A stretch of 33,034 nt of DNA from a virus. Where the stretch lies: positions 1-33,034 of the IMG/VR virus record IMGVR_UViG_3300025778_000052; one strand, written 5' to 3'. The position numbers were made by a program, and so were the translations under genes. Within the stretch, counting starts at the first letter, position 1; each line of letters begins with the position of its first letter. Positions 1-33,034 of the stretch are shown piece after piece. The notes below the pieces were generated by a model. The model was not told the DNA's origin. It ran no database searches and was given only the letters and a program-made list of their open reading frames with translations.

Positions 1-872
1 AACAGGTGAATTTGAAGGTTTTAAAGGTTATTTAAACAAGTTAAAAGATGATGTTTATAAGTATGCTTTAAAGAAAGTTGGAGATAATCCTGTTGAAGCA
101 AGCAATATTGATAGACTTTTAAATTCTAAGCAGTTTCAAGCAGAATTAGAATTAAAAGGCAATAAAGACTTTACAGGTGGATTACAAAAGTTATTAGAGT
201 TGCATAAAACAGAAGGTTTCGAAGGTACTAAGCCTAATTCTATTGCTGGCTTAGAAAAACTCCGTAAAGCATTAAATCGTCAATGGAGTCCTGAAAATCG
301 TTATGCCATTGGTGAAGCAGTCAAAGCTATTGATGATGACATTGCAAAAGCTGGTGGGCCTGGTGCTATTGAAACAGGTAGAAACTTACATGAACTAGAA
401 AAAACAATATTTGGTTCAAAAGGAATGGATACTATCTTTGGTGAATTTGATCCAAATGGTATTAAAAAAGGAGTTGGACAAGATAAGATTATGAGCAAGT
501 TGAATGGTTTAGATACTGCTCAATGGAAACATATCTATGATACTGCTGACAACTTATCTAAAGGATTTATGCGAGTTGGTAATATTAACTTTAAAGTGCC
601 AAAAGATTTAATTGCACAAGCTAATATGGTTAAAAACGAGATGAAAGGTTCTATTGCTCGTGAAGTATTTATGGCTGGTGAAGATAAAGCTGGTGTTTGG
701 AATCAAAACTCGGTTAATAAGATATTAAATGCTAGAGAAAGTAAGATTCGATATGCATTTACTCCTGAAGAACAAAAAGCATTTCACGAGTTAAATATTG
801 GTGGCCAGATTATGCCAGGCATCCATTCATATGAAGGTGGTGCAATGCAAGCTGAAACTATGGGATTACTAA
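1..872. repeat. Left copy of diverged terminal overlap
   Basis: Bases 1-872 correspond to 32163-33034 at a constant offset of 32,162 with no indel. About 50 substitutions were counted by eye (about 94% identity). They concentrate at 1-345 and around 667-685, and the last 120 or so bases are identical. Many changes are synonymous. This fits a circular or permuted genome assembled from two variants. Confidence 0.85.
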
Positions 873-1090
873 AGAAAGGAATCTCAAAACTTCCTTATAT
901 TGGTGGTGTAGTTGCTGGTGGTGCAACTAAAGGAATGGGAACAGGTGCTGGGGTAGCTGGTGGCGAAGTTGCACAGAATTTAATATTGCAAAATCTTAGC
1001 AAAAAAGACGCTGCAAAGATGAGAGAAACAATGCAAAAGAATTATAATCTAGGTAAGTTGCTAGACCTTAAAAAAGCGAATGAGGAATAA
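1..1090 (+). CDS. Ejection protein (P22 gp16-like slot), 3' part
   Basis: This is the C-terminal part of a large virion protein, open from the left edge in the frame starting at base 2 and ending with TAA at 1088-1090 (362 residues visible). Positions 1-872 align without gaps to 32163-33034, so it is most simply the end of the gene that runs off the right edge; joined across that junction the protein would be about 846 residues. The C-terminal part has a glycine/alanine-rich hydrophobic stretch (encoded around 890-990) of the kind seen in proteins that insert into membranes during DNA ejection, followed by a charged tail. It lies directly upstream of the tailspike, as gp16 precedes gp9 in the P22 virion gene order. 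The alternative is a truncated, diverged tandem copy. Confidence 0.75.
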   Translation, partial: TGEFEGFKGYLNKLKDDVYKYALKKVGDNPVEASNIDRLLNSKQFQAELELKGNKDFTGGLQKLLELHKTEGFEGTKPNSIAGLEKLRKALNRQWSPENRYAIGEAVKAIDDDIAKAGGPGAIETGRNLHELEKTIFGSKGMDTIFGEFDPNGIKKGVGQDKIMSKLNGLDTAQWKHIYDTADNLSKGFMRVGNINFKVPKDLIAQANMVKNEMKGSIAREVFMAGEDKAGVWNQNSVNKILNARESKIRYAFTPEEQKAFHELNIGGQIMPGIHSYEGGAMQAETMGLLKKGISKLPYIGGVVAGGATKGMGTGAGVAGGEVAQNLILQNLSKKDAAKMRETMQKNYNLGKLLDLKKANEE

Positions 1091-1092
1091 TT

Positions 1093-3087
1093 ATGAGTGG
1101 ATCACTAATTCCAAACGGAAAACAACAGTATTTAGATGCGAATGGTAATCCACTAGCAAGTGGTAAGGTTTATTATTACATACCATCAACAACAACATTT
1201 AAAAACACATATCAAGACGCTGCTTTAACTACATTAAATACAAATCCTGTTGTATTAGATTCTGCTGGCGAATGTATAGCGTATGGTACAGGATCTTATA
1301 GACAACAAGTTTATGATGTTAATAACAATCTTATTTGGGATGTGCAAACTAATGCACCGATTACTTTAGATCAAGTAGAAGCCGTTTATTCTGCTCCTAC
1401 TGGTGCTACTTTAATTGGATATAACGAAGGTAACTCAAATGCTACTAACAGAACTGTTGCATCTAAATTACTAGAAAGTGTATCTGTATTAGATTTTGGT
1501 GCTGATCCATCTGGAGTTACTGATTCTACAACGGCAATTCAAAATGCTGTTAATTCAAGTAAAGGAATGGTTCATTTTCCACAAGGATCATATTTAATTT
1601 CAACTCCAATTCAACTTCCTGCTGGAATAATTGTATATGGTGATTCTGCTGGTCAATTTAATTCTATTGGAACAACTATTACTAACAATCAAGTTGGTGG
1701 TGGATGTTTTTGGATGACAACTAACACATCTTCTGCACAAGTTGATGGAGCAACAATAAGTAATTTTAATTTATTTGCTGATTATCCAATTATGTTGAAC
1801 AACCCAACAACATTTATTGCAGATGGCGGTTCAAGTCCAGAGCCATATTATACAAAACCTAAGATTGATAATTGTTATATACAAGCTCGTGTATCTGGAA
1901 CTGGAACAGGTATTTCATTTAGTAAATGTTTTGATTTTGAAATATTTAGATGTTTAGTTCAAAACTTTAATATTGGTATTTTGTTGCAAGGATCTGATAT
2001 TGGATGGGTTCAAAATAATAGAATTGTAAACTCTTACACATATCAAATTTTAGAAATTTCAACTGGAACTTTTGGATCACAAACAGAAATTAGAAATAAT
2101 GATATTTTAAGTGGACAAGCAGGATGTACCTATATTAAATCATGTAGCAGACACATTAGAATTTATAATAATTATTTAGAATTAATAAGTTCATCATCAG
2201 GTATTGCAATAGATTTAACCAATATTGGATGTCCTCAATATGGATCTAATGTACCTGGAACTTCATTTACTATCGTTTGTAAAGATAATAGAATTGATGG
2301 TCAAAATTATTTTTCTTCTACTTATAAATTAGATGGAAACAGTCCTGCTTCTAATACAATATTGCATGATTCTGGATATGTTGGACAAGGTGGAACTGTT
2401 TTAACTATTAACAATAATTATCTTCCATCTTTATATAATAGTGTTCATTATTCACATTACGATATAAAACTTCCTGAAGGTAGTTCAAATTATCAAAATT
2501 TTCAAACAGGAAGATTACCAATACTTTCTAATGGAACAGTAATTACTCCTGAAACATTATCTACAAGTGCTGGATTAGAAGGTCAAAGTGCTGGAAATTA
2601 TGTTGGATATGATGGATCTGAAGCATTTGTTATTTATCCAACAATGGTTTCTCCTTATGCACCATTATATTTATGGTTACCTACTTATGGGCCTAATCTT
2701 AATCCATTAGAACCTGGTCAAGTTTATTCTATATTTGTTACTGCAAGATCGCCAAGTTCAGAAAGTTTTTACATGGCAAGTTATCCTGGTGGTGGTTATC
2801 AAACTATTGCATTAACACCAAGTTATCAAACTATTTTTGTAACTTCATTTACTGCTCCATCTGCATCAACATATTGTGGTGCTTATTTGTCAAGAATAAC
2901 AACAACAGGTAATATTTTTATCCAATCTATACAGTTTATTAAACAAATTACTGGTGGATATGGAACACCTACTCTTTATTCTAAAACTGCAAGTTTGCCT
3001 GGTACATCATCAACATTGAGTCAAGTTGGTGGAACATTAGCTGCTTTAATTACTGATTTGAAAAATCAAGGAATTATCGGCTCATGA
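1093..3087 (+). CDS. Tailspike, P22-type head-binding domain plus beta-helix
   Basis: This 664-residue protein is almost the length of P22 gp9 (about 667). Residues 1-100 resemble a podoviral head-binding domain (start MSGSLIPNGKQQYLDANGNP, then a GKVYYYIPST segment). Residues 130-155 carry the SVLDFGADPSGVTDST-type entry of the pectate-lyase-like right-handed beta-helix fold. The rest is rich in N, S, T and G, with repeated 'NNxI' turns typical of beta-helix rungs. It should bind, and may cleave, a host surface polysaccharide; the catalytic residues cannot be assigned by eye. The start is supported by GAGGA about 7 bases upstream. It follows the ejection protein by 2 bases and overlaps the next gene by 4. 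Confidence 0.88.
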   Translation: MSGSLIPNGKQQYLDANGNPLASGKVYYYIPSTTTFKNTYQDAALTTLNTNPVVLDSAGECIAYGTGSYRQQVYDVNNNLIWDVQTNAPITLDQVEAVYSAPTGATLIGYNEGNSNATNRTVASKLLESVSVLDFGADPSGVTDSTTAIQNAVNSSKGMVHFPQGSYLISTPIQLPAGIIVYGDSAGQFNSIGTTITNNQVGGGCFWMTTNTSSAQVDGATISNFNLFADYPIMLNNPTTFIADGGSSPEPYYTKPKIDNCYIQARVSGTGTGISFSKCFDFEIFRCLVQNFNIGILLQGSDIGWVQNNRIVNSYTYQILEISTGTFGSQTEIRNNDILSGQAGCTYIKSCSRHIRIYNNYLELISSSSGIAIDLTNIGCPQYGSNVPGTSFTIVCKDNRIDGQNYFSSTYKLDGNSPASNTILHDSGYVGQGGTVLTINNNYLPSLYNSVHYSHYDIKLPEGSSNYQNFQTGRLPILSNGTVITPETLSTSAGLEGQSAGNYVGYDGSEAFVIYPTMVSPYAPLYLWLPTYGPNLNPLEPGQVYSIFVTARSPSSESFYMASYPGGGYQTIALTPSYQTIFVTSFTAPSASTYCGAYLSRITTTGNIFIQSIQFIKQITGGYGTPTLYSKTASLPGTSSTLSQVGGTLAALITDLKNQGIIGS

Positions 3088-4460
3088 CCATATCTCGCAA
3101 CTTATCATTCCTTGCTGAAGGAGTATCTTCGACAGGTGTGTTGGGTGTGAGCAATGGTGGTTCAGGTGCAACGACATTAACTGGTTATATTTATGGAAAT
3201 GGTACAAGTGCGTTTACTGCATCTACAACCATTCCTACATCATCATTAAGTGGAACAATTAGTAATGCTCAATTGGCTAATAGTTCTTTAACTGTAAATG
3301 GTACATCTATTAGTTTAGGTGGATCAGGAACAGTAACTGCTGCTGCTGGAACATTAACAGGTACAACATTAAATTCAACTGTTGTTAGTTCAAGTTTAAC
3401 AAGCGTAGGAACATTAACAAGTGGTACATGGAACGCATCAACTATCGGTGCAACTTATGGTGGTACAGGACAAAATACAGTTACTACAGGCGATTTATTA
3501 TATGGTTCTGCTACTAACACATGGTCAAAGCTAGGAATAGGATCTACAGGCACAATTTTGCGTGTTGTTGGTGGTGTACCAGCATGGGGAACTGATTATA
3601 CAGGTACAGTTACAAGCGTTGCAGCAACTGTGCCATCATTTTTGTCTATCTCTGGAAGTCCTATTACGACATCTGGAACATTAGCAATAACTTATTCTGG
3701 TACTGCATTACCAATTGCGAATGGTGGAACTGCTCAAACAAGTTTTACTGCCAATCAAGTTTTATATGGTTCATTTAGTCAAAGTTCTAATTTATATTTT
3801 GATGGAACTAATTTAGGTATAGGAACAACGAGTCCATCTACTTATGGATTATTGGCTCTTAATGGATCTAATGCTACACCAATTACTTTAGGTATAAATA
3901 ACGCTACTGCAACAACTAATTCTGGTGGCACAAAAATAAATTTTTTCTATGCAGGATCAGCAGTCGGTTATATTTTAAGTCAATATGATGGATCAGATTT
4001 TAATACCACAATTCAAGCAAATAAAGATGTAAGAATATTTACTAGCAGTTCTGGTGGTACAGAAAAAATGAGGATTTTTAAATCAGGTGGTGTTTCCATT
4101 GGAAATACTACTGATCCAGGTGCTAATAATTTATCCATAACTGGAAATACATATACTGGCAATAATTCTATTTTTGGTAAAGCAATAAGTTTAGCTTCTG
4201 GTGCTTCAATAACTATTGTTGTTAAAGCATTTACTTATGGTGTTGGTAATATAACTGTAGGTGGAGTTGTTGGTGGTGGTGCGACTTCTACAAATGGATT
4301 TTATTTATTAAGATGGCCAAGCACAGTAACTACAATTTCAGCAGCTACTAATATTGCAGTAACTTGTAATGATGGTATTGGTGGTTCTCCATCCGTTACG
4401 ATAACAAACAATACTGGAACATCTTTTGATGGTTCAGTCATTATTAACACTTGTTCTTAA
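3084..4460 (+). CDS. Repetitive tail-fibre-like protein
   Basis: This 458-residue protein is rich in G, S, T and N and starts in an ATGA overlap with the tailspike stop. Its N-terminus (SFLAEGVSSTGVLGVSNGGSG) is followed by beta-prone fibre modules of the VTSVAATVPSFLSISGSP and GGTAQTSF types, then an 'LGIGTTSP' segment of the kind common near the C-terminal parts of phage fibres. The module around residues 173-220 is nearly identical in protein to one in the fibre gene at 26181-28112. It could be an extra receptor-binding fibre attached to the tailspike or virion. No enzyme motif or intramolecular chaperone domain is evident. Confidence 0.7.
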   Translation: MTISRNLSFLAEGVSSTGVLGVSNGGSGATTLTGYIYGNGTSAFTASTTIPTSSLSGTISNAQLANSSLTVNGTSISLGGSGTVTAAAGTLTGTTLNSTVVSSSLTSVGTLTSGTWNASTIGATYGGTGQNTVTTGDLLYGSATNTWSKLGIGSTGTILRVVGGVPAWGTDYTGTVTSVAATVPSFLSISGSPITTSGTLAITYSGTALPIANGGTAQTSFTANQVLYGSFSQSSNLYFDGTNLGIGTTSPSTYGLLALNGSNATPITLGINNATATTNSGGTKINFFYAGSAVGYILSQYDGSDFNTTIQANKDVRIFTSSSGGTEKMRIFKSGGVSIGNTTDPGANNLSITGNTYTGNNSIFGKAISLASGASITIVVKAFTYGVGNITVGGVVGGGATSTNGFYLLRWPSTVTTISAATNIAVTCNDGIGGSPSVTITNNTGTSFDGSVIINTCS

Positions 4461-4472
4461 ATAGGAAAAAAT

Positions 4473-4805
4473 ATGAATACTTATACATGGAATATTACCC
4501 AATTAGATTGTTACCCAAGTGCTGAAGGACAAACCAATTTAGTTTTTAACGTGCATTGGAATGTTACAGCAAGTGATGGTACATATATTGTAAATACTTA
4601 TGGAGTTCAACCATTAACTTATGTTGCAGGAAGCCAATTTACTCCATTTGCAAATTTGACACAAGCTGAAGTTATTGGATGGATACAAAGTGCAATGGGT
4701 AATGAACAAATTACAGCAATTCAAACTAATTTAGATATAAAAATTAATGAATTAGCCAATCCAACAGTTATTACTCCAAAGTTGCCGTGGGCTCAATCAA
4801 TTTAA
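4473..4805 (+). CDS. Small fibre-adjacent protein of unknown role
   Basis: This 110-residue protein starts MNTYTWNITQLDCYPSAEGQ, with AGGA 8 bases before the ATG. It looks beta-rich at the N-terminus (a strand pattern around residues 1-50, with W6 and W29) and has a helical C-terminal half. Similar short proteins often sit next to tail-fibre genes in phages; I recall the pattern but cannot name the family with certainty. It is read with the fibre genes and precedes the lysis block. It may be a minor virion protein or fibre assembly helper; this is inferred from position only. Confidence 0.6.
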   Translation: MNTYTWNITQLDCYPSAEGQTNLVFNVHWNVTASDGTYIVNTYGVQPLTYVAGSQFTPFANLTQAEVIGWIQSAMGNEQITAIQTNLDIKINELANPTVITPKLPWAQSI

Positions 4806-4817
4806 CGAAGGATTGGT

Positions 4818-5030
4818 ATGGATATGGAAGCAGTTATAGCTGAAAATGATAAGCGTTTGTCTGTGCATGAAGCGGTATGCGAACAACGTTACAACGCCAT
4901 TGTAGATTCGTTTGATAAAGGATCTAAGCGTATGCAACGTATTGAGTATCTTTTATACGCTGTGATTATATCTGTATTTTTTGGTAAAGACATGATTGTC
5001 GATATTGTTCAACATTTAATATCAAAATGA
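4818..5030 (+). CDS. Small tail-anchored membrane protein, XhlA-like
   Basis: This 70-residue protein has an amphipathic helical N-terminal half (MDMEAVIAENDKRLSVHEAV) followed by one hydrophobic segment (about residues 44-60, LLYAVIISVFFG). The arrangement resembles haemolysin XhlA-type phage lysis helpers. AAGGA lies 6 bases before the ATG; a second ATG two codons later is also usable. It is the first gene of a chain of small membrane-protein genes ending in the endolysin, so a lysis or membrane-associated role is likely but not proven. Confidence 0.6.
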   Translation: MDMEAVIAENDKRLSVHEAVCEQRYNAIVDSFDKGSKRMQRIEYLLYAVIISVFFGKDMIVDIVQHLISK

Positions 5031-5031
5031 A

Positions 5032-5478
5032 ATGGTTAATCCAATTGCTGAAGGTGCAAGCTCTCTAGCAGATAGTTTGGAACAAACTAGGCAAGCTGGA
5101 AAGAAACTCACCAAAAGCATTGAAAACATACAACGAGATGGAACAGAAGTCGCATTACAGGAATTAGAAGCACGAAAAAAGCATAAGATTCACGAAGAAG
5201 CAATGGAAAACTCGATGATATATCGAGCTATCCAAGAGTATCAAAATCAAAGTGCCATTATTCAAGCTGAAAACGAAGCTGAAAAAGAATTTAAAGCTAA
5301 GTACGGTGCTAAAGAATGGAGCAAAGTTTTAGAGTTAAAGCAAGTAGTAGAAAAAGAACATTTAGAAAGTAAGAAGTATTACGGTCATAAATTAGAAGAC
5401 GTAAGACGAGTGCAGTTTTGGTGTTTCTTTGCAGCGTTTATTGTTACCAGTTTGTTGTTTTATTTTAATCTTGTATGA
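5032..5478 (+). CDS. Coiled-coil protein with C-terminal membrane anchor
   Basis: This 148-residue protein is highly charged and helical for residues 1-125 (long K/E/Q-rich heptad-like stretch). It ends in one transmembrane segment (about residues 128-147, FWCFFAAFIVTSLLFYF). It starts one base after the previous stop with a poor Shine-Dalgarno site, suggesting translational coupling, and its stop overlaps the start of the next small gene. No signal peptide or lipobox is visible, so it is not a classical Rz spanin, although a spanin-like or holin-partner role fits the position. The function is unknown. Confidence 0.6.
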   Translation: MVNPIAEGASSLADSLEQTRQAGKKLTKSIENIQRDGTEVALQELEARKKHKIHEEAMENSMIYRAIQEYQNQSAIIQAENEAEKEFKAKYGAKEWSKVLELKQVVEKEHLESKKYYGHKLEDVRRVQFWCFFAAFIVTSLLFYFNLV

Positions 5479-5642
5479 CATGGGCAACCATTTGGTTCAT
5501 TGTTTATTTGATTGAGTTGTTCATCTGGGCAAATGTATTTTATTTGCATTTTGAAGAAAAATTACATAAGAAACCTAAAGTAAAGTTTCCTATGGAACAT
5601 AAAGTAATTGTTCGAACCAAGAAGGATATAGTGCGTGGATGA
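5475..5642 (+). CDS. 55-residue membrane protein
   Basis: A short frame beginning in an ATGA overlap with the previous stop encodes 55 residues. Residues 3-25 form a hydrophobic, aromatic-rich segment (WATIWFIVYLIELFIWANVF), followed by a basic tail (KKPKVKF, RTKKDI). The topology would be one membrane helix with a positively charged end. The overlap on both sides and the absence of any other frame here support it as real. It lies in the lysis and membrane block; a small holin or antiholin role is possible but only inferred. Confidence 0.6.
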   Translation: MTWATIWFIVYLIELFIWANVFYLHFEEKLHKKPKVKFPMEHKVIVRTKKDIVRG

Positions 5643-5712
5643 TGATTTATTCAAATGGTGGACAATATTTGCATTGATTTGTATGATGTTAATAATATTA
5701 TTGAAGGACTAA
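5635..5712 (+). CDS. Possible 25-residue membrane peptide (GTG start)
   Basis: This very short frame would start at GTG 5635, overlap the previous gene by 8 bases and stop at TAA 5710-5712, 2 bases before the holin start. Its sequence is an acidic start (DDD), aromatics, then a hydrophobic run (IFALICMMLIILL). It fills the only gap in the chain of small membrane genes, but it lacks a clear Shine-Dalgarno site. The alternative is that the holin gene starts at ATG 5655 and this frame is not used. Confidence 0.3.
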   Translation: MDDDLFKWWTIFALICMMLIILLKD

Positions 5713-5714
5713 CT

Positions 5715-6122
5715 ATGGCACTAGATCCAATTTCAGCAGCATTAGACTTAGGTAATACGTTAATATCTCGTATCTTTCCTGATCCAGCTCAAGCTGCCGA
5801 TGCAAAACTTAAACTTTTAGAATTGCAACAGTCTGGTGAATTATCTGTAATGACGGCTCAAACCGACATTAATAAAGTAGAAGCGTCTAATTTGTCTATA
5901 TTCGTGTCAGGCTGGCGTCCAGCGATAGGATGGGTATGTGCCTTAGCACTTGCTTATCAGTATCTTTTAAAGCCGTTAGTGATGGGTATATTGCCTAATT
6001 TTGGTATAGCAATTGCTCCATTACCAGGACTTGATGATAACTTATGGCAATTAATGATGGGTATGCTTGGTATGGGTGGATTAAGAACAATGGAAAAAAT
6101 GCAAGGAGTTGCTTCTAAATGA
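5715..6122 (+). CDS. Holin of the 3TM (GTA-type) family
   Basis: This 135-residue protein begins MALDPISAALDLGN and has an SGWRPAIGWVCALALAYQY segment at about residues 64-82, a hallmark of the phage/GTA 'holin of 3TMs' family. A second hydrophobic segment lies around residues 85-100 and a methionine/glycine-rich C-terminal segment around 110-125. The start at 5715 is preferred over ATG 5655 because AAGGA lies just upstream and the family begins this way. It should form the membrane lesion that frees the endolysin. It overlaps the next gene by 4 bases. Confidence 0.72.
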   Translation: MALDPISAALDLGNTLISRIFPDPAQAADAKLKLLELQQSGELSVMTAQTDINKVEASNLSIFVSGWRPAIGWVCALALAYQYLLKPLVMGILPNFGIAIAPLPGLDDNLWQLMMGMLGMGGLRTMEKMQGVASK

Positions 6123-6346
6123 TTAGTCCTAAATCTGTTCCAGGCTTTGTAACTGTATGCGTAACCATTACATTATGTATTGTAATTATTGGAATGGTAG
6201 GTGCTTTACTTGCTGGATTATTTGATACTCAAGTCGATAACAGTAAGATATTTGAAGCGATTACACCAGCATTTCAAACAATTATTGGTGGATTTATAGG
6301 ACTTATAACAGGTATCAAAATAGGACAAGAGCAAGATGACAAATGA
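6119..6346 (+). CDS. Two-helix membrane protein beside holin
   Basis: This 75-residue protein has two hydrophobic segments (about residues 8-33, VTVCVTITLCIVIIGMVGALL, and 51-67, TIIGGFIGLITGIKIG) and a short acidic tail. It starts in an ATGA overlap with the holin gene and overlaps the endolysin start by 11 bases. Its position between holin and endolysin suggests a second holin or an antiholin. No family can be named with confidence. Confidence 0.6.
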   Translation: MISPKSVPGFVTVCVTITLCIVIIGMVGALLAGLFDTQVDNSKIFEAITPAFQTIIGGFIGLITGIKIGQEQDDK

Positions 6347-6926
6347 TCAATTAAAAGCAATAGGACTTGATGAAAAGTGGTTACAACCATTAATTGATGT
6401 ATTTGCTAAGTACGATATATCAACTCCTAAAAGACAAGCTAGTTTTATTGGTCAATGTCAGCATGAATCTGGTAACTTTAAAGTATTAGAAGAAAACTTA
6501 CACTATAAACCTGATAGACTTCATATCGTGTTTCCTAGCCGTTTTCCTACTGTAGAGAGTGCATTATTATTTGATACACCAGAAAAGATTGCTAACAAGA
6601 TATATGGTGGTCGTATGGGCAATTTAGAAGATGGTGATGGATGGAAGTATCATGGTCGTGGATTAATTCAATTGACTGGCCGTGATAACTATAAATCGTT
6701 TAGTGATTCGTCAGGAGTGGATGCCATTAATAATCCTGATTTACTGTTGCAACCAGAGTACGCTTGTTTATCTGCTGGATGGTATTGGAATAAACGGAAT
6801 TTAAATATGGCAGCAGACGCTAGTGATTATAAAACCATGACGCAACGTATTAATGGGGCTTTGCTAGGACTGGATGATCGTATAGCAAAGATTCAAAATG
6901 TAGAAAAGATATTAGGTGGATCATAG
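6336..6926 (+). CDS. Endolysin, GH19 chitinase-like lysozyme
   Basis: This 196-residue enzyme is predicted to cut the glycan strands of peptidoglycan. The family 19 pattern is clear: FIGQCQHESGNF around residues 37-48 with the likely catalytic Glu44, the following EENLHY segment, and the KYHGRGLIQLTGRDNY substrate-groove motif around residues 107-122. It is the size of a single-domain phage endolysin and has no signal peptide, so it probably depends on the holin-like proteins upstream. It starts inside the previous gene and is the last plus-strand gene before a convergent junction. Confidence 0.88.
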   Translation: MTNDQLKAIGLDEKWLQPLIDVFAKYDISTPKRQASFIGQCQHESGNFKVLEENLHYKPDRLHIVFPSRFPTVESALLFDTPEKIANKIYGGRMGNLEDGDGWKYHGRGLIQLTGRDNYKSFSDSSGVDAINNPDLLLQPEYACLSAGWYWNKRNLNMAADASDYKTMTQRINGALLGLDDRIAKIQNVEKILGGS

Positions 6927-6992
6927 ATTTGGTTACTGCTAGCTGTAAGTCGGAAAATAGGAAAAAAACTTACTTGTAACATCCTCTAGTGC

Positions 6993-7184
6993 CTATTTAA
7001 CTGATCCACGAATCATTCTACACATTTGACGTTCTTTTGATGTGAAATCAGGACTTATTTCCATGAGTCCACAATCTTTTTTAATTTGGTATCTTTCTAA
7101 TTCAGTTAAAGAAATAACAAATAAACACACCAATAAAGAAAAAATAACGGCTACGTTAATAACCGTTCTCACTTTGATAACCAT
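6993..7184 (-). CDS. Small single-helix membrane protein
   Basis: This 63-residue protein has a hydrophobic segment at about residues 8-26 (INVAVIFSLLVCLFVISL), followed by a soluble tail with two cysteines (Cys38 and Cys55) that could form a disulphide outside the cytoplasm. It is the last gene of the minus-strand block, converging on the endolysin, and its start overlaps the gene before it by 16 bases. The function is unknown; a spanin-like or superinfection role is only a guess. Confidence 0.5.
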   Translation of the reverse strand: MVIKVRTVINVAVIFSLLVCLFVISLTELERYQIKKDCGLMEISPDFTSKERQMCRMIRGSVK

Positions 7185-7318
7185 TTCTTAAACGCATCCC
7201 AGATACCTTTAGACAGTAAAGCTGTTTGTAGTCTAAGCATATCAGGATCAGTTTCAATATATGGTCGTGGTTTATAGTTAATACCTATTTTGACCTTACC
7301 TGTATTGTATGGTGTCAT
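7169..7318 (-). CDS. 49-residue conserved-looking phage protein
   Basis: This short frame has a strong AGGAG site about 7 bases before its ATG at 7318. The 49 residues begin MTPYNTGKVKIGINYKPRP and end in a basic helix (SKGIWDAFKKWLSK). Very short proteins with this kind of start occur in many phage early regions, but I cannot assign a function. It overlaps the membrane protein gene downstream by 16 bases. Confidence 0.6.
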   Translation of the reverse strand: MTPYNTGKVKIGINYKPRPYIETDPDMLRLQTALLSKGIWDAFKKWLSK

Positions 7319-7327
7319 AGAAATCTC

Positions 7328-7579
7328 CTAGAATGGCAAGTCATCCTTAATATCAGCTAGAGTTGCTGGAAATTCTCCACTTGGCTTGTCCTCTGGTTCG
7401 TTCAAATAAGCCATTAGAGAACCATCTTTTAACGATAGTAATGGTAATGACTCAAGTTTTAACATTAAGCCGTTTTTGGTTTCAATAACGACTCCTATTG
7501 ACTGATATTTTTTCTTGGACTTACCGTCTTTATCAGTAAACTCACTTAATGCAGCCTTAACGTAGTAACGTATTCCCAA
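7328..7579 (-). CDS. Small protein with SSB-like acidic C-terminal tail
   Basis: This 83-residue protein has a beta-rich body (RYYVKAALSEF, then YQSIGVVIETKNGLMLKLESLP) that could form a compact OB-like barrel, a short linker and a C-terminus ending in DIKDDLPF. The last residues match the DDDIPF-type tip of bacterial SSB, which recruits replication and recombination partners. It sits with an annealing protein and an exonuclease, so single-strand binding or SSB-partner recruitment is plausible. The body is shorter than a normal SSB (about 110 residues or more), so the fold is unproven. The start is supported by AAGGAG upstream. Confidence 0.55.
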   Translation of the reverse strand: MGIRYYVKAALSEFTDKDGKSKKKYQSIGVVIETKNGLMLKLESLPLLSLKDGSLMAYLNEPEDKPSGEFPATLADIKDDLPF

Positions 7580-7590
7580 TTTATTTCTCC

Positions 7591-8061
7591 TTAATTAAAT
7601 CTGGCAAAATTGCCATGATATTTATAACGCATTGCATCTGCTACAAATTTTGCTACTTCTATGTCAAAATAACTTCCAAAATTAATCATTTTTTTGTTTA
7701 CTCTAAAAGTAACTCGATATTTATTAGTTTTTTTATCTAAACGAACTCCTTTAATTCCAGTTGTATTATTGATATTTAATTTAGTGTTGTAACCATTTTG
7801 ATTTCTTGTGGTTTCTCTTAAATTTTCAATTCTATTATCTGATTTAATGCCATTAATATGGTCTAAAAACTTTGGACAATATCCATAATGCATTTCATAA
7901 ATTATTCTATGAACTTTGTACTGTTTTTTATTAAAGCCAACACCTATGTAACCATCTTTATATAAAAATCCAGCTTTTTTACCTATAGTATTTTTTCTAC
8001 CATGCAATTTCTTCCAATAAAGTTCCCCATTTTTGTATTCAAAATAATCATTAAATTCCAT
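7591..8061 (-). CDS. HNH homing endonuclease A (HNH_3 plus AP2-like)
   Basis: This 156-residue protein has an N-terminal 'FEYKNGELYWKK' segment, the HNH core (KVHRIIYEMHYGYCPKFLDHIN followed by DNRIENLR, about residues 48-82) and a C-terminal AP2-like DNA-binding region (TTGIKGVRLDKKTNKYRVTF, then GNFARFN at the end). Such free-standing genes cut a cognate site and spread by repair. It lies between the exonuclease and the SSB-like gene and overlaps the exonuclease end by 11 bases, leaving both neighbours intact. It is one of four paralogues in the window and looks more AT-rich than its neighbours. Confidence 0.85.
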   Translation of the reverse strand: MEFNDYFEYKNGELYWKKLHGRKNTIGKKAGFLYKDGYIGVGFNKKQYKVHRIIYEMHYGYCPKFLDHINGIKSDNRIENLRETTRNQNGYNTKLNINNTTGIKGVRLDKKTNKYRVTFRVNKKMINFGSYFDIEVAKFVADAMRYKYHGNFARFN

Positions 8062-8719
8062 AATTTTTCATCCTTTCCACTTCACTTTCAACTTCACTTA
8101 AAAACTTGACTACTTCAGATTCTATTTCATCAATCATCGTTTTATCACGTTCTACACGACAAATAAACAACTGACTACGTTCTGGCATACGAGGATCAAA
8201 CGAGATAAAATCGCACCATTCTCGATTTGTTACTGCCATTTGGGATTGCATTTGTATAACGTATTTAGCTGGTGGTTTACCATCCTTAATTGTTGCCCAA
8301 TGTGTAGCAGAGTTAGGACACTTGATTTCAATAAGCCCATCATTATTGACAAGGCCATCAGGAGAGCAACCGAACCAAGATATAACGTCATGGTCGATAA
8401 AAGCGATTTGATCAACAAAATTACCTGTTTTAACTTCATAAGCAACTCTCGCCTGTGGTTCTGTAGCAGTTCCCCATGCCATAGCATCATTGGTGTACAT
8501 AGGTTCAATATTACCTGTTACTCGTTGTAATGCAAGTTCAATCAAGTAATTACCACGAGATGCAGATACACCAGTCTTAGTCTTGGCTAAAATGTCAGCA
8601 ACTCGACTAGCAGTAACTTTGCCTAAACGACATTCTTTAAGCCATTGCTCCGAACCTTGGATAATTCCTTCATACACATTAGCATTTAAAGTAACTGTTC
8701 CATCGTGGTTTGTTTTCAT
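8051..8719 (-). CDS. YqaJ/lambda-type recombination exonuclease
   Basis: This 222-residue nuclease is predicted to degrade one strand of double-stranded DNA ends and supply single strands to the annealing protein. Visible motifs are MAWGTATEPQARVAYE (about residues 80-95, Glu88), SPDGLV with Asp121 and the catalytic IEIKCP motif (Glu131, Lys133), in the order typical of the YqaJ viral recombinase family. It is sandwiched between two HNH homing endonuclease genes, with a 4-base overlap upstream and an 11-base overlap downstream. The AGAAAGGCA leader 8 bases before its ATG is shared with other genes of this block. Confidence 0.85.
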   Translation of the reverse strand: MKTNHDGTVTLNANVYEGIIQGSEQWLKECRLGKVTASRVADILAKTKTGVSASRGNYLIELALQRVTGNIEPMYTNDAMAWGTATEPQARVAYEVKTGNFVDQIAFIDHDVISWFGCSPDGLVNNDGLIEIKCPNSATHWATIKDGKPPAKYVIQMQSQMAVTNREWCDFISFDPRMPERSQLFICRVERDKTMIDEIESEVVKFLSEVESEVERMKNYGI

Positions 8720-9186
8720 TTATCTTGTGCCTTTCTTAGTAGATTTTTTGCTTCATCAATAGTCTTTGCAAAACCAATATAAGTTTGTTTACCATTTTTA
8801 GGAATTACAACTTTATATCCATATCCTTTAACATTATGAATATGTTTTATCCCTGTACTATTTCTATTGCTTAAACTGCTATTTAAAATGTTTTCAGACC
8901 TAGTGCACGGTCTTAAATTTTCAATTCTGTTATCACTACGAACTCTATTTATGTGGTCAATTTCTTTTGGAATATACCCATTAAACATCATAAAAACTAA
9001 TTGATGTCCTAAGTATTGTTTAGAATTGATAACAATTCGCCTATACCCATGACTAGTCATAGTTCCAGCTTCATCGCCAACTTTTGACCTGCTTTTAGGA
9101 TTTACAATTTTTTTCCAAAAAAGTTTGCCATCTTTATATTCTAAGATTTCATGCAATAGTTCTTTGGTTATAATGTTGTCAGCCAT
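8716..9186 (-). CDS. HNH homing endonuclease B
   Basis: This 156-residue protein has an N-terminal 'LEYKDGKLFWKK' segment, an HNH_3 core (GHQLVFMMFNGYIPKEIDHIN then DNRIENLRPCTRSEN, about residues 59-103) and a C-terminal AP2-like part (STGIKHIHNVKGYGYKVVI). AAGGAG precedes the ATG. Its last residues RKAQDK are written over the ribosome-binding leader of the exonuclease gene. This suggests insertion just upstream of that gene and adoption of its leader as coding sequence. It differs from copy A, so it is unlikely to be a recent duplicate. Confidence 0.83.
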   Translation of the reverse strand: MADNIITKELLHEILEYKDGKLFWKKIVNPKSRSKVGDEAGTMTSHGYRRIVINSKQYLGHQLVFMMFNGYIPKEIDHINRVRSDNRIENLRPCTRSENILNSSLSNRNSTGIKHIHNVKGYGYKVVIPKNGKQTYIGFAKTIDEAKNLLRKAQDK

Positions 9187-9235
9187 ATCAACTCCTTATT
9201 AGTTGTGGTGGTTAGGGGCAGATAGATAATTGCAG

Positions 9236-9436
9236 TTATTTATCTGTTCCGTTAATTATACGGCATCTTTCTATAATTGCTCTTGCAAATTCAATTGTGT
9301 ATGCTTCATTCATCATTTCAGAATGATTTGGTGGACATAAATCTAATATTTCTTCATCAGTTAATTCACGAAGTTTTACTTTAGCAATACCATTCCAATA
9401 ACCAGTTGAGTAAATATCAGATTCTTTATCAGTCAT
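9236..9436 (-). CDS. Small acidic early protein, paralogue of the 10131-10322 gene
   Basis: This 66-residue hypothetical protein has a central 'RELTDEEILDLCPP' element and a C-terminal 'YTIEFARAIIERCR' helix. The same two elements recur in the gene at 10131-10322 (RELSDAEI and MIEFARKILRKAR), which suggests an old duplication. The start overlaps the preceding gene by 8 bases (ATGACTGA). The function is unknown. The 49-base gap between it and HNH gene B contains nothing obvious. Confidence 0.6.
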   Translation of the reverse strand: MTDKESDIYSTGYWNGIAKVKLRELTDEEILDLCPPNHSEMMNEAYTIEFARAIIERCRIINGTDK

Positions 9437-9719
9437 TTATCGCCTCTTTATGCATAAAATCAATCAAACCATCTAATACTTCAGGATTTTTGTTATCAGC
9501 CCATACTCCACTAACAACAAAATTTAACTCCATTGCTCTATCAATATCACTATTTGGATACTTTAGTTTGTAGCAATGACTTCTTAAATACCTATATCTT
9601 TCTGCGTCAGCTTTCAACTCCTCAATTTCTTTTGCTTGTTGGCGTAGCATATTAGCCGCATTTAATTGATGGTCTTCGCCTCGTCTATCTAAAATATCTG
9701 CAAGTTCATTTGCTGTCAT
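9429..9719 (-). CDS. Coiled-coil early protein of unknown role
   Basis: In this 96-residue protein, residues 1-40 form a helical region (TANELADILDRRGEDHQLNA, then MLRQQAKEIEELKADAERYR). The 'DAERYRYLRSH' segment that follows resembles one found in many phage accessory proteins. It is packed between other small minus-strand genes and overlaps the next by 8 bases. No enzymatic motif is visible and no function can be given. Confidence 0.6.
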   Translation of the reverse strand: MTANELADILDRRGEDHQLNAANMLRQQAKEIEELKADAERYRYLRSHCYKLKYPNSDIDRAMELNFVVSGVWADNKNPEVLDGLIDFMHKEAIND

Positions 9720-9722
9720 TTT

Positions 9723-9935
9723 TCACTCGCTTTTTATTTTTTCAATAGCCTTATAATTCCAGTACCACCATGAATCAGGCCATCCACTCCAACATAAAGT
9801 ACCTCTGCGTTGCACTTTTTCTAACCATCTACAATCATGATCACCAAGTTTTATTGGATGCCAAGCAAACCATTCATGCCACTCTTGCAGTCTTAGTTGT
9901 TTAGTTGACCAAGTTTCTCCACAGTTAAATTTCAT
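9723..9935 (-). CDS. Tryptophan-rich small early protein
   Basis: This 70-residue protein has an unusual eleven tryptophans, including WHEWFAWHP, a 'DCRWLEKVQRRG' element and a WSGWPDSWWYWNYKA C-terminal part. Proteins with this pattern occur in phages of Betaproteobacteria as far as I recall, without a known function. It starts in an ATGA overlap with the gene before it, behind an AGAAAGGCA leader 8 bases upstream. The aromatic content suggests a compact protein-binding domain; this is inference only. Confidence 0.6.
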   Translation of the reverse strand: MKFNCGETWSTKQLRLQEWHEWFAWHPIKLGDHDCRWLEKVQRRGTLCWSGWPDSWWYWNYKAIEKIKSE

Positions 9936-10138
9936 TTATTTAATGCCTTTCTGTATTGCTCAAATTCTTCTCTAGCATTTCTTTCTGCTAATGTTCCCAT
10001 GCCCATAAAAACAGTTAACATATCTCTTACTGTTTGTTGGGATACAGGAAGTTCCCAAAATAATTCTTTATGCCAATCACCTGTTTCAGGAACATAAGAT
10101 TCAACTGTAATTCTTCTTGTTAAATAATCATCAGTCAT
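9932..10138 (-). CDS. Small early protein of unknown function
   Basis: This 68-residue protein has a beta-like N-terminal half (LTRRITVESYVPETGDWHKELF) and a helical C-terminal half ending in EQYRKALNK. The start is preceded by the AGAAAGGCA leader 4 bases upstream and overlaps the preceding gene by 8 bases. Its own C-terminal RKA is encoded by the leader of the next gene. It has no recognisable motif. Confidence 0.55.
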   Translation of the reverse strand: MTDDYLTRRITVESYVPETGDWHKELFWELPVSQQTVRDMLTVFMGMGTLAERNAREEFEQYRKALNK

Positions 10139-10322
10139 TTCTTGCCTTTCTTAATATTTTTCTAGCAAATTCAATCATTTCATTAATATCAGGATCAGCT
10201 TTATCCATACAAGAAATAATCTCTGCATCTGATAATTCACGATGTTTATGAATAAGTTGATATTTTAAATCTTGAATAGCAACTCTAAGGTCAGCTAATT
10301 CTTTTAATTGTGCGTCAGTCAT
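10131..10322 (-). CDS. Small helical early protein, paralogue of the 9236-9436 gene
   Basis: This 63-residue protein is predicted mostly helical. It carries RELSDAEI and MIEFARKILRKAR elements that match those in the 66-residue protein at 9236-9436. It lies directly downstream of the annealing-protein gene with a 4-base overlap and an AGAAAGGCA leader 8 bases before the ATG. No function is known for either copy. Confidence 0.58.
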   Translation of the reverse strand: MTDAQLKELADLRVAIQDLKYQLIHKHRELSDAEIISCMDKADPDINEMIEFARKILRKARND

Positions 10323-10906
10323 AGTAATTCTGCCTTTCTTTTATCTTTAGCTGCACTAATCTTTGCAATAGCTTCTTTATCTTTACTAAGTTTTTTATAT
10401 GCTTGGCCATATGCTGACTTTAATGTATCCATGTCTAAACATTCGTTAATGTTGTCTAACCATTGAATTGTTAAATCTGTTAAATCAGGTTTTTCTTCAT
10501 CAATGGCATCAGATGGCAAATCAGAGCCAGCATAGATATATAAACCAATACCAAAGCAAGCAATATTTTTAGCCAAACAACGCATCTGTGAGTCCGAAAT
10601 CTTACGAGCATCTGGATTTTTGATTGCGTTATTACGATTGTCCATTACAGGTAATTGCATTTCTAAAGTCTTACCTAAAGCTGTAACTTCTGTACGCACC
10701 ATCATAGTTTCGTTATAAACCATTGGTTCTAAGAATTTCCATGTAGCCGTAGAATCGTTTTGCAATAAAATATCTAAGCCATAAGTCCAAGACAAATACG
10801 TTAGATTACCTTTACGTTCTGTAAACTCGTTGACGTTAATTTGACGCAACTCACTAAAAGTTTTACGTTTATCCATTTTTTCTAGTTCTTTCACAAAATT
10901 AGTCAT
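10319..10906 (-). CDS. Single-strand annealing protein, Sak/DUF1071 type
   Basis: This 195-residue protein resembles the DUF1071/Sak branch of Rad52-like phage annealing proteins. The features are the LTYLSWTYGLDILLQ helix near residues 36-50, the WKFLEP and 'MVRTEVTALGKTLEMQLPVMD' strands, and the 'SDSQMRCLAKNIACFGIGLYIYAG' segment around residues 107-130. It would pair complementary single strands made by the exonuclease in the same block. It starts immediately after the preceding stop. The family call rests on pattern memory, so a profile comparison would settle it. Confidence 0.78.
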   Translation of the reverse strand: MTNFVKELEKMDKRKTFSELRQINVNEFTERKGNLTYLSWTYGLDILLQNDSTATWKFLEPMVYNETMMVRTEVTALGKTLEMQLPVMDNRNNAIKNPDARKISDSQMRCLAKNIACFGIGLYIYAGSDLPSDAIDEEKPDLTDLTIQWLDNINECLDMDTLKSAYGQAYKKLSKDKEAIAKISAAKDKRKAELL

Positions 10907-11242
10907 TTAATTGTCCATTTCTTTTTCAGCTTGTATTCTTGCAAACTTCTCACGAGATTCCATTGATATGCACCATAACAAACGGCCTAGTTTTTCAAAG
11001 TCTTTGTTTTGCAAGTATTCTTCAATGGATTGTGCTTGTTCTGTAGTAGCTGAATAAATGTCTTCACTAAAGTTTTCAAATAAACAGCAGTTATAGTCAT
11101 CATTGTGATACAACAAATCTTTGACTCGTTCTTCAAATGCGTCTTCATCAACATATTCAGAATCGTCATTAGTAAGCCAAGCATCGTAATTAGATTTTAG
11201 ATATTGGTCGTACATTACAGACTTCCAGTCTTGATAATCCAT
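10907..11242 (-). CDS. Acidic early protein of unknown function
   Basis: From the ATG at 11242 this is a 111-residue, strongly acidic protein (DDSEYVDEDAFEERVKDLLY in the middle) with a helical C-terminus ending just before the annealing-protein start. The frame stays open upstream to a TTG at 11323, but that start would use a leader that better fits the small frame at 11215-11304. The shorter form is therefore chosen, although its ATG lacks a clear Shine-Dalgarno site and may rely on coupling. Acidity suggests a DNA mimic or protein-binding role; this is a guess. Confidence 0.5.
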   Translation of the reverse strand: MDYQDWKSVMYDQYLKSNYDAWLTNDDSEYVDEDAFEERVKDLLYHNDDYNCCLFENFSEDIYSATTEQAQSIEEYLQNKDFEKLGRLLWCISMESREKFARIQAEKEMDN

Positions 11243-11304
11243 ACAGCTAATGGAATAACAAACATCAATGTACCTAGTATGAGTGCTTCTATAAATGTTT
11301 TCAT
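11215..11304 (-). CDS. Possible 29-residue membrane peptide
   Basis: This short frame starts at ATG 11304 with the sequence MKTFIEALILG followed by a hydrophobic run (TLMFVIPLAVWII) and a short polar tail. It is preceded by a 16-base leader at 11307-11322 identical to the leader of the next upstream gene (11505-11520), which supports real initiation here. It overlaps the acidic protein gene in another frame by 28 bases. The product would be a single membrane helix. Confidence 0.45.
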   Translation of the reverse strand: MKTFIEALILGTLMFVIPLAVWIIKTGSL

Positions 11305-11323
11305 ATACTTTCTCTTTCTTCAA

Positions 11324-11503
11324 TTAAATAATGCCAATATCTACATTTATTGTTTCTGCTTCTGATTCTTTGATTGTTACTTCATATCCTTTTGATATGT
11401 ATTTATTTGCTATTTGTTCAGCTTTTTCTTTTATGTGAACTTGGTTTATAAATTTACCATTAGCTTTAACAACAAATACTTTTATTTTTTTCCATTCAGT
11501 CAT
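11324..11503 (-). CDS. First leftward early protein, unknown function
   Basis: From ATG 11503 this encodes 59 residues (start MTEWKKIKVFVVKANGK) with alternating strands and a helix (KEKAEQIANKYISKGYEVTI), like a small alpha/beta domain. A GTG six codons upstream is open but lies within the GAAAGAG-type leader, so the ATG is preferred. It is the first gene after the divergent control region and should be expressed early from the leftward promoter. No family is recognised. Confidence 0.55.
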   Translation of the reverse strand: MTEWKKIKVFVVKANGKFINQVHIKEKAEQIANKYISKGYEVTIKESEAETINVDIGII

Positions 11504-11658
11504 AACTTTCTCTTTCTTCACTTGTTAATTAAATTTACTGCATAAGTGTTACTATACACGAAAAACACACTTTGCAACACTTTTTTATAAATATTTTTAT
11601 TTATTTTTGTAACATTTTTACACATTTTTTGTGTTATCGTTCTTTTTAAGGAGGATTT
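11504..11658. promoter_or_regulatory. Divergent early promoter/operator region
   Basis: This 155-base, very AT-rich region separates the leftward and rightward early genes. Leftward, ACTATA at 11551-11556 reads TATAGT on the minus strand, with TTGCAA at 11572-11577 as a possible -35 (15-base spacing, short). Rightward, TTGTAA 11607-11612 and TGTTAT 11632-11637 form a weak pair (19-base spacing). AACAC/GTGTT boxes recur at 11546-11550, 11564-11568 and 11576-11580. An imperfect inverted repeat, TTACACA (11618-11624) / TGTGTTA (11630-11636), overlaps the rightward -10. These are candidate operators for the Cro-like protein encoded next to it. Confidence 0.55.
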
Positions 11659-11859
11659 ATGGAAGAAATTAAGAAACTTTTGCAAGTTGAATTTGGTACT
11701 TTAGATGAGCTTTCAAGGCTTTTAGGTGTTAAGAATACGGCAGTTTATAACTGGGTATCTAGAGAGCAAATACCAATTAAACATTTAAAAAAATTAAGTG
11801 TTTTATCTGAAGGTCGTTTAACAAAAGAATTGCTTAGACCTGATTTATTTGGAGAATGA
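11659..11859 (+). CDS. Cro-like helix-turn-helix regulator
   Basis: This 66-residue protein has an N-terminal helix-turn-helix (LDELSRLLGVKNTAVYNWVS, about residues 14-34) followed by PIKHLKKLSVLSEGRLTKEL, the layout of Cro/YdaS-type phage regulators that bind short palindromes as dimers. A strong AAGGAGG lies about 5 bases before the ATG. It is the first rightward gene and sits beside a repeat-rich divergent region, so it probably controls one or both early promoters. No partner CI-type repressor gene is seen. Confidence 0.78.
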   Translation: MEEIKKLLQVEFGTLDELSRLLGVKNTAVYNWVSREQIPIKHLKKLSVLSEGRLTKELLRPDLFGE

Positions 11860-11860
11860 A

Positions 11861-12505
11861 ATGGCTGGAGATTGGATTAAGTTTCAAATTGATACTCCTG
11901 ACAAACCAGAAGTATTAGCAATTGCAAGTCGGTTAGGAATTGATCCTGATGCAGTAGTTGGAAAACTTATTCGAGTATGGTCTTGGTTTGATAAACATAC
12001 TGTTGATGGTAACGCACACAGCGTTACGTTTTCGTTTCTTGACCGTTTGACTTGCGTTACAGGTTTTGCAGAACAAATGCAATTTGTTGGATGGTTAGAG
12101 CAAGACGGAAGTATTTTAAGAATGAAGAATTTTGACTACCATAACGGAAAGTCAGCAAAATCAAGAGCTTTGGGAAAAGATCGTCAAGAAAAGCATAGAA
12201 ATAGTAACGCAAAAAGTAACGCACCTATCGTTACGAAACCGTCACTAGAGAAGAGAAGAGAAGAGAAGAATATAACTACACCAGACGGTGTTAGTGATTT
12301 AATTTTTAAAGACTATTTGTTTTTTAGAAATAAGATTAAAGCTCCAGTAACTGAAACTGTAATTCGTGGACTAACTGCTGAAGCTCAAAAAGCTAATATG
12401 TCTTTAGAGCAAGTTATGGTACTTTGTTGTCAAAATGGATGGAGAGGATTTAAAGCTGAATGGATGCATAAACAACAACCTACACAGAAAGTGAGTTTTC
12501 TATGA
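11861..12505 (+). CDS. Probable phage replication initiator
   Basis: This 214-residue protein begins at ATG 11861, 8 bases after a GGAG (a TTG at 11849 in the same frame is less likely). The N-terminal domain (MAGDWIKFQIDTPDKPEVLA and the following 'DPDAVVGKLIRVWSWFDKHT' helix, about residues 1-95) looks like a winged-helix phage replication protein. A charged low-complexity linker (SLEKRREEKN, around residues 125-135) leads to a helical C-terminal domain that could recruit the helicase. The gene carries a cluster of heptamer repeats, as lambda O carries its own origin. The call is based on gene context and repeats more than on a named family. Confidence 0.55.
   Translation: MAGDWIKFQIDTPDKPEVLAIASRLGIDPDAVVGKLIRVWSWFDKHTVDGNAHSVTFSFLDRLTCVTGFAEQMQFVGWLEQDGSILRMKNFDYHNGKSAKSRALGKDRQEKHRNSNAKSNAPIVTKPSLEKRREEKNITTPDGVSDLIFKDYLFFRNKIKAPVTETVIRGLTAEAQKANMSLEQVMVLCCQNGWRGFKAEWMHKQQPTQKVSFL
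12009..12340. other. Candidate replication origin with heptamer iterons
   Basis: GTAACGC or its complement occurs perfectly at 12009-12015, 12021-12027, 12054-12060, 12204-12210 and 12216-12222, with a one-base variant (TCGTTAC) at 12228-12234. The first two form an inverted pair around five bases. A purine-rich tract with a GAGAA unit in four tandem copies follows at about 12249-12269, then AT-rich sequence at 12296-12340. Iterons next to an AT-rich zone inside an initiator gene is the lambdoid origin layout. Confidence 0.5.
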
Positions 12506-12816
12506 CTGGACAAGATCAAGCCTTTAAGTTTTGGTACAACAATGATTACTTACATGGAGTATTTGTAATCGTTGGTACTAAACCTGATTGGTTTAATCCT
12601 AAAGACAGTTATAGTCCTATGCCTACCATCTACACAGAAAAGGATATGCCTCGTAGTATTGATTTGGCATTTTTAACAAACCAAGTTGTAAATCTTATTC
12701 ATGGCGATTGTACGGATGAACAATTTGCAGCTTGGTTTATTCATTTAACAAACATAAAACCAAAAATCTTAATAGGATTTGACTCGGAGAACGAAATTCA
12801 TGTTAATCAACATTGA
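12502..12816 (+). CDS. Hypothetical protein in replication operon
   Basis: This 104-residue protein starts in an ATGA overlap with the initiator gene and overlaps the helicase-like gene by 17 bases. The sequence has a beta-like segment (HGVFVIVGTKPDWFNP), a helical stretch (PRSIDLAFLTNQVVNLIHGD) and another helix near the C-terminus. No motif is recognised. Tight coupling to replication genes suggests a helper role, for example in helicase loading, but this is inference only. Confidence 0.6.
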   Translation: MTGQDQAFKFWYNNDYLHGVFVIVGTKPDWFNPKDSYSPMPTIYTEKDMPRSIDLAFLTNQVVNLIHGDCTDEQFAAWFIHLTNIKPKILIGFDSENEIHVNQH

Positions 12817-13702
12817 TTTAGAGCAGTATCGTGAATATCACGAAATTATGTACCAGATAAAAGAAAAGTCTAATTTTGAAGACGAAATTAAAACGTATTA
12901 CAAAAACCGACATTTAGGCATTGAAGGCGATAAGTTGCCCTGGGGTAAGTTAGACCAATTAGTAGGACTTAGACATTCTGAATTAACTATTTGGGCAGGA
13001 GAAAACGGATCAGGAAAATCATTGATTCTTGGTCAATTAAAACTATCACTCTTAAAAGCCCATAAAACGGTTTTAACGGCTTCTTTAGAGATGACACCTA
13101 CCAAGACCTTATCTCGCATGGTTCGTCAAGCCATAGGCTCATTAAACGTGTCTAATAACGATATTGAACAGTTTATGAAGTGGAAGAAGGATAAAGCCTA
13201 TTTATTTGACCATCAAGGAAGGTTAGATGCTTGGCAAGCTATTGCGTTATGTCGTTATGCTAAACAGCATTTAAAATGCGATCACATCATTTTAGATTCC
13301 ATGATGAAGTTGGTTAGAGGAGAAGATGACTTTAACGGACAAAAAGACTTGGTAGATGCTTTATGCGATGTTGCTAAAGAAACAAAGATGCACATTCATT
13401 TGGTTCACCACATTAGAAAAGGTGGAGAAAGTAATCGAATAGCAGAAAAGAAAGATATTAAAGGTTCTGGAGTCATCACCGATTTGGCAGACAATGTCGT
13501 GCTTATAGCTAGAAATAGATTAAAAGAAAAAGAAACAGAACAAAATAGGATTGCTGACAATAGCCAACCAGACACATTTTTAATTACTGCAAAACAACGA
13601 AATGGTGATTGGGAAGGTACTTTAGGACTGTGGTTTGATAGAAAAAGTCAGCAGTTTACGGAGAGTTTTCAACAACCAATTATTAAATATTTAGAGGAAT
13701 AA
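12800..13702 (+). CDS. RecA-fold replicative helicase-like ATPase
   Basis: This 300-residue protein has Walker A GENGSGKS (residues 67-74), a KTVLTASLEM segment typical of DnaB/Twinkle helicases after it, Walker B in HIILDSMMK (around residues 168-176), a 'HIHLVHHIRKGGES' sensor segment and an 'ADNVVLIARNRL' strand. It lacks a primase or long N-terminal domain, so it is a minimal helicase core that probably unwinds the phage origin region. The ATG at 12800 follows CGGAGA; a TTG at 12779 is open in the same frame but less likely. Confidence 0.8.
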   Translation: MLINIDLEQYREYHEIMYQIKEKSNFEDEIKTYYKNRHLGIEGDKLPWGKLDQLVGLRHSELTIWAGENGSGKSLILGQLKLSLLKAHKTVLTASLEMTPTKTLSRMVRQAIGSLNVSNNDIEQFMKWKKDKAYLFDHQGRLDAWQAIALCRYAKQHLKCDHIILDSMMKLVRGEDDFNGQKDLVDALCDVAKETKMHIHLVHHIRKGGESNRIAEKKDIKGSGVITDLADNVVLIARNRLKEKETEQNRIADNSQPDTFLITAKQRNGDWEGTLGLWFDRKSQQFTESFQQPIIKYLEE

Positions 13703-14034
13703 TGGAAAATCCTAATAAAGTCGTGGAATTTTTACTAAGAAACGCTGGTAAATATGCAAAAGCCAAATCTGAACGTATATATATCGAGGAGTTTAGAAAG
13801 TCTAAAAAAGCACTTTTAATGCAAATAGCACAGTTAAAAGGAGTTGAAACAATGGCAGCTCAAGAACGAGATGCATATGCCAATGAAGAATATCAGGAGT
13901 TGCTGGAAGGTTTAAAAGAAGCAATTTCAATAGAAGAAAAGTTACGCTGGCAGATGGTCGCTGCACAAATTAGAGTGGACATATGGCGGACTGAACAAGC
14001 AAACAATCGTTTTATAGAAAAGACAACCTTATGA
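13702..14034 (+). CDS. Helical replication-block protein, unknown function
   Basis: This 110-residue protein is strongly helical and charged, with FLLRNAGKYAKAKSERIYIE at the N-terminus, MAAQERDAYANEEYQELLEG in the middle and a WQMVAAQIRVDIWR helix near the C-terminus. It resembles a conserved but uncharacterised family found next to recombination genes in many proteobacterial phages. It starts in a TAATG overlap with the helicase gene, behind AGAGGA, and ends in an ATGA overlap with HNH gene C. Confidence 0.62.
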   Translation: MENPNKVVEFLLRNAGKYAKAKSERIYIEEFRKSKKALLMQIAQLKGVETMAAQERDAYANEEYQELLEGLKEAISIEEKLRWQMVAAQIRVDIWRTEQANNRFIEKTTL

Positions 14035-14513
14035 TTACAAAAGAATATTTGCAAGATAGATTTGAATATAGAAATGGTAATTTTTATAGAAAATTTGATA
14101 GTAAGTCAAAGCCCAAAAAAGGAGATGTTGTAGGGAGTAAAAATAAAGGTGGTTATATAGAAACTCGATTATTTAACAAACAATATAAATTACATAAATT
14201 GATTTGGTTATATTTTTATGGATATTTGCCAAAATATATTGATCATATTAATGGTGTAACTTATGACAATAGAATTGAAAATTTAAGAGAAGCAAATCAT
14301 TCTGAAAATATGATGAATACAAAAATGAGAATAACAAATAAAACAGGAATTAAAGGAGTTAATTGGCACAAAGCATCAAATAAATGGACAGTTCAATTAA
14401 TGGTTAATCAAAAAAAGAAATATTTTGGCATTTATGATGATATTGAATTGGCAGAATTGGTAGCAATTGAAGCTAGAAATAAATATCATGGCGAATTTGC
14501 AAGACACAATTAA
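14031..14513 (+). CDS. HNH homing endonuclease C (HNH_3 plus AP2-like)
   Basis: This 160-residue protein has 'FEYRNGNFYRK', an HNH core (KLHKLIWLYFYGYLPKYIDHIN, then DNRIENLREANHSEN, about residues 53-100) and a C-terminal AP2-like region (KTGIKGVNWHKASNKWTVQL) ending GEFARHN. It is closest in layout to copy A, sharing the KYHGxFARxN end. It is inserted between two small early genes with an ATGA overlap at its start and looks distinctly AT-rich. The next gene starts 8 bases after its stop, behind AAGGA. Confidence 0.85.
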   Translation: MITKEYLQDRFEYRNGNFYRKFDSKSKPKKGDVVGSKNKGGYIETRLFNKQYKLHKLIWLYFYGYLPKYIDHINGVTYDNRIENLREANHSENMMNTKMRITNKTGIKGVNWHKASNKWTVQLMVNQKKKYFGIYDDIELAELVAIEARNKYHGEFARHN

Positions 14514-14521
14514 GGAAAATT

Positions 14522-14686
14522 ATGACAAATCATCCATTTCCAATTTTATTGCATTTAATTAAACAATATGAGATTGCCTGTAAAGAACTTGATTCTGTAC
14601 GAGCTTATGAAATTGCCGTTGATATTAGTGATATAGCATTAAAATTAGAGCAATTTGCACAAAATTTGACAAATAACCATGACTAA
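14522..14686 (+). CDS. 54-residue helical protein
   Basis: This short frame has AAGGA before its ATG and an 8-base overlap with the Ref-like gene. The protein (start MTNHPFPILLHLIKQYEIAC) is predicted as two amphipathic helices with acidic faces (VRAYEIAVDISDIALKLEQF). It has no recognised family. Its position suggests co-expression with the nuclease genes that follow. Confidence 0.55.
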   Translation: MTNHPFPILLHLIKQYEIACKELDSVRAYEIAVDISDIALKLEQFAQNLTNNHD

Positions 14687-14954
14687 ATCAGAAAAGGAAC
14701 ATTATGGCAAAGTTGCAAGACTGGGATGTATATTGTGTAAATCCGTACTTGGCTACGATGATACACCATGTGAAATCCATCATATCAGACGGCTGGGAGG
14801 AAAAAGAAAACTCGCACCAGTTATCGGATTATGCCCAGAACACCATCGAGGAAATACTGGTATTCACGGACTTGGGCGAAAAGGATTTGAAGCTCGCTAT
14901 GGAGTTGACGAGCAAACCTTACTTGAACGTACGGAAGAATTAATAAAATGCTAA
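14679..14954 (+). CDS. Ref-like RecA-dependent HNH nuclease
   Basis: This 91-residue protein has the pattern of the phage P1 Ref nuclease domain: an early 'ARLGCILC' cysteine pair (about Cys17 and Cys20), 'CEIHHIRRLGGKRK' with a histidine pair, then 'VIGLCPEHHRGNTGIHGLGRKGFEARYG'. Ref cuts DNA where a RecA filament forms a displacement loop. The protein is the size of many phage Ref-family members, which lack the long basic N-terminal extension of P1 Ref. It overlaps both neighbours and lies before the resolvase, fitting a recombination role. Confidence 0.75.
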   Translation: MTKSEKEHYGKVARLGCILCKSVLGYDDTPCEIHHIRRLGGKRKLAPVIGLCPEHHRGNTGIHGLGRKGFEARYGVDEQTLLERTEELIKC

Positions 14955-15277
14955 CATTTGCTTGGCCATATAAGGAGTTAAATCCTAATTCAAGTGCTCA
15001 TTTTCATGTAAAAGCTAAGAAAAAAGCAATTTATAAGACAGATTGTTACTGGCTAACCAAAATGGCAAATATACCTAAATCTGATTACAAAGAAATGCAC
15101 ATTATCTTTTATAAACCTAATCGTAGATATATGGACTTGGACAATATGTTGGCAAGCATGAAATCAGGTTTAGATGGTATGTGTGAAGCGTTGGAGATTG
15201 ATGACAGATGTTTTAAAAAAATTACGATAGAAATAGCAGAAAATATTGGTGGAATGGTAAAAATTGATTTATACTAA
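14948..15277 (+). CDS. rusA: RusA-like Holliday junction resolvase
   Basis: This 109-residue protein carries the RusA signature: FYKPNRRYMDLDNMLASMKSGLDG around residues 54-77, with acidic residues Asp63 and Asp65 as likely metal ligands, a conserved lysine at about 72, and a second acidic group (EIDDR) near residue 85. RusA dimers cut four-way junctions formed during recombination or branched replication. The start overlaps the Ref-like gene by 7 bases. It ends the rightward early block and is followed by a small inverted repeat. Confidence 0.82.
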   Translation: MLTFAWPYKELNPNSSAHFHVKAKKKAIYKTDCYWLTKMANIPKSDYKEMHIIFYKPNRRYMDLDNMLASMKSGLDGMCEALEIDDRCFKKITIEIAENIGGMVKIDLY

Positions 15278-15280
15278 GTT

Positions 15281-15302
15281 ATCTCATGTTGAGATTTCTT
15301 TG
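15281..15302 (+). terminator. Weak hairpin between early and late-type genes
   Basis: ATCTCA (15281-15286) and TGAGAT (15290-15295) form a 6-bp stem with a 3-base loop, followed by TTTCTTT-like sequence. The stem is AT-rich and the T-tract is interrupted, so termination may be partial. Its position between the resolvase gene and the next block fits a transcription boundary. Confidence 0.3.
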
Positions 15303-15316
15303 CAAAGGAAAATAAA

Positions 15317-15580
15317 ATGAAAGATTATGACGTTAAAGATATGTCCGATTCATCCAAGAAAATGAAGTATGAATCAACTAAGGAAAAAGATAAAGAAAGC
15401 AAAACAGGATTAAAAGATCCTGGTCATTTGCAACGTGCTGCTGATTATGCAGACGAGTGCCGTATTGGTACTAAGCCAATGATTGAACCTCCTGCTGGCC
15501 CAAAAGCCGAACCTGTGCGTGTAAATGGTGTGCCAATGCCTAAAGAAAAGAACATTTCTTCTGGTAACAGAGGCAAATAA
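15317..15580 (+). CDS. Charged, probably disordered small protein
   Basis: This 87-residue protein begins MKDYDVKDMSDSSKKMKYES, is dominated by K, D, E, S and P, and has no hydrophobic core, so it is likely disordered. The C-terminal half has a proline-rich stretch (MIEPPAGPKAEPVRVNGVPM) like that in other phage small proteins found before terminase genes. AAAGGA precedes the ATG. It starts the small-protein block that leads to the packaging genes. The function is unknown. Confidence 0.55.
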   Translation: MKDYDVKDMSDSSKKMKYESTKEKDKESKTGLKDPGHLQRAADYADECRIGTKPMIEPPAGPKAEPVRVNGVPMPKEKNISSGNRGK

Positions 15581-15786
15581 TGGCTACTAGAAAAACTCCA
15601 TCGTTGATGAAATTAGCCAATGCCGAAGCAAAAGAAACTGCCGAACATATGCGTTGGCAAGCCGAAGATGATTTAAGAACACTTCAGCGAGCTAAAGAAA
15701 TCGAGGCAAATCGCACTAGACTAGCTGCTGCTAAAAAGATAGCAGTTAGTCAAATCAAACAACTTGAAAAGATTAAAGGAAAATAA
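15580..15786 (+). CDS. Helical coiled-coil small protein
   Basis: This 68-residue protein is almost entirely helical (start MATRKTPSLMKLANAEAKET, then a long A/E/K/R helix). It starts in a TAATG overlap with the preceding gene and is followed 2 bases later by the beta-rich protein. It could be a DNA-associated or assembly helper. No family is recognised. Confidence 0.55.
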   Translation: MATRKTPSLMKLANAEAKETAEHMRWQAEDDLRTLQRAKEIEANRTRLAAAKKIAVSQIKQLEKIKGK

Positions 15787-15788
15787 TT

Positions 15789-16184
15789 ATGGCTTATACA
15801 GGTGTAGCAGTCAGCGATCCAGTATTTGATACTTGTTTCGCAAATCAACAGCTAGGTTACTCAACAGCAGCTCAAACTACAGTAACTCAAGCAACTAGCA
15901 AATCAACTGCCGTAACTGCTAATTCAAGCAATGTTCAAATTACTATGAATAACGCTGCGTTAGCTGCTGGAGCAATTGTTAACTTTACTTTAAATAACAA
16001 TTTGCTTAGTCCAAGAGATGTGTTAATTGTAAACGTAGCTGGTGGTAATGCAACTGCTGGTACATATACAGCGTTTGTATCAACAATTACAACTGGAAGT
16101 GCTGTAATCAGTTTATATAACGTATCTGGTGGTTCATTATCAGAAGCAGTTAAATTGAACTTAGCAATTATTCACGGACAATAA
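15789..16184 (+). CDS. Beta-rich virion-type protein, possible decoration protein
   Basis: This 131-residue protein has a 'TVTQATSKSTAVTANSSN' start of a beta-sandwich, followed by QITMNNAALAAGAIVNFTLN and 'GSLSEAVKLNLAIIHGQ'. This pattern is widespread among uncharacterised tailed-phage proteins, usually near structural genes. It has no catalytic motif and few charged residues, as expected for a capsid-surface or fibre-like protein. A head decoration role is an inference. It is unlike its basic, helical neighbours. Confidence 0.6.
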   Translation: MAYTGVAVSDPVFDTCFANQQLGYSTAAQTTVTQATSKSTAVTANSSNVQITMNNAALAAGAIVNFTLNNNLLSPRDVLIVNVAGGNATAGTYTAFVSTITTGSAVISLYNVSGGSLSEAVKLNLAIIHGQ

Positions 16185-16186
16185 TC

Positions 16187-16333
16187 ATGCCTCTTACTAG
16201 ATCAAGTAGTAAGGCAGCATTTAAGAAAAACGTGAAGAAGGAAATTGAAAGTGGCAAGCCAGTTAAGCAGAGTGTAGCAATTGCGTACGCTGAAAAACGT
16301 GAAGCTGAAAAGAAAAAAGCTAAGAAAAAATGA
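16187..16333 (+). CDS. 48-residue lysine-rich protein
   Basis: This short frame starts 2 bases after the beta-rich gene. Its 48 residues contain about 16 lysines and a 'GKPVKQSVAIAYAEKREAEK' segment that I recall from many phages. It is strongly basic and helical, and suited to binding DNA or the acidic interior of a capsid. It overlaps the next gene by 4 bases (ATGA). Confidence 0.65.
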   Translation: MPLTRSSSKAAFKKNVKKEIESGKPVKQSVAIAYAEKREAEKKKAKKK

Positions 16334-16488
16334 AAACTGGTTTATACGAAAATATCCATCGTAAGCAAGAACGTATTAAGCGTGAAAAGGCAGAAGGAAA
16401 GACTGTTGAACGTATGCGAAAGCCTGGTTCAAAAGGTGCTCCAACTGCCAAAGCGTTTAAAGAATCAGCTAAAACGGCTAAGAAATGA
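16330..16488 (+). CDS. 52-residue basic protein
   Basis: This short frame sits between two ATGA overlaps. The product starts MKTGLYENIHRKQERIKREK and ends KTAKK, with a KPGSKGAPTAKAFKESAK segment in between. It is highly basic without hydrophobic segments. It is the second of three consecutive basic proteins that should be made in fixed ratios from one message. Confidence 0.65.
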   Translation: MKTGLYENIHRKQERIKREKAEGKTVERMRKPGSKGAPTAKAFKESAKTAKK

Positions 16489-16757
16489 AAAAACACGATA
16501 AACCTATTCCACACAAAACAACTGGTAAAGGTAAGACTTATAATCCTACTGACAAAGGTGCAGGAATGACTGCTAAAGGTCGTGAGGAATATAACGAAAA
16601 GAATGGAAGTAATTTAAAAGCACCTGCCCCAAATCCAAAGACCAAAAAAGACGAAGGTCGTAAAAAGTCTTTTTGTGCAAGAATGGAAGGAGTTGTTAAA
16701 CACGCTAAAGGCCCAGCAGAACGAGCCAAAGCATCTTTAAAGAACTGGAAGTGTTAA
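16485..16757 (+). CDS. Basic protein of the GAGMTAKGREEYN family
   Basis: This 90-residue protein has a lysine-rich N-terminus (MKKHDKPIPHKTTGKGKTYN), the segment GAGMTAKGREEYNEKNGSNL and a C-terminal KSFCARMEGV element. That combination is typical of a widespread but uncharacterised phage family (DUF6321-like in my recollection). Cysteines near residues 64 and 90 could pair or bind metal. It starts in an ATGA overlap and ends directly before the next ATG. A DNA- or capsid-associated role is likely but unproven. Confidence 0.68.
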   Translation: MKKHDKPIPHKTTGKGKTYNPTDKGAGMTAKGREEYNEKNGSNLKAPAPNPKTKKDEGRKKSFCARMEGVVKHAKGPAERAKASLKNWKC

Positions 16758-16961
16758 ATGCAAATACCATTTCATATTGATCAAATCAACGAAATATTAA
16801 AGTATCTTGATGACGTACCACATAAATTTAGTCGTGGACTAGTTGACTACTTTAAAAACCATGTTGAAAACCATGTAAAACAAACTGAAGCAGAAAAAGC
16901 CGAAGCAGAAAATACAGAAGCAGCTCCTGTTGCAACTAATATAGAAACACCAGCAAGCTAA
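16758..16961 (+). CDS. Small acidic-tailed protein
   Basis: This 67-residue protein has a folded-looking N-terminal half (MQIPFHIDQINEILKYLDDV, then FSRGLVDYFKNHVENHV) and an A/E-rich disordered tail. It starts immediately after the preceding stop and shares one base with the following start (TAATG). The acidic character contrasts with the three basic proteins before it. The function is unknown. Confidence 0.55.
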   Translation: MQIPFHIDQINEILKYLDDVPHKFSRGLVDYFKNHVENHVKQTEAEKAEAENTEAAPVATNIETPAS

Positions 16962-17128
16962 TGTTTGATGACCTAATGGAGTTTTACCTAACTTGGCTAG
17001 AAATGGCAAAAGTTGTACCTAGTAATCGCTTAGAAAGACAACATGGCGAGAAATTAGCACAACAATTATTAGATTTATCGCAAAAAATACAAAAAGATTT
17101 AGACAAGCAAGTTACACATACTATATAA
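16961..17128 (+). CDS. 55-residue helical protein before the non-coding region
   Basis: This short frame starts in a TAATG overlap. The product (MFDDLMEFYLTWLEMAKVVP, then RLERQHGEKLAQQLLDLSQK) is predicted as two amphipathic helices. Its last codons overlap a strong promoter-like sequence (TATAAT at 17124-17129), so it marks the end of this operon. No family is recognised. Confidence 0.55.
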   Translation: MFDDLMEFYLTWLEMAKVVPSNRLERQHGEKLAQQLLDLSQKIQKDLDKQVTHTI

Positions 17129-17129
17129 T
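17100..17129 (+). promoter_or_regulatory. Sigma70-like promoter for the structured RNA region
   Basis: TAGACA (17100-17105, five of six matches to TTGACA) and a perfect TATAAT (17124-17129) are separated by 18 bases. Transcription would start near 17136, eight bases before the first predicted helix. This is the clearest promoter seen in the window. Confidence 0.6.
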
Positions 17130-17135
17130 TAATTC

Positions 17136-17495
17136 ATTACAGAGTCGTGTCTGTGAGATTAAGCCATTTAATAAGTATTTTGAGAGTTTAGGAAAGTAGT
17201 GTCAGAGTATTTTCTTAAACTACACGGCCTCAGGATACTTACTAAATGGTTTTTTTACTACTACGACTGTAATCGGACTCCATCCGACAGTAAGAACCTA
17301 CATGGGTTGCGTGGAAGAAAACATAGGCTAGTTCTAACCTTAACTGCAAGCCTCGCTAACTTAAATGGGTATAGCACAAGTTAAATAGATAAAGGTGAAA
17401 TGACTAACTATTTAACGATTGAACATTATCTTCGGAAGGAATAGAGCATTTACTTCTTAATGCTTGGTTCAAGTGTGATGATTCACCTTTAGATA
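17136..17495 (+). ncRNA. Candidate structured RNA upstream of terminase genes
   Basis: The gap at 17129-17597 has no plausible gene but folds strongly on the plus strand. Helices seen: 17144-17150 with 17222-17228 (7 bp, one GU); inside it, hairpins 17158-17162/17168-17172 and 17185-17198/17208-17221 (14 bp, two GU, loop of nine). Next come 17266-17269/17288-17291 stacked on 17273-17277/17283-17287 with a 3-base bulge, 17326-17333 with 17342-17345 plus 17349-17352, and 17357-17362/17378-17383. A final closed domain, 17391-17399/17482-17490 (9 bp), encloses 17419-17424/17467-17472, a CTTCGG tetraloop and 17445-17450/17459-17464. It could be a free RNA or a long leader of the packaging operon. 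No known RNA family was recognised. Confidence 0.55.
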
Positions 17496-17500
17496 TACTA

Positions 17501-17529
17501 TTGACTAAAATATGTAAATGCATTATTTT
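17501..17529 (+). promoter_or_regulatory. Candidate promoter for packaging genes
   Basis: TTGACT (17501-17506) and TATTTT (17524-17529) have the ideal 17-base spacing and lie in AT-rich sequence about 70 bases before the small terminase start. It follows the structured region directly, so the terminase genes could be read both from here and through the RNA. Bases 17530-17597 are AT-rich with no other feature seen. Confidence 0.45.
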
Positions 17530-17597
17530 AATAACTAATTGATTTATATAATTATTGATGTAAACTATTAAAAATAACTTACCGATAATAAAAGACT

Positions 17598-17930
17598 ATG
17601 CTACCTCACGAACCAACAGAGGCATTTAAAGAACTTGTAGAAACATCAAGTGGACTAGGACTGCCACAAGAACAAATCGCTGCACTAATTGGTATAACAG
17701 CTAAAACACTTGCAAAGCATTACAAGACAGAACTGATTGTAGGCAAGGCAAAGGCAAGCTCGGCAATAGCGAATACACTATTTAACAAAGCACAAGCTGG
17801 CGATACAACTGCAATGATCTGGTGGACTAAGGCACAAATGCGTTGGAGTGAAACAGTCAAGCAAGAACTCACAGGTGCAGATGGTGAGCCACTAACCATT
17901 CAACTATTACCTCAAGACGAAAACGCTTGA
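17598..17930 (+). CDS. terS: Terminase small subunit
   Basis: This 110-residue protein has an N-terminal helix-turn-helix-like region (GLPQEQIAALIGITAKTLAK, about residues 21-40) followed by 'KASSAIANTLFNKAQAGDTTAMIWWTKAQMRW', a pattern typical of phage small terminase subunits that bind the pac region and regulate the large subunit. It is first in the packaging operon and overlaps the large subunit by 4 bases (TTGA). No clear Shine-Dalgarno site precedes the ATG. Confidence 0.8.
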   Translation: MLPHEPTEAFKELVETSSGLGLPQEQIAALIGITAKTLAKHYKTELIVGKAKASSAIANTLFNKAQAGDTTAMIWWTKAQMRWSETVKQELTGADGEPLTIQLLPQDENA

Positions 17931-19285
17931 AACTCCATAGAAAACAAGTTGACGCTTTAAATGTCATCAATGGCGATTCTACCTATGCTATGCTATTTGG
18001 TGGCAGTAGGTCAGGTAAGACATTTCTATTAGTAAGACAAATCATTGTTAGAGCATTAAAAGCACCTAAAAGCCGTCATGCTATATTAAGGTTTAGATTC
18101 AATCAGGTTAAGAACTCGATTATCTATGACACATTCCCAAAGGTCATGGAGCTTGCTTTCCCAAATGTTCAATATAAAGTCAACAAGACTGACTGGTTTA
18201 TTACTTTGCCAAATGGTTCTGAGATATGGTTTGGTGGACTCGATGATAAGGAACGGACTGAAAAGATTCTCGGTATGGAGTTTGTAACTATCTATTTAAA
18301 CGAGTGTTCTCAAATACCATATCAATCTGTAGGTATAGCAATAACTCGTTTGGCACAGAAAGTCGAACAGGTTATTGAAGGCAAACCCAATTCTTTACTC
18401 AAGCCTAGAATGTATTTTGACTGCAATCCTCCGAATAAAAACCATTGGACTTATTCATTATTCATTCAGCATAAGGATGTAGAAACTAAATTACCACTTA
18501 AAAATGAGCATGATTACTGTCATTTTCAGATTAATCCGTATGATAATAAAGAAAACTTATCGGATGGCTACTTAGAAACCTTGAACAATTTAAGTGCTAG
18601 ACTTAGAAAAAGGTTCTTGGAAGGAGAGTTTGCCGATGCGAACCCAAATCAATTATTTAAAGAAGAAGATATTGACAAATGGCGAGTTGAAGACGAACGC
18701 TTACCTGACTTTGTGCGTGTGCTTGTCGGTGTTGATCCAAGTGGTTCTGGTGATACTGATAATGCAGATAATGACGCAATTGGAATCGTGGTCGGTGCTC
18801 TGGGTGTAGATGGTAACGCTTATTTACTAGAGGATTGCACAGTCAAAGCTGGGCCTGCAACATGGGGTAAAGTTGTAGCATCTGCATTTGAACGTCATAA
18901 AGCTGATTTAGTATTAGCTGAATCTAACTTTGGTGGAGCAATGGTCGAACAAGTTATTCAGTCTGCTAGACCAAGAACACCATATAAAGCCGTAAGTGCA
19001 TCAAGAGGCAAAGTAATTCGTGCAGAACCATTTGCACTTTTGTACGAACAAGGTAAAATTAGGCATTGTGGGCGATTTATTGATTTAGAAGATGAAATGG
19101 CTGGATTCTCGACACAAGGTTACATCGGTAATTCATCTCCGAACAGAATGGATGCTTGGATATGGGTACTGACTGAGTTGTTTCCAGGCATGGTGCGAGA
19201 ACGTGTAGAAAAGAAATTACAACAACCAATAAGAAGACCTATGATGTTTACTCGTAACGGAAATTATGGAGGTAATTGGGGATGA
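17927..19285 (+). CDS. terL: Terminase large subunit (ATPase/nuclease)
   Basis: This 452-residue motor protein packages DNA into the prohead. The ATPase shows Walker A GGSRSGKT (residues 25-32) and Walker B FVTIYLNE with Glu126. The C-terminal RNase H-like nuclease shows GVDPSGSGDTDNADNDAIGI (first aspartate), DLVLAESNFGG and RMDAWIWVLTEL (last aspartate). It begins with TTG in a TTGA overlap with the small subunit; the first in-frame ATG lies only three codons before Walker A, too late for a complete domain. Its 3' end contains GGAGG that serves the HNH gene after it. The family and order fit P22-like headful packaging. Confidence 0.92.
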   Translation: MKLHRKQVDALNVINGDSTYAMLFGGSRSGKTFLLVRQIIVRALKAPKSRHAILRFRFNQVKNSIIYDTFPKVMELAFPNVQYKVNKTDWFITLPNGSEIWFGGLDDKERTEKILGMEFVTIYLNECSQIPYQSVGIAITRLAQKVEQVIEGKPNSLLKPRMYFDCNPPNKNHWTYSLFIQHKDVETKLPLKNEHDYCHFQINPYDNKENLSDGYLETLNNLSARLRKRFLEGEFADANPNQLFKEEDIDKWRVEDERLPDFVRVLVGVDPSGSGDTDNADNDAIGIVVGALGVDGNAYLLEDCTVKAGPATWGKVVASAFERHKADLVLAESNFGGAMVEQVIQSARPRTPYKAVSASRGKVIRAEPFALLYEQGKIRHCGRFIDLEDEMAGFSTQGYIGNSSPNRMDAWIWVLTELFPGMVRERVEKKLQQPIRRPMMFTRNGNYGGNWG

Positions 19286-19758
19286 ATCTTAAAAATTTAG
19301 TGAATTACAATCCTGAAACGGGTATTTTTACAAGAAAAGATAAAAAAAACAAAATTATTGGCAGTTATGATCAAGATGGATATTTAAGAACAGTAATAAA
19401 ATATAAAGAATATAAACTTCATAGATTGGCATGGTATTTAACACATGGAGAATGGCCTAAACATCAAATAGATCATATTAATAAAATTAAAGATGACAAT
19501 AGATTATGTAACTTAAGAGAAGCTAAAAATTTTGAAAACATGGCAAATAGAGTTTTAACCAATAATAAATATAAATTTGTTGGTGTTAATTTTGACAAAA
19601 GAAATAATAAATTTATGGCTAGAATTATGACTTTTGATCCAAAATTAGGACTTAGAAAAAGAAAACATTTAGGTTATTATGAAACAGCTCAAGAAGCATC
19701 TGAGGTTTATGACTTGTGGGCTCAAATGACACAAGGAGAGTTTTATCATGGCAGATAG
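19282..19758 (+). CDS. HNH homing endonuclease D, between terL and portal
   Basis: This 158-residue protein starts at ATG 19282 in an ATGA overlap with terL. It has a 'YNPETGIFTRKDKKN' N-terminal segment, an HNH core (KLHRLAWYLTHGEWPKHQIDHIN, then DNRLCNLREAKNFEN, about residues 43-91) and an AP2-like C-terminal region (YKFVGVNFDKRNNKFMARIM). Its last 11 bases overlap the portal start, whose AAGGAG lies inside this gene. It interrupts the otherwise P22-like order without damaging either neighbour. It is more AT-rich than terL and portal. Confidence 0.85.
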   Translation: MNLKNLVNYNPETGIFTRKDKKNKIIGSYDQDGYLRTVIKYKEYKLHRLAWYLTHGEWPKHQIDHINKIKDDNRLCNLREAKNFENMANRVLTNNKYKFVGVNFDKRNNKFMARIMTFDPKLGLRKRKHLGYYETAQEASEVYDLWAQMTQGEFYHGR

Positions 19759-21895
19759 AGAAAAAGACATTATCGAACGAGCTCACGAAAACTTTAAGGC
19801 TTGTTTAGACTGGGAACAAACAACTCGTCAACGCTTTAGAGAGGATATGCGTTTTCTATTTGCTGACTCTGATAACCAAGACCAATGGGAGCCAAGTGTA
19901 AAAGCTAGAAGGCATATGGCTACGCAACCAATGATTACCATTAATAAGGTACATACACATTGGTTAATGATTGTTAATCAGATGAAGGAGAACAAGCCAA
20001 GTATTCAAGTTCATCCTACCAATGGCGAAGCAAGTTACGAAGCTGCACAAATCTATGAAGGCTTAATTCGTCATATCGAATACAAGTCTAATGCTAAAGT
20101 TGCATATGATATTGCTTCAGAGCAACAAGTCGGTGCTGGTATTGGATATGTTCAAGTCATTACCAAGTATGCAGACGATTCTACGTTTGACCAAGAAATT
20201 TATATCAAAGAGATTCCAGACGCTATGTCGGTTTATCTCGATCCTCATATTAAGAAGCGTGATGGTTCAGATGCTAGGTTCGCATTTATCTATGAAGATA
20301 TGCCAAGACGAGATTTTGAGAAAAAGTATCCAAATGTCAGACTTCCTGCGACAAGTCCTAGTGGTAATCAGATGTGGATTACTAAAGACGTTGTAAGACT
20401 AGCAACATACTTTGAGAAAGAAACTCGTAAAGAATGGTTATATTCCATTACTAATGACGATGGATCGACAAGATTCATGCGTGAGTCAGACATTACTGTT
20501 GAAGAACGCAAATTGTTTAATGAGATTATTCGTCAAGGTGGCGAAGGTATTGACAGACGTAGAATTGACAAGCACGTTATCCGTAAGTATTTAATTGGTG
20601 GACAAGAAGTCTTAGAGAAAGGTATATGGCCTGGCAGTTACATTCCTATTGCTAGACAAGTTGGTGAAGAAGTTATTATCGAACAAAGATTAGACCGTAA
20701 AGGTATTGTTCGTTACATGAAGGATGCTCAACGTGCTTATAACTACAATGCTAGTGCTGCACTTGAATATGGTGCATTGCAATCTAAGAGTCCGTATGTT
20801 GCACCTGTAGAGGCTATCGAAGGATTAGAAAACTATTGGGCTACTGCTAACGTAGAGAATCATGCTTATCTGCCATATAACCATATGGATGAACAAGGCA
20901 ATCCAGTACCAGCTCCACAGAAAGCACCAGCTCCAATGGGTGCTCCTGTTTACATGGAAGGTATGCAAGCTGCCAATATGGAAATGATGATGACATCTGG
21001 TCAGTACGAACAGACGTTTGGCGAGCAAAGCCAAGAGTTGTCAGGTGTTTCTATTGATAAGCGTGTTAATCAAGGTAATCGTGCAACATTCCATTTCCAA
21101 GATGCACAGGCGAATACGATTCAGTTCATCGGTAAGATTATTATTGATTTGATTCCTAAAATTTATGACACCAAACGTATTGTTAGAATCTTAGGTGAAG
21201 ATGGTTCTGAAGATCAAATTATGGTCGATCCACAAGCTAAAGAAGCTATCTTGCAGAATGAGATTGAAGAAGAAGCTAAGGTTAAGACTATTTTCAATCC
21301 GAATGTTGGTAAGTATGACGTAGTAGCAGAATGTGGCCCAAGTTACGATACGAAGCGTGAAGAAGCGTTTGATGCGATGACGAAGCTATTAACTGCTCAA
21401 CCTGCTTTGTCGCAAGTCATTGGTGATTTATATATGGGAAGTGCAGACTTTCCTGGTGCTGACAAGTTGCAAGAACGTATGCGTAATTGGATACCTCCTA
21501 ACATCTTAGGAACTGGGCCATCTGAGCAAGAAAATGCCATGATGCAACAGTTACAACAGCAACAATTGGTCATTCAGCAATTGACAGAGCAATTGAACGA
21601 GAAGCAACAATACATTGCTATTGAGAAACAACGTGCTGACGTAGATGCATTGAACCATTTAGCATTGCGTTACGAGAATGAACGTCAAGACGTAATCGCT
21701 GCGTTTAAGGCAGAAACAGATCGCATGAAAGCATTAATTGGACAGTTAAGTCCAACACAACTCAATCAAATTACCGACAAAACCGTTACGGAGATTGAGA
21801 ACGAAGAAGATCCTGCGAAGGAATACGAGCATACCAATTTCGATCCATCACAGGTTATTAGTCAATACTTACCCAACTTACAACAGGAGCAATAA
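19748..21895 (+). CDS. Portal protein, P22 gp1-like
   Basis: This 715-residue protein is close to P22 gp1 (725). It begins MADREKDIIERAHENFKACL, followed by FREDMRFLFADSDNQDQW, QPMITINKVHTHWLMIVNQMKENKPS and 'YLDPHIKKRDGSDARFAF', the N-terminal pattern of the P22-type portal family. A Q/A/P-rich segment lies around residues 380-420 and a long coiled-coil-prone C-terminal region (MQQLQQQQLVIQQLTEQLNE, about residues 598-650) probably forms the barrel. Twelve copies would form the DNA entry channel. AAGGAG precedes the start; it overlaps the scaffold start by one base (TAATG). Confidence 0.9.
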   Translation: MADREKDIIERAHENFKACLDWEQTTRQRFREDMRFLFADSDNQDQWEPSVKARRHMATQPMITINKVHTHWLMIVNQMKENKPSIQVHPTNGEASYEAAQIYEGLIRHIEYKSNAKVAYDIASEQQVGAGIGYVQVITKYADDSTFDQEIYIKEIPDAMSVYLDPHIKKRDGSDARFAFIYEDMPRRDFEKKYPNVRLPATSPSGNQMWITKDVVRLATYFEKETRKEWLYSITNDDGSTRFMRESDITVEERKLFNEIIRQGGEGIDRRRIDKHVIRKYLIGGQEVLEKGIWPGSYIPIARQVGEEVIIEQRLDRKGIVRYMKDAQRAYNYNASAALEYGALQSKSPYVAPVEAIEGLENYWATANVENHAYLPYNHMDEQGNPVPAPQKAPAPMGAPVYMEGMQAANMEMMMTSGQYEQTFGEQSQELSGVSIDKRVNQGNRATFHFQDAQANTIQFIGKIIIDLIPKIYDTKRIVRILGEDGSEDQIMVDPQAKEAILQNEIEEEAKVKTIFNPNVGKYDVVAECGPSYDTKREEAFDAMTKLLTAQPALSQVIGDLYMGSADFPGADKLQERMRNWIPPNILGTGPSEQENAMMQQLQQQQLVIQQLTEQLNEKQQYIAIEKQRADVDALNHLALRYENERQDVIAAFKAETDRMKALIGQLSPTQLNQITDKTVTEIENEEDPAKEYEHTNFDPSQVISQYLPNLQQEQ

Positions 21896-22599
21896 TGGAA
21901 GATACAGCTACAACGCAAATAGACGCTGAATTAAACCAAGAACCAATAGAAACACCTAAAGAAGAACAAAAACAAGAGAACTCATACAACGAACTGCCTG
22001 ACTGGGCAAGACGTAGGATGGGCGAACTTGCTGCCGAAAAGAACGCTGCCAAGCAAAAGCTAGAAGAATTACAAGCTAGAGCACAACAGCAACCAGAACA
22101 AACTTATGATCAACCTCAAGAGAATATTCAAGAACTAGCAATGACTTATGCTAAACAAATAGCAGAGCAACAGGTTCAACAACAATCTTTTGTGGCTAAG
22201 ATGACAGAAATTGAGAAGAACGCTAAGGAAGAATTCGGTGATGTTTACGACAAATCCGTAACGAACTTACAATTAGCTGGTGTCGGTGGTCAGGAATTCT
22301 TGCAGGCTTTAGCTGCAATTCCAAGTCCTGAAAAGGTCATTACATTTTTAGGTAAGTCTGAAAACATCAATGAGGCAATAAGAATAGCCAATTTAAGTCC
22401 ATTACAAATGGGAGTTGAATTGACTAAGTTATCCTCAAAAGCAACGAAGGAACTCGGAAAACAGAAGTCTAATGCTCCAGCTCCTGTTGGTGATGTAGAA
22501 GGTGGTTCAAGTAGAGCTTTAGGAACTGTTGAACCTGATCCATCGGATTCTGAAGCATGGATTCGTTGGAGAGCTGCAAACGCAAGAAAAAAACGCTAA
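21895..22599 (+). CDS. Scaffolding protein
   Basis: This 234-residue protein is acidic, glutamine-rich and helical (residues 1-110 with EETPKEEQ-like and QARAQQQPEQTYDQPQEN segments). It ends in a short basic tail (WRAANARKKR), the arrangement of podoviral scaffolds whose basic C-terminus binds coat protein. Its place between portal and coat matches P22 gp8. It starts in a TAATG overlap with the portal gene. Sequence identity to known scaffolds would be low, so the call rests mainly on composition and position. Confidence 0.75.
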   Translation: MEDTATTQIDAELNQEPIETPKEEQKQENSYNELPDWARRRMGELAAEKNAAKQKLEELQARAQQQPEQTYDQPQENIQELAMTYAKQIAEQQVQQQSFVAKMTEIEKNAKEEFGDVYDKSVTNLQLAGVGGQEFLQALAAIPSPEKVITFLGKSENINEAIRIANLSPLQMGVELTKLSSKATKELGKQKSNAPAPVGDVEGGSSRALGTVEPDPSDSEAWIRWRAANARKKR

Positions 22600-22605
22600 A
22601 TAAAA

Positions 22606-22637
22606 AAATCCTATTGAAATTATTTTTGATAGGATTT
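22606..22637 (+). terminator. Hairpin between scaffold and coat genes
   Basis: AAATCCTAT (22606-22614) and ATAGGATTT (22629-22637) form a perfect 9-bp stem with a 14-base loop. An A-run precedes it, so it is a canonical terminator only when read on the minus strand. On the plus strand it may be a partial terminator or an RNA-stabilising hairpin at the 5' side of the coat message. The rest of the gap to 22754 shows no other clear site. Confidence 0.45.
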
Positions 22638-22754
22638 ACAATCAATTCATAGGTCGAAATGAACCGTTAATCATTGTAACAGGCGTAAATTGTTTCTCTC
22701 TAGCCAAGACGAAAAGTGAGTATTTCCTTTTTTTCAATTTAAATGGAGAGTCAA

Positions 22755-23957
22755 ATGACTACGAATTCTTTATTAACGATTAATCAGATCACGAACGAAG
22801 CCGTGCGTCTGTTTACTCAAACTAATGCGTTTTTACGCACAGTAAGCCGTCAATATGACGATCAGTTTGCTCGTACTGGAGCTAAAATCGGTTCAACATT
22901 GCGTGTTCGTTTACCTAACGATTACACAGTTTCTACTGGGCCAGCTATTACTCCACAAGGTACTAACGAACAAAACACAACTTTAACCGTAGCTACTCAA
23001 GCAAACGTACCTGTATCTTTTGGTACTGCTGAGAAAACTATGCAATTGGATGACTTCAGCGAACGTGTTTTAGCTCCTGCTGTTAACCGTTTAGCTGCTT
23101 ATGTTGCTGCTGACTTGATGAACGTAGTTAATACTTCAGCAAACTTAGTTGCAAATTTAAGTGGTTCAACATTGTCTAGTCCAACTGCTACTCAATGGCT
23201 ACAAGCTGGTGCAGCACTTGACCAGAACTTATCACCAAGAATGGATCGTAAGATTATTCTTGATCCAGTAACACAATCTCGTACTATTAGTTCATTAGCT
23301 GGTTTATTTAACCCACAGGTTAAGATTTCTGACCAGTATGAAACAGGTATTATTTCTCGTGATACTTTGGGCTTTGATTGGATGTATGACCAGACAACTC
23401 TAGTTCATACTGTTGGTACATTTACTGCTGGTACTGTTAATGGTGGTTCACAAACAGGTACAACTTTAACTGTTAATGCAATTACTGGTTCATTGAACGC
23501 TGGTGATGTTATTACTATTGCTGGTGTATATGCGATTAACCGTTTAACTGGTTTATCACAAGGTACATTACGTCAGTTTGTTGTAACTGCTAACGTAAAC
23601 TCTGGTGCAACTTCTATCCCAATTTACCCAGCGATTACTCCAGCTCCTGCTGCGTTTAATACTGTAACTGCATCTCCAGCTAACTCTGCTGCAATTAGCT
23701 TAGTAATGCCTGCTGGTACACAGTATCGTCAGAACTTGGCATACTTCCCAGAAGCATTTACTTTAGCAACTGCTGACTTAGAAATGCCTACTGCTGGTGT
23801 GGTACAAGCTGCTCGTGCTAACTTTGATGGAATCTCATTGCGTATGATTGAAGCATATGACGTTATGTCAGATAGCTTGATTACTCGTATGGATATTCTA
23901 TACGGTTACGCTGCAATCAAACCTGAATGGGCTTGCGTAGTAGCTGACGTAGTTTAA
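22755..23957 (+). CDS. Major coat protein, P22-like
   Basis: This 400-residue protein starts at ATG 22755, 6 bases after GGAGAG; the earlier in-frame ATG at 22743 overlaps that site and is less likely. It has the P22 coat-family opening ('LLTINQITNEAVRLFTQTNAFLRTV', then GSTLRVRLPNDYTV and DDFSERVLAPAVNRLAAYVA). A beta-rich insertion in the middle (TLTVNAITGSLNAGDVITIAGV, about residues 230-255 onward) corresponds to the extra I-domain of this family. Codon use is more regular and less AT-biased at third positions than in the HNH genes, as expected for a highly made protein. Confidence 0.88.
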   Translation: MTTNSLLTINQITNEAVRLFTQTNAFLRTVSRQYDDQFARTGAKIGSTLRVRLPNDYTVSTGPAITPQGTNEQNTTLTVATQANVPVSFGTAEKTMQLDDFSERVLAPAVNRLAAYVAADLMNVVNTSANLVANLSGSTLSSPTATQWLQAGAALDQNLSPRMDRKIILDPVTQSRTISSLAGLFNPQVKISDQYETGIISRDTLGFDWMYDQTTLVHTVGTFTAGTVNGGSQTGTTLTVNAITGSLNAGDVITIAGVYAINRLTGLSQGTLRQFVVTANVNSGATSIPIYPAITPAPAAFNTVTASPANSAAISLVMPAGTQYRQNLAYFPEAFTLATADLEMPTAGVVQAARANFDGISLRMIEAYDVMSDSLITRMDILYGYAAIKPEWACVVADVV

Positions 23958-24023
23958 TTTGCGTTGTAGATGTATTGGTGGACTCTCTTAATTGGGAGTC
24001 CATTCTTCAGATTAAGGATAGAT

Positions 24024-24767
24024 ATGAGCCAACCATTGCCGACAACTCCTAGAGATATTATTACTTTAGCACTTAAAACGGCAAACGTCATAGGTGTTGG
24101 ACAAACTCCATTAGCTGAAGATATAAACGATTGTTTCAATATGCTAAATATGATGCTTGCTCAATGGCAACGCAGACGTTACATGGTATATAACTTAGAA
24201 ACAATAGGCTTACAAGCGACTGGTGCAGTATTGTACACAATTGGTACTGGACAGCAATTTAATATCACAAGACCTGTAAAGTTAGAATCTGCATTTATTC
24301 GTATGCAAGGTGGTTCTGTTCTGCCTGTGGATTATCCTTTACAAGTTTTAAGAGCACAAGAAGACTACAACCGAATCTCGATTAAGAATCTTAATGCGTT
24401 TCCTCAATATATTTATTACTCAACTGGTTTTCCAGTCGGTAATGTTTATGTATGGCCTGTACCCAATAATCAATATGAAATCTTTATAACTGTGATGATT
24501 CAGTTAGATTCATTTGAAAATCTAAGTGATACGATTGTTTTACCTCCTGAATACTTGGATGCATTGCAATGGAATCTAGCAGATAGAATATTGACGATTT
24601 ATGGTATGCCTGATAATCCGAAGATTACAAAGTATGCTGAAGCAAGTATGCGAGCAATTGAAGAAGTCAATTCACAAATTCCATTGTTGCATATGCCAAT
24701 TGCTTTGCGTGGCAAGTCTGGAGCATACAACATTTATGGAGATTTCTACGTTGGAAGTGCTGGATAA
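24024..24767 (+). CDS. Head-tail adaptor, P22 gp4-like
   Basis: This 247-residue protein starts at ATG 24024, 6 bases after AAGGA; an upstream in-frame start has no such site. It begins MSQPLPTTPRDIITLALKTA, with 'INDCFNMLNMMLAQWQRRRYMVY' and 'YYSTGFPVGNVYVWPVPNNQYEIFI' segments typical of gp4-like tail accessory factors, the first ring below the portal. It is longer than P22 gp4 (166), having a C-terminal helical extension. Its place after coat and before the gp10-like gene matches P22. It overlaps the next gene by one base. Confidence 0.82.
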   Translation: MSQPLPTTPRDIITLALKTANVIGVGQTPLAEDINDCFNMLNMMLAQWQRRRYMVYNLETIGLQATGAVLYTIGTGQQFNITRPVKLESAFIRMQGGSVLPVDYPLQVLRAQEDYNRISIKNLNAFPQYIYYSTGFPVGNVYVWPVPNNQYEIFITVMIQLDSFENLSDTIVLPPEYLDALQWNLADRILTIYGMPDNPKITKYAEASMRAIEEVNSQIPLLHMPIALRGKSGAYNIYGDFYVGSAG

Positions 24768-26188
24768 TGGCGAAGGTAGCTTTATCCAATGGTGCTTATC
24801 AAGCAAGAAGCGTTATAGCGTCTGCACAGCGATGTGTTAATCTTTACTTGGAAGCGAATCCACAAACAAGTGTATTTCCATTTACGCACTATCCAACACC
24901 AGGCTTAACTTTACAAACTAATGTAGCCGTTAATTCATGGAGAGGATTATATTTTGCAACCAATAATCAACTCTATGGTGTATGTGGTAATACTGTTTAT
25001 GCTATTAGTAGTTCAAATGTTTGTACCGTTTTAGGAACAATTACATCATCTAGTGGCCCAGTTTCAATGGTCGATAATAGCGTTGATTTAATACTTGTCG
25101 ATGGTACGTTAAACAATGGATGGACAATTCATCTAGCAAATAATGCGTTTGCTCAAATTACTCAAGCTGGTTTCTATGGTGGCAATCAAGTTAATTATGT
25201 TGATGGCTACTTTGTATTGAACTATATTGGCACAAGAGAATGGTATATTTCTTTGCCAAATACAACAACATTTGATCCAATTGATTACGCATCGACTACA
25301 GGATTCTCGGATTTATTAGTTGGTATTGGTATTACAAGACGTTATTTATATTTGTTTGGTGAAACAACGACTGAAGTTTGGTTTAATCAAGGTAACACGA
25401 CATTTCCATTTGGAAGATTGCCTGGTTCGTTTATTCAATACGGATGTGCAGCAACCAATTCAATAGCACAAATGGATGGTGAATTGTATTGGGTAGCACA
25501 ATCTCCACAAGGTCAAGCGTTTATTTGTAAGACTTCTAACTTTGCAGCACAACAGATTTCTACATTTGCTATCAATAATGAGTTACAAGGTTATCCAACA
25601 TTATCTGATGCTATTGGTTATACCTATGAGTTGAACGGACATTTCTTTTATGTAGTTACATTCCCAACAGCTAATAAGACATGGGTATATGACTTGTCCA
25701 ATAATCAATGGAATGAATGGAATTATATTGATAACAATGGTGGGTTTAATCGTCATCGTTCAAATTGCTTTGCTTTTGCTTACAATAAATTAATTGTAGG
25801 TGATTGGCAAAATGGTAATTTATATGCTATTGACCAAAACAATTACACAGATAATGGGCAACCAATAATAAGAGTGCGTGGTTTTTATCACATGGAAGAT
25901 GACGCATCAAGTCGTGTGCATTATCGTAGCTTTATTGCTGAAATGGAATCTGGTAATGGATATTTAAATCAATCAACAAATGTTAATTTACGTTGGTCAG
26001 ATGACAGAGGCAAGACGTATAGCAATCCAGTTATGCAAAACTTAGGTCAAGAAGGACAGTATCTTACAAGCATCAAATGGAATCGTTTAGGAATGGCAAG
26101 AGATCGAGTATTTGAAATCTTTTGGAGTGTACCTACTAAAACGGCTTTATCTGGTGCGTTTGTAGATGCATTACCAAACAATGGCTAA
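24767..26188 (+). CDS. Tail hub/DNA stabilisation protein, P22 gp10-like
   Basis: This 473-residue protein matches P22 gp10 in length (472) and opening (MAKVALSNGAYQARSVIASA QRCVNLYLE-type start). It has beta-propeller-like repeats through 'LVDGTLNNGWTIHLANNAF' and 'FVLNYIGTREWYISLPNTTTFD' to KTWVYDLSNNQWNEW. It should plug the head-tail channel beneath the gp4-like adaptor and hold the needle or fibre. It starts in a TAATG overlap and its end overlaps the next gene by 8 bases. Confidence 0.85.
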   Translation: MAKVALSNGAYQARSVIASAQRCVNLYLEANPQTSVFPFTHYPTPGLTLQTNVAVNSWRGLYFATNNQLYGVCGNTVYAISSSNVCTVLGTITSSSGPVSMVDNSVDLILVDGTLNNGWTIHLANNAFAQITQAGFYGGNQVNYVDGYFVLNYIGTREWYISLPNTTTFDPIDYASTTGFSDLLVGIGITRRYLYLFGETTTEVWFNQGNTTFPFGRLPGSFIQYGCAATNSIAQMDGELYWVAQSPQGQAFICKTSNFAAQQISTFAINNELQGYPTLSDAIGYTYELNGHFFYVVTFPTANKTWVYDLSNNQWNEWNYIDNNGGFNRHRSNCFAFAYNKLIVGDWQNGNLYAIDQNNYTDNGQPIIRVRGFYHMEDDASSRVHYRSFIAEMESGNGYLNQSTNVNLRWSDDRGKTYSNPVMQNLGQEGQYLTSIKWNRLGMARDRVFEIFWSVPTKTALSGAFVDALPNNG

Positions 26189-28112
26189 TCTTGCATCCAA
26201 TTTACCAGTCCTTAATATTCCATTTGTTGATGCGAATAATAATTTAAGTGTGCCCTGGCTAATGTTTTTGGTGCAAATGTACCAAAGAACAGGTGGAGAT
26301 CAAACACCTCCATTAAATTTAACGCAGATTCAGCAACAATATCTACAAACAGTTAATATTCTGTCGGCAAATGGATTTACAGGCAATATTGTTTATACAA
26401 CAACAAATGCTGACGTTACTTTATCGACAACAGTAACAGGACTTGTAAAAGGTAACGGAACGGCTTTGTCTGCTGCAACTTCAGGAGCAGATTATTCTTT
26501 GCCAGTTTTGATAAGTTCTGCAAATGGATTTGCTGGTACTGTAGTCAATGGCACAAGCAATGCAACTGTAACGATGAAAACAACGATTACAGGACTTTTA
26601 AAAGGAAATGGAACTGCCATATCTGCTGCTTTATCTGGAACGGATTATGCTCCTGCTACGAGTGGCACAAGCATACTTTATGGTAATGGTGCTGGTGGGT
26701 TCTCAAATGTAACGATTGGATCAGGAGTTTCATTTACTGGTGGCACACTAAGTGCAACTGGTTCTGGTGGAACAATAACATCGGTTACAGGAACTGCACC
26801 AATATCTTCAAGTGGTGGTACAACTCCGAATATTAGTATTACACAATCGTCTGCAACAACAAGTGGTTATTTAAGTTCAACGGATTGGAATACATTTAAC
26901 AATAAACAACCATCTGGTACTTATGTAACATCTGTTACAGCTACTTCACCTGTTTTATCATCTGGTGGTACTACACCTAATATCAGTATGGGTGCAGCGA
27001 GTTCATCTGCAAGTGGTTATTTAACATCGACTGATTGGACAACTTTCAATAATAAAGGTAGTGGATCAGTTACTAGCGTAGCATTGTCTTTGCCATCTAT
27101 ATTTTCTGTATCAGGTTCACCAGTTACAACAAGTGGAACTTTAACAGGAACTTTGACTACACAAACGGCAAATACTGTGTTTGCTGGGCCATCAACAGGT
27201 AGTGCTGCAACTCCTACATTTAGAGCTTTAGTTTCTGCTGATATTCCATCCTTGAACTATGTAACGTCTGTTTCAGGAACATCTCCTATTTCTGTAACGT
27301 CAGGATATACACCGACAGTTAGCATTTCACAAGCTGGTGTATCAAGTAGTGGATATTTGTCTAGCACCGACTGGAACACATTTAATAATAAAGGTTCAGG
27401 AAGCGTTACAAGCGTTTCAGGAACAGGAAGCGTCAATGGTATTACTTTAACAGGAACAGTTACTTCTAGTGGTTCTTTAACGCTTGGTGGCACATTGTCA
27501 GGTATTGGAAACAGTCAATTAACCAATAGCACGATTTCAGGTGTTGCTTTAGGCAGTAATTTATTTAGTTTAACTGCTGGAACTGGTGTCAGTTTTAGTT
27601 CAGGAACAACTTATAACGGTTCTGCTGCAATAACCATTAATGCTACTGGAACAGGTGGAACTGTTACTTCTGTAGCTGCGACTGTACCGAGTTTTTTAAG
27701 TATTTCAGGCAGTCCAATTACTACAAGTGGAACTTTAGCGATCAGTTATTCAGGAACGGCTTTGCCTGCTGTTAATGGTGGAACTGCCCAGATTTCTTAT
27801 ACAACTGGCGATATTTTGTACGCAAGTGCATCAAATACTCTGTCAAAATTAGCCATAGGAACAACAGGTTATACATTAACTGTGGCAAGTGGAGTACCAA
27901 CTTGGAAACCTCCATATGTCAGAACATCATTTACAGCGACTGCAAGTCAAACGACATTTAGTGCGACTTATAACGTAGGTTACGTTCAAGTCTTTGTCAA
28001 TGGTGTTTTATTGAATGGAACGGATTATACGGCTACAAATGGCACTTCTGTGGTTCTAGGTGTCGGATGTAATGTTGGCGATATTGTGGAAATGATTGCA
28101 TACAATGTCTAA
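26181..28112 (+). CDS. Large repetitive tail fibre in the needle (gp26) slot
   Basis: From ATG 26181 this encodes 643 residues; an in-frame ATG at 26166 is also open and neither has a clear Shine-Dalgarno site. The N-terminus (LPVLNIPFVDANNNLSVPWLMF) is probably the attachment domain. It then has two 'LVKGNGTALSAATSGADYS' modules, three copies of a GYLSSTDWNTFNNK module (near 26868, 27014 and 27346) and VTSVAATVPSFLSISGSP modules shared with the gene at 3084-4460. The C-terminal domain contains 'GYVQVFVNGVLLNGTDYTAT', common at phage fibre tips. It replaces the much shorter gp26 needle of P22 at this position. Confidence 0.75.
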   Translation: MANLASNLPVLNIPFVDANNNLSVPWLMFLVQMYQRTGGDQTPPLNLTQIQQQYLQTVNILSANGFTGNIVYTTTNADVTLSTTVTGLVKGNGTALSAATSGADYSLPVLISSANGFAGTVVNGTSNATVTMKTTITGLLKGNGTAISAALSGTDYAPATSGTSILYGNGAGGFSNVTIGSGVSFTGGTLSATGSGGTITSVTGTAPISSSGGTTPNISITQSSATTSGYLSSTDWNTFNNKQPSGTYVTSVTATSPVLSSGGTTPNISMGAASSSASGYLTSTDWTTFNNKGSGSVTSVALSLPSIFSVSGSPVTTSGTLTGTLTTQTANTVFAGPSTGSAATPTFRALVSADIPSLNYVTSVSGTSPISVTSGYTPTVSISQAGVSSSGYLSSTDWNTFNNKGSGSVTSVSGTGSVNGITLTGTVTSSGSLTLGGTLSGIGNSQLTNSTISGVALGSNLFSLTAGTGVSFSSGTTYNGSAAITINATGTGGTVTSVAATVPSFLSISGSPITTSGTLAISYSGTALPAVNGGTAQISYTTGDILYASASNTLSKLAIGTTGYTLTVASGVPTWKPPYVRTSFTATASQTTFSATYNVGYVQVFVNGVLLNGTDYTATNGTSVVLGVGCNVGDIVEMIAYNV

Positions 28113-28503
28113 GGAGTTTATTACGTCAATTATGCATAATGACCGAGTTTGGGAGTCAGTCAGAATTGATGGAGTAAGTAAAGAGCAGTATGGTTATTGT
28201 GAGTCGGATGAGTATTTTGTCAATGAGCATGGATTTGTAATGTTTAGGACAGTAACACCGACAATGAAAGAACTTCATGTTTGTATGTTGAAGTGCAAAC
28301 ATACTAAGGAATTTGTGGAAGAATGTATGGAAAAGATGAAAAAACGAGGCACAAAAAAATTTCTTGCACCTATTGGTGATTGGAACAAAAGTGCATTAAA
28401 ATTGGGGAAGCGTCTAGGTTTGATTGAAGAAGGCAGAATTGCCAATGCCTACATGAGAGATGGCAAATTTCATTCAATGGTATTGATGGGGAGCAAATTA
28501 TGA
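28105..28503 (+). CDS. GNAT-like protein in the gp14 slot
   Basis: From ATG 28105, which overlaps the fibre stop by 8 bases, this encodes 132 residues. The C-terminal half reads 'KKFLAPIGDWNKSALKLGKRLGLIEEGRI', matching the last motif of GNAT acetyltransferases (Asn, Ala, Gly-Leu, Glu-Gly pattern). The classical acetyl-CoA loop (RxxGxG/A) is not evident, so it may be a degenerate, structural GNAT, like some podoviral virion-associated proteins. It lies where P22 gp14 is located, before the three ejection-protein genes. Confidence 0.55.
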   Translation: MSKEFITSIMHNDRVWESVRIDGVSKEQYGYCESDEYFVNEHGFVMFRTVTPTMKELHVCMLKCKHTKEFVEECMEKMKKRGTKKFLAPIGDWNKSALKLGKRLGLIEEGRIANAYMRDGKFHSMVLMGSKL

Positions 28504-29210
28504 GTTTTATAGGAAACGCTTTAGGTCAGATATTCGGTGGCATAACTGGAGCAAATCAACAAGCTCAAGCTGCAACAGAAGCTGCACAAACACAAGCAAA
28601 TGCACAACTTCAAGCATATCAAATGCTTCAAAACAAACTTGCTCCTTATTCAGCAATTGGAACTGCTGTATTGCCTCAATTATTGACTTCACTTGGATAC
28701 AATCCTAGCTTTGATACTTCTGGAAACTTATCAGGTGTATCAGGTAAAGGATTTCAATTTAATCCATTTACGTTTGATGCATCTAATTTGCAAAACACAC
28801 CAGGCTATCAGTTTACGTTGCAACAAGGTGAAAAGAATGTAAACAATGCATTATCTGGTCAAGGTTTATTGGGTAGTGGAGCACAAGCAAAAGCATTGTC
28901 AGACTATACGACAGGATTGGCAAGTAATACATACAATCAGCAATTACAAAACGCTTTGGGTATGTATCAGACAAACTATAACTCTGCTCTAGGTCAATAC
29001 ACAACTAACGCTGGACAATTAGGTGCATTATTAAATCTTGGTCAAAACGCTGCTACTGGTACAGGTCAAGCTGCATACAATACTTCTGTTGGAGCTGGTA
29101 ATGCTTTAGCAGCAGGACAAGTTGCAGCAGGAAATACAACTGCTAATGCGTTTAATTCTTTGATGGGTGCTGGTAAAACTGGTGCTCAAATTTACTCCTT
29201 GTTAGCATAG
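28500..29210 (+). CDS. Ejection protein, P22 gp7-like slot
   Basis: This 236-residue protein is close to P22 gp7 (229). It starts MSFIGNALGQIFGGITGANQ in an ATGA overlap, has an alanine/glutamine helical stretch (residues 17-45), then 'YSAIGTAVLPQLLTSLGYNP' and a long G/A/N/Q-rich region, the style of DNA-transfer proteins. The N-terminal hydrophobic, glycine-rich segment could insert into membranes. The assignment rests on length, composition and position as first of the three ejection genes. Confidence 0.7.
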   Translation: MSFIGNALGQIFGGITGANQQAQAATEAAQTQANAQLQAYQMLQNKLAPYSAIGTAVLPQLLTSLGYNPSFDTSGNLSGVSGKGFQFNPFTFDASNLQNTPGYQFTLQQGEKNVNNALSGQGLLGSGAQAKALSDYTTGLASNTYNQQLQNALGMYQTNYNSALGQYTTNAGQLGALLNLGQNAATGTGQAAYNTSVGAGNALAAGQVAAGNTTANAFNSLMGAGKTGAQIYSLLA

Positions 29211-29218
29211 GATAATAT

Positions 29219-30712
29219 ATGCCATTAAATCTAGCTCAAGTTGATCCATCAATCATACCTAAACAACAAATACAACCTAATTTTGATTTAGGTGTTAGCG
29301 ATATTTTAAATATTCAACGAGGAAAAGTTGAATTAGAAAAAAATAAACAGTCTTTGTTATCCAATAAAGCTGTATCTAAAGCAATTAAAGAAAATACTAG
29401 CGAAGCTGGTGATTTAGATGTGCCAAGTATTATTTCTCAATTGTCTAAAGATGAAAGCGCATCTATTAATTTGCCTGAATTAGCGACTAAATTATTGCAA
29501 TTAAAAGGTCAGCAATTTACAACTGATACTGCAAAATTAAGTAATTTAGCTACTAAAAACACATTAGCTGGTCAAAGACTTGGGCCATTAGTTGCACAAA
29601 TTAATGAAGGTAAAGAAATACCTAGAGATAAGTTAATTAATGAATTTGCTCATATGGCAAGACTTGGTGTGTTTACTCCACAAGAAGCAATGCAACATAT
29701 TGCAATGTTACCTCCTAAGTCCAATGATTTAGAGCAAGAAAAATTAAACATTCACGATTTTATTAAGAATGAACATTTAGCAACGATTAATAATGAACAG
29801 TTATTAGGTAAGTTATTGCCACAACAGCAATATATCGCTACAGGTGGTGGAACACAAATATTGAACGTCATTCCATTAACAGGAACATCAAAGCCTGGTG
29901 GATTTATACAAGGTCAATTGCCTGCTGGAACTCCATTAGTAGCTCAAGAAGGAAACAATCTTGGATTGCCTGCTGGTACACAATATTTACTCGGCCCAAG
30001 TGGAGCTCCTACAATCATTCCTCAAGGTGGTTCGCAAGGTCAAATAGGAACGCAACAAAATAAACCTTTAGTATCTGAATTAGCACCAACAACTACAGCT
30101 AATCTTGAAACAGGAAATACTTTAATTAAATCTGCTAGAGAAGAAGCAAGTAAAGTTCCTGATATTCGATTTAATACCAACAAGATTATTGAATTGGCTA
30201 AGAAAACAACTACTGGTAGTGGTGCTGATTTAGTGCGTAATTTGCGTGGTGGTTTTGCTGCATTACCATTTACAGATGATAAAGCAACTAACTTTGACTT
30301 ATTAGGTCATCAATTATCATTGCAAACACAGGCAGCAGCTAATTCACCAGGCATTAATGGAACAAATGCTGGTCAAGCATTGGCTTCACAAATTGGTGGA
30401 CATGAACATTGGACTGCTGACGCATTGGTTCAAGCATCTCGTATTAATAGAGCAATGGCAGAAGCTAAAGATTTGTTTAATCAAGGTATTAAAAATCTTA
30501 CTCCTGAAAAAGCAATTAAATATCAAAACGCATGGAACAATACATTGGATGTTAATACATTGCGTTTATATGATGCATTTAAAAACAAAATTGAAGATCC
30601 GAATGGATATAAAGATGTTGTTAAAGAACTTGGTGGATCAAAGTCTGAAAGATTTATTAACGCTGCAAAACATTTAGATAAAATTAATGAATTAATATCG
30701 AAAGGTGAATAA
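29219..30712 (+). CDS. Ejection protein, P22 gp20-like slot
   Basis: This 497-residue protein is close in size to P22 gp20 (471). AGGA lies 8 bases before its ATG. The N-terminal part (about residues 1-230) is helical and K/Q-rich, and a G/T/P-rich segment follows around residues 200-280 (GGGTQILNVIPLTGTSKPGG). The C-terminal part is helical (EHWTADALVQASRINRAMAE) and ends 'HLDKINELISKGE'. There is no enzyme motif. It shares one base with the start of the large ejection protein (TAATG). Function is inferred from synteny. Confidence 0.65.
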   Translation: MPLNLAQVDPSIIPKQQIQPNFDLGVSDILNIQRGKVELEKNKQSLLSNKAVSKAIKENTSEAGDLDVPSIISQLSKDESASINLPELATKLLQLKGQQFTTDTAKLSNLATKNTLAGQRLGPLVAQINEGKEIPRDKLINEFAHMARLGVFTPQEAMQHIAMLPPKSNDLEQEKLNIHDFIKNEHLATINNEQLLGKLLPQQQYIATGGGTQILNVIPLTGTSKPGGFIQGQLPAGTPLVAQEGNNLGLPAGTQYLLGPSGAPTIIPQGGSQGQIGTQQNKPLVSELAPTTTANLETGNTLIKSAREEASKVPDIRFNTNKIIELAKKTTTGSGADLVRNLRGGFAALPFTDDKATNFDLLGHQLSLQTQAAANSPGINGTNAGQALASQIGGHEHWTADALVQASRINRAMAEAKDLFNQGIKNLTPEKAIKYQNAWNNTLDVNTLRLYDAFKNKIEDPNGYKDVVKELGGSKSERFINAAKHLDKINELISKGE

Positions 30713-33034
30713 TGGGAGCACCAATATCATCTAAAGATTTACTAGCAGAAGCAGGCTATACAGAACCTAAAGGTACTGTTACGATTAGTGCCGTTATTCC
30801 TAGAGATAAAAAGATTGACTTAGAAAATTTAGATCCTGAGTTATATGCTCGTATTGAACGTATGCGAGAGGATTGGAAGAACGATAAAGAGTTAAATCCT
30901 AAAGGAACGGACTTACCGATTACTCGTGCAGCTAGTACGGCAGCAGAACAAGAAGATTTAATCAGACGAGCAAAAGCTGGTGAAAAAAACATTTATACTC
31001 CAGCTCCTGTACCAAAAGGTGCAAAGATGGTTCATCAAGATGCTATTGATTTGCCTACAAACGTACCTGATACATTCTTAGAAAAATATGGATTGCATAG
31101 ACCTTTTAAGAATAAAGGTGATCCAGTTCATGTTCAAATTAATCCGAAAATTGAATACAAACTTCCTGAACTTAATTCTGGTAACTTAATCTCTGCTGCT
31201 GATTTATTAAAAGAAGCTGAAGCTAATCCTACTGAACACAAGAATTATGCTCCAACCGATGTATTTGCTGCGTTACTAAATAAAGCATTAACAGGAACTA
31301 ATTTAGTTAATCCTAGTGAAATTAAATCAGGTTCAATGCTTGAAAAGTTGTTAGGTGGCATGGAAGCTGGAACATCTGCCGTAACTGGTGTTATTACTGG
31401 TTTTCCTGCTGCTATGGCTTATGGATATGTACCTCCAGGCAGTCCTCAATCTGCTTATAATGAAGCCGAAAAACATATGCAAGCAATACAACAGTTTCAT
31501 TATTTACCGAAAACAGAGACAGGTCAGAACCTCATGGAAATGCTTGGTGGGCTTCCTAAAGCGATTCTAGGCACTTCTGCTCCATTACCTCCAATGTACG
31601 GAGTTGAGAGTCAGTTAATTGGTCGTACTGCATATGAAAGACCTCCAAGTGTTGTTAAAAAGCCAATGCCTAGTCCATATGCTTTAACAGAACCTCCTGT
31701 TGTAAAACCAACAAATGTTGTTGAATTGCCGACATTGAGTGGAGTTGGTGCTGCTGAAGCTAAGTTTAATCCTTATGGGAACAAAATATCAGGAGAAGAA
31801 TATGGTCGTGGAGAAGTATTCCCACAGATTAAATTATCTAAAATTCTTAATGATGTTTCTCCTGAAGAACAAGCTACTAGAGCACAAGTATTGCAAGATA
31901 TTCTTAAAGACAGTAAACAAATTAGACCAGGTGTTTTAACAGGTAATGAAAAAACATTAAGAGAAGAATATGTAACGGCTAAACGAGCAAATGAAACTCC
32001 TCGTGGTCAAATGTTAAAAGAACAAATAGCAAACGAACAAAATGCTTTATCTGATTTTGCTCAAAATATTATTGAAAAGACTGGTGCAAATCGTAAGTTA
32101 ATTAATGATGAAGAACGTGGTAATGCATTAAATAACGCATTAATTGGTCATTACGATGCTAAAACAGGCGAATTTGAAGGATTTAAAGGCTATTTAAACA
32201 AATTAAAAGATGATGTTTATAAATATGGATTAAAGAAAGTTGGCGATAATCCTGTTGAATCAAGCAATATTGATAGACTTTTAAATTCTAAGCAATTTCA
32301 AGCAGAATTAAAGTTAAAAGGTAATCCAGACTTTACCAATGGATTAAGAGATTTATTAGAGTTGCATAAAACAGAAGGTTTCGAAGGTACTAAACCTAAT
32401 TCTATTGCTGGCTTAGAAAAGCTCCGTAAAGCATTAAATCGTCAATGGAGTCCTGAAAATCGTTATGCAATTGGTGAAGCTGTTAAAGCTATTGATGATG
32501 ACATTGCTAAAGTTGGTGGTCCTGGTGCTATTGAAACAGGTAGAAACTTACATGAACTAGAAAAAACAATATTTGGTTCAAAAGGAATGGATACTATTTT
32601 TGGAGAATTTGATCCAAATGGTATTAAAAAAGGAGTTGGACAAGATAAGATAATGAGCAAGTTGAATGGTTTAGATACTGCTCAATGGAAGCACGTTTAT
32701 GATACTGCTGACAACTTATCTAAAGGATTTATTCGAGTTGGTAATATTAACTTTAAAGTGCCTAAAGATTTAATCGCACAAGCTAATATGGTTAAAAACG
32801 AGATGAAAGGTTCTATTGCTCGTGAAGTTTATCAATCTGGAGCTGATAAAGCTGGTGTTTGGAATCAAAACTCGGTTAATAAGATATTAAATGCTAGAGA
32901 AAGTAAAATTCGATATGCATTTACTCCTGAAGAACAAAAAGCATTTCACGAGTTAAATATTGGTGGCCAGATTATGCCAGGCATCCATTCATATGAAGGT
33001 GGTGCAATGCAAGCTGAAACTATGGGATTACTAA
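30712..33034 (+). CDS. Large ejection protein with M15-like domain, 5' part
   Basis: 774 residues are visible before the right edge; joined to the left-edge fragment the protein would have about 846, longer than P22 gp16 (609). Residues 36-145 look like a zinc D,D-peptidase/VanY-type (M15) domain: 'DPELYARIERMREDW', DLPITRAASTAAEQEDL, MVHQDAIDLP (His108, Asp113) and KYGLHRPFKNKGDPVHVQ (Asp137, His140, a DxxH pair). The His-Asp spacing is two residues shorter than usual, so activity is uncertain. A hydrophobic G/A-rich segment follows at about residues 215-240. The rest is helical. It could locally open the cell wall during DNA entry. Confidence 0.75.
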   Translation, partial: MGAPISSKDLLAEAGYTEPKGTVTISAVIPRDKKIDLENLDPELYARIERMREDWKNDKELNPKGTDLPITRAASTAAEQEDLIRRAKAGEKNIYTPAPVPKGAKMVHQDAIDLPTNVPDTFLEKYGLHRPFKNKGDPVHVQINPKIEYKLPELNSGNLISAADLLKEAEANPTEHKNYAPTDVFAALLNKALTGTNLVNPSEIKSGSMLEKLLGGMEAGTSAVTGVITGFPAAMAYGYVPPGSPQSAYNEAEKHMQAIQQFHYLPKTETGQNLMEMLGGLPKAILGTSAPLPPMYGVESQLIGRTAYERPPSVVKKPMPSPYALTEPPVVKPTNVVELPTLSGVGAAEAKFNPYGNKISGEEYGRGEVFPQIKLSKILNDVSPEEQATRAQVLQDILKDSKQIRPGVLTGNEKTLREEYVTAKRANETPRGQMLKEQIANEQNALSDFAQNIIEKTGANRKLINDEERGNALNNALIGHYDAKTGEFEGFKGYLNKLKDDVYKYGLKKVGDNPVESSNIDRLLNSKQFQAELKLKGNPDFTNGLRDLLELHKTEGFEGTKPNSIAGLEKLRKALNRQWSPENRYAIGEAVKAIDDDIAKVGGPGAIETGRNLHELEKTIFGSKGMDTIFGEFDPNGIKKGVGQDKIMSKLNGLDTAQWKHVYDTADNLSKGFIRVGNINFKVPKDLIAQANMVKNEMKGSIAREVYQSGADKAGVWNQNSVNKILNARESKIRYAFTPEEQKAFHELNIGGQIMPGIHSYEGGAMQAETMGLL
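32163..33034. repeat. Right copy of diverged terminal overlap
   Basis: This corresponds base for base to 1-872 (offset 32,162). The two copies are both open in the same reading frame and differ by about 6%, mostly synonymously, with a few clustered amino-acid changes (for example at 32829-32846, where codons differ from 667-684). See the left copy for interpretation. Confidence 0.85.

Follow-up and report, generated by a model that had tools for sequence, protein, structure and literature searches.

The window is the whole stretch of viral DNA that was analysed, 33,034 nt in length. Within it, a gap at 17129-17597 precedes the small terminase gene terS, and no credible gene was found in this region, which bears out the preliminary description of it as gene-free; the sole listed open reading frame (ORF) of at least 50 aa within the gap (17199-17384) falls inside the RNA reported here. 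The sequence from 17136 to about 17511 (~375 nt) is predicted to encode a structured RNA driven by a sigma70-type promoter of its own. The RNA is modelled as a pseudoknotted 5' hairpin that terminates with a U-run (domain D1) and a conserved multi-pseudoknot core (domain D2), and the locus is composed as follows.

17100-17129, + strand: putative sigma70-type promoter, -35 TAGACA at 17100-17105, 18-base spacer, -10 TATAAT at 17124-17129
17136-17256, + strand: D1, with the predicted 5' end, hairpins and U-run
17136-17142/17267-17273, + strand: helix P0 (ATTACAG/CTGTAAT), which in the full-length RNA closes D1 onto D2
17139-17143/17150-17154, + strand: D1 5' hairpin, part of 17139-17154
17144-17150, + strand: 5' strand GTCGTGT of the D1 pseudoknot, pairing with ACACGGC at 17222-17228 with one G-U pair
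17164-17170/17243-17249, + strand: example of the pairing in the D1 long hairpin
17222-17228, + strand: 3' strand ACACGGC of the D1 pseudoknot, directly 3' of the apical hairpin
17250-17256, + strand: U-run directly 3' of the long hairpin, with the build of an intrinsic terminator, within the RNA
17270-17501, + strand: D2 core with pseudoknots, from the covariance-model match and covariation
17279-17282/17312-17315, + strand: D2 pseudoknot PKA
17295-17298/17305-17308, + strand: D2 helix H2
17325-17328/17350-17353, + strand: D2 helix H3
17355-17360/17369-17375, + strand: D2 helix H5
17364-17367/17424-17427, + strand: D2 pseudoknot PKB
17380-17388/17408-17416, + strand: D2 helix H6
17484-17511, + strand: 3' boundary motif CACC...CTATTGACTAAA, family consensus CACCCTTGGGGAACCTATGnCTAAA
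17528-17597, + strand: terS leader with invariant TTGATTT, common to relatives without the RNA, outside the RNA
17598-17930, + strand: terS (PHROG 309, E=8e-18), neighbour, outside the RNA

The whole gap had been put forward as one structured RNA candidate. The structured RNA is real, but its 3' end was placed near 17511, because the leader at 17528-17597 is also present in relatives without the RNA. In ten aligned sequences of this pre-terS block TTGATTT was invariant, and the block may possibly hold a late promoter (TTGATT-16-TAAACT) independent of the RNA. When folding energy was compared with shuffled sequence, 17130-17597 gave z=-5.2, the 5' domain alone (17136-17274) z=-9.4, the 3' domain alone z=-1.6 and the minus strand z=-2.0. 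The low value of the 3' domain is due to its pseudoknots, which are invisible to the folding program, and this domain is supported by covariation instead; minimum free energy alone would have missed D2.

The promoter in the window has 11 of 12 consensus matches and overlaps the end of an upstream 55-aa ORF. Promoter-like matches in the region (4 found, 3.4 expected) were at chance level by themselves. Among 84 homologues, 52% had a promoter with at least 9 of 12 matches ahead of the same hairpin, compared with 3.7% of shuffles, and its -10 element lay mostly at one near-fixed distance from the RNA. This conservation across the family confirmed the site in the window. Together with the 11/12 match, it supports the earlier proposal of a promoter with a start near 17136, and the RNA very probably has its own promoter.

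The family was recognized from a 56-base similarity in phage L063, which gave the motif GCATGGGYTGCGYGGAAGAA, matching 29 contigs. Wider patterns found further contigs, and contigs with the 3' motif were counted among the matches listed. An HMM built on 20 cores found at least 209 loci among the phage contigs fetched by motif, and the aquatic-metagenome phages that carry the RNA include P22-like and T7-like ones as well as others. A single copy was carried by 37 of 40 RNA-bearing contigs (38 were matched, one with an extra weak match). The strict motif matched twice in bacterial genomes, and the model gave one solid match in 399 Burkholderiales and in 398 Pseudomonadota genomes, suggesting that the family is essentially viral. 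Weak covariance-model matches came from four Burkholderiales genomes. When 50,697 phage records were searched with blastn, neither the window gap nor either of two individual homologues had a match; a mix of diverse cores as query found two GenBank phages, the podoviruses MW202674 and MW202484, which carry the RNA. At 5130-5377 of MW202674 (L315 3004-3251), the hypothetical proteins UOF80263.1 and UOF80264.1 are annotated on, or overlap, the antisense strand of the RNA, and they are probably not genes. A divergent member with 42.5 bits (L095/L123, a prophage region of Acidovorax sp. NB1) adjoins a primase-like gene and, unlike other members, is followed by a terminator-like hairpin with TTTTTT.

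The window belongs to this family by its core, its D1 pseudoknot and its promoter. Covariance model R1 matched 17270-17441 with 135.9 bits (E=4e-43), and two control loci, which were chance motif matches, gave no match to the model. In 36 sequences, eight D2 helices including two pseudoknots were paired in 95% of cells compared with 68% of shuffled ones, and slid-partner controls were paired in 26-42%. In the same sequences, double changes affected 345 cells versus 114 after shuffling, and the covariation score was 0.73 versus 0.24. In 98 sequences aligned by the covariance model, the named helices were paired in 96.4% of cells versus 61% shuffled and 24-45% with slid partners, a figure from an alignment that leans toward the model; the homologues in these samples had been fetched by motif and are related. 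PKB is absent from the model, and its inner pairs were nearly always canonical and switched together (GC/AU/UA). The aligned homologues thus showed at least two covarying pseudoknots in the predicted D2 core. Of the helices that had been listed on one strand, several lack evolutionary support, although folding and covariation show the structure itself to be real.

No gathering match to Rfam 15 (GOLLD, ROOL, HEARO, group I intron, tmRNA, RNase P, 6S and others) was found for the window and seven family loci, and at E up to 1 or 10 the matches were weak and well short of the gathering threshold, miRNA and snoRNA models among them. No description of the RNA family was found in the open-licence papers searched. 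A tmRNA or tRNA identity was rejected with ARAGORN, which found none in the nine loci scanned for tRNA, and a group I intron and HEARO were rejected for want of an Rfam match. Three checks proposed in the preliminary description, namely folding energy against shuffled sequence, a search of Rfam, and covariation among homologues (paired cells far above shuffled and slid controls), all favoured its idea of an undescribed structured RNA. As judged from these comparisons, the RNA almost certainly represents a new family.

GOLLD and ROOL are nearest in kind (PMC12286853), not in sequence or fold. GOLLD, found in phages and prophages, is often more than 800 nt long, whereas the present RNA is ~375 nt with no Rfam match, and no tRNA was found in the nine loci scanned. 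ROOL is likewise phage-encoded with multiple pseudoknots, but it is ~660 nt and often lies near tRNA islands, and the present RNA had no Rfam match to it. It is the RNA family that is new; a broad class of large phage RNAs of uncharted function already exists.

In D1, a terminator-like hairpin with a U-run was present ahead of the core in 95 of 124 non-redundant members. The loop of the 5' hairpin and the segment after the apical hairpin had perfect complementarity of at least 7 bp in 84 of these 95, compared with 8.5% of shuffled leaders, and the D1 pseudoknot occurred as 62 distinct sequences of at least 6 bp across members. P0 of at least 6 bp was found in 22 of 53 members (42%) versus about 9% of shuffled leaders, and its sequence varied (GTTGGC/GCCAAC, GTCTG/CAGAC, GTCGGTG/CACCGAC). 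This helix, a competitor of the 5' hairpin, requires transcription past the U-run. Because P0 links the RNA's 5' end with the beginning of D2, selection acts on a molecule that continues past the U-run. The D1 hairpin itself rather probably terminates transcription in vivo. In L063 and L102, the promoter and D1 were followed by an ORF and then by D2. A second D1 type, sharing segments such as GGGCTTnGTCA ... GCCCAA before the U-run, lies upstream of D2 in L186, L118, L191, L114, L063 and L227, and seems to be the same module folded differently.

The surroundings of the RNA copies were compared. The closest IMG/VR terS relatives have a gap of about 90 bases instead, even with a 97% identical TerS, and the last 70 bases before terS were conserved in all of them, indicating that ~380 bases (roughly 17129-17520) are extra in the window. 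These extra bases are also present in three near-identical contigs. In contig G033, whose TerL is 90% identical, the RNA is found 5.5 kb upstream of terS, where it follows a cro-like gene; the cro-like gene of the window (11659-11859) overlaps its next gene. Elsewhere the RNA lies before replication-initiation or ParB-like genes, or between the T7-type capsid-assembly and major capsid genes, and the window is the only member adjoining terS among the matches listed. These placements showed that the putative RNA gene is portable between genomic places. A late-transcription role had also been suggested; most members lie in the early or replication region, yet this reading keeps some standing. In six T7-like members (L201, L210, L217, L223, L232 and L282), a sigma70-like promoter lies at most 75 nt past the RNA, before the major capsid gene.

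We propose that 17136-~17511 would be transcribed from its own sigma70 promoter as a portable structured phage RNA. D1 would act as an attenuator, which either releases a short RNA or lets the polymerase through, and the read-through product would fold into the D1-P0-D2 form, with its 3' end made by processing or by run-off into the next gene. D2 would then act in trans on the host transcription or translation machinery during infection. This explanation as a whole, in which the gene is portable and its core works as a folded RNA in preference to put-like cis control, is given an even chance, and action in trans is likewise about evenly balanced. In favour of the explanation are the covariation, the promoter, the single copy per contig, the portability, the placement before unrelated genes (capsid, replication, ParB-like and terS), the promoter-like sequence that many T7-like contigs have ahead of the capsid gene, the opposite-strand downstream gene in L063 and L114, and the ORF that can separate D1 from D2. 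The model is weakened because the RNA has no 3' terminator and has a co-directional next gene, as a cis leader would; the loss of the GGGG of the 3' motif in the window copy also counts against it, and, were D1 to terminate fully, D2 would hardly be made. More tentatively, the RNA could be a widespread RNA-only effector or regulator of phages, an attenuated self-contained module that moved between operons and phage groups, with a pseudoknotted core that directly seizes host RNA polymerase or ribosomes or changes how they work.

Transcription control in cis, like that of HK022 put, is a serious though less likely alternative, in which D1 would be a terminator gate at the head of an operon and D2, still attached to RNA polymerase, would confer resistance to pauses or terminators farther downstream. 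HK022 put is likewise a structured RNA at the heads of phage operons, transcribed from sigma70 promoters. Where homology decides, the next gene was co-directional with the RNA in 47 cases versus 4, no intrinsic terminator was found 3' of D2 in 93 loci, with at most one doubtful exception, and the G033 copy follows a cro-like gene, as nutR/putR do in lambdoid phages. At the 3' boundary, GG at -11/-10 before a conserved TG was present in 98 of 114 members. This arrangement matches the elemental-pause pattern of RNA polymerase, and the boundary may fit such a pause. In HK022, the pause on which putL acts lies 21 nt past the second stem of putL (PMC9378689). However, put has a size of ~70 nt (PMC9378689) and two stem-loops, whereas the present RNA is ~375 nt, with two domains, pseudoknots and an internal terminator-like hairpin; it is not a two-stem RNA of ~70 nt and has no matching fold. 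The terminator-like hairpin precedes D2, hence D2 cannot act on it. Moreover, 24 of 114 members had promoter-like sequence in the interval from D2 to the next gene, and homology puts the downstream gene of L063 and L114 on the opposite strand, so that the RNA is no leader there.

A leader that controls translation is improbable. Here GGGG would serve as the Shine-Dalgarno sequence of an ATG/TTG start codon at the 3' boundary, and D2 would mask or expose this start. Of 92 members, 77 had a start codon at this position, preceded by GGGGA at 5-6 nt, but the frame was no longer than the +1 frame (at least 60 codons in 14 versus 14), the mini-ORFs were short and variable, 15 members had no start codon, and the window has no GGGG. 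The CACCCC loop may pair with the 3' GGGG or with GGUG; this candidate pairing shows little variation, and the window is out of register in that part of the alignment.

We consider it very unlikely that the RNA is a remnant or part of a mobile HNH-linked ribozyme, that is, an intron-like element. HNH ORFs lie directly 5' of D2 in L063, L130 and L188, as an HNH ORF adjoins the structured RNA in HEARO, the IscB-associated RNA, and the genomic place of the family changes. Against this, the family HNH ORFs encode small HNH_3 proteins (some with AP2), not IscB, most members have none, the position is the same within a phage group, and the RNA has its own promoter, no exons and no Rfam intron match. 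The least likely reading is the packaging RNA that had been suggested from the position before terS, which would act with terminase as phi29 pRNA does: it is favoured solely by that position in the window and the three near-identical contigs, whereas the other members among the matches listed are not next to terS, the family is not regularly associated with packaging genes, the RNA is missing at that position from close terS relatives, and its size and architecture differ from those of phi29 pRNA.

Large structured RNA families with comparable covariation are rare, and the phage ones (GOLLD, ROOL) are still without a function. The present RNA is small enough for biochemistry, with a structure model ready and compensatory mutations testable. 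The family also illustrates that phage annotation puts false ORFs on structured RNAs.

The phage of the window is rich in homing endonucleases. HNH_3 endonuclease genes were found at 7591-8061 (- strand), 8716-9186 (- strand), 14031-14513 (+ strand) and 19276-19758 (+ strand), three of them with an AP2 match and one lying between terL and portal, and all four resemble one in G033.
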